NCBI GenBank assembly: GCA_028703835.1
Contig: JAQVMB010000010.1
Coordinates: 1 to 49,015, forward strand
DNA: 49,015 nt
DNA from: Candidatus Peribacteraceae bacterium
GTDB lineage: Bacteria > Patescibacteriota > Gracilibacteria > Peribacterales > Peribacteraceae
Direction: 5' to 3'
The position numbers and the translations under genes are program-made. Positions 1 to 49,015 of the stretch are shown here, piece after piece. The notes beneath the pieces were generated by a model. It was given only the letters and a program-made list of their open reading frames with translations. It made no database searches and had not been told where the DNA came from. Numbering within the stretch: the first letter of the stretch is position 1; every line of letters starts with the position of its first letter.

Positions 1-276
1 GTCTCCCCCGTCGCCAACCTCCTCGTCGCCCCGCTCATCCCCTTCGCGATGCTCACGGGCTTCGCCGCCGTCACGTTGAGCGCGGTATGGCTGCCCCTCG
101 CCCGCATCGCCGCCGCGGCCGCCTGGGCCATCCTGCACGGCATCGTCCTGCTGGTGCAGTTCTGCGCCGCCATCCCCTTCGCATCCCTGCCCGTGGCAAC
201 GGGCCCCCTCTTCGTCGCGGGGTGGTACGCCCTCCTCGCGGGAAGCATCACCCTGTGGAAACGTCACCAAACGTAG
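1..276 (+). CDS. comEC: ComEC/Rec2 competence protein, C-terminal end (partial)
   Basis: The reading frame is open from the first base and ends at the TAG at 274-276, so only the last 91 residues are present. It opens with SPVANLLVAPLIPFAMLTGF, close to the conserved ComEC competence-domain segment in which an N-L-(x)2-(V/A)-P-L-(I/V)-P motif leads into membrane helices. Three hydrophobic segments follow, then a short basic tail. ComEC forms the inner-membrane channel for single-stranded DNA uptake. The downstream methyltransferase gene converges on it and the two stops overlap by 13 bases. The family call rests on the conserved motif and the helices, because the N-terminal part lies outside the window. 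Confidence 0.72.
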   Translation, partial: VSPVANLLVAPLIPFAMLTGFAAVTLSAVWLPLARIAAAAAWAILHGIVLLVQFCAAIPFASLPVATGPLFVAGWYALLAGSITLWKRHQT

Positions 277-797
277 AGAAATACCCGCCGCTTCTTCCGC
301 CCTGTCGCCACTTCCTGCGTCGTGACGGGCTCCCGGCCGGGCAGGCGGAAAAAGTGCGACACGATCCGCGTGCCGGGACGCAGCTCCCGCGCGAACTTCT
401 CCGCGAACGCGCGCATCATTTCGGGCCCCGCATACAGGAACACGACGTCGACGGCCGAGACGTCCGCGCACAAGGCATCCCGCAGGTACAGCCGCGCCCC
501 GCTGCGCGACAGGAACAGGCGCACGCGCCCGCACAGCCACACGGCCGGCGACAACTCGTAGCCGACGGCGCGGATGCCGGGGCAGGCGCGTTCGGCGGCG
601 ATGAGCAGGCGCGCATCTCCCGCCCCGGGATCCAGCGCCGTTTCGCCGCTCCGCAATCCGGCCAGGACGACCATGGCCTGCGCCACCGCGGGCGGCGTAC
701 CGCCGTAGGGCGTGCGCGTGCGCAGGTGCGCGGCCGCCGAGAGGACGGCCAGCACGATGACGAGCGCGGCTCCGATGAGGACGAAATCGGCGAGCAC
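264..797 (-). CDS. Membrane-anchored class I SAM-dependent methyltransferase
   Basis: This 177-residue protein has one N-terminal membrane helix (about residues 5-21) followed by a small Rossmann methyltransferase domain. Motif I is ALDPGAGDARLL (54-65) and the acidic motif II is GYELSP (79-84). The TPYGGTPP stretch just before motif I and the single helix recall the FAM173-like lysine methyltransferase group; the substrate cannot be read from the sequence. The start is GTG at 797. A TAGACT hexamer ends six bases upstream, so the mRNA is probably leaderless. The gene is convergent with comEC and overlaps its 3' end. Confidence 0.75.
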   Translation of the reverse strand: MLADFVLIGAALVIVLAVLSAAAHLRTRTPYGGTPPAVAQAMVVLAGLRSGETALDPGAGDARLLIAAERACPGIRAVGYELSPAVWLCGRVRLFLSRSGARLYLRDALCADVSAVDVVFLYAGPEMMRAFAEKFARELRPGTRIVSHFFRLPGREPVTTQEVATGRKKRRVFLYVW

Positions 798-803
798 GAC
801 AAA

Positions 804-809
804 AGTCTA
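804..809 (-). promoter_or_regulatory. Extended -10 of the methyltransferase gene
   Basis: TGC-TAGACT read on the minus strand; the hexamer ends six bases before the GTG at 797. No convincing -35 is seen. The spacing predicts transcription starting at the start codon. Confidence 0.5.
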
Positions 810-864
810 GCAGGAACGCCCTGTAAGAAATCCGCGCGGCCGCCGTCATCACAAGCAGCCGGGA

Positions 865-1059
865 TTACGGGCGGGTCTCACTCACGAGGCCTGCTTGTAA
901 TATGACCGGCGTCGACAGGGACTGCGCGTACATGAGCACGGTCGCGACGACGATGGCCGCGCCGGCCACGGAAAGGAAGAGCAACGAACCGTCGTCGGCA
1001 TGGAGGGGAGAGGCAGAGGGCATGGCATGAAGGGGGATGACATCTCTCCTGACGGGCAT
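865..1059 (-). CDS. Small single-helix membrane protein, unknown
   Basis: A 64-residue frame with one clear hydrophobic segment (LLFLSVAGAAIVVATVLMYA, about residues 26-45) and a short polar tail. A purine-rich AGAGGA stretch lies three bases before the ATG at 1059; an internal ATG at 1023 is an alternative start. Nothing in it identifies a family. It fits the leftward gene order from htrA, but coding is supported only by the length of the frame and the helix. Confidence 0.4.
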   Translation of the reverse strand: MPVRRDVIPLHAMPSASPLHADDGSLLFLSVAGAAIVVATVLMYAQSLSTPVILQAGLVSETRP

Positions 1060-1144
1060 GCGTCCTCTTTCTGTACCGAATCACCTTGCGTGACGGTGCA
1101 GGAAAGGACGACGCACACGGATGTCCAACATTGTTGCCGTGCCG

Positions 1145-1363
1145 CTAAAACGGATCGCTCTCGGAGTCGCGCGGCCGGACGGTGACGTAACACGTGCCGG
1201 AAACGACCCAGGCGTCTTCGACATCGGCATACGCCTCGCCCTGCGCATCGTCGTACTCCTGCAGCAACAAACGTTCGAGGAGATCGGCGAGGGAAAGGCG
1301 CATCGGCTGTGAGTCGAAACCGTCGGGGGAGGCATCGGATGGCTCGAAGGGGGAACGGGCCAT
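1145..1363 (-). CDS. Small acidic hypothetical protein
   Basis: A 72-residue frame starting at the ATG at 1363. Its middle, MRLSLADLLERLLLQEYDDA, looks like an amphipathic helix, followed by a beta-like segment (DAWVVSGTCYVTVRPRD). The same frame is open further upstream, but that extension is basic, low-complexity and unlike a real N-terminus. It lies between htrA and the small membrane protein, all leftward. No family is recognised. The amino-acid composition favours coding over the other frames here. Confidence 0.42.
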   Translation of the reverse strand: MARSPFEPSDASPDGFDSQPMRLSLADLLERLLLQEYDDAQGEAYADVEDAWVVSGTCYVTVRPRDSESDPF

Positions 1364-1500
1364 GGGGGAGTGGGGAAGGACTGTGTCGCGCCGTCGGGAA
1401 AACGGGGAACACATTCGTTGACGTGCCGATGGAAACCCCCTTACGAAAATCATCAAACACGGCAGCCGGGAGCCGCACCCCTGCGGATGGCACGCGCGGC

Positions 1501-2715
1501 TTACGGCTCTTGCCACTCCCCCAGCGTCACCCGTACCTGCTGTTCCTTGCCGTCCCGCAGGATGTTCAACGTCACGACGGTCCCCGGCTCCTTGGCTTGG
1601 ATGAGGCGCAGGAGGGACACGTCCTGCGTCAACCGCTTCCCGTCCATCTCCAGGAGGACATCCCCTTCTTTCAGGCCGGCTTTGGCGGCGGGAGAATCCG
1701 GAAGGACGGCTGCATCCTGCGCCGACTCACCCTTCGCCAGAAGCACGCCGTATTCGCTCGCCAGCTTGTACTCCTCGCGGACCTCCTCCGTGACGGGAAT
1801 GAACCGCACGCCCATGTACGAACGCACGATCCTCCCGTTCTTCTGGAAACTCTGCAACACGCGACGCAGTTCCGGGGCGGGGATGGCGAACCCCACGTTC
1901 TGCGCACCGGCGGCCACCGCCGTGTTCATGCCGATCACCTCCCCGCGCGCATTCAGGAGCGGCCCGCCGGAATTGCCCTGGTTGATCGCCGCATCGGTCT
2001 GGATGATTTCCTCCAGGCGTTCCGTCAAACCGCCGCCGATGCTCCCGGCCGTAATGGAGCGGCTGAGGCCGGACACGACGCCGACGCTCACCGTATTGCG
2101 GAATTCCCCGAGCGCATTGCCGATGGCAATGGCGGTCTGGCCGAGGAACAGCTCGTCGGAAGGAGCGACGGAAAGCGGCTGGAAACCGCCTCCTTCCACG
2201 CGCAACAAAGCGATGTCATTGGTGGGGTCGACGCCCGCCACTTTTGCTTCCAGCTTGCGTCCGTCATTCAGGAGGACGGTGTACGAGGCTTGTGCATCCT
2301 GCACCACATGCTTATTGGTGAGGAGGAGGCCGTCGGCGGTGACGAAGAACGCCGTGCCGCCCCCCACTTCCACTTCCCGCGTCCCGCGCTGCACGAAACG
2401 CGGAATCCGGAAGGCCCCGTCGCCGAACGGCAGCGTCTCCATCTCCCGTTCGATCACCGGCAATTCCTCCGTGATGATCACACTCGCGACGGACGGCTGC
2501 GCTTCCCGAATGACGCGGACAATCTGGTCTTCCGCCACGCCCGTGCGCCCTTCCGTCATGAGGGGGGCGGAAAGCGCCGAGCTGGCGCCGGAAGACTGCC
2601 CCGTTCCAAAAGGCCAGAGCCGCCACTCCGCACGGCCGACGCCGACGATGAGGAAGGAAAAGAACAACGCCAGGACGCCGACGCCGAACATGACCTTCGA
2701 AGTGTTTTGCTGCAT
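1501..2715 (-). CDS. htrA: HtrA/DegP-type serine protease with one PDZ domain
   Basis: A 404-residue membrane-anchored trypsin-like protease for quality control outside the cytoplasmic membrane. One N-terminal helix (VMFGVGVLALFFSFLIVGV) is followed by the protease domain with the full catalytic triad: His136 (TNKHV), Asp167 (DPTNDIALL) and Ser249 (QGNSGGPLL). A single PDZ domain fills the last hundred residues (GLKEGDVLLEMDG). The ATG at 2715 was chosen because it directly precedes the anchor helix and lies downstream of a good sigma-70-type promoter; the frame remains open for 31 more codons upstream. There is no Shine-Dalgarno sequence. A one-PDZ membrane-bound layout matches DegS/HtrA rather than two-PDZ DegP. 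Confidence 0.93.
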   Translation of the reverse strand: MQQNTSKVMFGVGVLALFFSFLIVGVGRAEWRLWPFGTGQSSGASSALSAPLMTEGRTGVAEDQIVRVIREAQPSVASVIITEELPVIEREMETLPFGDGAFRIPRFVQRGTREVEVGGGTAFFVTADGLLLTNKHVVQDAQASYTVLLNDGRKLEAKVAGVDPTNDIALLRVEGGGFQPLSVAPSDELFLGQTAIAIGNALGEFRNTVSVGVVSGLSRSITAGSIGGGLTERLEEIIQTDAAINQGNSGGPLLNARGEVIGMNTAVAAGAQNVGFAIPAPELRRVLQSFQKNGRIVRSYMGVRFIPVTEEVREEYKLASEYGVLLAKGESAQDAAVLPDSPAAKAGLKEGDVLLEMDGKRLTQDVSLLRLIQAKEPGTVVTLNILRDGKEQQVRVTLGEWQEP

Positions 2716-2750
2716 GGGAGGGGGATCAAAATATTGTGTGACGAAGTAAA

Positions 2751-2780
2751 ATTCTAGGATTGGACTCCGCCGAGCGTCAA
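2751..2780 (-). promoter_or_regulatory. Promoter of htrA
   Basis: On the minus strand TTGACG (2780-2775) and TAGAAT (2756-2751) are separated by 18 bases. This predicts a leader of about 28 bases before the ATG at 2715. No CIRCE or other dyad overlaps it. Confidence 0.6.
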
Positions 2781-2877
2781 ACAAAACGACAAGAGAACAA
2801 CGTAGCACAGAGACATTAAGACGGAATTAATGACCAATTTCGATATACAACAAAAATGTGACGGAGGAGCGACGCGC

Positions 2878-3594
2878 CTACACATAACTCTCCACATGGA
2901 CATCCTCCTTCGGCACGCCCCATGCGCCGAGACACGACTCCTTCAATTCACGGACGAGGAACGGGGATCCGCACAGGTAGATGCCGGAAGGACGCGCGGC
3001 GATGAGACGGCAGGCGCGGTCCTGCAAGGTGCCGGTTTCTCCGTGCCAGTCGGGTGTCCTGTCCAAGAATGACGCGTGGACGCGCAACTGCGGAAACTCC
3101 CGTTCCCATGCCCGCCATTCCTCCTCCCAAAACAAATCCTCCGGACGGCGCACGCCAAGAAGGACGTCCATGGGCCGCCGCTCCCCTTCTTCTTCCAGCA
3201 ACCAACGGACTTGGGAACGGAACGGCGCCGCGCCCGTCCCCGTCGCGATGAAGAGGTACGGCTTCGTCGTGGAGCGGTCAACATGGAATACGCCCAGCGG
3301 CCCGCGCATGGCCACGACCGTCCCCTCCCGCACGTCATCGCGCACCCAGCGGGCGGCCCTGCCTCCTTCGACCAGCTTCACGACGAACAGGAGCTCCGGC
3401 TCCGCCGGCGCCGACGCGACGGAGTACGCCCGCACCTGCACATCCGCCGGATCGTCCGCGGCGGGGACATCGAAGAGGACGAACTGCCCGGGAACGAAGA
3501 CGAACCCGTCGGGCTTCGTGAAACGGAGTTCATACACCCCGGGGCACAGGAGCCGCTTGCCGCAACAGGAAACTTGGAACGTTGGTACCGCCAT
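2878..3594 (-). CDS. Ferredoxin/flavodoxin-NAD(P)H reductase-type flavoprotein
   Basis: A 238-residue FAD/NAD(P)-binding oxidoreductase. The FAD-binding motif RAYSVAS (55-61) is followed by GPLGVF (98-103), the nucleotide-binding GTGAAPFRS (119-127) and a late YLCGSP motif. There is no added 2Fe-2S domain, so it is a simple two-domain reductase that passes electrons between NAD(P)H and a small carrier. It is the last gene of a leftward redox cluster, 21 bases after an SDR gene and close to a flavodoxin gene, which makes that flavodoxin a plausible partner. The partner is inferred from position only. Confidence 0.82.
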   Translation of the reverse strand: MAVPTFQVSCCGKRLLCPGVYELRFTKPDGFVFVPGQFVLFDVPAADDPADVQVRAYSVASAPAEPELLFVVKLVEGGRAARWVRDDVREGTVVAMRGPLGVFHVDRSTTKPYLFIATGTGAAPFRSQVRWLLEEEGERRPMDVLLGVRRPEDLFWEEEWRAWEREFPQLRVHASFLDRTPDWHGETGTLQDRACRLIAARPSGIYLCGSPFLVRELKESCLGAWGVPKEDVHVESYV

Positions 3595-3615
3595 GGAGGC
3601 CTACGGTAGCGGAAA

Positions 3616-4377
3616 TCAACACGCCAGGTAACCGCCGTCCACGAAAAATGTCGCCCCCGTCACGTAACTGGCTTCGTCCGACGCCAAGAACACCACGGCG
3701 GCCGCGATCTCCTCGGGCGTTCCCATCCTCCCCACCGGGATGCGCGCGAGCATGCCTTTCATCACGTCCGGCGACGACTTGATGCCGGCGACCATGGGCG
3801 TATCGATCGCGCCCGGCCCGATGGCGTTCACGGTGATCCCGAGCGGACCCCATTCGAGGGCCATGGTTTCGGTCATGGCGTTGACGCCCCCCTTGGTCGC
3901 GCTGTAGTGCGCGGTGCCCGAAAAGCCGACGCCCACCTGCCCGGACGCGATGGATGAGATGTTGATGATGCGGCCGTACTTCGCCTTCGCCATCTCCTTC
4001 GCCGCGCGCTGCGCGCAGAGGAAATACCCCGTCAGATTGACGTCGATCGTCTGCTGCCACTCCTCCCGCGTCAGTTCGAGCGCGGCCTTGGGACGGAAGA
4101 TCCCGGCGTTGTTCACGAGGATGTCGAGTTTGCCGTATTCCTTGAGGACGGCATCGAAGACTTCCTTGATCGCGCTTTCGCTCGTCACATCCAGGACGAA
4201 ACTCCGCGCTTTCCCTCCCGCAGCGACTATTTCATCCGCCACGGCCTTGCACTTCTTCGTGTCCAGGTCGGTCACCGCAACCGCGGCACCCTGCGCGGCA
4301 AGCGCGAGCGCATCGGCCTTGCCCATGCCTTGCTGCGCGCCGGTAACGAGCGCGACTCTGCCCGTGAGATTGAACAT
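3616..4377 (-). CDS. Short-chain dehydrogenase/reductase (FabG-like)
   Basis: A 253-residue classical SDR. The cofactor motif TGAQQGMG is at 12-19, NNAG at 89-92, the active-site Asn at 114, a Ser near 142, and Tyr158-x3-Lys162 (YSATK). Asp37 in VTDLD at the end of beta-2 suggests NAD(H) rather than NADP(H). It ends with the usual VDGGY segment. It is likely cotranscribed with the flavin reductase 21 bases downstream. FabG-like sequences act on many substrates and no fatty-acid synthesis genes are nearby, so the substrate is open. Confidence 0.88.
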   Translation of the reverse strand: MFNLTGRVALVTGAQQGMGKADALALAAQGAAVAVTDLDTKKCKAVADEIVAAGGKARSFVLDVTSESAIKEVFDAVLKEYGKLDILVNNAGIFRPKAALELTREEWQQTIDVNLTGYFLCAQRAAKEMAKAKYGRIINISSIASGQVGVGFSGTAHYSATKGGVNAMTETMALEWGPLGITVNAIGPGAIDTPMVAGIKSSPDVMKGMLARIPVGRMGTPEEIAAAVVFLASDEASYVTGATFFVDGGYLAC

Positions 4378-4385
4378 GGGGAGGA

Positions 4386-4420
4386 GGGGTAGGGATAGGG
4401 GTAGGGAAAGGGAGAGAGGG
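4386..4420 (+). repeat. G-tract array, potential G-quadruplex
   Basis: Six runs of three or four G separated by two to five bases (GGGG-TA-GGG-ATA-GGGG-TA-GGG-AAA-GGG, then GGG). It sits directly upstream of the SDR start, with the G-rich strand as template, so the SDR leader would be C-rich. Folding is a prediction. Confidence 0.5.
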
Positions 4421-4446
4421 AATAGATCGCAGAAAACACCTCCGAT

Positions 4447-4923
4447 TCATCCACCCTTCTTCCCGTGCAACGCCGCAATGAGCTTGCCTCCCCATGCGCG
4501 GATCTTCTCCTCCTGCCCGTACGGCTCGTTGACGAGGACGAACGGCGGGAGGAGCTGCGTCCCGTTGTGCTTGATGCGGAACTGCTGCAAATGCTCCGCA
4601 GCGCGCGCCGTGTAGTGGTACCGCGTATCACCGAGCGCGATGAGCGCCACCGGCTTCCCGCCCAAATCGACATTCGTCGCCCGATCCACAAGAAAATCGT
4701 ACATGTGGGGATTGAGCTGCCCCTCCACCCCGCCCGTGTTCCACGTACCGGACGCCAGGAGAAGCGCGTCTCCCCTCTTCAGATCCTCGGGCTGCGCCGA
4801 CTCCGCGCGCTGCACTTCCACGGCGATATCCGGCGCCTGCTCCCGCAAGAACGCCGCCAGCGTTTCGACGGTGAATTCCGTATGGCCGCTCGTCGAGGCG
4901 TAGATGATGTGGAGGGACGACAT
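4447..4923 (-). CDS. Flavodoxin-like protein
   Basis: A 158-residue flavodoxin-fold protein. The phosphate-binding loop ASTSGHTE (9-16) fits the flavodoxin T/S-x-T-G-x-T signature. SGTWNTGG in the middle matches the FMN-binding 50s loop, and ALGDTRYHYTARAAEHL the later flavin loop. It would carry one or two electrons on FMN in the cytoplasm. It lies between the D-2-hydroxyacid dehydrogenase and the SDR/flavin reductase genes, with gaps of about 70 bases. Its neighbours suggest it shuttles electrons for the reductase. Confidence 0.87.
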   Translation of the reverse strand: MSSLHIIYASTSGHTEFTVETLAAFLREQAPDIAVEVQRAESAQPEDLKRGDALLLASGTWNTGGVEGQLNPHMYDFLVDRATNVDLGGKPVALIALGDTRYHYTARAAEHLQQFRIKHNGTQLLPPFVLVNEPYGQEEKIRAWGGKLIAALHGKKGG

Positions 4924-4994
4924 GGCGGAAATCAGTATGAACTCAAATGCGGACGATGTGTAGCGATCCGTAGAGACGCCCCGCCGACGCGTCT

Positions 4995-5993
4995 CTACTT
5001 CCTGGAAATTTTCGGCAAATCACACACGATCCGCCAATCATGCACGACATGCTCCGGCGCATTGCCCTGCGCCCACTGGTCGATGGACTGGAAGCTGTCG
5101 AGGTACATGTTCCGCATGCTGTCATCGGCGTAGAAACCAACGTGCGGCGTGGCAACCACGCGCGGATGTGTGAGCAATGTGCGATTTTCCTCGAAATTCT
5201 GCTCATGCTCCAGCACGTCCAGGAGCGCGTTCCCCACCTTGCCGGATTCCAGCGCCTGCAGGAGGGCATTGGAATCGATGAGCGACCCGCGCGCCGTGTT
5301 CACGAGGGTGACGCCGTCCTTCATCCGGGCGAACGCCTTCGCATCAATGAAGTGTTCCGTCTCCTCCGTGGCGGGCATGTGGAGCGTGATGATGTCGCTG
5401 GCGGCGAACAGTCCCTCCACCGGGACGTACTGCACCCCCAACAAATCCGCGAGCTCCAGCGTGCGGCAGTGGTCCGACGCAAGGATCTTCATGCCGAAAC
5501 CGTGCGCGATCTGCGCCACCCGCCGACCGATCTTCCCCGTCCCCACGATGCCGATGGTCTTGTTGCGCAATGCGATGCCGCGTAAACCGTGGTAATCGAA
5601 GACCCCGCCGGCAACCCGTTTCGCCCCTTCCGTGATGTGGCGCAGCGTGCTGAGAAGCAGCGCGAACACGTGTTCCGCGATCACGTGCGAGCCGTAGTCG
5701 GGCACGTTGCACACCAGGATCCCCCGCTCCTTGCACGCGTCCAAATCGATATGGTCGTACCCCACGGACCGCGTGAGGAGGAGCTTGAGCTTCGGCAGCT
5801 TCTCCAAGAGGGACTTCTTGAACGGCGTCGTGATGAATCCCGACACGATCGTCGCATCGCGGCACGCCGCCGCCGTCTCGTCCTCCGGCAGATGCGGATG
5901 TACCGCCGCAGCGGGAAAGCGTTCCCGCACCAGCGGGGCGTCCATGGGATCGACATCGAGGAATACCGTCGGAGGGAAGGGCGCGGCGGGCAT
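4995..5993 (-). CDS. D-isomer specific 2-hydroxyacid dehydrogenase (D-lactate dehydrogenase-like)
   Basis: A 332-residue NAD-dependent dehydrogenase, probably reducing pyruvate to D-lactate to regenerate NAD+. Visible features are the RSVGYDHIDL segment (75-84), the Rossmann motif GTGKIG (151-156), catalytic Arg235 in NTARGSLID, the DVLEHE acidic region near 259-264 and catalytic His284 in ATPHVGF. The start at 5993 fits the family N-terminus. A TACAGT hexamer at 6015-6020 on the minus strand would start transcription downstream of the alternative ATG at 6038, which supports the shorter form. It is the first gene of the leftward redox cluster. Confidence 0.88.
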   Translation of the reverse strand: MPAAPFPPTVFLDVDPMDAPLVRERFPAAAVHPHLPEDETAAACRDATIVSGFITTPFKKSLLEKLPKLKLLLTRSVGYDHIDLDACKERGILVCNVPDYGSHVIAEHVFALLLSTLRHITEGAKRVAGGVFDYHGLRGIALRNKTIGIVGTGKIGRRVAQIAHGFGMKILASDHCRTLELADLLGVQYVPVEGLFAASDIITLHMPATEETEHFIDAKAFARMKDGVTLVNTARGSLIDSNALLQALESGKVGNALLDVLEHEQNFEENRTLLTHPRVVATPHVGFYADDSMRNMYLDSFQSIDQWAQGNAPEHVVHDWRIVCDLPKISRK

Positions 5994-6157
5994 GGCGGGG
6001 TTGGGAATGCGCTCACTGTAGAGAGGAACCCGCGGCAACGTCCAGAAAGAAATACGCGCATCAGAGGCGATTCCGGCGATAATTTTCCCTCTCTGTGAGC
6101 GGAAGGGAGCACGATGCGCTCCGCGCGAAAGATCTTCTCAGAAACGACGTTTTCTGC

Positions 6158-6163
6158 TATAAT
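6158..6163 (+). promoter_or_regulatory. Extended -10 promoter upstream of the 75-aa gene and the giant membrane protein
   Basis: TGC-TATAAT, a perfect extended -10. Transcription would start near 6170 and read the 75-aa gene at 6186 and then the 1330-aa gene. Confidence 0.6.
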
Positions 6164-6185
6164 TATGGGATTTAACACCCCCTCT

Positions 6186-6413
6186 ATGTCCACTGCCCTC
6201 CTGTCACTCGAACGCGCACCCGAAAGCGCCCCCCTGGATGCCATCGCGCGGAGAACGAAAGAAACAAGAAACCGCATCGCACACACCCTCCGCAACATAG
6301 TGGACATCAGCGGCGACGCCGCTTACGTGGCCGCGGACGTGACCGGCAGCACCCTTCGAAATTTGATCAAACCCATTGCCGGCTTCATCAACGGCGTCCT
6401 CAACCGGCGCTGA
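6186..6413 (+). CDS. Small hypothetical protein, first gene of a two-gene unit
   Basis: A 75-residue frame with a basic helical middle (RRTKETRNRIAHTLRNIV) and an amphipathic end (LRNLIKPIAGFINGVLNRR). The frame is also open upstream of 6186, but the TATAAT at 6158-6163 puts the transcript start near 6170, so the ATG at 6186 is the first usable start. It lies 30 bases before the 1330-aa gene and is probably cotranscribed with it. No family is recognised. A peripheral membrane role beside the large membrane protein is a guess from the amphipathic tail. Confidence 0.55.
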   Translation: MSTALLSLERAPESAPLDAIARRTKETRNRIAHTLRNIVDISGDAAYVAADVTGSTLRNLIKPIAGFINGVLNRR

Positions 6414-6443
6414 TTCATTTCGCATCTTTTCACACCCATACCC

Positions 6444-9400
6444 ATGTTCTCCTTCTCCCCCTCCCCCGAACGCGAGCGCCGCCTGCTCGGCAAAGTGCAA
6501 CCCATCGAAGTGGCCGAGCGCCTGGTGGACCGCCTCAAGGAAAACGATTCGCTCAGCACGGAGAACGTGACCGAGATGGAAGAAATGCTGGACGACGTGA
6601 AGCCCGAGGATCAGGAAAAATTCGAAGAATCCTTCAAGCGCAGGCTGGATACCCTGCCCGACACGGACAAGCAAAAAACGCAGGAGAGTCTCCGTGCCTT
6701 CGCCAGCCGATCGGCACGTACGCAACTCGATTCGCTGCAGCGGAAATTGGAACGGAGCAATCAACCGCCCGCCGCCCCGCAGCAGGCGCCGGATCTCCTT
6801 CCGCCGCAGCCGGCGGCAGGAACCGACGCCGCACCCGCGATGCCGGCGGCAGTGGCGGACACGGAATCGGAGGAAAAGAAAGGATGGAAAGAATGGGTTC
6901 CTACGATGGAAGACCCGCGGAAGTGGAGCGGGAAACAGATCGCGACAGCTTCCACGCTCACACTGGGAGCCATCGGCCTGTTCGCCCTGTGGCGGCGATC
7001 GCGGAGGAAGAATGAAGAGCAGGAATCCAACGCCGCACCGCAGGAAAAGAAAGGATTCTTCCGCAGATTGCTGCCATGGCTCCCGGGCATCGGATTGGCT
7101 GCATTGGGATTGTACTTCGGCCACAAGTGGCTGAAAGACCAGAGCGAGTGGTACAAGAAGAACGTTTCGGGAAAAATCGATTATCTTGAAAAACTGATCA
7201 AAGAATGGACAAATAAAGGAAAGGATGCAGTGAATGCCGGCATTGGAGCTACAGCAGGCGCAGGAAAAGAAGCAACGGATCTCGGAACACACCTCGGAGG
7301 CATGAGCCTTGAAGCGGCGAAAACACTTGCGATCCCCCTGAATCACCTGCGAAAAGGCGAAGGAGGAAAGGCATTGGAAGAATTTGTGAACCATGGCTGC
7401 CAGTTCATTGAAAAGGGAGGAAGCTTCTTCGTTTGGTGGGGCGGTGAGCTGATTCGCTTGCCAGCGAATTACTGGACGGAATTTATAAAACTCATTGTCG
7501 ACGAAAAAGGGAATTACAAGGATTTTTGCTACGTGGCGTGTTCACTCGGAACACTGTACTTGTTCAATGATCTCGCGGCGAACGTACTGCTGAACGGCAT
7601 TGGCTCTCTTTCGAAATACGGAAAGATGAATGTGGCGCTCAAATTCGTTGGGGCTCCCATTTATATCACTCGCGATGCTACAGACCTCGGTCTGACACTC
7701 GTCAACAAAACGGAAAGGCAAGCAGCCATGCTGAAACTCAAATCGAGAGTGCCCCTTCGAAGGGCATATCTGAAGCACAGCATCAACAAAGAGATTTCCT
7801 TATTTGAAACATCAAAATCGAACGCAGCATTCCTCAGGGCACGCAAAGCAATCAATGATCTTGATAAGGAAATCCAAATAGTCACCGACCGTGTACGTAC
7901 TGCCCCGAAACGATTCCGTTCGTACGGCCCGAGGTTTAACGAAGAAGAACTGAAAGCATTGGAACAAATTCGAGGCGACAGAGTACGCAGAATGCAGGAG
8001 ATTCTGAAAAATCTGCCGGAAGAAGCACTACCGAAAGATGCATGTGAAGATTTTGTAAGGCTATGGGAAATGGGCGAATCGGCCGAAACACAATTCACCA
8101 CGGAATTCGGAAAAGCGACAAGGGGGGCTGCCAGTACCAATACAGCGAGTAAAGCTGAACGCGCCGCCGCAACGGCAGCCGGAGAGGCGGCCGAATCCGA
8201 GAAGGCCGTCGCAGGACGTATCGGACCGAAGGTCGCTCCTGATTCATCCGCCGGATCAGGCATGAAGAAAGCGGCAGGTGCCGAGGGCATGGCCGAAGCG
8301 GCCCCCGAAAAAGTGCCCGCGCCCAAGGGCGCAGCCGCAGACAAGCCGGGCTTGAAAGTCTACAACCCGGATGAACTGCCCGCGAAGGGCACAGCCGCCG
8401 TTGCGAAAGGAGCGGAAGGGGCGACCGCAGGAACAAAGTTCACAGAGACGCTGCGTGCATCCACGAAAGCGCAGGAAGCCCTGAAAGGCATCACACTGGA
8501 ACCGAAGCTGGCAAAAGTATTGGATGAATCCCCTGCATTTGCCAGGTTTTTCATACGCCATCTCGAAACAGCCCCCGATGCCGCGAAAGTAATAAAGGAG
8601 CTCAGTGCAGCCGCCAAGGCGGCGGACGACGCCTCCTTCATCGGGAAAGTGATGGAGACGGAAAAAGGATTCAACGGCGTCGTAAAAGGCATCGAGAGCG
8701 GGAAGCCCGTTGCCGAGGCGCTGGCACAGGCATCGAAAGTCTCGCGTATCGGCAAGGCATTGAAGTTCAGCGGCCGTGCCATCCCCGTCGCCGGCGATGC
8801 GCTCGTGTGCTACGTCTCCGTGATGGAAATGTTCGAGACCGCAGACGAACTGGAGAGGCTTCGAAAGCAAAATAACCCGAACGAAGCTCTCATCAACAGC
8901 GTTCGCCAGCGCTACCTGTACCAAGGTGCCCAGCTCGGCGTGGGCGCCGCGGGCTTGGGCTCCGGCGCCTGCCTGGCCTTCGGCGTGGGTGCCTCCGTTG
9001 CGACACCGATCGCTTTCGCCACGCTGCCTGCGTTCGCGGTTCTCGAAGGAATGCAGGGAATGCACGAGTGGGATGAAAAGAGAGCCATGGCCGTTCGTGA
9101 TTGGACGGACGTGGACCTGCCCAAACGATTGGCAGATCTACGAACCTATACGCTCAAGGAAAGAGGCGGCCATTGGACGGAAGCGCTGATCGCCAGCGCA
9201 GGCGCCGCGGAAATGGCACAGTCAGGACAGGGAAGGGAAGGGGCCGAATTCCTGGAAAACACCTTGAACGCACAGAAAAAAGACCTGGAAGCGGAAAAAG
9301 TGATCCGTTCGATCATCGAAAGCACGACAACCGTCACCGTACCCACCCTGGTCCGGGAACCGAATGGAAAGGAACGCCCGCTGGAACCGGAGGAAAAAGC

Positions 9401-10436
9401 GCACATCGAACAAGAAGTGAAACGCTACACGGAAGCCCGATTCCAGTTCTTCCTCTCGCAACGACAGGATCCTTCACATCCCATCCGATCGGAAGGAGAT
9501 GTCGTCGACCTCCTCATGAACAGCGAATACGCGGGACGGCTCGCCATGGAACGGCCGCAACTGGAAGCGGAACTCAAACAATTGGAAACGGAGCAAGATA
9601 CCGCATCCATGAAACGTGCGAATGCGCTCCGCAACGTCCTCAACGAGAAAGACCCGAACGAACAGGCGAAAAAGTACGGCGAAATCTTCGAAGCGGAAAG
9701 GATCGAAAACCTCTATGGCGAACTTGCGATGAAAGCTGCCAAGCTGAAGCCGGAACAACGCGCGACATTCCGTGAAGAAGCAAAGAAAGAGATTTCCGGC
9801 CTCTTCTTTGAACGGGCACAGCCGACGTTGATCAACTTCAAGACGCGCTGTCTGGAAGAACTCTCGGGGACGCTGCTGCCCGACGGCGGCGCGCCGCACC
9901 TCACGAGCGATTATGGGGAAATGCGGACGAGGGAAATCGTGATGAAACAGGCGGATGCCGCCGTGAACAAGATCCTCGCCGCCGTGGACGATCCTGCAAC
10001 GATCAATACGCAAGATCTGCGGGTAACGGCGGAACAGACCCAAAATGAAATCATCGCGCTCCTCGCCCATCCGAAAGGCCTCTGGGCGAACATCAATCAC
10101 GCGTTCGTAGATCCGAAGCAAAACATCGTCCCGGAACAACTGAAGGAAAAAGTGAAACAAGGCGAAGCACTCATGCGAAAGATCGATGCGAATTACAACG
10201 GTTCGTACTACACGAAACAGTACGGCGCGTGGACAAACAGCTATCTCTATGTGACCTTTGATGCCGCAACTGGAAAGTGGATGGCGAAGTACGGAGAAAA
10301 GGATGATTACGCGGATCCCGCGACATTCACATTTCACTCCAGAGGAGGAATATTCAGTGCAGGTGGAGCAGAAAGCCTCAACACGGTCCTGGAAAAACTC
10401 GCCGCCATCAACGAAGGAAAAGATCCTTCCCAATGA
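6444..10436 (+). CDS. Giant membrane protein of unknown function (1330 aa)
   Basis: No family is recognised. The N-terminus is acidic and helical (about 1-110), then a Pro/Ala/Gln-rich spacer, then two membrane helices (about 165-185 and 207-228) split by a very basic RRSRRKN loop. A third hydrophobic stretch lies at 361-387. Residues about 545-690 are low-complexity Ala/Gly/Lys/Glu. A long hydrophobic Gly/Ala-rich region (about 831-869) resembles a glycine-zipper helical hairpin. The last 450 residues are charged, helical and soluble-looking. Bases about 7150-8100 are visibly more AT-rich than the rest of the gene, so that segment may have a different history. The C-terminal segment (YYTKQYGAWTNSYLYVTFD) looks beta-structured. 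Confidence 0.85.
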   Translation: MFSFSPSPERERRLLGKVQPIEVAERLVDRLKENDSLSTENVTEMEEMLDDVKPEDQEKFEESFKRRLDTLPDTDKQKTQESLRAFASRSARTQLDSLQRKLERSNQPPAAPQQAPDLLPPQPAAGTDAAPAMPAAVADTESEEKKGWKEWVPTMEDPRKWSGKQIATASTLTLGAIGLFALWRRSRRKNEEQESNAAPQEKKGFFRRLLPWLPGIGLAALGLYFGHKWLKDQSEWYKKNVSGKIDYLEKLIKEWTNKGKDAVNAGIGATAGAGKEATDLGTHLGGMSLEAAKTLAIPLNHLRKGEGGKALEEFVNHGCQFIEKGGSFFVWWGGELIRLPANYWTEFIKLIVDEKGNYKDFCYVACSLGTLYLFNDLAANVLLNGIGSLSKYGKMNVALKFVGAPIYITRDATDLGLTLVNKTERQAAMLKLKSRVPLRRAYLKHSINKEISLFETSKSNAAFLRARKAINDLDKEIQIVTDRVRTAPKRFRSYGPRFNEEELKALEQIRGDRVRRMQEILKNLPEEALPKDACEDFVRLWEMGESAETQFTTEFGKATRGAASTNTASKAERAAATAAGEAAESEKAVAGRIGPKVAPDSSAGSGMKKAAGAEGMAEAAPEKVPAPKGAAADKPGLKVYNPDELPAKGTAAVAKGAEGATAGTKFTETLRASTKAQEALKGITLEPKLAKVLDESPAFARFFIRHLETAPDAAKVIKELSAAAKAADDASFIGKVMETEKGFNGVVKGIESGKPVAEALAQASKVSRIGKALKFSGRAIPVAGDALVCYVSVMEMFETADELERLRKQNNPNEALINSVRQRYLYQGAQLGVGAAGLGSGACLAFGVGASVATPIAFATLPAFAVLEGMQGMHEWDEKRAMAVRDWTDVDLPKRLADLRTYTLKERGGHWTEALIASAGAAEMAQSGQGREGAEFLENTLNAQKKDLEAEKVIRSIIESTTTVTVPTLVREPNGKERPLEPEEKAHIEQEVKRYTEARFQFFLSQRQDPSHPIRSEGDVVDLLMNSEYAGRLAMERPQLEAELKQLETEQDTASMKRANALRNVLNEKDPNEQAKKYGEIFEAERIENLYGELAMKAAKLKPEQRATFREEAKKEISGLFFERAQPTLINFKTRCLEELSGTLLPDGGAPHLTSDYGEMRTREIVMKQADAAVNKILAAVDDPATINTQDLRVTAEQTQNEIIALLAHPKGLWANINHAFVDPKQNIVPEQLKEKVKQGEALMRKIDANYNGSYYTKQYGAWTNSYLYVTFDAATGKWMAKYGEKDDYADPATFTFHSRGGIFSAGGAESLNTVLEKLAAINEGKDPSQ

Positions 10437-10454
10437 TCGGTCAACAACACTTCC

Positions 10455-12533
10455 ATGTCCTCCCCCCTCCTCTCCCCCGGCTCCGTCGCGGTCATCGGCG
10501 CCTCCTCCGATGAGCGGAAGGTGGGGCACCTGATCCTGCGCAACCTCCTCACCCAGGGATACGAAGGAGCGGTGTTCCCGGTGAACCCCAAAGGCGGGGA
10601 AATCCTGGGAAAAACCGCGTTCCGCTCCGTCGGGGAAATCCCGCAACGGGTGGACATGGCCGTCATCGTCACGCCGGCGGAAACCGTGGAAGCGCTGGCC
10701 GAAGAATGCGGCAAGAAGGGCGTCGCGTCGCTGGTGGTCATCAGCGCAGGCTTCGGCGAGAGCGGCGCGGAAGGGAAGAAGAAGGAAGAGAACCTGCGCG
10801 CCATCGCGGAGAAGTACGGCATGCAGCTCGTCGGCCCCAACTGCCTCGGCATCATGCGCCCGAGCCTGCGGATGAACGCATCCTTCGGCAGCCACCTGCC
10901 CCCTGCGGGCGGAGTGGCGCTCCTGAGCCAGTCGGGCGCGCTCGGCGAAGCGTTCATTGACCGCGCGGCGGGCATCGGCCTGGGGCTCTCGCTCTTCGTG
11001 AGCATGGGCAACAAGGCCGCCATGGACGAGAGCGACTTCCTGGAACTGTGCGCCGCGGACGAGGAGACCAGAGTCATCGGCCTGTACCTGGAAAACATCC
11101 AGGACGGGCGCCGCTTCCTCCGCCTGGCCCGTTCGACGGGCAGGACGAAACCCGTCGTCCTGCTCAAAGCGGGAACCACGGAACGGGGACGCGCCGCCGC
11201 ATCGTCGCACACGGGAGCCCTCGCCGGCTCCGAAGCGGCCGTCCGCGCCATCTGCGCGCAGGGCGGCATCCATCTTGCGGCGACGTCGGATGCATTCCTC
11301 GACCTCCTGCGGACGCTCTCCCTGCAGCCGCCGCTCCCCTCCCCGCGCATCGCCGTCGTCACGAACGCCGGGGGGCCGGGCGTGCTCGCGGCGGACGCCG
11401 CGGAACGGGAAGGCCTGGAACTTCCTCCCCTGACACCAGCAATCGCCGACGCTCTGGCGGCGCAACTGCCGGCCAGCGCTTCCGTGCGCAATCCCATCGA
11501 CGTCTTGGGTGATGCTCTGGCTGACCGCTTCGAGCACGCGCTCGCCGCGGCCGCGCGCAACGAGGAAACGGACGGCGCCGTCGTGATCGTGACGCCGCAG
11601 GTGATGACGCCCGCCACGGACATCGCGCGGGCCGTGGTCGCCCTGCGGGAACGGCACCCGCTCTTCCCCGTGGTCGCGTGCTTCATGGGCGGGGACAAGA
11701 TCGCGGAAGCGGATGCGATCCTCCGCAAGAACGGCATCCCCAACTTCCCCGCGCCGGAAACCGCCGTCCGCATGCTCGCGCGGCTGCAACGCCCGGCGCA
11801 CGTCCCCGCCGACGAAGCGGATGTGCCCTTCGATGCCAAGCGCGCGACGAAGGCGCGGACGATCCTGGAAGGAACGGACGGCTTGCTGGATGAGGACAAG
11901 ACCGCACGACTCTTCTCCCTCTACGGCCTCCCCCTCCCCCGCGGCCGCGTCGCCGCGACGGCGGACGAAGCCGTGCACATCGCGACGGAGATCGGCTTCC
12001 CCGTGGCGGCGAAAGTAAGTTCACCGGACATCCTGCATAAGACGGACATGGGCGGCGTGCGCGTGGACCTGAAGACGGAGGAAGACGTCCGCCGCGCATT
12101 CGGCGCGATCATGGCCAATGCGAAGGCCAAAGCCCCGCAAGCGCGCGTCGCGGGCGTCCTGATCCAGGAACTCCTGCCTCCCGGGAACGAATTCATCGTG
12201 GGTGCGCTGCGCGACCCCGATGCCGGCCCGCTCGTGATGGCGGGCTTGGGCGGCATCTACACGGAACTCTTCCGGGACGCCGTCTTCCGCTTGGCGCCGC
12301 TGGCCGAGGAGGAGGCCTACCCGATGCTGGCGGAACTCCGCAGCTGGCGGCTGCTCCAGGGCATGAGGGGCAAGGGCCCTCTGGCTGTGCCCGCACTGGC
12401 ACGGCTCCTCGCGTCCGTCTCCGTCCTCATCGCCGAATGCCCCGCTGTCCGCGAGATCGATTTGAATCCCGTCCTCATCACCGAGAAGAACCTCACGATC
12501 CTCGATGCGAAGGTGGTGGTATGGGACGCCTGA
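10455..12533 (+). CDS. acd: ADP-forming acetyl-CoA synthetase, fused alpha-beta subunits
   Basis: A 692-residue NDP-forming acyl-CoA synthetase, converting acetyl-CoA + ADP + phosphate to acetate + ATP + CoA. The CoA-binding Rossmann domain is N-terminal (SVAVIGASSDERKVG). The ligase-CoA region carries the phospho-histidine His252 in SSHTGALAGS. The ATP-grasp beta domain starts near residue 480 and contains ILHKTDMGGV and a late EIDLNPV motif. Alpha and beta parts, separate in many archaea, are fused here. It starts 18 bases after the giant-protein gene and is followed after 75 bases by the hydrogenase operon, together forming an acetate plus H2 fermentation block that yields ATP by substrate-level phosphorylation. 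Confidence 0.92.
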   Translation: MSSPLLSPGSVAVIGASSDERKVGHLILRNLLTQGYEGAVFPVNPKGGEILGKTAFRSVGEIPQRVDMAVIVTPAETVEALAEECGKKGVASLVVISAGFGESGAEGKKKEENLRAIAEKYGMQLVGPNCLGIMRPSLRMNASFGSHLPPAGGVALLSQSGALGEAFIDRAAGIGLGLSLFVSMGNKAAMDESDFLELCAADEETRVIGLYLENIQDGRRFLRLARSTGRTKPVVLLKAGTTERGRAAASSHTGALAGSEAAVRAICAQGGIHLAATSDAFLDLLRTLSLQPPLPSPRIAVVTNAGGPGVLAADAAEREGLELPPLTPAIADALAAQLPASASVRNPIDVLGDALADRFEHALAAAARNEETDGAVVIVTPQVMTPATDIARAVVALRERHPLFPVVACFMGGDKIAEADAILRKNGIPNFPAPETAVRMLARLQRPAHVPADEADVPFDAKRATKARTILEGTDGLLDEDKTARLFSLYGLPLPRGRVAATADEAVHIATEIGFPVAAKVSSPDILHKTDMGGVRVDLKTEEDVRRAFGAIMANAKAKAPQARVAGVLIQELLPPGNEFIVGALRDPDAGPLVMAGLGGIYTELFRDAVFRLAPLAEEEAYPMLAELRSWRLLQGMRGKGPLAVPALARLLASVSVLIAECPAVREIDLNPVLITEKNLTILDAKVVVWDA

Positions 12534-12608
12534 AGAGCAGTTGACTGTCATCGAATGCATGGGCGCGTGGGCAATGCGTTGCCGCCCGTCTCTGGTACGC
12601 TGGGTTCC

Positions 12609-13130
12609 ATGCAAACGTCCGAGCGTGCTCGCGCACTCCCCATCGCCGCAGACTGGAAACGCGTCCTTCTCCTCACGTTCTTTACGATCCTCGCGGTAGG
12701 ACCGACTTTCCTGACGCACACGCAATGGCTCACGGGCCCGCTCGTGAATGCAACACTGCTGCTCACGTGCGCACTCATAGGACCGACGCAAGCGCTCCTG
12801 CTCGGCCTGCTCCCGAGCACCGCCGCCCTCGCGAGCGGCCTCCTGCCGCTGCCTCTGGCCCCGATGGTGCCGTTCATCATGATCGGCAACGCGCTCTACA
12901 TCGTGTCATTCCACCTGCTCCGCTCCCGCCCCGTCGCCGGCATCATCGCCGGATCCGTCATCAAGTTCGTCTTCCTCGCCTCCGTCGTCCGCTTCCTGAT
13001 GACGGGCCTGCTCGGCGCTCCCGTCGCTTCCAAACTGGCGGTCATGATGGGCTGGCCCCAGCTCTTCACCGCGCTCGGCGGCGGCGCCGTCGCGCTCGTC
13101 CTCCTGCTCCTCCTCCCGCGCCGTGGCTGA
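12609..13130 (+). CDS. Small polytopic membrane protein of the hydrogenase operon (ECF S-component-like)
   Basis: A 173-residue, very hydrophobic protein with about five membrane helices. Segments such as GPLVNATLLLTCALIGPTQA, PLAPMVPFIMIGNALYIVSF and MMGWPQLFTALGGG resemble a family that automatic annotation in CPR genomes labels iron hydrogenase or ECF-transporter S component. It has no cysteine clusters, so it is not itself a hydrogenase. The ATG at 12609 starts just before the first helix; the frame is open 18 codons upstream. Its stop overlaps the GTG of hydB by eight bases, indicating coupled translation. A transport or membrane-docking role for the hydrogenase is inferred from position. 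Confidence 0.75.
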   Translation: MQTSERARALPIAADWKRVLLLTFFTILAVGPTFLTHTQWLTGPLVNATLLLTCALIGPTQALLLGLLPSTAALASGLLPLPLAPMVPFIMIGNALYIVSFHLLRSRPVAGIIAGSVIKFVFLASVVRFLMTGLLGAPVASKLAVMMGWPQLFTALGGGAVALVLLLLLPRRG

Positions 13131-14121
13131 CCTCATCGAGCTCCTGCAGGAAGCGAACATCATCGGCCGGGGAGGCGCGGAATTTCCCGCGCACCGCAAG
13201 TGGAGGGCCGTGCGGGACGCCCCGGGCACGCCGAAGTACGTCATCTGCAACGTCTCCGAGCGGGAACCCGGCGTCTTCAAAGACTACCACATCCTGGCCC
13301 GCCATCCGGAAAAAGTGATCGCGGGCATGACGCTGGCCATGAAAACGGTGGGGGCGGCGGAGGGGATCATCAACCTGAACGTCGACTACGAGAAGAAATT
13401 CAAGAAGGCGCTCGACAAGCTCCTCGCGAAGGCGAAAGAGGACGGCTTCACGCTGCGGCTCTTCGAGGAAGCGCCGGGCTACATCGGCGGGGAGGAATCC
13501 GCCCTGCTGAACGCGATGGAGGGGAAGCGCTGCGAACCCCGCTTGAAGCCCCCCTTCCCGACCGATGCGGGCCTGCGCGGCAAGCCCACGCTCATCCACA
13601 ACGTGGAAACGCTCTACGACATCGCCTGCGTGGCGGACGGCAGCTATGACAACCGGCGCTTCTATTCGGTTTCCGGCGCGGTGCCGAACATCGGCGTGTA
13701 CCGCCTCCCCTGCGTCCTCACCGTCCGCGACGTGCTGACGGAAACGCAGAATCTTCCGGCGGCGCCGTACTTCGTGCAGGCGGGCGGCGGCGCGGGCGGC
13801 GTCGTGCTGAATGCCGACCAGGCGGCGACGGAGCGCGTCCGCGGCACCGGCGCCATCATCGTCCACCTTACGAACGAGGATCCGCGCGCCCTCCTCCTCG
13901 ACTGGCTCCGCTTCTTCCAGCGGGAAAGCTGCGGCAAGTGCACCCCCTGCCGGGAAGGCACCTACCAGCTCCTGCGCATGGTCGAAGACAACGACGAGAT
14001 CCCGTGGGACCGCATGCAGCCGATCCTCGACGTCCTCGAACGCACCTCTTTCTGCGCCCTGGGACGCTCCGTCCCCGTCCCGGTCCTGACGTACTACAAG
14101 AACGTGTATTCCAAACGCTGA
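13123..14121 (+). CDS. hydB: NuoF/HydB-like flavoprotein subunit of [FeFe]-hydrogenase
   Basis: A 332-residue NADH-binding flavoprotein. The FMN/NADH loop GRGGAEFP (15-22), NVSEREPGVFKD and the glycine-rich YIGGEESALL are all present. The 4Fe-4S site is CGKCTPC (Cys270, 273, 276) with the fourth ligand Cys311 in TSFCALG. It is shorter than typical HydB: there is no N-terminal thioredoxin-like 2Fe-2S domain and no C-terminal ferredoxin extension. The start is GTG at 13123, inside the end of the preceding gene; hydA follows three bases after its stop. It would exchange electrons between NAD(H) and HydA. Confidence 0.92.
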   Translation: MADLIELLQEANIIGRGGAEFPAHRKWRAVRDAPGTPKYVICNVSEREPGVFKDYHILARHPEKVIAGMTLAMKTVGAAEGIINLNVDYEKKFKKALDKLLAKAKEDGFTLRLFEEAPGYIGGEESALLNAMEGKRCEPRLKPPFPTDAGLRGKPTLIHNVETLYDIACVADGSYDNRRFYSVSGAVPNIGVYRLPCVLTVRDVLTETQNLPAAPYFVQAGGGAGGVVLNADQAATERVRGTGAIIVHLTNEDPRALLLDWLRFFQRESCGKCTPCREGTYQLLRMVEDNDEIPWDRMQPILDVLERTSFCALGRSVPVPVLTYYKNVYSKR

Positions 14122-14124
14122 TCC

Positions 14125-15900
14125 ATGAACCAGATCCCCCTCGACACCGGCGGCGGCAAGCAGGTGACCGTCACCCTCAACGGAACGCCCTGCCAGGCGA
14201 CGGAAGGCGAGAGCATCCTGCAGGTCGCGCTGCGCCACGGCTTCGAGATCCCCCATTACTGCACGCACGAAGACCTGCCCGTCGACGCCAATTGCCGCAC
14301 ATGCCTGGTGCAAATCGAGGGGAAGGAAGACACGGTGACATCGTGCACGCTCCCCGCGGCGGACGGCTTGCGCGTCCTCCTCGATACGCCCGAAGTGGTG
14401 CGCCTGCGCACGGAGAACATGGAGCTCCTCTTCGGCGACTACAAGGCGGGCTCCCCCCGCACGCGCAGCGGCTACTACAGCCGCACCGCGGAGGAGATCG
14501 AACGATTCGGCGTGACGGGTGAACGCTACAAGCGGGACGACCCCCGCCGCCCGATCCACAAACTGGGAACGGCCGCGGAATTCGATCCCGTCCTGTGCAT
14601 CGGCTGCAACAAATGCGTGGAAGCATGCCAGATGATCGGCGTGTGCCACCTGACGATGGAGGGGCGCGGCTCCAAGATGCGCGTGGGCTTCAACCCCGAC
14701 CCTGCCAACGACTGCATCTACTGCGGCCAATGCACCGTCCACTGCCCCGTGGAAGCCATCCGCGAACAGAGCCACCTGGAGCAGGTCGTGGAAGCGCTGC
14801 GGGATCCCGCGAAAACGGTGATCGTCCAGTCCGCACCGTCCATCCGCACGAGCATCGGGGAAGCCTTCGGCGCCGCGCCGGGCACGGATCTGACGGGCCA
14901 GCTCTGCACGGCCTACCGGATGCTCGGTTTCAACAAAGTCTTCGACGTGAACATGGGCGCGGACATCACGACGATGGTGGAAGCGGAGGAACTGGTCGAA
15001 CGCCTGCGGCATAAATGGGAATACGCGGAAGGGAAGCGCAAGGACGCCCCCGTCCCCGGCCCCCTCTTCACCTCCTGCTGCCCCGGCTGGGTCAAATTCG
15101 CGGAGTTCTACAAGCCCGAGCTGCTGCCGAACCTGACCACGGCCCGCTCCCCCCAGATCCATTCGGGCGGCGCTTACAAGACGTGGTGGGCGGCGAAGGA
15201 AGGCATCGACCCCGCCTCCATCGTGGTCGTCTCCGTGATGCCCTGCACGTCCAAGAAGTACGAGGCGTCGTTCGAGCACCTGAACATCGACGGCCTGAAG
15301 CCCGTGGACTGGGTGCTGACCACGCGCGAGCTCATCGCGCTCCTCAAGACCCGCGACATCGATCTGCCCCGCTTGGAACCCGGCATCGTCGACCGTGAAG
15401 GAACGTACTCGGGCGCCGCGGCCATCTACGGCGCATCGGGCGGCGTGATGGAATCGGCCCTGCGTACGGCCTATCGCCTCCTCACGGGCGAAGAACTGCC
15501 GGGCATCGAGTTCGAGCCCGTGCGCGGCTTCGACGGGTTCAAGAAAGCGCAAGTGCGCATCGGGGAGCGGACGCTGAACGTGGCCGTCGTCGCGACGCCG
15601 AAGAACATCTGGCCGCTCCTGCGGGACATCGCGAAGGATCCGAACGCGTACGATTACGTGGAAGTGATGGCCTGCCCCGGCGGGTGCATCGGCGGAGGCG
15701 GCCAGCCCATCCCCAGCACCTTCGCGCTCGTGAAGCAGCGCATCGCGGGGCTCTACAAGATCGACCGCGCCATGCCGCTGCGCCGCGCCCACGACAATCC
15801 CGTGGTGCGGGAGTACTTCGACTACCTGAAGACGATTCCCGCCGAAAAGCGCACCGCCCTCCTCTACCGGACGTTCAGCAGGAAGAAGAAAGGAGAATAA
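14125..15900 (+). CDS. hydA: [FeFe]-hydrogenase catalytic subunit
   Basis: A 591-residue catalytic subunit making H2. All three H-cluster motifs are canonical: TSCCPGW (316-322), MPCTSKKYE (372-380) and MACPGGCIGGGGQP (515-528). An N-terminal 2Fe-2S domain (CTHEDLPVDANCRTC, then a later SC) and two 4Fe-4S ferredoxin motifs (CIGCNKCVEAC near 157-167; CIYCGQCTVHC near 199-209) precede it. The region between, where related proteins carry the His/Cys-ligated 4Fe-4S motif, reads FGDYKAGSPRTRSGYYS and has no Cys, so that cluster appears lost. No HydE, HydF or HydG maturases and no NuoE-like HydC are in the window. The electron partner is the adjacent HydB. Confidence 0.95.
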   Translation: MNQIPLDTGGGKQVTVTLNGTPCQATEGESILQVALRHGFEIPHYCTHEDLPVDANCRTCLVQIEGKEDTVTSCTLPAADGLRVLLDTPEVVRLRTENMELLFGDYKAGSPRTRSGYYSRTAEEIERFGVTGERYKRDDPRRPIHKLGTAAEFDPVLCIGCNKCVEACQMIGVCHLTMEGRGSKMRVGFNPDPANDCIYCGQCTVHCPVEAIREQSHLEQVVEALRDPAKTVIVQSAPSIRTSIGEAFGAAPGTDLTGQLCTAYRMLGFNKVFDVNMGADITTMVEAEELVERLRHKWEYAEGKRKDAPVPGPLFTSCCPGWVKFAEFYKPELLPNLTTARSPQIHSGGAYKTWWAAKEGIDPASIVVVSVMPCTSKKYEASFEHLNIDGLKPVDWVLTTRELIALLKTRDIDLPRLEPGIVDREGTYSGAAAIYGASGGVMESALRTAYRLLTGEELPGIEFEPVRGFDGFKKAQVRIGERTLNVAVVATPKNIWPLLRDIAKDPNAYDYVEVMACPGGCIGGGGQPIPSTFALVKQRIAGLYKIDRAMPLRRAHDNPVVREYFDYLKTIPAEKRTALLYRTFSRKKKGE

Positions 15901-15959
15901 GAGATATCCACCTATCAACCCCGATACAAAGAAAATCTTCGCCGGCAGGTGGCGCGCCA

Positions 15960-16131
15960 CGGGGGGTGAAGGGGAAGGCGCCGCGCCGCAGCGCTTTACC
16001 GACGAGACGGCGCCGAAACCTTGCAGGCGCCGGCGAGGAGGTACGGTGCCGGGCGGAGAGGCGATTGGCGCGCCGGCGTTTTGGCTCCACCTTTGTCGCC
16101 GGACAAAGGTGGAAGAAACAGAACAATAATG
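15960..16131 (-). repeat. Structured dispersed repeat, copy A
   Basis: Read on the minus strand: a perfect 12-bp hairpin (TCCACCTTTGTC, loop CGGC; 16113-16086), GCGCGCCAA (16073-16065), the core CAAGGTTTCGGCG (16025-16013) with GTCTCGTCGG (16009-16000 region), then CCTTCCCCTTCACCCCCCG (15978-15960). The same modules occur in the same order on the plus strand near 38383-38546 with a different hairpin. An AACAATA motif lies just outside the hairpin (16123-16129). It occupies most of the 270 bases after hydA, in which no gene is seen. Confidence 0.7.
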
Positions 16132-16171
16132 AACCAACCCGCTCCTTGCTGCATAGGCAATACCCTCTTCA

Positions 16172-16339
16172 CTATCGCATCCCCCGCTCTTCCATCTCCT
16201 CCCGCACACGCAGCGGGATCTCCGGGCGGCAACGGCAGTGCTTCCGGTGTTCCACATGCCAGTGAATGCGCTGGTCCATGCTCGCTTTCTCCGGCATACG
16301 ATGCGCCAAGTGCCATTCTTTGTTGATGGGAGATGCCAT
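16172..16339 (-). CDS. 55-aa His/Cys-rich small protein
   Basis: A short gene reading MASPINKEWHLAHRMPEKAS and continuing with DQRIHWHVEHRKHCRCRP. It resembles a widespread family of small uncharacterised proteins with the pattern W-H-x-A-(H/N)-x-M-P-x(3-6)-(L/M)-(D/E)-Q-R-I-x-W-H-x-E-H-x-x-x-C-x-C-R-P, recognised from memory. Three His and two Cys close together could bind a metal ion. A TAGAGT hexamer at 16346-16351 ends six bases before the ATG, predicting a leaderless mRNA. It lies between the repeat after hydA and the GH15 gene. Confidence 0.72.
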   Translation of the reverse strand: MASPINKEWHLAHRMPEKASMDQRIHWHVEHRKHCRCRPEIPLRVREEMEERGMR

Positions 16340-16443
16340 GCGGACACTCTAAACCGGTCCGCTTGATACTGCGTACCGACATGTGACTTCTGCAAGGAAA
16401 AAGAGGGACGCTGCTCGAAGGGGTGACGCGCTGACGGCCCCGC

Positions 16444-18270
16444 TCACTGCCGGTGCTCCCGCTCCGTGAGGGCGCGCGACAGCGACACCGCCGCATTGAT
16501 GAGCCCCACGTGCGTGAACGCCTGCGGGAGGTTGCCCAGGAACGCGCCCGAGGCGGGATCGATCTCCTCCGCATAGAGCCCCACGTGGTTGCCCAGCCGC
16601 AGAAGTTCGTCGAACCGCTCCCGCGCGTCGTCGATCCTGCCCGCGAGAACCAGCGCCTCCACGAACCAGAAGCTGCAAAAACCGAAAGCCCCTTCCACTC
16701 CCCGGTGCCGGTCGCTGCGGTACACGAGCGCCCCGTCCGACAGGTCGCGCTCGACGGCGTCGAGGGTGGAGAGCATGCGCGGATGGTCCGCCGGAAGGAA
16801 ACCGATGAGCGGGAAGAGCACCGCCGACGCATCGAGCACGTCGGAGCCGAAGGACTGCATGAACGCGCCGCGCCGTTCATCCCACCCCTTCTCCTGCACC
16901 AGCGCCGCGATCGCATCGCGCTCCCGTTCCCAGCGCGCAAGATCCGCTTCCCAGCCGTGCAGGCGGGCCAGGCGCAACCCCCGGTCGATCGCCAGCCAGC
17001 ACATTGCCTTCGAATGCGTGTAGTGCCGCAACCCGTCCCGCAGCTCCCAGATGCCGCAATCGGGCTCGCGCCACACGTCGCAAACATGGTTCACGATGTC
17101 CCGCAAGGCATCGCGCAAAATATGGTCGATCCCGTCGGGGACGCGCCGCGCCATGTAGAGCGTGTTGAGGATCTCGCCGAAGAGATCGAGCTGCAGCTGG
17201 CCGGCGGCGGCATTCCCGATACGGACCGGTCGGGAATCCGCATACCCGCGCAAATGCGACAATTCTTCCTCGGGAGGAATGCTCGCGGAACGCAGCGGAT
17301 AGAGGACGCGCAAATCCGCCGGACGCCGCCCCTCCGTGTGGAGGAGGTCCCGCAACCACTCGAAGAATTCGCGCGCGTCGTCCTGGTGGCCGAGCGCACT
17401 GAGCGCGCGGACCGTGAACGCCGTGTCGCGGATCCAGCTGAAACGGTAATCCCAGTTGTCCCCCCCGCCCAACACCTCCGGCAGGGACGTCGTGGCGGCG
17501 GCGGCGATGCCCCTGCCCCCCGCAAGGATGCGCAGGACGAGCGACGAACGCCGCACCTGTTCCCGCCAGCGTTGGCGCAAACGCCGCGCGTCCTCCTCCC
17601 CCTCCGCAAGCCACCGGCGCCAGTGCGCAGAGGTACGTTCCAAGCTGCGTAACGGCGGCGGCAAGTCCGTCAGCGGCATGTCCCCGTACGCACAGAGAAA
17701 AGTACATTGCTCCTGCGTACGCAAGCGCACCGTCCCCGTGTAACCGTCCGGGCCGGGCCGGAACGGGCACCGGGCGTACAACCGCAGCATGTCTTCGCCG
17801 CCGCGCGCCGTGACGCATCCGTCTTCGACCGCCAGCTCCGTCGTCGCGCGCCCGTAATCGAGGCGCGGATCGAACGTGGCGACGAGGTCGACGACGCCCT
17901 CGGCGCAACGCGCGAGGCGGTAGAGGGCGGGCAGGCGGTGGCTGTCCTGCTCCGCGCTTTCCAGCCCGCCCATGTGCATCCAGTCGAGCACCTCCAGCAC
18001 GCCCGTCTCCGTCCGGAAGCGCGTGCAAAGCACATTGGTATCGGGCAGGTATTCCTGCGTCGTCTCCGCCGCTCCCCCGGCCGGAGCCAGGGAGAACCGC
18101 CCTCCCTTGACGGGATCCAGCAGCGCCGCGAAGACGCTCGGGGAATCGGTCCAGGGAAGGCAGCACCAGTCCACGGACCCGTCCAGGTTCACGAGCGCGC
18201 AGGAACCGAGGTTGCCGATGAAGCCGTAGGTCCGCAGCGGCTTGTAGTCCACGGCGAGCAGCGTACACAT
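16444..18270 (-). CDS. GH15 family glucoamylase/trehalase-like glycoside hydrolase
   Basis: A 608-residue GH15 protein with the family's bacterial glucoamylase/trehalase layout. The N-terminal beta-domain contains DGSVDWCCLPWTDSPSVFAA. The (alpha/alpha)6 barrel contains NWDYRFSWIRD, VRIGNAAAGQLQLDLFGE, the catalytic-acid region GIWELRDG and the catalytic-base region YAEEIDPASGAFLGNLPQAF. No signal peptide is seen, so it is probably cytoplasmic. It likely cleaves alpha-linked glucosides such as trehalose or maltodextrins. It is divergent from the trehalose-6-phosphate synthase gene 119 bases away, so the two probably turn over the same storage or stress sugar. The exact substrate cannot be read from sequence. 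Confidence 0.88.
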   Translation of the reverse strand: MCTLLAVDYKPLRTYGFIGNLGSCALVNLDGSVDWCCLPWTDSPSVFAALLDPVKGGRFSLAPAGGAAETTQEYLPDTNVLCTRFRTETGVLEVLDWMHMGGLESAEQDSHRLPALYRLARCAEGVVDLVATFDPRLDYGRATTELAVEDGCVTARGGEDMLRLYARCPFRPGPDGYTGTVRLRTQEQCTFLCAYGDMPLTDLPPPLRSLERTSAHWRRWLAEGEEDARRLRQRWREQVRRSSLVLRILAGGRGIAAAATTSLPEVLGGGDNWDYRFSWIRDTAFTVRALSALGHQDDAREFFEWLRDLLHTEGRRPADLRVLYPLRSASIPPEEELSHLRGYADSRPVRIGNAAAGQLQLDLFGEILNTLYMARRVPDGIDHILRDALRDIVNHVCDVWREPDCGIWELRDGLRHYTHSKAMCWLAIDRGLRLARLHGWEADLARWERERDAIAALVQEKGWDERRGAFMQSFGSDVLDASAVLFPLIGFLPADHPRMLSTLDAVERDLSDGALVYRSDRHRGVEGAFGFCSFWFVEALVLAGRIDDARERFDELLRLGNHVGLYAEEIDPASGAFLGNLPQAFTHVGLINAAVSLSRALTEREHRQ

Positions 18271-18389
18271 TGTCGGGCGCAGTTCAAACCGGGACGGCCC
18301 GTTTCGCGGAAAGCGGCAACGCCGAGCCTTGACAGGTACATTTTTCCCGTCGGGAACGCCTACTTCTTTGCATCCCTTTGGGGTAGAGT

Positions 18390-20660
18390 ATGAAGGTTGT
18401 GCGACTCACCCTCCGCTTCCTCATTCCCCTGGCGATCGTTCTGGGGCTCATCGCATACGGTGTGACGCCCCTGGCCGACAATCTCCTCACGCAGTGGTTC
18501 GTGAAGGATTTGGAATTGCGCAGCAAGCTGATCGTCAACGCGCTGGACAACTCCATCTTCGAGACCATCGACGCGCGAATGCAGACCAAAACGCGCATCG
18601 ACGCGTTCTTCCGCCGCATCATGCAGGACGAGAGGCTCTTCGCCCTCGGCTTCTGCGACACGGAACAGCAGCTGCGCTTCCGCACGGAGCAATTCCCCGA
18701 CACCATCGCCTGCGAACCGGCTGCGGAAGGCGCGGAATCCCGCACGCAGGTGGTGGAAATCCCCAACGGCTCGCTCCATGTCGCAGCCTTCCCGCTGCAG
18801 GGATCAGGCAGGGTCCTGGGCGAACTCGTCCTCGTCCACGACATGAGCTTCGTCACCAGCCGCAGCACGCGGACGCAGGGGTACATCATGTATTTCATCG
18901 CCATCATCGGCGCCATCGTCTCCGTCATCACGGTCATCATCGCGCAATTGAGCCTGCGGGGATGGATTTCGGGCATGCGGGGCCTCCTCGGCGAGAACCG
19001 CCAGCATCCGCTCTCCCCTTCCGGCCCGCCGGAGCTGCAGCCCTTCGCCCGCGACCTGCGCCGCCTCATCCGCGACGTGGAGACGGACCGGCGGCTGCGT
19101 GACGATTCACAGACGGTCTGGACGGCGCGCGCGCTGAAGGAATTGCTCACGAAGGAACTGGGCGGCGAGGAAGTGATGGTCATCTCCAACCGCGAGCCGT
19201 ACATCCACGTGCGCCGCGACGGGAAAGTGGTGGCGCAAGTCCCCGCCAGCGGCCTCGTCACGGCGCTGGACCCGATCATGCGCGCCTGCCAGGGCACGTG
19301 GATCGCCCACGGCAGCGGCTCCGCCGACCGGGAAACCGTGGACGCGCAGGACCGCGTGCAGGCGCCGCCGGACCATCCGCGCTACACCCTACGCCGCGTC
19401 TGGCTGAGCGAAGAGGAGGAACGCGGCTACTACTTCGGCTTCGCCAACGAAGGCATCTGGCCGCTGTGCCACATCGCCCACGTGCGGCCAAACTTCCGCA
19501 GCGAGGACTGGCGGCAGTACATCCGCGTCAACGAAAAGTTCGCGCGGGCGGCGGTGGAGGAAGCCAAGACGGAGGATCCCGTCATTCTGGTGCAGGATTA
19601 CCACTTCGCCCTGCTCCCGCGCATGCTGCGCCGCCTCCTGCCGAAAGCCACCATCATCACCTTCTGGCATATCCCGTGGCCGAATCCCGAGGAGTTCGGC
19701 ATCTGCCCCTGGACGGAAGAAATCGTGAGCGGGCTGCTCGGGAGCAATATCATCGGCTTCCACACCCGCTTCCACTGCAACAACTTCCTGGAAACGGCCG
19801 AGCGGTTCCTGGAATGCCGCGGGGACCGGGAACATTCCACGATCTCGTTCCGCGGCGAACAGACCGCCGTCTACCGCTACCCCGTCTCGGTGGACTACCC
19901 GGTGCGCCTCATCCGCCAGACGAAGTCGGTGGAGCACGCGCGCCTGCAGGTCCGCGAGAAGCTCGGCATCCCCCCCGACCGCAGGCTGGGCCTCGGCGTG
20001 GACCGCTTGGACTACACGAAGGGCATCGTGGAAAAGCTCCGCGCGGTGGAACGCCTCCTGGAACGGCATCCGGAGTGGATCGGGCGTTTCACGTTCCTGC
20101 AGATCGCCGCCCCCACCCGCGACCGCATCGATGAGTACCGCAAGTTCCGCGCGGACGTGGTGGCGGAAGCGGAGCGCATTAACGGACGCTTCGGGAGCGA
20201 CGGTTACCAACCCGTCATCCTGCGCGTCGAGCACCACGAGCCGGCGGACATCCTGCAGCACTACCGCGCCGCGGACCTCTGCTTCGTGGCCAGTCTGCAC
20301 GACGGCATGAACCTGGTCTGCAAGGAGTTCGTCGCGGCGCGCAACGACGAGCGGGGCGTCCTGATCCTGAGCCAGTTCACGGGCGCTTCCCGCGAACTCC
20401 TGGAAGCCCTCCTCGTGAACCCGTACCACGTCGACCAGTGCGCCGAATCCCTCCACTCCGCCCTCACCATGCCGGAAGAGGAACAGCGGGACCGCATGCG
20501 CAACATGCGCGCCACGATCCACGATTTCAACATCTTCCGCTGGGCGGGCAGGATGCTCCTGGACGCCGCGCGCATCCGCCAACGCCGCCGCTTCGTCCCC
20601 AAGAACACGTTCCCCACGCCGCTGCCGGTGAGCGAGCCCTCCGCGCCGCCCGCCGCCTGA
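18390..20660 (+). CDS. otsA: Membrane-anchored trehalose-6-phosphate synthase with extracytoplasmic sensor-like domain
   Basis: A 756-residue fusion. Residues 1-190 look like a sensor: a helix (about 8-27), an extracytoplasmic domain of about 135 residues, a second helix (YIMYFIAIIGAIVSVITVII), then a HAMP-like linker. The GT20 synthase domain (about 245-735) shows VISNREPY, GLVTALDPIM, VQDYHFALLPRML, FWHIPWPNPEEFG, GVDRLDYTKGI and SLHDGMNLVCKEF. It would join UDP-glucose and glucose-6-phosphate into trehalose-6-phosphate at the inner face of the membrane, perhaps in response to an outside signal. No OtsB phosphatase domain or gene is in the window. The architecture is known in other bacteria; the signal is unknown. 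Confidence 0.92.
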   Translation: MKVVRLTLRFLIPLAIVLGLIAYGVTPLADNLLTQWFVKDLELRSKLIVNALDNSIFETIDARMQTKTRIDAFFRRIMQDERLFALGFCDTEQQLRFRTEQFPDTIACEPAAEGAESRTQVVEIPNGSLHVAAFPLQGSGRVLGELVLVHDMSFVTSRSTRTQGYIMYFIAIIGAIVSVITVIIAQLSLRGWISGMRGLLGENRQHPLSPSGPPELQPFARDLRRLIRDVETDRRLRDDSQTVWTARALKELLTKELGGEEVMVISNREPYIHVRRDGKVVAQVPASGLVTALDPIMRACQGTWIAHGSGSADRETVDAQDRVQAPPDHPRYTLRRVWLSEEEERGYYFGFANEGIWPLCHIAHVRPNFRSEDWRQYIRVNEKFARAAVEEAKTEDPVILVQDYHFALLPRMLRRLLPKATIITFWHIPWPNPEEFGICPWTEEIVSGLLGSNIIGFHTRFHCNNFLETAERFLECRGDREHSTISFRGEQTAVYRYPVSVDYPVRLIRQTKSVEHARLQVREKLGIPPDRRLGLGVDRLDYTKGIVEKLRAVERLLERHPEWIGRFTFLQIAAPTRDRIDEYRKFRADVVAEAERINGRFGSDGYQPVILRVEHHEPADILQHYRAADLCFVASLHDGMNLVCKEFVAARNDERGVLILSQFTGASRELLEALLVNPYHVDQCAESLHSALTMPEEEQRDRMRNMRATIHDFNIFRWAGRMLLDAARIRQRRRFVPKNTFPTPLPVSEPSAPPAA

Positions 20661-20688
20661 AGGCCGATGCGGACGGCCCGCGGTGTGC

Positions 20689-20694
20689 TACAGT
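20689..20694 (+). promoter_or_regulatory. Extended -10 of the MFS gene
   Basis: TGC-TACAGT ending seven bases before the ATG at 20702, predicting a leaderless or nearly leaderless mRNA, separate from the upstream synthase gene. Confidence 0.45.
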
Positions 20695-20701
20695 CGCCGC
20701 C

Positions 20702-21856
20702 ATGCCGCCGCCCCCCGGAGAAGCCCGCCGCACCGTCCGCACCTTCGCGTGGGCGTCGTTCCTCCATGACCTCGGAGCGGACATGGTGTTTTCGGTGTGG
20801 CCGCTCTTCCTCCGCAACGTCCTGGGCGCGAGCATGACGGCCGTGGGCGTCATCGACGGGATCGGTGAGGCGCTCGTGTCGCTGTCGCAGGCGGCGTCCG
20901 GCTACCTCTCGGACCGGCTGCGCAAACGCAAGGTCTTCGTGTGGCTCGGCTACGCGCTGGGCGGCGTCGCGCGCGTGGGGTACGCCCTCGCGCCCACGTG
21001 GCACGTCATCCTCCCCTTCCGCATCCTCGACCGCGCCGGCAAGCTGCGCGGCTCTCCCCGCGACGCAATGATCTCGGAACTGTCGCACCATGCGGACCGC
21101 GGCGGCAATTTCGGCCTGCAGCGCATGATGGACAACCTGGGCGCCGTCTGCGGCGTCAGCCTCTCGCTGCTGCTGCTCCCCCTGCTCGGCTACCGCCCCG
21201 TCTTCCTCCTGGCGGCGGTCCCCTCCCTCCTCGCCGCGCTCCTCATCCTCCGGCGCATCCGCGAGAACGTCCCGACGGGCCCCGCGCCTTCCCGGGGCCT
21301 GCGCCTGCGCGACATCGACCGGAACCTGCGGCTCTACCTCGCGGCGAATGCGCTGCTGCAGCTGGGCAGTTTCAGCTACTCCTTCCTGCTCATCGCCGCG
21401 GCCGATCGGGGCGTTGCCGCGGGCGCCGTCCCCGTCCTCTACCTCCTCTACACGTTCGTGGCCGCCCTCGCGTCGCTCCCGGCGGGCCGCCTCGCCGACC
21501 GCATCGGTCGCAAGCCCGTGCTGGCGCTCTCCCTCCTCTCGTGGGCGCTCGTGGCGGCGCTGTTCCTCGTCACCCGCCATCCGGCGGGCGCTCTCGCCGC
21601 CTTCGTCCTCTACGGCCTCCACTTGGGCATGCTGGATCCTGTGCAGAAGACCCTCGCGGCGGAATTGTCGCCGAAACGTTTCGTCGCGAGCACGCTCGGT
21701 GGCTTCCAGCTGGTGCTGGGCGCCATGGCGCTGCCGGCATCGTTGCTGGCAGGCTTCCTGTGGGACAGTGTTTCCCCCGCGGCCCCTTTCGTCCTCTCCC
21801 TGGCCCTCACCGCCCTCTCCCTGCTCCTCCTGCTCTTCGTGCGGGAACGGCGTTAA
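20702..21856 (+). CDS. Major facilitator superfamily transporter
   Basis: A 384-residue protein with about eleven or twelve membrane helices. The MFS loop motif between helices 2 and 3 is SGYLSDRLRKRKVFVWLGY, and its second-half counterpart is AGRLADRIGRKPVLALSLL. The DRAGKLRGSPRDAMI segment with LQRMMDN is typical of a bacterial MFS group of unknown substrate. The ATG at 20702 follows the synthase stop by 41 bases and has its own -10. The stop overlaps the convergent small gene downstream by four bases. The substrate is unknown; export of a solute or metabolite is possible. Confidence 0.85.
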   Translation: MPPPPGEARRTVRTFAWASFLHDLGADMVFSVWPLFLRNVLGASMTAVGVIDGIGEALVSLSQAASGYLSDRLRKRKVFVWLGYALGGVARVGYALAPTWHVILPFRILDRAGKLRGSPRDAMISELSHHADRGGNFGLQRMMDNLGAVCGVSLSLLLLPLLGYRPVFLLAAVPSLLAALLILRRIRENVPTGPAPSRGLRLRDIDRNLRLYLAANALLQLGSFSYSFLLIAAADRGVAAGAVPVLYLLYTFVAALASLPAGRLADRIGRKPVLALSLLSWALVAALFLVTRHPAGALAAFVLYGLHLGMLDPVQKTLAAELSPKRFVASTLGGFQLVLGAMALPASLLAGFLWDSVSPAAPFVLSLALTALSLLLLLFVRERR

Positions 21857-22068
21857 ACCGCCTGGAAAAATACCACGAGCTGCACGACGGCGTAGACGGC
21901 GATGACGATGAGGCACAGGAGCGCCGTGATGAGCACGCCGATGAAGATCCCCGTCGCCCGCTTGAGACGGTGCATCGTGTCTTCGGCTTCGTGCAGCGTC
22001 CGCTGCGCGGGACGCAGGAGCGGCAACACGAGGAGGGCGAAGCGGAGGCGTCGGAGGATGGCTGCCAT
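21853..22068 (-). CDS. Small membrane protein, unknown
   Basis: A 71-residue protein with a basic, amphipathic N-terminal half (RRLRFALLVLPLLRPAQRTLHEAEDTMHRLKRATG) and one strong C-terminal helix (IFIGVLITALLCLIVIAVYAVVQLVVFF). It converges on the MFS gene and shares the TTAA at its stop. No family is recognised. The clean helix and tight packing against the MFS gene support it being real. Confidence 0.6.
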   Translation of the reverse strand: MAAILRRLRFALLVLPLLRPAQRTLHEAEDTMHRLKRATGIFIGVLITALLCLIVIAVYAVVQLVVFFQAV

Positions 22069-22095
22069 GGGAAGTACGGAAACGGAAGGAAAGCG

Positions 22096-22290
22096 CTATG
22101 CGGCGGCCATGGTCATCGCGTCCATCTGGCGCAACGAATCGGCCCAATCGTTCCCGTTCATCTTCTCCGCTTTATCCCGATGGACGGTGATGAGATGGTG
22201 CGTCATCACGCCCATCACCTCGTACTTGTCGTCACCCGTCGCGATGAAGTCATCATCCGCACCCAATTGCCTGCAAGAGAGGGACAGCAT
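22096..22290 (-). CDS. DUF1059-like small protein
   Basis: A 64-residue protein. The pattern LSCRQLGADDDFIATGDDKYEVM followed by MTHHLITVH matches the DUF1059 layout: an early Cys, a (D/C)-x-F/W-x-A segment, then an H-x(5-6)-H pair. The family's function is unknown. The ATG at 22290 was chosen because family members begin a few residues before that Cys; the frame is open to 22344. It lies 27 bases downstream of the small membrane gene start and points the same way. Confidence 0.62.
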   Translation of the reverse strand: MLSLSCRQLGADDDFIATGDDKYEVMGVMTHHLITVHRDKAEKMNGNDWADSLRQMDAMTMAAA

Positions 22291-22360
22291 ACAAAAAATG
22301 GGGGAATATCCATTAGTGACGTTCAAGGAGAAAGGAGCTTTCAAGGAAGACGGGGTTTAG

Positions 22361-22425
22361 CGATCAGCTGACAGCGTTCAGAACCGATGAACCGGCCGCT
22401 GATCGCCGGCCGCTGACAGCTTTTT
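22361..22425 (+). repeat. GATCAGC/GCTGACAGC palindromic repeat
   Basis: Two direct copies of GCTGACAGC (22367-22375 and 22412-22420). GATCAGC (22362-22368) and GCTGATC (22398-22404) form an inverted pair. The second copy is followed by a T-run, so it could fold as a hairpin or weak terminator. It sits just before the RlmI-like gene. Confidence 0.45.
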
Positions 22426-22452
22426 CCCCCTCCATCAGCAGCCTTCTTCCAG

Positions 22453-22458
22453 TATGAT
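22453..22458 (+). promoter_or_regulatory. -10 element of the RlmI-like gene
   Basis: TATGAT followed by exactly six C bases and then the ATG at 22465. This predicts a transcript beginning at the start codon. Confidence 0.5.
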
Positions 22459-22464
22459 CCCCCC

Positions 22465-23646
22465 ATGGAGAAGTACCCCGTCCTCATCGTCAAACCGGAA
22501 GCGGATATCCACCTGCGCAACCGCCACCATGCCATCTTCAAGGCCGCCGTGGCGCGCGTTCCGAAAGCCGAAGACGGGGCCATCGTGGAAGTGCGCGCGA
22601 ACGACAATTCCTTCCTCTGCTACGCCCACTGGAACAGCCGCGCCTACATCTGCGGACGCGCCATCGCCTTCCGGGAGGGCGATCCCCTGGCGCAGGTGCG
22701 GGAGAAGATCGAACGGGCCGTGCGGATGCGGGAAACGTATTTCCGGAACGAAGACACCGACGCCTTCCGCCTCGTGAACGCCGAGGGCGACGGGCTCCCC
22801 GGCCTCATCGTGGACCGCTACGCGGACGTCCTCGCGGTGCAGCTGACGACGATGGGCATGGACCGCCTGCGGGAATGGATCGGCGATATCCTTATGGAGA
22901 TCGTCAAACCGAAAGCCATCTTCGAGAAGTCTTCCGGTCCCGCGCGCAAAAAAGAAAATCTGGAGAGCGCCGAAGGATGGATACGCGGCGACGCGGACAC
23001 GACGTTCACGGTAAAGGAACGCGGCCTGCAATACCGCATCGGGCTGCTCGGCAGCCAGAAGACCGGCCTCTTCCTGGACCAGCGGGAGATGCGTTCGCTG
23101 GTGCGGAAGCATGCGGAGGGACGCACGGTGTTGGACATCTGCAGCTACGTGGGAGGCTTCTCCCTCAATGCGCTGAAAGGAGGCGCGCTCGCCGCCGACG
23201 CCGTGGACTACGACGGAGCCGCGCTGGACCGCGCGAAGGAACATGTGCAAATGAACGGCCTGGATGCGTCACGCTTCAACACCTACCCCGAAGACGCTTT
23301 CGATTTCCTGCGCCGCACGCCCGCGCTCCGTCCCTACGATTTCATCATCCTCGATCCTCCCGCCTTCGCCAAGCGCAGCGCGGATTTGGAACCCGCGAAG
23401 AAAGCCTACACGGACCTCAACCGCATGGCCATGCAGATCCTCCCTCCGGGCGGCCTCCTGCTCACCTGCTCGTGTTCGTACCAAATGGACCGGCAGCTCT
23501 TCCAGACGACGGTCTTCCACGCCGCCCGTCAGGCGCGCAAGGACGTCAAAATCATCCAGCGGCACCACCTGGCGTACGACCACCCGGTGAACATCTACCA
23601 TCCGGAAACGGATTACCTGAAGAGCCTGCTGCTGTGGGTGGGATGA
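22465..23646 (+). CDS. rlmI: RlmI-like 23S rRNA (cytosine-C5) methyltransferase
   Basis: A 393-residue protein with the RlmI layout: an N-terminal PUA-like domain, a central EEHD-like domain containing NAEGDGLPGLIVDRYADVL, and a C-terminal Rossmann methyltransferase. Catalytic features are GLFLDQREMR, motif I DICSYVGGFSL, the acidic VDYD, DPPAFAKR (motif IV) and TCSCSY, whose Cys is the methyl-accepting nucleophile. RlmI makes m5C1962 in E. coli 23S rRNA. Its stop and the stop of the convergent relA gene are four bases apart. Assignment to the exact rRNA base is by family. Confidence 0.88.
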   Translation: MEKYPVLIVKPEADIHLRNRHHAIFKAAVARVPKAEDGAIVEVRANDNSFLCYAHWNSRAYICGRAIAFREGDPLAQVREKIERAVRMRETYFRNEDTDAFRLVNAEGDGLPGLIVDRYADVLAVQLTTMGMDRLREWIGDILMEIVKPKAIFEKSSGPARKKENLESAEGWIRGDADTTFTVKERGLQYRIGLLGSQKTGLFLDQREMRSLVRKHAEGRTVLDICSYVGGFSLNALKGGALAADAVDYDGAALDRAKEHVQMNGLDASRFNTYPEDAFDFLRRTPALRPYDFIILDPPAFAKRSADLEPAKKAYTDLNRMAMQILPPGGLLLTCSCSYQMDRQLFQTTVFHAARQARKDVKIIQRHHLAYDHPVNIYHPETDYLKSLLLWVG

Positions 23647-23649
23647 GCG

Positions 23650-25071
23650 TCAGACGGGCGGCACGCCGTTCAACAGTTTCCGCGTCCCCGCATGCCGGCA
23701 GTGCGCCGCCCACGACGCATCGGCGGAGCGGCGGCGGCCGAAACGCGCATCGATGATGTCACCGTCCTTCAGCACGGTCCCGACGGGCCGTTCGCGCCCG
23801 TTGACCCTCACGCGCCGCAGGGTCAGGAACCGCCGCCCGTACACGTGGCAGACGAAATCCAGCGCGGTCAGGGGCTTGCGGAGATGGTACAAATTGTTGC
23901 GCGCATCGAAGAGCGCGGCATGCGCATCGTCGAAATACCGCCGCAGCGCCGTCTCGAACGCGGAAGGCGAACGCGCTTCCATGCGCAAGCTCTCGAGGTT
24001 CCGCAGCAGATGGACGCGCGTTTCGTCCGAGTGGAGCGCATACAGGTAGTGCTTGTAATCCGTATGGCGCGCCAGGCCGTCCTCGCATTCGGCATGCATC
24101 CCCTCCGACCGGATCTGGATCTCCATGGGCTGTTCCGTCACGCCCGCCAGCGGATACACCACCGTATGGATCGAACGGTACCCGTTCTCCTTCGGCGCGC
24201 CGATGTAGTCCTTCAGCTTCCCCGGCATCGGATGGAGCACCGCATGGATGACGCCAAGGGCGCGGTAGCACGCATCGTCATCCGGCACGATGACGCGCAG
24301 CGCGAGGCGGTCCGTCAGTTCCTCGAACCGCCGCTTGCGCAGCACCATTTTGCGATACGTGGAGTAGAGCCCTTTTATGCGCGACGTGATGCGGGAAGGG
24401 ATGCCTCTGGCACGCAGACGGCGCCGCAGGAAACGGGTCGTGTGCGTCAGGCACGCCTCGTCCAATTCCCGGCAATCACGCAGGCGCCGCTCCAGTGCCG
24501 CCGCCGTACGCGGCTGCAGGTAACGGAAGCACGCGTCCTCCATCTCGTGGCGCCACCGGTGCATACCCAGCCTCCCGGCGATGCTCGCGTACATGTGGAG
24601 CGTTTCCCGCGCGATGGCCCGCCGCAGGTCGGGGAGGAAACGGCCGAGGTGCCGCACGTCGTTGATGCGGTGAGCCATGCGCAGGACAAGCAGGCGCTCA
24701 TCCGCGGAAAACGCCGCAATCACCTTGTCCAAATCGCGCGTGTTGGCGTCGATGTGCATGCGCCGCAGCTCGTGCATGGCGTAGGCCAGCTTCCGCTCCT
24801 CCGGCGTAAGCGAGGACGCCGCCAACAGCGCCTCCGCGTCCGGTAGCAAATAAGCGTCGTGCAGGAGCGCCGCGAGGAGGAGGATCGGATCCCCCGTCAC
24901 TTCCCGCAGCACCAGCGCCACCTCCATCCCGTGTTCCGCGTAACTCCTGCCCGTCCGGCGCGTGAGGACCGACAGGTGCCCCCGCGCAAATGCGTACGCA
25001 GCAGAAACTTTCCGCCTCCCGGGAGCATCCAAGCCCCGGAGAAGTCGCTGCAAGTCCGTCCGTTGCGCCAT
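23650..25071 (-). CDS. relA: RelA/SpoT-type (p)ppGpp synthetase with degenerate hydrolase domain
   Basis: A 473-residue RSH protein. The N-terminal HD region has HGMEVALVL and AALLHD, but the usual HDTVED acidic pair is replaced (HDAYLLPD) and the normal LADRLHNMR reads MAHRINDVR; the hydrolase is probably weak or dead. The synthetase is well kept: SRIKGLYSTYRKM, YIGAPKENGYRSIHT, EIQIRSEGMH. A TGS domain (LDFVCHVYGRR with VLKDGDIIDARF) ends the protein; the C-terminal ACT domain is absent. The start at 25071 is favoured by a TATGCT at 25079-25084, seven bases upstream; the frame is open to 25101. The alarmone could act on the PpnN-like enzyme at 46.7 kb. Confidence 0.87.
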   Translation of the reverse strand: MAQRTDLQRLLRGLDAPGRRKVSAAYAFARGHLSVLTRRTGRSYAEHGMEVALVLREVTGDPILLLAALLHDAYLLPDAEALLAASSLTPEERKLAYAMHELRRMHIDANTRDLDKVIAAFSADERLLVLRMAHRINDVRHLGRFLPDLRRAIARETLHMYASIAGRLGMHRWRHEMEDACFRYLQPRTAAALERRLRDCRELDEACLTHTTRFLRRRLRARGIPSRITSRIKGLYSTYRKMVLRKRRFEELTDRLALRVIVPDDDACYRALGVIHAVLHPMPGKLKDYIGAPKENGYRSIHTVVYPLAGVTEQPMEIQIRSEGMHAECEDGLARHTDYKHYLYALHSDETRVHLLRNLESLRMEARSPSAFETALRRYFDDAHAALFDARNNLYHLRKPLTALDFVCHVYGRRFLTLRRVRVNGRERPVGTVLKDGDIIDARFGRRRSADASWAAHCRHAGTRKLLNGVPPV

Positions 25072-25078
25072 CGGGGAC

Positions 25079-25084
25079 AGCATA
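25079..25084 (-). promoter_or_regulatory. -10 element of relA
   Basis: TATGCT on the minus strand, seven bases before the ATG at 25071. It selects the shorter of two possible starts. Confidence 0.42.
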
Positions 25085-25180
25085 GAGAGGGCAAACGGCA
25101 CAATGGAAGGAAAATCCCTTGACCCTCCCGAAACGGGAACCTCCGGGGTGCGATTCTCTCCCGTGATGGGACGGTAATAC

Positions 25181-26284
25181 TCATGCCCTCTTCCTCCCCA
25201 GCAACCCCACCGCGAACCACGTGGAGATGGGCACGGCCAGGAGCAGCGCAGAGCTGCCCACGAGCGTGCGGATGATTTCCTCCGCCAAGAACTCGCTGTT
25301 GAGCGTCACCCACAGCGGCTGGCCGACGTCCGCGGTGAAGAGGAGCAGGAGCGGCAACGACGCGCCGGCGTAGGCCAATGCGAGCGTATTGATGAGCGAC
25401 GCGATGTGCTCCCGCCCCACCGAGAATCCCGCCCGCAGGAGCGCGGCCCTGCCCAGCGCCGGATTGGCTTTGTGCACCTCGTCGACGGCGGCCGTCTGCG
25501 CCGTGGTGATGTCGTCCAGCACGCCCAGCGTGCCGATGATGATTCCCCCGAGCAGCAATCCCCGCAGGTCCACGTTCCCGAATCCCCCGCCCTGCAGGAA
25601 CAGCGCCTCCTCCGACCCCATCCCGAAGAGCCGCGCCACCCGCACGAACACGAACGCGAGCACGACCGAGCACGCCAGCGTCACCGCCGTGCTGAGGAAC
25701 GCCACGGACGTGCGACGGGTGAAGCCGTGGGCGAGGAACAGCGACGTGCACGCGATGGCCACGGAACCGACCAAGCTGACGAGCACGGGATTGGACCCGC
25801 GCGCGATGAACGGCACGACGTAGAACACGAGAATGAGGATGCTCACCGCAAGCCCCAAGAGCGACCGCAGGCCCGTCAGGCGCCCGAAGATCACGGTCAA
25901 GATCAAAAAGAACACCAGCAACATGCCCATGCCCGGCAACCGGTACCGCTCGGCGGCCACGTACTCCACGGATCCGTCCACCTTCACGAGCATGCGCGCC
26001 ACCACCGTCTCCCCGGCCCCCAGGCGCATCCCCTCCCTGTCCCCGATCACGGCATTCTCCAGCAGGATTTCCTCCCCCTTCTCCGCCCCGTCGAGCAGCC
26101 GCAACCGCACCTGCTGCAGCGTCCGCTCCATCCCGCCCGCGTCGCTGCGCTCCTCCCGCACGATCTCCATAACCCGGGCGCGGACGAAGCTCTCGCCGGG
26201 CTCCGGGGCCACATCCTGCGCAAGGGAGGACGGCAGGAACGCAAGGAACGCCGCAAGGCCGAAAGCGAGGGACAATCGTCGCAT
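25181..26284 (-). CDS. YibE/F family membrane protein
   Basis: A 367-residue protein with a signal peptide (MRRLSLAFGLAAFLAFLPSS), an extracytoplasmic beta-rich region and about seven or eight membrane helices. The conserved YibE/F core is seen in LLLGGIIIGTLGVLDDITTAQ followed by AAVDEVHKANP, and in LINTLALAYAGASLPLLL. The family is widespread, of unknown function, and suspected to transport something. The ATG at 26284 begins the signal peptide; the open frame further upstream is low-complexity and not credible. A TACACT lies about 24 bases upstream on the minus strand. It is followed by relA after 109 bases. Confidence 0.85.
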   Translation of the reverse strand: MRRLSLAFGLAAFLAFLPSSLAQDVAPEPGESFVRARVMEIVREERSDAGGMERTLQQVRLRLLDGAEKGEEILLENAVIGDREGMRLGAGETVVARMLVKVDGSVEYVAAERYRLPGMGMLLVFFLILTVIFGRLTGLRSLLGLAVSILILVFYVVPFIARGSNPVLVSLVGSVAIACTSLFLAHGFTRRTSVAFLSTAVTLACSVVLAFVFVRVARLFGMGSEEALFLQGGGFGNVDLRGLLLGGIIIGTLGVLDDITTAQTAAVDEVHKANPALGRAALLRAGFSVGREHIASLINTLALAYAGASLPLLLLFTADVGQPLWVTLNSEFLAEEIIRTLVGSSALLLAVPISTWFAVGLLGRKRA

Positions 26285-26370
26285 ACGCAATGAGGGGGAA
26301 CGCACACAGTGTAGCGCCCTCCCGCCCCCTCCCGGCTGGATGCACCACGCCATCGATGTCCTGGACGCAT

Positions 26371-26721
26371 TCAGCGCTCGTTCCTCCATCCCCGCATTAT
26401 CTGGAGCTGCGGCACGAACGTGCCCGTGCCGTTCCATTGCATCACGGGAGGCCCGAAGCGGCCTCCACCCATCATCCAACCGACGCCGCCCCCCTGCCAA
26501 CGCACCCCGTAGAACAGCGCGAGGTACGTGAGGACGCACAGGAAGATTCCCGCGACCACGAGCAGCCAGCCCCACTTCCACAGCTGTTTCTCGGAGAGAT
26601 GTTTGAACGCCCACATCAGGAGCAGGATCGCCCCGACCGTCCCCGCGATGGCGGAGAGCACGTGCAAACCGCCGAGGAGGAAGAAGCCGGGTCCGCCGCC
26701 GAACAGGAAGGGATGCAACAT
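26371..26721 (-). CDS. Hypothetical membrane protein
   Basis: A 116-residue protein with two helices (HVLSAIAGTVGAILLLMWAF and WGWLLVVAGIFLCVLTYLAL) and a Gly-rich tail containing GWMMGGGRFGPP. No family is recognised. The ATG at 26721 is preferred over 26748 because TAGACT (26729-26734, minus strand) ends seven bases before it. It is leftward, upstream of the YibE/F gene with an 86-base gap. Confidence 0.65.
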   Translation of the reverse strand: MLHPFLFGGGPGFFLLGGLHVLSAIAGTVGAILLLMWAFKHLSEKQLWKWGWLLVVAGIFLCVLTYLALFYGVRWQGGGVGWMMGGGRFGPPVMQWNGTGTFVPQLQIMRGWRNER

Positions 26722-26728
26722 GAAGGAC

Positions 26729-26734
26729 AGTCTA
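26729..26734 (-). promoter_or_regulatory. -10 element of the 116-aa membrane protein gene
   Basis: TAGACT on the minus strand, seven bases before the ATG at 26721; predicts a leaderless mRNA. Confidence 0.42.
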
Positions 26735-26837
26735 CACCCGCGCACCATCCATTTTGGTTTACATCTGCGAAAAGAACGGATGACCCCCTTCGATCAACAC
26801 AAGATCCAAAGCGGATACAAACCATCGCGGCAATGGC

Positions 26838-26843
26838 TATACT
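26838..26843 (+). promoter_or_regulatory. -10 element of the frameshifted Fic gene
   Basis: TATACT ending six bases before the ATG at 26850. The position where transcription would begin is the A of the start codon. Confidence 0.5.
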
Positions 26844-26849
26844 TCACCT

Positions 26850-27484
26850 ATGACAAACCGGTATGACGTGTCAGGCGGCAGTGAAATGGAATTCGCGGAC
26901 AGGGCAAAGAAAGTCCTGGTGAACGAAAAAGGGATTACTGTCCTGCGGGAATTGCAACATGCCGAGGAACTGGCGCTCAGTGCCGCTTATGAAATTCTCT
27001 TGGGAGAAGTGCGCACGGATACGCCCATGTCCGCCGAACTTTTCCGCCATGTCCACGAACGCATCTTCGGAGAACTGTACGTATGGGCAGGAAAATGGAG
27101 AACGGTCTACATCCGCAAAGGTTCCACCGTCTGGCCTCCCCCGGACCATCTGGAAAAAGCCATGCGTACGTTCGAGCGTGAAGTATTGCAGCGCTATCCG
27201 GCCGAAAAACTCAAGGAAGATGATGATTTCTGTGCCGCAGCGGGTCAGCTCCAGGGGAATTCCTTGCCATCCACCCCTTCCGGGAAGGGAACGCACGCAC
27301 CGTCAAGCTCTGCACCGACCTGCTGGCCACCCAAACGAAAAGGCCCCTGCTCCTCTACGATATGAGCGCATCGGGACGACAGCAATACACGAAAGCGGCC
27401 ATCGCTGCCCTCCGCGCAAAAAACTATCAACCAATGACGACGATCATGCGAAAGGCGCTCCTCAGCGCGCAGAAAGGCGCTTGA
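26850..27484 (+). pseudogene. Fic/DOC-family AMP-transferase, broken by a one-base frameshift
   Basis: The first frame gives a normal Fic N-terminal part (FRHVHERIFGELYVWAGKWR, then VYIRKG) up to QLQGN near 27257. The Fic core motif then continues in another frame: LAIHPFREGNARTVKL, through to the TGA at 27482-27484. Adding one G to the four-G run at 27254-27257 would restore QLQGEFLAIHPFREGN, so a single-base loss in a homopolymer explains the break. Without repair the product is 171 residues with a nonsense tail and no active site. The motif has Ala where the second Gly of GNGR is usual. Read error, phase variation and true decay are all possible. Confidence 0.8.
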
Positions 27485-27644
27485 GCTTCCGCGACACTTT
27501 TTGCTTCATCTGCCTGGAAAATTTGGGCAATCCCTCGATGACACTGTTGCGTTCGGCGACATCCAAAATGCGCGCATGCCGATCCGACGCTTTGCGCAGA
27601 TAGGGAGAATGCTGCCGGAGAAGGGTGCCTTTGCCAAAAGTCAT
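27462..27644 (-). CDS. Small basic protein next to the Fic gene
   Basis: A 60-residue, strongly basic frame (FSRQMKQKVSRKLKRLSAR at the end). Its 3' end overlaps the last 23 bases of the Fic frame on the opposite strand. A TGC-TATACT extended -10 at 27654-27659 lies nine bases before the ATG. No family is recognised. Position opposite a toxin-type gene recalls small antitoxins, but nothing in the protein shows that function. Confidence 0.5.
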   Translation of the reverse strand: MTFGKGTLLRQHSPYLRKASDRHARILDVAERNSVIEGLPKFSRQMKQKVSRKLKRLSAR

Positions 27645-27684
27645 GCTGCACTCAGTATAGCAGATTTGATCATCCCCGACTACA

Positions 27685-27710
27685 AAAAGAGCGCCTCGCG
27701 GCGCTCTTTT
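27685..27710 (-). terminator. Rho-independent terminator of the LamG/RTX gene
   Basis: A perfect 11-bp stem (AAAAGAGCGCC with GGCGCTCTTTT) and a TCGC loop. On the minus strand it ends in a T-run, 26 bases after the RTX gene stop. It would also separate that gene from the next leftward promoter at 27654-27659. Confidence 0.8.
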
Positions 27711-27735
27711 CACTTCTCTCTCGAAACGAACCGCA

Positions 27736-29160
27736 TCAGGACCTATACCAGTCACCGAACGGGAAGCCTTTTCCGAAGAACCGGAACATCTTGGGCTTCT
27801 TGTCCTTGGATGCCGACGGCTGCTGCACCGCACAGTCACGCACCACGTTCTTTCCTTTGCCGAGAACGCAGGTATTGGACCCCGCGCCGCCCTTCACGAT
27901 GTTGCCGCCGTTGCCCAGCGTGATGCGGTCGTCGCCATCATCGCCGTTGACGATGTTGCGTCCGTTGCCGCCCGTGATGACATCGTTGCCCTTGCCGCCG
28001 TACACGACGTTGTTGCCGTTCCCGGCGCAGATGACGTCATCGCCGTCCTTGCCGAAGATAATCCCCGGACGATCCGTCCCGACGATCACATCCTTCCCGT
28101 CCGTTCCCATCAGCACGCTGCCGTAGCGCCTCCCGTCCATCGGCCCGCCCTTGATGGTCCTGCCCTGCACATAGACCGTCGCGGTCTGGCCGTTGCACTG
28201 GGGGATGGCGAAGACAGAAGAACTGCTCGACCTGGACGAGACACTGGAAGAAGAAAGGCTGCTGCTTGATGAGGAGGAAACCGAAGAAGCCGAAGAAGCC
28301 GAGGAAACCGAGGAAGAAGAAACCGACGACCCGGAAGACACGGAGGAAACCGATGGCGAGCTGCTTGCGTTGCCGCAGCCGTCTGCGAGATTGTCCACTT
28401 CCGATGCCGACAGCGCGCGACCGTAGATGCGCACGTCATCCAGCGTTCCGCGGTACGGATTCGCTCCGGTGTACTTCCCGATCGTCAGGCGGCCGCTCGT
28501 GCCGATGTCGCCCACCGCCGCAGTCTGCGAGCCCTTCAGCACGCCGTCCACGTAGGTGTCGATCGTCAGGTTGTCGCCGCTCCTGGTGTACACGCCCGCG
28601 AGATGGTGCCACCGGTCATCCAGCACCGTGGCGGCCTTCGCCGCATCGTTGGAACCTGCGGAACCCAACGCCAAAAAGTTCACGGTGTTATTCGCGTAGA
28701 GGTACAAACCCCACCCGCGCGAACCGTTGTAGGTGCCCAGCACCCCGCGGTTGCCCCAGTCGGACGCCGTCTTGGTGAAGAGCGACACTGTAAAATTCCC
28801 CGTCGGGAACGAAAAGGCATTGCCGTTCACATCCACGTAATCATCCGTCCCGTCGAAGGAGAGCGCGGACGGATTGGGCGCGATGACGGACGTCCCGTCG
28901 GTCCAGGACGGACCATTCACGAGCGTGCCCGTGTGGCCGTTGCCCGTGGCATCGGCCGCAGTCGTGCCGGTGTTCTCGTCCAGCTTCCAGTAGCCGTCCA
29001 GGTTCGCCGTGCTGACGGGCGAACAACCGGACGTCTGCGCCCACGCGGTGGAAAACGACGCCGCGGTGATGCTTGTGAGCAGGACGGAGGCGACCAATGC
29101 CCCCAGCCAACGCTCGGCCGGTGCTGTCTCCTCTGCATGCTTCTCGTGCGCATGAGACAT
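27736..29160 (-). CDS. Secreted LamG-domain protein with Ser-rich linker and RTX calcium-binding repeats
   Basis: A 474-residue exported protein. A signal or anchor helix (ALVASVLLTSITAASFSTAWA) is followed by a concanavalin-A-like LamG domain (about 50-260; NLDGYWKLDENTGTTAADAT, GRLTIGKYTG, YRGTLDDVRIYGRALSASEV). A pure Ser/Val/Ala linker of about 50 residues follows, then RTX-type repeats with the G-G-x-G-x-D-x-(I/V) pattern (GGKGNDVITGGNGRNIVNGD). The LamG fold often binds sugars; RTX repeats fold on calcium outside the cell. It is a plausible surface adhesin or host-contact protein. The ATG at 29160 precedes the signal region; the open frame upstream is not convincing. Confidence 0.85.
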   Translation of the reverse strand: MSHAHEKHAEETAPAERWLGALVASVLLTSITAASFSTAWAQTSGCSPVSTANLDGYWKLDENTGTTAADATGNGHTGTLVNGPSWTDGTSVIAPNPSALSFDGTDDYVDVNGNAFSFPTGNFTVSLFTKTASDWGNRGVLGTYNGSRGWGLYLYANNTVNFLALGSAGSNDAAKAATVLDDRWHHLAGVYTRSGDNLTIDTYVDGVLKGSQTAAVGDIGTSGRLTIGKYTGANPYRGTLDDVRIYGRALSASEVDNLADGCGNASSSPSVSSVSSGSSVSSSSVSSASSASSVSSSSSSSLSSSSVSSRSSSSSVFAIPQCNGQTATVYVQGRTIKGGPMDGRRYGSVLMGTDGKDVIVGTDRPGIIFGKDGDDVICAGNGNNVVYGGKGNDVITGGNGRNIVNGDDGDDRITLGNGGNIVKGGAGSNTCVLGKGKNVVRDCAVQQPSASKDKKPKMFRFFGKGFPFGDWYRS

Positions 29161-29334
29161 AGAAAATGATGGGGAAGAAAAATACGGACGCAGCCTGTCG
29201 TACGTCGGCCGCGCGGAAAGGTAACCGTCATACCCATCTCCCCTCTCCCCCTCAACCCTTATCCCCCACTTTTTTGCCGCCCGCTCTGATGTCGCGGACG
29301 CTGATGGCACACTTGGAGCTTGTCGGAGCCGTGT

Positions 29335-29389
29335 TCCCCTCTCTTCACACATGCGGGAAGTGAATGGTAATGCAAAGATGTGAAGAGGG
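29335..29389 (+). repeat. CCCCTCTCTTCACA repeat, copy 1, with inverted partner
   Basis: TCCCCTCTCTTCACA then TGCGGGAAGTG, nearly identical to 29890-29923. CTCTTCACA (29341-29349) also pairs with TGTGAAGAG (29379-29387). No gene is seen in the 278 bases between the RTX and RhuM starts; this repeat fills its right half. Confidence 0.65.
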
Positions 29390-29438
29390 ACGGGCACACA
29401 TCTTGCGCCACGGGTGTACTCCTGTACACTCATCTCCT

Positions 29439-29939
29439 ATGTCGGACCAATCCATGCGGCAATCGGACTTCCTGCTCTACACCTCCCCGCAGGGGGACGT
29501 GAAAGTGGACGTCTTCTTCCAGGACGAAACCGTTTGGCTCACGCAGAAACGGATGGCGGAACTGTTCGGGGTGGATCGCACCGTGATAACCAAACATCTT
29601 GGAAACATATTCGAAAGCGGCGAGCTGCGCGAAAATTCAGTATGTGCAACTTTTGCACATACTGCGGAAGATGGAAAAACCTACCAAACGACATACTACA
29701 ATCTCGATGCCATCATCTCCGTCGGTTACAGGGTCAATTCCGCGCAGGCGACGCAATTCCGCATCTGGGCGACGAAGACGCTGCGAACATTCATCATCAA
29801 AGGATTCGCGCTGGACGAAAACCGCCTGAAGAACGGATCCCGCTTCGGCAGAGACTTTTTCGAAGAACTGCTCGAGAAAATCCGGGAGATCCCCTCTCTT
29901 CACATGTGCGGGAAGTGGGGTGGGGTAGGGAGATGTTAG
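29439..29939 (+). CDS. RhuM-family protein, truncated
   Basis: A 166-residue fragment of a RhuM-like protein, with LYTSPQGDVKVDVFFQDETV, WLTQKRMAELFGVDRTVITK, NIFESGELRENSV and the YYNLDAIISVGYRVNSAQAT segment. Family members are typically about twice as long. Here the frame runs from LEKIREI into the second copy of the CCCCTCTCTTCACA repeat, giving the unrelated tail PSLHMCGKWGGVGRC. RhuM proteins are common in accessory regions and their role is unclear. TACACT at 29425-29430 lies eight bases before the ATG. The fragment is probably non-functional, but the helix-turn-helix-like N-terminal part is intact. Confidence 0.8.
   Translation: MSDQSMRQSDFLLYTSPQGDVKVDVFFQDETVWLTQKRMAELFGVDRTVITKHLGNIFESGELRENSVCATFAHTAEDGKTYQTTYYNLDAIISVGYRVNSAQATQFRIWATKTLRTFIIKGFALDENRLKNGSRFGRDFFEELLEKIREIPSLHMCGKWGGVGRC
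29890..29923 (+). repeat. CCCCTCTCTTCACA repeat, copy 2
   Basis: TCCCCTCTCTTCACA-TG-TGCGGGAAGTG; differs from copy 1 by two bases in the middle and by its right edge. The RhuM frame is cut at its left edge. Confidence 0.65.
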
Positions 29940-29961
29940 GAGGAGTGAACAAGGAAGAATC

Positions 29962-29993
29962 AAAGTTAAAGTATAAGCGGCTTCTTTAACTTT
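29962..29993 (+). repeat. 10-bp inverted repeat at the left edge of the AT-rich island
   Basis: AAAGTTAAAG and CTTTAACTTT separated by 12 bases; a perfect hairpin or protein-binding dyad about 140 bases before the restriction gene. The rest of 29940-30134 is AT-rich with no gene. Confidence 0.5.
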
Positions 29994-30134
29994 AGCATTC
30001 GATAGTAAACTGACTTTGAACTGTGGATCAGAAAAGGAAACGGCGAATGTTTGAGCAGATTTGCGCCATATAGGCGAGTGAAGACGGAAAATGACTCTTT
30101 CCTCATGTAAATTATTCCAGTAAATTTTTACACA

Positions 30135-33100
30135 ATGGCTTCACTCTTCAAAAATAACGTTCTGAAGGACAGGCTGATTACTTCAATAGTGCCTCGCTTT
30201 GATGAGAAGATTAATATTGTGAAGGAATGGCACAAGAGATTGCTGGATAAATCACTACTGCAGAAGACCGAGACTCAATGTGAACAGGCATTTAATGATG
30301 ATTTCTTTGTGAAGATCCTTGGATACACCCGATTTCCTTCGGAAAGATATACTATTGAGGTCAAAGCAAAAGTTGAGACATCAGGAGGACAAAAGCCAGA
30401 TGCCGCGCTCGGTTTTTTTGAGCCAAAGGGAAATAGAGTCCAATGTGTTTGTGAAATAAAAGATGCAAATACTTCTTTGGACAAACCGCAACAGCGTGAA
30501 GGGAATCTCACTCCTGTTCAGCAAGGGTTTAAATATAAACCGCAGTATAGCAATTGTGGGTTTGTGATTGTTACGAATTTCAGAGAAATTCGACTCTATA
30601 GAGACACAATGCACGACTACGAGCGTTTCACGCTGGAAGAGTTGGCTGACCCGAAAGATGATTATCGTAGTTTTCGCAAATTTTATTATCTTTTCAGTGC
30701 TGACCATTTCATCGCAGAAAGTGGGAAGAGCGTGACCGAAGAATTGTTGGCTGCAATCCGCATCGAGCAAGAACAAATTACAAAGGAATTTTATAATGAA
30801 TACCGTGATCTCCGGCTTCAATTGATAGGAAACATCCGTCAAAACAATTCCAGTTTGTCGTTTGATTCGATAGTGGAGAAAGCCCAGAAGATCCTCGATC
30901 GAATGGTTTTCATCGTCTTCTGTGAAGATGCAGGTTTGCTTCCCGAAAATAAACTCGCTTCGCTTGTTCTTAAAGCAGAGAATGTGGGATTGGGATTCTC
31001 AGTGTGGAACATCATGAAGGAGTACTTCCTTGCCGTTGATCATGGGAACGTTCGGATGGAAGTTGAGCCTGATGGCTATAATGGTGAGTTGTTTAAACCA
31101 GATGCCCTGTTGGATTCATTGCAGATCGATGACTCTGTTTGCAAAGAAATTGTTCGTTTGGGAAATTTCAATTACAACGAAGATCTACCCGTCAATATTC
31201 TTGGTCACATCTTCGAACAATCCATCACTGATATTGAAGAACTTAAGACCATGAATGCGACTGCAGATCAAAATGTCTTGCCCTCAAAACGTAAAAAGGA
31301 GGGAATTTATTACACGCCGGAATATATTGTGGACTTCATTGTCGGCTCTACTCTTGGGAAGCATCTTGAGGAACTAGAAGCAAAAATGCTTGAAAAGCAT
31401 AAGGCGAAAGATGATATTCAAGATAAGAACTATCAGAAGCGTACAATCGCTGCATATACGGAGTATTTGGAAGAGATAGGCAAAATAACTGTGCTCGATC
31501 TAGCCTGTGGCAGCGGTGCATTTCTTGTGAAGGTTTATGATTATTTGAAGAAAGAACATGATCGAGTTTCGCAAATTCTTGAAGAACTGACTGGCGTTCA
31601 CAAAAAAACCGCGATGGATGATATGGTCAAAACGCTCCTCCATCAAAACATTTACGGTGTAGATCTAAATTCTGAGAGCGTAGAGATAACCAAACTTTCC
31701 TTATGGCTGAAGACAGCACAGAAGGGAAAAAAGCTGCAAGAGCTGAAAGAAAATATTAAGTGCGGAAATAGTCTGATCGATGATTCCTCGATCGATGTGC
31801 GAGCATTCGATTGGCAAAAAGGATTTTGCGAGATTCTTGATGGAGGCGGTTTTGACGTAATTGTTGGTAACCCCCCTTACGTCGGCGAAAAAGGTAATAA
31901 AGATATTTTCCAGCCGATCCATCAGGGCGAATGGGGTTCTAAGTTCTATCATCGCAAAATGGATCTTTTTTATCTCTTTTTTCATCGGGGATTAGATCTT
32001 CTGAAAAAGGATGGCAGATTAGGGTTCATCACAACGAATTATTTTATTACAGCTGACTGTGCAATTAATCTGAGAAAAGACTTAAAGCAGCGTTCCGTAA
32101 TAGAGAAAATTGCGAATTTCAATGAAATCAAAATCTTTGAAGATGCAAAAGGTCAACATAATATGATTACCATTCTTCAAAAGGGACAAAAACCTGATTT
32201 TGAAGCCTGTAGTATCGATTTTCACGAAAAAAATCTTTCTCTTTCTGAGGCTTTGAATGTCACTTCTGTTATGCGAGAAGGTGTAAGTATTTCGTACGTA
32301 AAACAAAAAGATTTGTATGAGGGTGATAGTTTTTTGCTGCGGCCTCAAGGCACAGATTCAAGTAGCTCCAAGGGGAATTCTCTTTTGGCTAAGATTAAGC
32401 AGGCAGGAGAGAAATTATCACAGCATTGTGAGATATTTGGAGGTGTAGAAACTGGTTCAGACAAAGTAACTGAGTCGTTATTAGAGAATGCTCTACTGAA
32501 AGGTAATATCCGAAAAGAAGATTTAACAAAATATAAGTTGAATGAAGGAATATTCATTCTGAGTGAAGAAGAAATAAATGAGCTTGGATTAAGTGCAGAC
32601 GAAAAAAAATTGGTTAAGAAATGGTACAAAAGTTCGGACATTTTTCCCTATGGATATTCTCACTCAGACAAAGAATTTTTGCTTTATGTAGATAGCCAAG
32701 TAGACATCACTAAGTACCCAAACATTCAAAAACATTTCTTAAGATTTAGACCATTGCTGATATCAAGAGAGCAGGCAAAAAATGAGGAACATAATTGGTA
32801 TTGCATTAGAGGGTCGAAAAGAAAATTTTATTCAAAAGGACAATATCTTGTTTGTCCTTACCGTAACAAAAAAAATTCGTTTGCGTATTCAGACTCAGAG
32901 TTTTTTTCAAGCAGAGATGCATATGGGATTATTATTAAAGAGGATTCAAAAAATAAAATAGGTTATAAATTTTTATTGGCTCTTCTCAATTCAAGGCTAT
33001 CTTTCTTTTGGCTATCAAATCGTGGAAAGAAAAAAGGAGAGATTCTTGAAATGTACCAAGAGCCTCTTTCAGAAATTCCGATTGTAGTGCCTGAAATTGA

Positions 33101-33461
33101 TTTACAGGAGCCCCTTGTTAATAAAGTGGATACTATCGTTAAGCTTTATAGTGTATTAGATACAAACAAACATAAAGTAATCCGAATAATTACTGCGGAG
33201 TACTCAATCGGACAGTGGCCATCCAAGTTAGATTGTTTCTGGGAGCTTTCTTTCGATGACTTTCTCAAGGCTCTCAAGCTCAAAGGCATATCACTGCAAA
33301 AGAAACAGGAACTCATGGAATATTTCGAGAAACAAAAAGAGGATCTATTCCCTATTGCAGACAATATCGATCATTTGCAGCAAGAAATTGATGAGATGGT
33401 ATTTGATTTGTACGGACTGACAAATGAAGAAAAAGAAGTTGTACGCAAAGTGTCCTCGTAA
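30135..33461 (+). CDS. Type IIG restriction-modification enzyme (fused endonuclease and N6-adenine methyltransferase)
   Basis: An 1108-residue single-chain enzyme. A PD-(D/E)XK-type nuclease region is N-terminal (Asp89 in KPDAALGFF; Glu107-x-Lys109 in CEIKD). A helical connector leads to the gamma-class adenine methyltransferase: GIYYTPEYIVDFIVG (about 389-403), motif I LDLACGSGAFLVKVYDYL (from about 454) and catalytic NPPY (about 578). The C-terminal third is the target-recognition part, with ALLNSRLSFFW and a helical tail. The gene is much more AT-rich than both sides and richer in Lys, Ile and Asn codons, a clear sign of transfer. A Fic gene follows after 11 bases. Recognition sequence unknown. 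Confidence 0.9.
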   Translation: MASLFKNNVLKDRLITSIVPRFDEKINIVKEWHKRLLDKSLLQKTETQCEQAFNDDFFVKILGYTRFPSERYTIEVKAKVETSGGQKPDAALGFFEPKGNRVQCVCEIKDANTSLDKPQQREGNLTPVQQGFKYKPQYSNCGFVIVTNFREIRLYRDTMHDYERFTLEELADPKDDYRSFRKFYYLFSADHFIAESGKSVTEELLAAIRIEQEQITKEFYNEYRDLRLQLIGNIRQNNSSLSFDSIVEKAQKILDRMVFIVFCEDAGLLPENKLASLVLKAENVGLGFSVWNIMKEYFLAVDHGNVRMEVEPDGYNGELFKPDALLDSLQIDDSVCKEIVRLGNFNYNEDLPVNILGHIFEQSITDIEELKTMNATADQNVLPSKRKKEGIYYTPEYIVDFIVGSTLGKHLEELEAKMLEKHKAKDDIQDKNYQKRTIAAYTEYLEEIGKITVLDLACGSGAFLVKVYDYLKKEHDRVSQILEELTGVHKKTAMDDMVKTLLHQNIYGVDLNSESVEITKLSLWLKTAQKGKKLQELKENIKCGNSLIDDSSIDVRAFDWQKGFCEILDGGGFDVIVGNPPYVGEKGNKDIFQPIHQGEWGSKFYHRKMDLFYLFFHRGLDLLKKDGRLGFITTNYFITADCAINLRKDLKQRSVIEKIANFNEIKIFEDAKGQHNMITILQKGQKPDFEACSIDFHEKNLSLSEALNVTSVMREGVSISYVKQKDLYEGDSFLLRPQGTDSSSSKGNSLLAKIKQAGEKLSQHCEIFGGVETGSDKVTESLLENALLKGNIRKEDLTKYKLNEGIFILSEEEINELGLSADEKKLVKKWYKSSDIFPYGYSHSDKEFLLYVDSQVDITKYPNIQKHFLRFRPLLISREQAKNEEHNWYCIRGSKRKFYSKGQYLVCPYRNKKNSFAYSDSEFFSSRDAYGIIIKEDSKNKIGYKFLLALLNSRLSFFWLSNRGKKKGEILEMYQEPLSEIPIVVPEIDLQEPLVNKVDTIVKLYSVLDTNKHKVIRIITAEYSIGQWPSKLDCFWELSFDDFLKALKLKGISLQKKQELMEYFEKQKEDLFPIADNIDHLQQEIDEMVFDLYGLTNEEKEVVRKVSS

Positions 33462-33472
33462 CCCATTTTTTT

Positions 33473-34543
33473 ATGTTCAATCCCCTCCAGCCCTTCAACG
33501 CACTCCCGCACCTTCCGCCGAAGTACGACTTCGATACGGTGCCGATCCTCAAGGCCGTGAATGCCGCGAATATCGCGCTTGCGGATCTCAATGCACGTGC
33601 CAGCAAGCTTCCGAATCCTTGGCTCCTCATGCGCCCGCTCCTCGTGCGGGAATCCGTAGCAAGCTCCGGCATCGAGAATATCAATACAACCGTTCTGGCA
33701 GTGTTGGAGGCAGATATTCTTCCAGAGAAGAAGAAAGGAGCGCCAAAGCAAGTGTGGAGTTATCGGGAAGCCATGATGAAAGGTTGTGCATTCGTAGAGA
33801 AGAAGGGCTTTCTGAGCACGAATCACATCATTGAGTTGCAGCATGAGATCGAGCCGAACAAAGGCGGTATCCGCAAGATTCCCGGCACGGTCATTGCGAA
33901 CACCACGACGAAGGAAGTGCTGTACACCCCTCCCGAAGGCGAGAAGCTCCTACGAGATCTTCTTGCGAACCTTGAGCAGTATCTCAATGCAAAAGATGAC
34001 GTTGATCCGCTCATCAAGATGGCCGTGCTGCACTATCAGTTTGAGGCGATCCATCCTTTCCTCGATGGCAATGGTAGGGTGGGGCGCATCATCATGATTC
34101 TGTACCTGCTCCTTGCGAAGCGCCTGCAACTGCCGGTGCTCTTCCTCAGCGGCTACATCGAGGAGCATAAGAGCGAGTACTACCGCTTGCTCAGGAATGT
34201 CACGAAGACAGGCGATTTCGGATCGTTTGTTCTGTACATGCTCAAAGCCGTGGAATTACAGGCTGCGAGCACGGCAGAGAACGTGCGGAAGATCGAGGAA
34301 CTTATCGAGAAGAGCGAGAAGAAGATTAAAGAGGAGCTGCCGCATGCGCACGATATCGCACTCTGCATCTTCTCTGAGCCGCTTCTCACGATTGATCGCT
34401 TACAGAAGACACTTAAACTCTCGGCACGGCAGACGGCTTCCAAGTACCTTTCCATCATTACGGATGCGGGAATCCTTGAGGAACGGAAGCTCGGAAAGCA
34501 TAAAATATTCTACAGTAAGCCATTTCTGAAGCTTCTCTCTTGA
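33473..34543 (+). CDS. Fic-family protein with N-terminal inhibitory motif and C-terminal winged helix
   Basis: A 356-residue Fic protein. The inhibitory helix motif (S/T)-x3-E-(G/N) appears as SVASSGIEN (61-69), before the Fic domain; the active-site motif HPFLDGNGRVGR (194-205) is complete. The last 80 residues (LTIDRLQKTLKLSARQTASK) look like a winged-helix DNA-binding domain. Fic enzymes usually move AMP from ATP to a protein hydroxyl; the inhibitory Glu keeps the enzyme off until triggered. It begins 11 bases after the restriction gene, so the two are probably cotranscribed. Its base composition is intermediate between the island and the core genes. Confidence 0.92.
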   Translation: MFNPLQPFNALPHLPPKYDFDTVPILKAVNAANIALADLNARASKLPNPWLLMRPLLVRESVASSGIENINTTVLAVLEADILPEKKKGAPKQVWSYREAMMKGCAFVEKKGFLSTNHIIELQHEIEPNKGGIRKIPGTVIANTTTKEVLYTPPEGEKLLRDLLANLEQYLNAKDDVDPLIKMAVLHYQFEAIHPFLDGNGRVGRIIMILYLLLAKRLQLPVLFLSGYIEEHKSEYYRLLRNVTKTGDFGSFVLYMLKAVELQAASTAENVRKIEELIEKSEKKIKEELPHAHDIALCIFSEPLLTIDRLQKTLKLSARQTASKYLSIITDAGILEERKLGKHKIFYSKPFLKLLS

Positions 34544-34622
34544 TGTTAATTGCCTTAACATGTTGTTCGTTTCATGTTAATATTTTTAATAGAAATTAAC
34601 ATATGTTCAGTGACATGTTAAC
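34543..34622. repeat. ATGTTAA dyad array between two convergent Fic genes
   Basis: ATGTTAA (34543-34549) and TTAACAT (34555-34561) are inverted with five bases between. ATGTTAAT (34574-34581) and ATTAACAT (34595-34602) are inverted with 13 between. A further ATGTTAA lies at 34615-34621. Five half-sites in 80 AT-rich bases look like operators for a DNA-binding protein, though they lie at gene 3' ends. Confidence 0.55.
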
Positions 34623-34639
34623 GCTCCTTTTTCGCCATC

Positions 34640-35524
34640 TCACACCACCGCCCCGCTCCCGATCTTCCACACTCCCCGCTCCCGGAACGCCGGGATGGTC
34701 TGCCGGCGCGCGGCGTTGGAGAGGGTGAAGACGGATTTGTCCTGCGTCTTCGCGAAGTCCGCCAGCTTCACGATGTCCTCGCCCTTCAGATACGCGATGC
34801 GCTTGTGGAGGGATTCCATCAGGGAGAGGGCGACGATCTTCTCCATCGTCCGCGTCCGCTTCTTGTCCTTGTAGTCGTTGAAGGATTGGTAGTACGAATG
34901 CTTCTCCTTGTCGCGGAGGATCACGGAGGGGTACCCGCGGCCCTGGAGCTGCTCGTTGATGAGCACGCGCCCGATGCGGCCATTGCCGTCGCAGAAGGGG
35001 TGGATCGTCTCGAAATCCAGGTGGAACCGCGCGATCTTGTCCACGAAGTACGCATCGTCGTCGCTGGAGTACGTGATGAGGATCTCGCCGAGCAGCCGCT
35101 CCAGATGCTCGGGTGGCGGCGCGATGTGCGTCCCCACGCGGACGTACTCCCCTTCCCGGCGCAAGCGCCCCGCGATGGAATCTTTGATGTTCCCCAGGAG
35201 CATCTTGTGGAGCAGGAGGATGTGCTCCAGCGTCGGCTCGGCCATGGCGCCCTTGCCTTCGATGTACTGCATCACGCGGGCGAGGTTCCGCGCTTCGAAG
35301 ACTTCGCGCACGGACAGGTCCCGCGTCACTTCCATGTCGAGCAGGATGCGTTCCGTTTCCTTGAGCGTGAGCGTGGAGTTCTCGATGGCGTTGGAGTTGA
35401 AGACGCTCTCGGACAGTTCGGCCTCGTCGATGATCTTCAGGAGCGCGTCCTTGCCGGGCTTGAGCGTGTCATAGTCCGCCTTCAGTTCTTTGAGCCGGTC
35501 GCGCAGAGGGGCAGTGGTCGCCAT
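34640..35524 (-). CDS. Fic-family protein (second intact copy)
   Basis: A 294-residue Fic protein of a different subgroup from its neighbour. The inhibitory motif is FNSNAIENS (residues about 42-50), a flap-type GTHIAPPPEHL (131-141) contacts the target, and HPFCDGNGRIGR (175-186) is a complete catalytic motif. A short C-terminal domain (DIVKLADFAKTQDKSVFTLS) may be a helix-turn-helix. It is transcribed leftward from a good promoter that overlaps a CGTTAA dyad array, so it is probably repressed, perhaps by itself. GC content matches the core genome, so it was not part of the AT-rich transfer. Confidence 0.92.
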   Translation of the reverse strand: MATTAPLRDRLKELKADYDTLKPGKDALLKIIDEAELSESVFNSNAIENSTLTLKETERILLDMEVTRDLSVREVFEARNLARVMQYIEGKGAMAEPTLEHILLLHKMLLGNIKDSIAGRLRREGEYVRVGTHIAPPPEHLERLLGEILITYSSDDDAYFVDKIARFHLDFETIHPFCDGNGRIGRVLINEQLQGRGYPSVILRDKEKHSYYQSFNDYKDKKRTRTMEKIVALSLMESLHKRIAYLKGEDIVKLADFAKTQDKSVFTLSNAARRQTIPAFRERGVWKIGSGAVV

Positions 35525-35530
35525 GGAAGA

Positions 35531-35559
35531 AGTGTAGTAAATTAACGGTTTTTTGTCAA
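35531..35559 (-). promoter_or_regulatory. Promoter of the second Fic gene
   Basis: Consensus TTGACA (35559-35554), 17 bases, TACACT (35536-35531), then six bases and the ATG at 35524. This is the clearest full promoter in the window and predicts a leaderless mRNA. Confidence 0.75.
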
Positions 35560-35598
35560 TACCTCGTTAAAATATAGAGAATTAGTTACATTTTAACG
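35542..35598. promoter_or_regulatory. CGTTAA operator array over the Fic promoter
   Basis: CGTTAAAAT (35565-35573) and ATTTTAACG (35590-35598) form a perfect 9-bp inverted repeat with 16 bases between. A third half-site TTAACG (35542-35547) lies between the -35 and -10. A bound protein would block the polymerase. The repressor is not known. Confidence 0.6.
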
Positions 35599-35705
35599 GT
35601 ATTTTAGGCCAAAACGGCATCAGAAAGGATCGTCCCGCTGTCCGCATCACTTCCCCGCCATCCCCGCCGCGATGAGGAATGTCGGGGTGAAGAAAAATAC
35701 CGGAG

Positions 35706-35711
35706 TATAAT
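35706..35711 (+). promoter_or_regulatory. -10 element of tspO
   Basis: Perfect TATAAT, seven bases before the ATG at 35719. No -35 match is seen. Confidence 0.55.
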
Positions 35712-35718
35712 CCCGCCC

Positions 35719-36213
35719 ATGTTCTCCTACCTGATCATCCCGCTCCTCGCCTTCGTCACGGCGACGGTTGGCGGCTTCTTTACGAACGTGGGCCTCGATT
35801 CGTGGTACCTCGCCTTGCCCAAACCCGCGTGGACGCCGCCGGGCGGCGTCATCGGATCGGTGTGGACCGTGCTGTACATCCTCGCCACCATTTCCGCGCT
35901 CATCGTGTGGAATAACATCCGGCGCGTGTCCGCGCATGCGGAGAGGACGAAGAAACGCGACGCGCGCTTTTGGTGGATCATCGCCGTCTTCGTGCTCAAT
36001 GCGTTCCTCAACGCGTTCTGGAGCTACGTGTTCTTCTATCGCCACTGGCTCGGCGCGGCGATCATCGAGGCGGCGGCGCTGGGGCTCTCTGTGGTCGTGC
36101 TCATGGTTCTGATCTGGCCGCGGTCGAAGACGGCGTCGCTCCTGCTCCTGCCGTATGCCCTCTGGGTAGGCTTCGCCACCTACCTGACGTACAGCGTCTG
36201 GATACTGAATTAA
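35719..36213 (+). CDS. tspO: TspO/MBR family membrane protein
   Basis: A 164-residue protein with five membrane helices and the TspO signature: WYLALPKPAWTPPGGVIGSV leading into WTVLYILATISA, then LNAFLNAFWSYVFFYRHWLG and a final YALWVGFATYLTYSVWILN. TspO proteins bind porphyrins and are linked to stress and tetrapyrrole handling. No haem synthesis genes are in the window, so it may bind scavenged tetrapyrrole. It has its own -10 and is probably transcribed alone. Confidence 0.9.
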   Translation: MFSYLIIPLLAFVTATVGGFFTNVGLDSWYLALPKPAWTPPGGVIGSVWTVLYILATISALIVWNNIRRVSAHAERTKKRDARFWWIIAVFVLNAFLNAFWSYVFFYRHWLGAAIIEAAALGLSVVVLMVLIWPRSKTASLLLLPYALWVGFATYLTYSVWILN

Positions 36214-36232
36214 CGACATGCACACGGAAAAC

Positions 36233-36260
36233 CCGGGGAACGACAGACGTCGCTCCCCGG
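36233..36260 (+). terminator. Hairpin after tspO
   Basis: CCGGGGA (36233-36239) pairs with TCCCCGG (36254-36260), with an inner CGAC/GTCG extension. It has no strong T-run, so it is at best a weak terminator. Confidence 0.4.
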
Positions 36261-36293
36261 ATCCCCTCCTTGGCCTCCTTCAGCAAGGAGCGC

Positions 36294-36722
36294 TCACACG
36301 GCGGTAGCGAGCGGCAGGCCTTCGAACGTGGCCTCGGGCATGAAGACCCGGACCAATTCCTGCTCACTGACCGGCTCCGTCCAGACCACCAAAAGGTCGG
36401 CAGGGACGTCGTTGAAGTGGCACACGTACCACACGATGCGAATGCCGCACTCCTTGGTCAGGTCGATGATCCGGACTGCCTCGAAAGGCTTGCCCTCCGC
36501 ACGCCCGTCCCGGACGTGGAGTTCTTTCCAATGTCCCGGCTGCTTCTCCCAGGCATCGAGAAATTTCTGAGTTGTAACGTGGTCCGGAAGGCGGAGGTAG
36601 AGATTCTGGCACCCGCACTTCTTCCGAAGCTTCAGAACGACATGCAGGCGATACGTATCCTCCTGCAAGACCAGCGTGTGGTCTCCACAATCCGGCCATC
36701 GCAACACGTGGGGCTCTTTCAT
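36294..36722 (-). CDS. Hypothetical protein with Shine-Dalgarno and long leader
   Basis: A 142-residue soluble protein with no recognised family. It starts MKEPHVLRWPDCGDHTLVLQ and contains CGC, a WEKQPGHWKELHVRDG segment and a compact beta-rich second half. GAGGAG ends eight bases before the ATG at 36722, one of very few clear ribosome-binding sites here. A TATACT at 36840-36845 (minus strand) would give a leader of about 110 bases with several self-complementary stretches. The frame is open upstream to 36878, but that part looks non-coding. Confidence 0.6.
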   Translation of the reverse strand: MKEPHVLRWPDCGDHTLVLQEDTYRLHVVLKLRKKCGCQNLYLRLPDHVTTQKFLDAWEKQPGHWKELHVRDGRAEGKPFEAVRIIDLTKECGIRIVWYVCHFNDVPADLLVVWTEPVSEQELVRVFMPEATFEGLPLATAV

Positions 36723-36887
36723 GAGTATGACTCCTCGCAAAAGGGAAGTAGGGAGGGGAACTGATCCCTCTCCCGGTGAAGAAAGTGGAATCAGCTGTCT
36801 CCCTACGAAGGGATGATGTGAAAGAACGGGAAGCAGGGCAGTATAGCAGCTGTTTTTCCGGCACTCCACTTTATTCATATGTTATGG

Positions 36888-36893
36888 TATAAT
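36888..36893 (+). promoter_or_regulatory. Extended -10 of the 317-aa gene
   Basis: TGG-TATAAT, a perfect extended -10; the ATG at 36920 lies about 26 bases downstream. Confidence 0.58.
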
Positions 36894-36919
36894 TATCATA
36901 ATAAATACCCATAGCAGCT

Positions 36920-37873
36920 ATGCACTCCCCTCTCAGTTTCCGTGAAAAGCGCCTGCTCCACTTCTCTTTGGAGTCGCCGGAAGCGTTCGACTCTGCAAAG
37001 GAGGAGCAGACGAAAGAGACACCCCGCCTTCGATCCGTACTGTCACCGGTCCCCACAAGGGAACGGCAAAGAAACAAACCGGAGAAAACGGAACAAGAGA
37101 AACTTGATGAAGTTCAAACTCACGCTCTCAAGGTCTACGAAGTCTTTCTCGATTGCCGGGGTAAGGATCCAAGTCAAACAAAGGACTGGGACGATTGGTA
37201 CAATTCATTTGTGAGCAAATACCAACAAACAAATGATGTGCAAACACGACGTTCCTCTGTTGAACAGGCTGAAAAAGATCTCCTCGATGCATACCGGCAG
37301 GTAGAACTTCCGCTCTTTTTCCCTCCGTTCGAATTCGAAAACAACGTGCAATCCCTGCAAGAAGGGGGGCAAAAGGCAGAAATTGCACAAGAAAAGAAAG
37401 ATGCACAGCCGGGCCCCTACGAACGAGCGCTCCTGAAATCACGGCGACAGAGCTTGCAAGATTCACTTCGTTCACGAAGCCCCGAACGGAAAGTGACTCT
37501 CTCCCAGGAACAATTCAACGAATGGGTCGCCGATATCGAAAGCGTTGCAAGGAAAGCTTTCCCCCTGCTCTTCAATGAGCAAAAATTCAAACAATTCTAC
37601 GGAGCGGAGAAAGCGCGAGAAATGGGACATGCAAACAAATGGGACATGCAACGCGCTCAAGCGATGCAGGAAGCAGGCAACGATTACGCCAAAGCATTAT
37701 CTCTCATTTTCATGCGCCTGGATAACGAGTTGGACAGTAATGATTCCGTGCTGAAAAATAGAACCAGGGAATATAAATCAGAAATCCCGGATATCAGCAA
37801 CAAAACAAAGGAGTATGAGGCATATGAGAATCTGCGACAGCAGGCTGTGGAGCAACGCCTTCTTGCGGCGTAA
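36920..37873 (+). CDS. Hypothetical charged helical protein
   Basis: A 317-residue, highly charged protein with no membrane helix or signal peptide. The first 65 residues are Lys/Glu/Arg-rich and probably disordered. The rest is predicted helical, with coiled-coil-like stretches (RRSSVEQAEKDLLDAYRQVE) and a more ordered block around FNEWVADIESVARKAFPLLF. The gene is a little more AT-rich than the core. No family is recognised; it has its own promoter and no close partner. Confidence 0.7.
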   Translation: MHSPLSFREKRLLHFSLESPEAFDSAKEEQTKETPRLRSVLSPVPTRERQRNKPEKTEQEKLDEVQTHALKVYEVFLDCRGKDPSQTKDWDDWYNSFVSKYQQTNDVQTRRSSVEQAEKDLLDAYRQVELPLFFPPFEFENNVQSLQEGGQKAEIAQEKKDAQPGPYERALLKSRRQSLQDSLRSRSPERKVTLSQEQFNEWVADIESVARKAFPLLFNEQKFKQFYGAEKAREMGHANKWDMQRAQAMQEAGNDYAKALSLIFMRLDNELDSNDSVLKNRTREYKSEIPDISNKTKEYEAYENLRQQAVEQRLLAA

Positions 37874-37926
37874 AACACGATGAACATGCAATTTAACGCT
37901 CTCTCGATGTTCAACGCACGAACATC

Positions 37927-38328
37927 ATGATATCGTCCGTTATTCTGGATTCGCAGACCTACCACGCCATCGTGCAAGACGCGCTCGGAGCCTTACCGCC
38001 CCGCATCAGCGCGGAACTGAAGGACGTGGCCATCGTCATCGAGGACGAGCCGCCGCCGGGTCGGCAGGGCATCCTGCTGGGCCTCTACGAAGGCGTGCCG
38101 CTGACGACGTGGGGACGGGAGTACAGCGGCAAGCTGACGGACAAGATCACGCTCTACCGCGCGAGCATCGAGCGCGTGGCGCGGACGGAGGAAGAAATCC
38201 CCCACCTCGTGCGCGAGACGCTCTGGCACGAAATCGCGCACTACTTCGGCTTCGACCACGCGGCCATCGGACAGATGGAGCGACGGTGGAGAAACAAGAG
38301 AGTAAAAGAAACAAAAACAATAGAATAG
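37927..38328 (+). CDS. Small zincin-type metallopeptidase
   Basis: A 133-residue protein of the small bacterial zincin family (PF06262-like). The zinc motif HEIAHYFGFDH (101-111) supplies three ligands (His101, His105, His111) and the catalytic Glu102. An ILLGLYEGVPLT segment and a KLTDKITLYRASIERVAR strand-helix unit precede it as in the family. The last residues, TKTIE and the stop, fall in the AACAATA border of the repeat cluster, so the natural C-terminus was probably altered. It is likely cytoplasmic; its substrate is unknown. Confidence 0.82.
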   Translation: MISSVILDSQTYHAIVQDALGALPPRISAELKDVAIVIEDEPPPGRQGILLGLYEGVPLTTWGREYSGKLTDKITLYRASIERVARTEEEIPHLVRETLWHEIAHYFGFDHAAIGQMERRWRNKRVKETKTIE

Positions 38329-38867
38329 GCAGGATCCACACACGAAGACTGAGGGATTTTTGGAAGGAAGCAGGCAATCATCCCCCTTTCTTTCTCAGGG
38401 CGAGAAAGAAAGGGGAAAGAAAGCGCTCGCGCGCCAACTCTCCTCCTCCCGGTCCTGCGCCTTCTCGCCAACGCCTCCAAGGTTTCGGCGTTGTCTCGTC
38501 GGCTTTGTGCCGCTTCGCGGCACAGGACCTTCCCCTTCACCCCCCGCCTGCCCGTCCGTAGCTCGGAAGGAGCGAAGGAGGGTGGCGCGCGTCCCCGCCG
38601 TAGGTTGTTTGTTGTTTTCTGAAAACAGAAACAATAATAATCAACAAGGCAGGGTCCACGCGCCCGAAGTGGAGGTGAGAAGAAGAAACAGGCAAAGAAA
38701 TCGGGCTACCACCTTTTTCTGCCTCCACCGGGGCATCAGATCAATGATTGAGAACCGGATCTGCGGGCTTCCGTTGGCGCGTGGTGGCTTTTTCTTTTTC
38801 CCATTTCTTTTTTGCGGCAGAAAAAAGAAATGGGGGGATCAGTCGCCGTGACAAAGAAAAGAGGGTC
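38300..38867. repeat. Cluster of modular structured repeats (copies B, C and related pieces)
   Basis: This stretch of about 540 bases without a gene is packed with repeats. In order: AACAATA border (38309-38315); perfect 14-bp hairpin CCCCTTTCTTTCTC (38383-38396 with 38402-38415); GCGCGCCAA; core CAAGGTTTCGGCG and GTCTCGTCGG (about 38478-38502); hairpin TGTGCCGC/GCGGCACA (38506-38524); CCTTCCCCTTCACCCCCCG (38528-38546); CGTAGCTCGGAAGGAGCG (from 38557); hairpin GTTTTC/GAAAAC with AACAATA (38614-38635); TTGGCGCG (38774-38781); perfect 14-bp hairpin CCCATTTCTTTTTT (38800-38813 with 38821-38834). Modules match copy A near 16 kb in order, but each hairpin stem has a different sequence. Confidence 0.72.
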
Positions 38868-39125
38868 TTATTTCTTCTTTCTCACACACTTCGTCAGCTT
38901 CTCCTTCTCCCCTTTCCCCCACTTCTTCACTTCAGCCTCTCTCTTTCTCGCCTCCGAGAGCGTCGCGAACGTTTCCGTATGGATGATCCGGACGGGCCGC
39001 CGGGAACGCGTGTACTTCGCGCCCGTCCCGTCATTGTGTTTCGCCTCCCGCTCGGCCACATCGACGCACGTCCCCGCATACAGGGACCCGTCGCTGCAGC
39101 GCGCGAGGTAGAAATAGTGGGACAC
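38868..39125 (-). CDS. GIY-YIG domain protein
   Basis: An 85-residue stand-alone GIY-YIG protein (YhbQ/URI-like). HYFYLARCSDGSLYAGTCVD carries the two Tyr strands in divergent form (F-Y-L and Y-A-G), followed by KYTRSRRPVRIIHTE with the catalytic Arg region, and SEARKREAEVKKW with the metal-binding Glu. Such single-domain proteins are common in CPR genomes, with unproven nuclease roles. It starts five bases after the stop of the small membrane gene, so they form an operon. Its Lys-rich end abuts the repeat cluster. Confidence 0.82.
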   Translation of the reverse strand: MSHYFYLARCSDGSLYAGTCVDVAEREAKHNDGTGAKYTRSRRPVRIIHTETFATLSEARKREAEVKKWGKGEKEKLTKCVRKKK

Positions 39126-39130
39126 GGAGG

Positions 39131-39295
39131 TCAGGAGAGCAGGCCGCCCAGCGCGACGCCCAGGTAATAGGGCCAGAGCAGGAGCGCGAACACGCCTCTC
39201 CAGAAATCCAGGTGCAGGAAGCCGATGGTGAAGAGCCAGAAAGCGAACCAGAGTCCGCCCGTGGCCGTATGCTGTTCGACGCGAATCTTTTGCAT
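39131..39295 (-). CDS. Small two-helix membrane protein
   Basis: A 54-residue protein with two close membrane helices (GLWFAFWLFTIGFLHLDFW and GVFALLLWPYYLGVALGGLL). It resembles short membrane proteins common in CPR genomes, with no known role. The ATG at 39295 was chosen because TATACT (39303-39308) ends seven bases before it; the frame is open to 39448, but that extension crosses a tRNA-gene leader. It is the first gene of an operon with the GIY-YIG gene. Confidence 0.68.
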   Translation of the reverse strand: MQKIRVEQHTATGGLWFAFWLFTIGFLHLDFWRGVFALLLWPYYLGVALGGLLS

Positions 39296-39302
39296 GACAG
39301 AC

Positions 39303-39308
39303 AGTATA
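39303..39308 (-). promoter_or_regulatory. -10 element of the 54-aa gene/GIY-YIG operon
   Basis: TATACT on the minus strand, seven bases before the ATG at 39295. Confidence 0.5.
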
Positions 39309-39440
39309 GACGATCTGTGCCGGACAGACAGCAGAGACCGGGAATTCCCGGGACAGGACCGCAGGACGTGGATGTACTTGAATGGCGCATGGGGTATACT
39401 TGGCCTGCGATCGCAGACAGGCATCGTTCTTTTCTCCTGC

Positions 39441-39515
39441 GGCCCCATCGTCTAACGGTTAGGACAACGGGTTTTCAATCCGTTAACCAGGGTTCGACTC
39501 CCTGTGGGGCTGCCA
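39441..39515 (+). tRNA. tRNA-Glu (UUC anticodon)
   Basis: A complete 75-base cloverleaf. Acceptor GGCCCCA pairs with TGGGGCT (one G-U at the end), the D-arm contains TAACGGTTAGGA, the anticodon stem ACGGG/TCCGT holds the loop TTTTCAA with anticodon TTC, and the T-arm is CAGGGTTCGACTCCCTG. The discriminator G and the CCA end are encoded. TTC reads GAA and, by wobble, GAG. Confidence 0.95.
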
Positions 39516-39561
39516 GAATAGGAAAGACGCCACTTGGGTTCCAGAATGTGCCGTCTGCGAA

Positions 39562-39598
39562 CCACCCTTCGTAGCTTCGAAGGAGCGAAGCGGGGTGG
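39562..39598 (+). repeat. CGTAGCTTCGAAGG repeat with flanking inverted ends
   Basis: CCACCC (39562-39567) and GGGTGG (39593-39598) enclose CGTAGCTTCGAAGGAGCG, which closely matches the piece at 38557-38585. It lies in the 225 bases between the tRNA and the next gene, which otherwise hold only that gene's promoter. Confidence 0.6.
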
Positions 39599-39704
39599 GA
39601 CTGCCACTTGGCGCAAATGAGCACCCTCCGGTTTCTCTCTCGCGGACTCTCTTTCCAGCAACGAATACACCGTTCTGCAGGCGCCTACATTCCTCATTTG
39701 CCCA

Positions 39705-39734
39705 TTGCCCGATACAGCGGGATTCTGCTATATT
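39705..39734 (+). promoter_or_regulatory. Promoter of the 201-aa gene
   Basis: TTGCCC (39705-39710), 18 bases, then TGC-TATATT (39729-39734), six bases before the ATG at 39741; predicts a leaderless mRNA. Confidence 0.6.
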
Positions 39735-39740
39735 GAATCG

Positions 39741-40346
39741 ATGGGTTTACTGCAGTCTATCCTCGCCCGATTCTCCACGGCGGAGACGCCTGAACCTGTA
39801 TCCCCTGCGGAGACAGTACAGCGGCAAAAACTGGAAATAGGCTCCGCTGTCGAGCGCCTGTTTTCTGCTTCCGATGCAGATCTGCACTCTTCTGTGCGGG
39901 GAAATTGTCTGTATTTCGCTTCCAAGTTACGGAATGCGTTGCGGCAGGAGCATCCCGACCTGCGACTGATGCGCGTCGATAGCGGCGGCATGTTGATGCG
40001 ACATTATCACTTGCGCTCCTCCGCGGAAGTCATCGCCGATCCCACATGGCAACAGTGGTTGACCGGCGCCATTCCCCAAGAATTGCCTCCGGTATTCGTC
40101 GGCACGCGGGAAGATCTCATCACGCTGGTCCGCTCCTTCGCGCAGTCGCTTCCCAGCCGTTCTCCTGCGTTGGAAGGCCATGCCTCTCTCTCGCCTGAAG
40201 CATTCGTGGATCTGTACTACGGCTTCGGCTCCCATGCGCCTTCCGCCGAAGATGTGACGTTCTTCCTGGCAAACGCCCATCGTGATCCGCGCAGCAGAGT
40301 CTCGAATGCCCCCAAAGAGGAACCGCCTCGCAAGGTTCAGGAATGA
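39741..40346 (+). CDS. Hypothetical protein with Cys-His-Asp arrangement
   Basis: A 201-residue soluble protein with no firmly recognised family. The order NCLYFASKLRNAL, then MRHYHLRSSAEV, then IADPTWQQWL resembles the Cys-His-Asp order of transglutaminase/papain-like folds, in which the Asp often lies in a DPTW motif. A catalytic role is therefore possible but unproven. The ATG at 39741 is selected by the promoter just before it; the frame is open to 39705. The C-terminal 25 residues are polar and probably disordered. The stop overlaps the decayed rlmH remnant on the other strand. Confidence 0.72.
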   Translation: MGLLQSILARFSTAETPEPVSPAETVQRQKLEIGSAVERLFSASDADLHSSVRGNCLYFASKLRNALRQEHPDLRLMRVDSGGMLMRHYHLRSSAEVIADPTWQQWLTGAIPQELPPVFVGTREDLITLVRSFAQSLPSRSPALEGHASLSPEAFVDLYYGFGSHAPSAEDVTFFLANAHRDPRSRVSNAPKEEPPRKVQE

Positions 40347-40620
40347 TAGCCAGTGCCTTTTCCGATCTGCACCGCACGGTAGAGCTGCTCCAGGAACACC
40401 AGTCGCGCCATCTCACGCGCGAAAGTCATGTCACTAAGACAGATCGTCTTCTTCGCCATCTTGCGCACTGCGTCCGCAAGTCCGTACGCACCCCTCCATT
40501 CCGGTCATCGGACAAATTTGGATCCCCTGAACAATCGTTCATCTGCAGATACGGAGAGTGCAATCCAGACATCACCGGAGAGAGAGTCGTTCCTGTGTTT
40601 TTGTTGGCAATCGACAGAGT
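40337..40620 (-). pseudogene. rlmH: Remnant of RlmH (23S rRNA pseudouridine-1915 N3-methyltransferase)
   Basis: Reading leftward, the last 55 codons give GAYGLADAVRKM followed by CLSDMTFAREMARLVFLEQL and YRAVQIGKGTGYH, a close match to the RlmH C-terminus (LSLSKMTF-x-H-Q-x-x-R-L-x-x-x-EQ-x-YRA). The usual F-x-IGG just before is gone: an in-frame TGA (at 40507-40505) follows KFVR. Further upstream only a short piece (DVWIALSVSADERLF) is recognisable, and the N-terminal half is missing. It fills most of the 394-base gap after the 201-aa gene. The limits given are approximate. Confidence 0.72.
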
Positions 40621-40705
40621 TCCATAGGCATGGTTGCAGTGATCATGAACAAAGAAAACAGATTGATGTAAGAATAGCGCAAAGAATACGTAGTTCTGAG
40701 TATAT

Positions 40706-40734
40706 TTGAATTTATGCTATATATCTTGTATAAT
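40706..40734 (+). promoter_or_regulatory. Promoter of the 133-aa gene
   Basis: TTGAAT (40706-40711), 17 bases, perfect TATAAT (40729-40734), then six bases and the ATG at 40741. Confidence 0.7.
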
Positions 40735-40740
40735 ATACAT

Positions 40741-41142
40741 ATGAACAAACACAACACCCACAAGCTCACGTTTCTCCATGTCGTCACCGCTCTCCTCCTC
40801 GTGAGCGGCACCAGCATGGTCACCGCATCCACCACCCTGACGCTCCAAGCGCAGGTCGTGGGAGACAAAGGCCAGCTCCTGCTCGTGCCGGGATACTTGG
40901 ACGGGACAAACAGTACCCGGACGCTCCGTCTCCACCAAGCGGCCTCCCCGCAGACATCCGCACAGAAGCAGACGGAACGAACGCTCTTCGCCGGCATGCT
41001 GCTGATCCTCACGGGCTTCCTGACCTATGCCCTCCACGTGGAAAAGCTCCAGAAGAGGGAGACGCACATTCACAATCGCCTCATCGAATGGTTCCGGGCG
41101 CATCTGGACCGGCGGCCCGGCCTCCGACACGCGAGACGCTGA
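40741..41142 (+). CDS. Hypothetical membrane protein with two helices
   Basis: A 133-residue protein. A signal-like helix (FLHVVTALLLVSGTSMVTAS) is followed by an extracytoplasmic stretch of about 60 polar residues, a second helix (LFAGMLLILTGFLTYALHV), and a basic cytoplasmic tail. No family is recognised. It has one of the best promoters in the window and a terminator 18 bases after its stop, so it forms a complete single-gene unit. Confidence 0.72.
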   Translation: MNKHNTHKLTFLHVVTALLLVSGTSMVTASTTLTLQAQVVGDKGQLLLVPGYLDGTNSTRTLRLHQAASPQTSAQKQTERTLFAGMLLILTGFLTYALHVEKLQKRETHIHNRLIEWFRAHLDRRPGLRHARR

Positions 41143-41159
41143 TCAACACTTCGCATAGA

Positions 41160-41184
41160 AAAAGCGGCCCGATGGGCCGCTTTT
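41160..41184 (+). terminator. Bidirectional Rho-independent terminator
   Basis: AAAAGCGGCCC and GGGCCGCTTTT form a perfect 11-bp stem with a GAT loop. It has T-runs on both strands and can serve the 133-aa gene and the convergent Cys-rich mini-gene. Confidence 0.82.
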
Positions 41185-41207
41185 CAATTGCATTGCAATC
41201 CCGTACA

Positions 41208-41297
41208 TCAGCAGCAACCGCCGCCTCCGCAACCGGGACCGAAACTGCAACAGCCGCCGGGGCCGAACCCGCAGCAACTACCGGGACCTGTAGACAT
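41208..41297 (-). CDS. 29-aa Cys/Gly-rich mini-protein under CIRCE control
   Basis: A 30-codon gene giving MSTGPGSCCGFGPGG then CCSFGPGC and GGGGCC. Seven of 29 residues are Cys and about half the rest are Gly. The unit (S)-C-C-x-F-G-P-G appears nearly twice, which is not expected of chance DNA. The spacing of Cys pairs would suit metal binding or disulfide/crosslinking roles; no known family is assigned. It has its own strong promoter (TAGACA, 17 bases, TGC-TATACT) overlapped by a CIRCE operator, a 25-base leader, and a terminator 24 bases after its stop. Expression on heat or protein-folding stress is inferred. Confidence 0.68.
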   Translation of the reverse strand: MSTGPGSCCGFGPGGCCSFGPGCGGGGCC

Positions 41298-41328
41298 AGG
41301 AAGGATGGGAAAATTGTAAGACAGAAAC

Positions 41329-41357
41329 AGTATAGCAACCCGGGGAGGAGGTGTCTA
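41329..41357 (-). promoter_or_regulatory. Promoter of the Cys-rich mini-gene
   Basis: TAGACA (41357-41352), 17 bases, then extended -10 TGC-TATACT (41334-41329). The CIRCE operator overlaps the -35. Confidence 0.7.
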
Positions 41358-41381
41358 GCACTCTCACTTGACGAGTGCCAA
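41355..41381. promoter_or_regulatory. CIRCE element (HrcA operator)
   Basis: CTAGCACTC, nine bases, GAGTGCCAA. This matches the CIRCE consensus TTAGCACTC-N9-GAGTGCTAA at 16 of 18 positions with the exact nine-base spacer. HrcA bound here would cover the -35 of the leftward promoter. In most bacteria CIRCE sits before groESL or dnaK operons; no such gene is adjacent. Confidence 0.85.
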
Positions 41382-41553
41382 CCTCTCCGAAATGACTTCT
41401 TCCCCCTGGAGAAAGACAGGGAGAGGGAGCTGGGAGGAGAGGGAATCCGCAGGCTACACAAAGCTGCCGGAAAACGGCAACCATTTTGGGGAAGAAATGT
41501 CATACGGCTCCGCGAGAGTAACATCATAATTGATCGCTCTATCATAAACACCC

Positions 41554-41629
41554 ATATCGGCGTAGCTTCGCCGATATTTGTGAAGCTTCACAAGAATCGA
41601 TGGATGTTCTTTATAATGCGAAGCCGCAT
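41554..41629. repeat. Palindrome cluster after pyrK
   Basis: ATATCGGCG-TAGCTT-CGCCGATAT (41554-41577, perfect 9-bp stem), GTGAAGCTTCAC (41580-41591) and ATGCG-AAGC-CGCAT (41616-41629) follow each other downstream of the leftward pyrK gene. The TAGCTT loop recalls the CGTAGCTTCG repeat near the tRNA. The rest of 41382-41553 has no visible gene. Confidence 0.6.
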
Positions 41630-42444
41630 CAGAACGCCTGCTTCTTCCCCAAATCATCACGATGGTACTTGCCGAACTCCGCGATCTTCCGCGCCGTTTC
41701 GTTCTTCACCACCGGACCCTCCACGCAGAGGCGGATGCCCAGCGGATCCACCGTGCAATTGCCGCACAGACCGTACCCGCACTTCATGTACCGCTCCAGC
41801 GAAAGCTGGCTGGGGATCTTCGCCTCCGCCGTGACCTCCGATACGGCCACCAGCATGCGCTCCGGCCCGCAGGCGAACACTTGGTTAGGCCGCTCCCCCG
41901 TCGCCAACAACTGCTTCAACACATCGACGTTGTACCCCTTGTGTCCCTGCGATCCGTCATCGGTCGCAACGTGCAGGGTGGTGTTGGGCAAGCCCTTGAA
42001 CTCATCGAGGTACAGCAAGTGGTCCTTGCTCCGCGCCCCCACGATGGCATCGATGGCGCAGCCTTGCGCGGACGCCTCCTTCGCGACGAAGTACATCGGG
42101 GAAGCGCCGTAGCCGCCGGCCACAAGCGCCAGGCGCTGCTTGGGCTCCCACTCGTAAAACGTGCCGAAGGGGCCGCGCAGCCCCACCAGATCGCCCTTCT
42201 TCATCGTGGCGAGCGTCTTCGTGGTGTCCCCCACCGCGAAGAACGTGATGCGCAGGTTCTTGCCGTCATCGTACGCCACGCTCATGGGGACCTCGTCCAC
42301 GCCCGGCACCCACAGCATGACGAACTGGCCCGGCTTCGCCCCGAGGGAACAGTCGAACGTCATGGACGTGACCATGGCGGTCTCCTTGCGGACCTTCACG
42401 ATGCGGTACGTTCGCGGTAAGCGGGATTGCAGGGAAATGGGCAT
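41629..42444 (-). CDS. pyrK: Dihydroorotate dehydrogenase electron-transfer subunit
   Basis: A 271-residue flavoprotein that passes electrons from the PyrD FMN to NAD+. It shows an FAD-binding barrel (GLRGPFGTFYEW), the NAD-binding GGYGASPM (110-117), ACGPERML, and the 2Fe-2S ligands Cys222, Cys227, Cys230 and Cys240 in KCGYGLCGNCTVDPLGIRLC. This spacing is standard for PyrK. The ATG at 42444 fits the family start; the frame is open seven codons upstream. It follows pyrD in the same direction, separated by 133 bases of repeat, together forming a class 1B NAD-linked enzyme of pyrimidine synthesis. Confidence 0.92.
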   Translation of the reverse strand: MPISLQSRLPRTYRIVKVRKETAMVTSMTFDCSLGAKPGQFVMLWVPGVDEVPMSVAYDDGKNLRITFFAVGDTTKTLATMKKGDLVGLRGPFGTFYEWEPKQRLALVAGGYGASPMYFVAKEASAQGCAIDAIVGARSKDHLLYLDEFKGLPNTTLHVATDDGSQGHKGYNVDVLKQLLATGERPNQVFACGPERMLVAVSEVTAEAKIPSQLSLERYMKCGYGLCGNCTVDPLGIRLCVEGPVVKNETARKIAEFGKYHRDDLGKKQAF

Positions 42445-42462
42445 GGGACACCGGAAGTAAAA

Positions 42463-42602
42463 CATATTTCAAACAAACAATAAACATAGCCGCACCCCTC
42501 CGAGGGTGCGGACCTCGTGACAATACAAAAAACATTTGTTGTATTTGTTTGACGGTCGCGGGCCGGGACGCCCGCGCCTATGTTCGTTGTATTGTTTTGT
42601 GC
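42463..42602. repeat. Two inverted repeat units between pyrD and pyrK
   Basis: Two units face each other. Each has a CAA-rich border containing CAATA and ending in ACATAG, then a hairpin: CCGCACCC/GGGTGCGG (42490-42511) in one and GCGGG/CCCGC (about 42558-42574) in the other. A/T-rich arms with CAATACAAA lie between. The borders match; the hairpin stems do not. The right border lies inside pyrD and encodes its last residues (KTIQRT) and stop. Confidence 0.62.
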
Positions 42603-43519
42603 ATTCCGCCTACGAGTTCGGCTACGTCAGAAATTCCTTCCTTCGCGCAAAACTCCTTGATCTCATCGCACACCTTCGAGAAGACATCGATGCCGCGCTT
42701 CCAGACGGCCGTCCCGATGCCGATGAGCGACGCGCCCGCGAGCATCAGTTCGATGGCGTCCTCGCCGCTCTGAACGCCGCCCGTTCCGATGATGGGCAGC
42801 TTGCCGCCGGTGGCAGCATAGATGTCGGCGATGCAGCGCACGGCGATGGGCTTGATGGCCGGTCCCGACATGCCGCCCACCCGGTTGCTCAGGATGGGAC
42901 GGCGGCTCCGGAGATCGATGGCCATGCCCGGGCCCACCGTGTTGATGGCCGTAAAGCCGTCCGCGCCGGCATCCGCGCACGCACGAGCGATCTCCGCGAT
43001 GGAGAGCGCCTGCGGCGAGAGCTTGATGAAGACGGGAACCTTGCCGGCGGCCTTCTTCACCGCCTTCGTGACGGCCGCGGCATCGGGCGCGCTGCACGCG
43101 AAGGGCTTGCCGAACTCATCTTCCACGTTCGGGCACGAGATGTTCACTTCCAGGAAATCCGGCTTGAGCGGCAGCACCGCCTCCGCGGTCTTGCCGTAGT
43201 TCGCCGCCGACTCCGCGATGATATTCACGATGAGCGGCACCGGCTTCTTCTTGTTGTACGCGCCGATCTCCTCCTTCGCCTTCTCCGGTCCCGCATCCGG
43301 CACCCCGACGGCATTCAGCGTCCACACGTCCGTGGAAATGACCGTGGGATTGCGGTGTCCCTTATGCTCATGCAACCAGATCGACTTGGTGGTGATGGCG
43401 CCCGCTCCCCCCTCCGCCGCCACCCGCATCCAGCTGCTCGCCGTGATCCCCAAAATCCCGGAGGCGAGAACCGTGGGGTTCTCGAAGGTCACTCCGTGGA
43501 TGGTCTGGGAAAGGTTCAC
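42578..43519 (-). CDS. pyrD: Dihydroorotate dehydrogenase, class 1B catalytic subunit
   Basis: A 313-residue FMN enzyme oxidising dihydroorotate to orotate. Lys45 in AITTKSIW binds FMN; catalytic Cys129 in NISCPNVEDE marks class 1 enzymes; INTVGPGMAIDL and GTGGVQSGEDAIELMLAGAS are the phosphate-binding C-terminal motifs. The pyrK neighbour fits class 1B. The start is GTG at 43519, selected by TACACT (43527-43532) seven bases upstream. The last six residues come from the border of the intergenic repeat. Confidence 0.93.
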   Translation of the reverse strand: MNLSQTIHGVTFENPTVLASGILGITASSWMRVAAEGGAGAITTKSIWLHEHKGHRNPTVISTDVWTLNAVGVPDAGPEKAKEEIGAYNKKKPVPLIVNIIAESAANYGKTAEAVLPLKPDFLEVNISCPNVEDEFGKPFACSAPDAAAVTKAVKKAAGKVPVFIKLSPQALSIAEIARACADAGADGFTAINTVGPGMAIDLRSRRPILSNRVGGMSGPAIKPIAVRCIADIYAATGGKLPIIGTGGVQSGEDAIELMLAGASLIGIGTAVWKRGIDVFSKVCDEIKEFCAKEGISDVAELVGGMHKTIQRT

Positions 43520-43526
43520 TGCGTGC

Positions 43527-43532
43527 AGTGTA
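43527..43532 (-). promoter_or_regulatory. -10 element of pyrD
   Basis: TACACT on the minus strand, seven bases before the GTG at 43519; predicts a leaderless mRNA with a GTG start. Confidence 0.48.
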
Positions 43533-43561
43533 GCGAAAGTGACCGAAGGAAAGACAGAGGC

Positions 43562-44083
43562 TCATTTCTGATTCTCAATCGTCTGATTGCCCTGCAGCAA
43601 TTCACGGGACTCCAGAAGAATGGTTCTGATCACTTCGGGCACATTTTCACATTTCTCCAGATTTTCGAGAAGCGCCTCGATGTGTGGCACATGCACTTGG
43701 GGCCCCTGCTCTCCAGGCTCCTTTACATTCTCCCCCTTTGTAACCTCCTCGCCCTGGGCCAGTAACGCCGCCAAAGAACCGAGTTTGTTATACACGTAAT
43801 CTCCGATCACCTTCGTCAACGCATTGAACGCCTTAGGAGTGAGAGGATAGTGGGGGATGTCTCCGATCTCCGGCAGATCGCCCCGCACGCAAGAACGGAA
43901 ATGCTCTATTTCCCCCGCCAGTTTCTCCATGGCTTCCACCATATGCACGTCTCGCACGACCTGTTCACCGGCTACCGGTTTCTCTTGCGCCAATTGTTCG
44001 GCCAAATTGCCGATGTGATCTTCAAAAGTATGGCAACGGTCAACGAGAACTCTGTTCGCTTCGGGGGTGATGAGGAACTTCAT
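43562..44083 (-). CDS. Hypothetical helical protein
   Basis: A 173-residue soluble, mostly helical protein (MKFLITPEANRVLVDRCHTF; HMVEAMEKLAGEIEHFRSCV; FNALTKVIGDYVYNKLGSLA). It has no membrane helix and no recognised motif. It lies upstream of pyrD in the same direction; the 42-base gap holds the pyrD promoter, so it is probably a separate unit. Function unknown. Confidence 0.68.
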   Translation of the reverse strand: MKFLITPEANRVLVDRCHTFEDHIGNLAEQLAQEKPVAGEQVVRDVHMVEAMEKLAGEIEHFRSCVRGDLPEIGDIPHYPLTPKAFNALTKVIGDYVYNKLGSLAALLAQGEEVTKGENVKEPGEQGPQVHVPHIEALLENLEKCENVPEVIRTILLESRELLQGNQTIENQK

Positions 44084-44153
44084 AGTATGGACATTAAATC
44101 ATAATTTATAAATAATGCAAGTATTTCCTTCATGGCTTTGTACAAAGGAAATC

Positions 44154-44816
44154 TTATGCTTTGTTCTCCCCCGCCCGCCGCAGCAACGCGATGCCGCCGT
44201 AGCTGAGCGGCGTGTAGAGCAGGCCCATGGCCACCTTGAAGAGCCACCAGGGGATCATCAGGCGGATCAGGACGTCCGTGGGGTAATAGCCGCCCAGCGC
44301 GATGGCGTACCAAATCACCGTATCAAACATCTGCCCCCACATGTTGGAGAGCAACGAACGCAGCCAGAAGAACCGGCTCCCGATCTTCCCGCGAATGAAG
44401 AAGAACGTGTACACGTCCTGATACTCCCCCACGATGAAGGCCACGAGCGACGCGAGCGTGAATCGGAACGACAGTCCGAAGATCGCCTTGTACTCATCCG
44501 GCGTCCGGAAATCGGGGGAAACGGGCAGGATGTTGGAGAGGTAATTGAAGAAGAGGAAGAGGAGGATGCTGTAGAAGCCCATCCGCACGAACGCCCGCGC
44601 ATGCGCCTTGCCGTACACTTCGCCCACCACGTCCGTCATCAGGAAGACGACGGGGAAAGCGAAGATGGCCGTGGAGAGGTGCGTCCCGAACAGGAACGGC
44701 ATGATCTTGATGCCCACGGTGTTCGACGCGAAGAGCGCCGTGAGGTAGATCGTGAAGGCGATCAGCAGCGGACGGTCAAAGGTCACGCGCGGCGCGGCGG
44801 GAGTCGGATGTTCCAT
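44154..44816 (-). CDS. yhhQ: Queuosine precursor transporter (YhhQ/VUT family)
   Basis: A 220-residue protein with about six membrane helices. The family signature is clear: ASNTVGIKI, FPVVFLMTDVVGEVYGKAHA, SNMWGQMFDTVIWYAIA. YhhQ proteins import 7-cyano- or 7-deazaguanine precursors for queuosine in tRNA wobble positions. Salvage rather than synthesis of the precursor would fit a reduced genome; no queuosine synthesis genes are in the window. It lies 21 bases downstream of pyrG and is probably cotranscribed with it. Confidence 0.9.
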   Translation of the reverse strand: MEHPTPAAPRVTFDRPLLIAFTIYLTALFASNTVGIKIMPFLFGTHLSTAIFAFPVVFLMTDVVGEVYGKAHARAFVRMGFYSILLFLFFNYLSNILPVSPDFRTPDEYKAIFGLSFRFTLASLVAFIVGEYQDVYTFFFIRGKIGSRFFWLRSLLSNMWGQMFDTVIWYAIALGGYYPTDVLIRLMIPWWLFKVAMGLLYTPLSYGGIALLRRAGENKA

Positions 44817-44837
44817 GGGAAAAAGAAAGAATAAGAC

Positions 44838-48079
<3,242 letters not shown>

Positions 48080-48102
48080 GCAATCGGGAAGAACGGCCTG
48101 CG

Positions 48103-48459
48103 TCACTCTCCACGTCCCATCGCCTCCTTCGCGGCGCTGGCGCCCTTCTTCGCCATCTTGCCCGCCTCCTTTCGGCCGCGCTTGACCATCTCCTTCACGC
48201 CTTTCTGCGCTTCCTTCAATTTGTCGGACGCGAACTTCTTCGCCTTCTTCAGGTTCTGCTGGACATCGTCGCTCTCCACAAACTGCTTCACTTCCTTCGC
48301 CACCTTCGAGCCGTCCTGCTGGAGGTGCTTGCCGAAAACCTTCGCAGCGGCCTCGGGCGTCTTGGCCTTCTTCAACTCGATGCGCAGCTTATCGTTGCTG
48401 AGGAGGTAACCGGCCAATGCGCCGCCGACGGCGCCCATGAGAACGGAGAATCGACGCAT
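48103..48459 (-). CDS. YtxH-like small membrane-anchored helical protein
   Basis: A 118-residue protein. A short glycine-rich N-terminal helix (VLMGAVGGALAGYLLS) is followed by about 95 residues of Lys/Ala/Glu-rich amphipathic helix, as in YtxH or gas-vesicle-like stress proteins. A TATAAT at 48484-48489 (minus strand) lies about 24 bases before the ATG at 48459. Its function is unknown; YtxH proteins are linked to general stress in Firmicutes. Confidence 0.72.
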   Translation of the reverse strand: MRRFSVLMGAVGGALAGYLLSNDKLRIELKKAKTPEAAAKVFGKHLQQDGSKVAKEVKQFVESDDVQQNLKKAKKFASDKLKEAQKGVKEMVKRGRKEAGKMAKKGASAAKEAMGRGE

Positions 48460-48539
48460 AAGGATCTGTGGGAATGATGGCTGATTATAGGAGCAGATTG
48501 GGGCGGGAGCAAAGAAGACTTCAAAAAAATAGGAAACGA

Positions 48540-48633
48540 GGTGTCACCCTGAGCTGAGCCTGTCCTGAGCTTGCCGAAGGATCGAAGGGCGACACCGCGT
48601 GCCATGGTTCGACGAGCTCACCATGACACGCTT
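48540..48633. repeat. Dispersed palindromic repeat pair
   Basis: Two imperfect palindromes in tandem: GGTGTC(ACCCT)...(AGGGC)GACACC (48540-48596) and CGTG-C-CATGG...CCATG-A-CACG (about 48598-48630), with CCTGTC and CGAAGGATCGAAGGGCGACA between. This sequence type is scattered through many bacterial genomes. It lies between the YtxH-like gene and uvrC. Confidence 0.65.
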
Positions 48634-48650
48634 TCCCTTTCTCATCATTA

Positions 48651-49015
48651 CTACAACCGCCTCCGCACTTCCCGCATCTGCAGCTCCGTGAGCACCTCGA
48701 GAAGCTCCGCGTCCGAAGCGGCTTTGATGCCGGAGATCGAACCGAACCGTTTCAGCAGCTTCTTGCGCGTTTCCGGACCGACGGAAGGGACGGTATCGAG
48801 CACGGACTGCTGCGACGTCTTCTTCCCTTTCGCCTCGCGGTGCCTGTTCGCGAAGCGGTGTGCTTCGTCACGGAGCCGCTGCAGGAGGAACTTCGCCTGC
48901 GCCTCGGCGGGAAGCGGCACCGGATCCTTCCGGTCATCGATGAAGATTTCTTCCTCCCGCTTCGCCAGGCCGATGACGGGGACATCGAGCTGCAATTCCT
49001 TCAAAATCTCCAACG
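48651..49015 (-). CDS. uvrC: Excinuclease UvrC, C-terminal part (partial)
   Basis: The frame runs off the right end of the window; about 121 residues remain. IGLAKREEEIF is followed by RLRDEAHRFANRHREAKGKK, which is the UvrC C-terminal nuclease half with its conserved R-D-E-A-H-R-F motif. The helix-hairpin-helix pair (DTVPSVGPETRKKLLKRFGS; KAASDAELLEVL) ends the protein. UvrC makes both cuts in nucleotide excision repair. The TTG at 49013 is an internal Leu codon, not a start. Confidence 0.9.
   Translation of the reverse strand, partial: LEILKELQLDVPVIGLAKREEEIFIDDRKDPVPLPAEAQAKFLLQRLRDEAHRFANRHREAKGKKTSQQSVLDTVPSVGPETRKKLLKRFGSISGIKAASDAELLEVLTELQMREVRRRL

Follow-up and report, generated by a model that had tools for sequence, protein, structure and literature searches.

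On the minus strand of the window, that is, the whole stretch of 49,015 nucleotides of a Candidatus Peribacteraceae contig that was analysed, a compact unit is found between positions 41381 and 41159, in which a CIRCE operator, a promoter, a leader without a Shine-Dalgarno (SD) sequence, an open reading frame for 29 amino acids and a terminator follow one another in this order (Table 1). The initial annotation had seen here a near-perfect CIRCE overlapping the -35 of a strong promoter, and everything that it stated about the sequence holds, including the repeated C-C-x-F-G-P-G unit of a 29-residue peptide with seven Cys. Compared with TTAGCACTC-N9-GAGTGCTAA, the operator agrees at 16 of 18 positions and its spacer has exactly nine bases; it is the sole CIRCE site in the 49-kb window, for which shuffling gives a mean of 0.15 when up to three mismatches are allowed. 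The promoter, with TAGACA (41357-41352) and TATACT (41334-41329) separated by 17 bases, matches the consensus at 10 of 12 positions; its -35 begins on the final three bases of CIRCE, and the region holds three promoter-like sites against 0.5 expected from shuffles.

For the terminator, RNA folding gives a 12-bp hairpin, AAAAGCGGCCC-AUC-GGGCCGCUUUUU, which was absent from the list of a simple scan because its U-run overlaps the stem. The gene that lies beyond it is convergent, and the mini-gene therefore stands alone, being the only gene before the terminator, as had been proposed. A convergent ORF of about 140 aa with two hydrophobic stretches recurs 3′ of the mini-gene in some relatives (three loci), and a Pfam search with this protein returned no family. 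On the upstream side, pyrK is conserved in the relatives and by synteny serves as a position marker for the mini-gene. The leader keeps the motif TTTCTTTCCCC(N)TATG, rich in pyrimidines and devoid of SD, both in the window and in the alignment of relatives; the missing SD was to be expected, since Ca. Peribacter riflensis is SD-scarce and has no conserved CCUCC anti-SD (PMC10783764). Similar pyrimidine leaders also stand before dnaK, and leaders of this type may serve as a translation signal throughout the Peribacteraceae.

Table 1. Features of the mini-gene locus and its neighbours, in coordinates of the window.
Feature	Positions	Strand	Basis or remark
CIRCE operator (predicted HrcA site), TTGGCACTC-GTCAAGTGA-GAGTGCTAG	41355..41381	-	sequence match and conservation at 38 loci
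Sigma-70-type promoter, TAGACA-N17-TATACT	41329..41357	-	same layout in congeners
5′ leader, pyrimidine-rich, without Shine-Dalgarno	41298..41322	-	predicted to start near 41322, judged by the -10
Mini-ORF, 29 aa, MSTGPGSCCGFGPGGCCSFGPGCGGGGCC	41208..41297	-	7 Cys
Intrinsic terminator, hairpin and U-run	41159..41184	-	RNA fold
pyrK, dihydroorotate dehydrogenase electron-transfer subunit, upstream neighbour	41629..42465	-	PF10418, PF00175; synteny
pyrD, upstream of pyrK	42578..43519	-	PF01180, E 2e-69; synteny
Convergent gene, 142-aa protein without family	40714..41142	+	two hydrophobic stretches by eye

As the idea of a CIRCE-controlled heat-shock gene implied, peptide and operator recur together downstream of pyrK, in congeners as well as in other genera. 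Loci were collected by pattern scans of 74 genomes of the family and with a sequence model spanning CIRCE to ATG, and the full arrangement of CIRCE, promoter, SD-less leader, Gly/Cys ORF and terminator was found at 38 loci, in 37 of these genomes and 20 of the 40 genera. It was necessary to go through operator and composition because the peptides are too variable for sequence searching: the 29-aa query returned only itself and a chance match within a larger frame in the congener G002. All three congeners have the module in the same place, with the peptides MISGPGCGSCGFGPGCGSCGFGPGCGSCS (G001), MISGPGCGSCGFGPGCGSCSFGPGCGSCS (G002) and MTYGPGSCGGCGCGFNGPSGQCC (G003). At most loci, across many genera, the mini-gene comes directly after pyrK of pyrDK, on the same strand; it lies away from pyrK in three genomes (G020, G069, G050), and in two others that carry it (G065, G012) the PyrK Fe-S domain was not found. 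One genome (G088) carries the CIRCE-mini-gene unit twice, after pyrK and, at a distance of 3.9 kb, near a pyrB-like gene. In ten further genomes a Gly/Cys mini-ORF of 8-16 aa lies downstream of pyrK, but its operator is a different one or has decayed. No mini-gene was found in 27 of the 74 genomes; since many of these are incomplete, or were covered only by a search around pyrK or for CIRCE, the count of presences is a lower bound.

The module seems to belong to this family. Across the phylum (380 genomes) the CIRCE-to-ATG model found no mini-gene outside the Peribacteraceae, its external matches (G026, G373, G402, G522) being CIRCE sites at dnaK, clpP-like and hsp20-like genes, and a strict pattern scan of the remaining genomes of the class found none either. 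When a pattern of CIRCE plus GGCC was run against all species genomes, the matches listed comprised Peribacteria loci and unrelated short ORFs. In Arthrobacter and Pseudarthrobacter (five loci) CIRCE is followed, about 50 nt on, by a recurring short ORF beginning MK/TSCQPGCCRHRDDG..., which is unrelated to the mini-gene of the Peribacteraceae. An Arthrobacter ORF, MKSCQPGCCRHRDDG, was considered as a family member and rejected: it recurs, but it is not Gly/Cys-rich along its whole length.

That the mini-ORF is a gene for a peptide is indicated by its composition and by the way it changes. Gly and Cys together account for 69% of what the 38 ORFs encode in frame 0, whereas the two other forward frames give 1-3% and the reverse frames 2-6%; there are no in-frame stops, and Cys accounts for 25% of the residues as compared with about 1% in the neighbouring proteins. 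In the three closest pairs, 10 of the 11 differing sites are third codon positions (p 1.3e-4), a pattern by which the mini-ORF, judged from these comparisons, evolves as a protein. Among 8115 short ORFs in the family DNA that was examined, no more than three unrelated ones have a comparable composition, and the complete genome G071 has a single clean Gly/Cys mini-ORF. Length and Cys number vary freely under CIRCE (9-29 aa, 2-7 Cys), and over the whole family, that is, 48 peptides with or without CIRCE, among them MSTGPGSCCGFGPGGCCSFGPGCGGGGCC, MTGGGKGGCGGCCGCC and MTGPGCGC, the length goes from 8 to 29 aa. What stays constant in all 48 is a close Cys pair within a Gly-rich chain, in the form of CC or CxC in 43 peptides, the remaining five having CxxC or CxxxC; CGC is present in 29.

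HrcA/CIRCE normally controls chaperone operons. The genome under study has an hrcA gene (C8:11869; PF01628, E 5e-20), as control by HrcA would need, and contains exactly three sites with the perfect core GCACTC-N9-GAGTGC, before hrcA, dnaK and the mini-gene; in the family as a whole HrcA (PF01628) was detected in 68 of the 74 genomes. In the complete relative G071 there are only five CIRCE-like sites with up to three mismatches, at groES, dnaK, a clp ATPase gene, hrcA and the mini-gene, a company into which the initial proposal of a new kind of heat-shock gene would fit well. The -35 beneath the operator is conserved among the 38 CIRCE loci, in two layouts distinguished by eye: TAGACA at the 3′ edge of CIRCE, or TTGAGA/TTGCGA inside it. 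Moreover, in several genera a symmetric variant operator, TCACTC-N9-GAGTGA, precedes dnaK, clp, groES or hsp20, and there the mini-gene operator shows this type in one arm or in both (Fisher p 0.006, a modest statistic, uncorrected for relatedness). The mini-gene operator thus tends to change where the HrcA operators became TCACTC-N9-GAGTGA, and these genomic comparisons strongly support that in the Peribacteraceae the mini-gene is a member of the class I heat-shock regulon under HrcA.

Some further features of these operators may be mentioned. A lineage-specific CIRCE variant, TATCACTC-N9-GAGTGATA, stands before dnaK, groES and clp genes in four genomes (five loci; G066, G049, G057, G067), and in G066 hrcA retains GCACTC despite this variant at the other genes; HrcA operator specificity has apparently shifted inside one family. 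At three hrcA promoters the right CIRCE arm extends into the -10 (GAGTGCTATACT), so that the overlap of operator and promoter at hrcA itself differs from that at the mini-gene.

Where CIRCE has been lost or replaced, the peptide persists. Downstream of pyrK, in genomes that lack the CIRCE version, we find for example MTGPGCGC (G021), MTGGCGCK (G076), MFGGGCGCGK (G077), MSGGPGCGCN (G007) and MSGEHCNCGFCGGGHC (G083), and in G060 the CIRCE of the mini-gene has decayed. In two genera (g5 and g19) the gap between the -35 and -10 of the mini-gene is filled by a 20-bp palindrome, TTAGTTTAG-TN-CTAAACTAW, which has just one or two additional sites per genome. In three genomes, representing both genera (G021, G064, G077), the second site, with 2-3 mismatches, lies directly before a nitroreductase gene (PF00881); other secondary sites in these genomes precede uvrA or unrelated genes. 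A further genus (g55; G083, G079) has a TTGTGAA-N4-TTCACA(G)-like inverted repeat upstream of the mini-ORF MSGEHCNCGF..., which by its form is compatible with Rex- or Crp/Fnr-type control. The occurrence of versions of 8-16 aa under different operators therefore means that the gene switched regulators and kept its chemistry.

These observations lead us to conclude that the mini-genes would constitute a new family of stress-induced dithiol micropeptides, and the mechanism could be as follows. With HrcA sitting on CIRCE, the -35 would be hidden and the mini-gene silent. Inactivation of HrcA through titration of GroEL is established for other bacteria and assumed here for the Peribacteraceae; by analogy with those bacteria, unfolded proteins would occupy GroEL, HrcA would lose its activity, and derepression would yield a short mRNA stopped at its own terminator, from whose SD-less pyrimidine leader translation would start. 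The product of this complete stand-alone gene, a micropeptide without a secretion signal, would act through its close Cys pair, usually CC or C-G-C, as a soluble agent of thiol-disulfide exchange or as a thiol buffer, reducing or reshuffling disulfides and scavenging electrophiles while the chaperones are at work. In other words, minimal cells such as those of the Peribacteraceae may respond to protein damage by making a thiol peptide on the ribosome, as their genomes suggest.

The peptide is short and Gly-rich, has close Cys pairs and could hardly fold, and its function should therefore lie in the thiols. The initial annotation had suggested a metal or redox buffer; from the comparative data a redox (thiol-disulfide) role appears the most likely one, soft-metal binding being its main rival. 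That the product serves as a ribosomally made dithiol in disulfide exchange or thiol buffering under stress has, in our estimate, about an even chance; somewhat more tentatively, a micropeptide of at least 8 aa might replace low-molecular-weight thiols or the enzymes of thiol-disulfide exchange, wired to HrcA in most of the genera that carry it and to other, probably redox, regulators elsewhere. The regulators possibly indicate damaged-protein stress in the case of HrcA and redox or electrophile stress in two genera. The comparison favours redox somewhat, since the operator used instead of CIRCE in these two genera is also found before nitroreductase genes, and in B. subtilis the nitroreductase YodC is among the genes of thiol-redox regulators (PMC6943732). 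In addition, CGC as a tripeptide is documented to imitate protein disulfide isomerase (PDI), with an E0′ of -167 mV (PMC4316792, PMC5238392). Against this redox reading, one would expect such a dithiol motif just as much in a soft-metal ligand, and the Cys spacing varies (CC, CxC, CxxC, CxxxC), so that no single catalytic motif is conserved.

The mini-gene could, then, encode a minimal metallothionein, whose CC/CxC thiols would bind Cu(I), Zn, Cd or As(III), or spare iron from damaged proteins, HrcA being involved because metal stress, like heat, unfolds proteins. A quarter of the residues being Cys, the CC, CxC and CxxC motifs and the increase from 2 to 7 Cys through repeat expansion form the pattern of composition-driven metal ligands, and there is a precedent in the yeast metallothionein CUP1, which is under heat-shock factor (Liu and Thiele 1996, as cited in PMC10399457). 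However, members of 8-12 aa with 2-4 Cys could hardly build a metal cluster without oligomerising, an operator of a metal regulator was recognised at no locus, no metal gene adjoins the mini-gene in the loci read, and neither Pfam nor NCBIfam gave a family match for the peptide (E<=1), all of which makes this explanation the less likely of the two. The recurrent place directly behind pyrK, on the same strand, would also suit an auxiliary factor for DHODB (PyrDK) next door, for example one that helps to rebuild the PyrK iron-sulfur cluster after stress. A-type Fe-S carriers end in a C-terminal CGCG, which the CGC motif resembles; an A-type carrier proper (IscA/SufA) was rejected, the peptide having no Pfam domain match and only this short CGC(G) resemblance. 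The accessory role is very unlikely, given a mini-gene with its own promoter and terminator, which CIRCE ties to the chaperones, which persists in the two genomes where the PyrK Fe-S domain was not found, and which is not beside pyrK in three more.

Other readings place the function in the regulon or in the RNA. Since the mini-gene apparently shares its CIRCE control with hrcA, groES and dnaK in G071, the peptide might exert feedback on HrcA or on a chaperone such as GroEL, for instance by adjusting, as a ligand, how the cell recovers after heat shock; but a feedback internal to the regulon should not survive the passage to non-CIRCE operators, where the composition is kept, and this makes the idea still more improbable. 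The lowest probability goes to a small regulatory RNA in which the ORF is incidental or secondary: the predicted transcript is short and terminated, and its fold is slightly more stable than shuffles (z -2.2), but Gly and Cys abound in frame 0 only, substitutions fall at third positions, and start and stop are retained while RNA sequence and length vary widely. Rfam gave no family above threshold for the transcript, and a known riboswitch or sRNA was rejected on this basis, as was an attenuator or leader peptide, given that in the window the terminator is followed by a convergent gene and that the relatives read have no conserved downstream gene on the same strand.

The class I heat-shock regulon, one of the oldest known in bacteria, is seen as made up of chaperones, proteases and their repressor. 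A conserved micropeptide among five regulon members would point to a function that has been missed, and left unannotated, in a little-studied branch of life. Peptides of 8-29 aa are below the limits of gene callers, and the family therefore shows that regulatory context and synteny can expose functional micro-genes. A dithiol that proved redox-active would correspond to the glutathione-like thiols but be encoded by a gene, and one that proved metal-binding would be a minimal metallothionein; should the ribosomal dithiol reading be true, there would be a new functional class within the bacterial heat-shock response.

The CIRCE operator itself is classical, and it is the gene family that is new, since such features are not known from any heat-shock gene or peptide family described so far; a search of open-access full texts likewise found no HrcA-controlled Cys-rich peptide. 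With the class I regulon (groESL, dnaK, hrcA) the mini-gene shares the operator placed over the promoter, the presence of hrcA in the genome, and an operator type that tends to shift with the rest of the regulon, but the known members are chaperones, proteases and hrcA, and not a Cys/Gly peptide of 29 aa. Metallothioneins, including yeast CUP1, are likewise small, Cys-rich, variable in sequence and provided with CC/CxC, with a heat-shock regulator in the yeast case, whereas the mini-peptides are much shorter, the smallest having 8-12 aa and 2-4 Cys, and are rich in Gly instead of Ser and Lys. The CGC/CXC mimics of PDI and the low-molecular-weight thiols have in common with them the short chain and the close dithiol, often exactly CGC, but are synthetic or made by enzymes, whereas the mini-peptide, putatively redox-active, is genetically encoded under a stress regulator. 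Finally, the mini-gene recalls the HypR/YodB-type thiol-redox regulons of Bacillus in that it shares a palindromic operator with nitroreductase genes in two genera.
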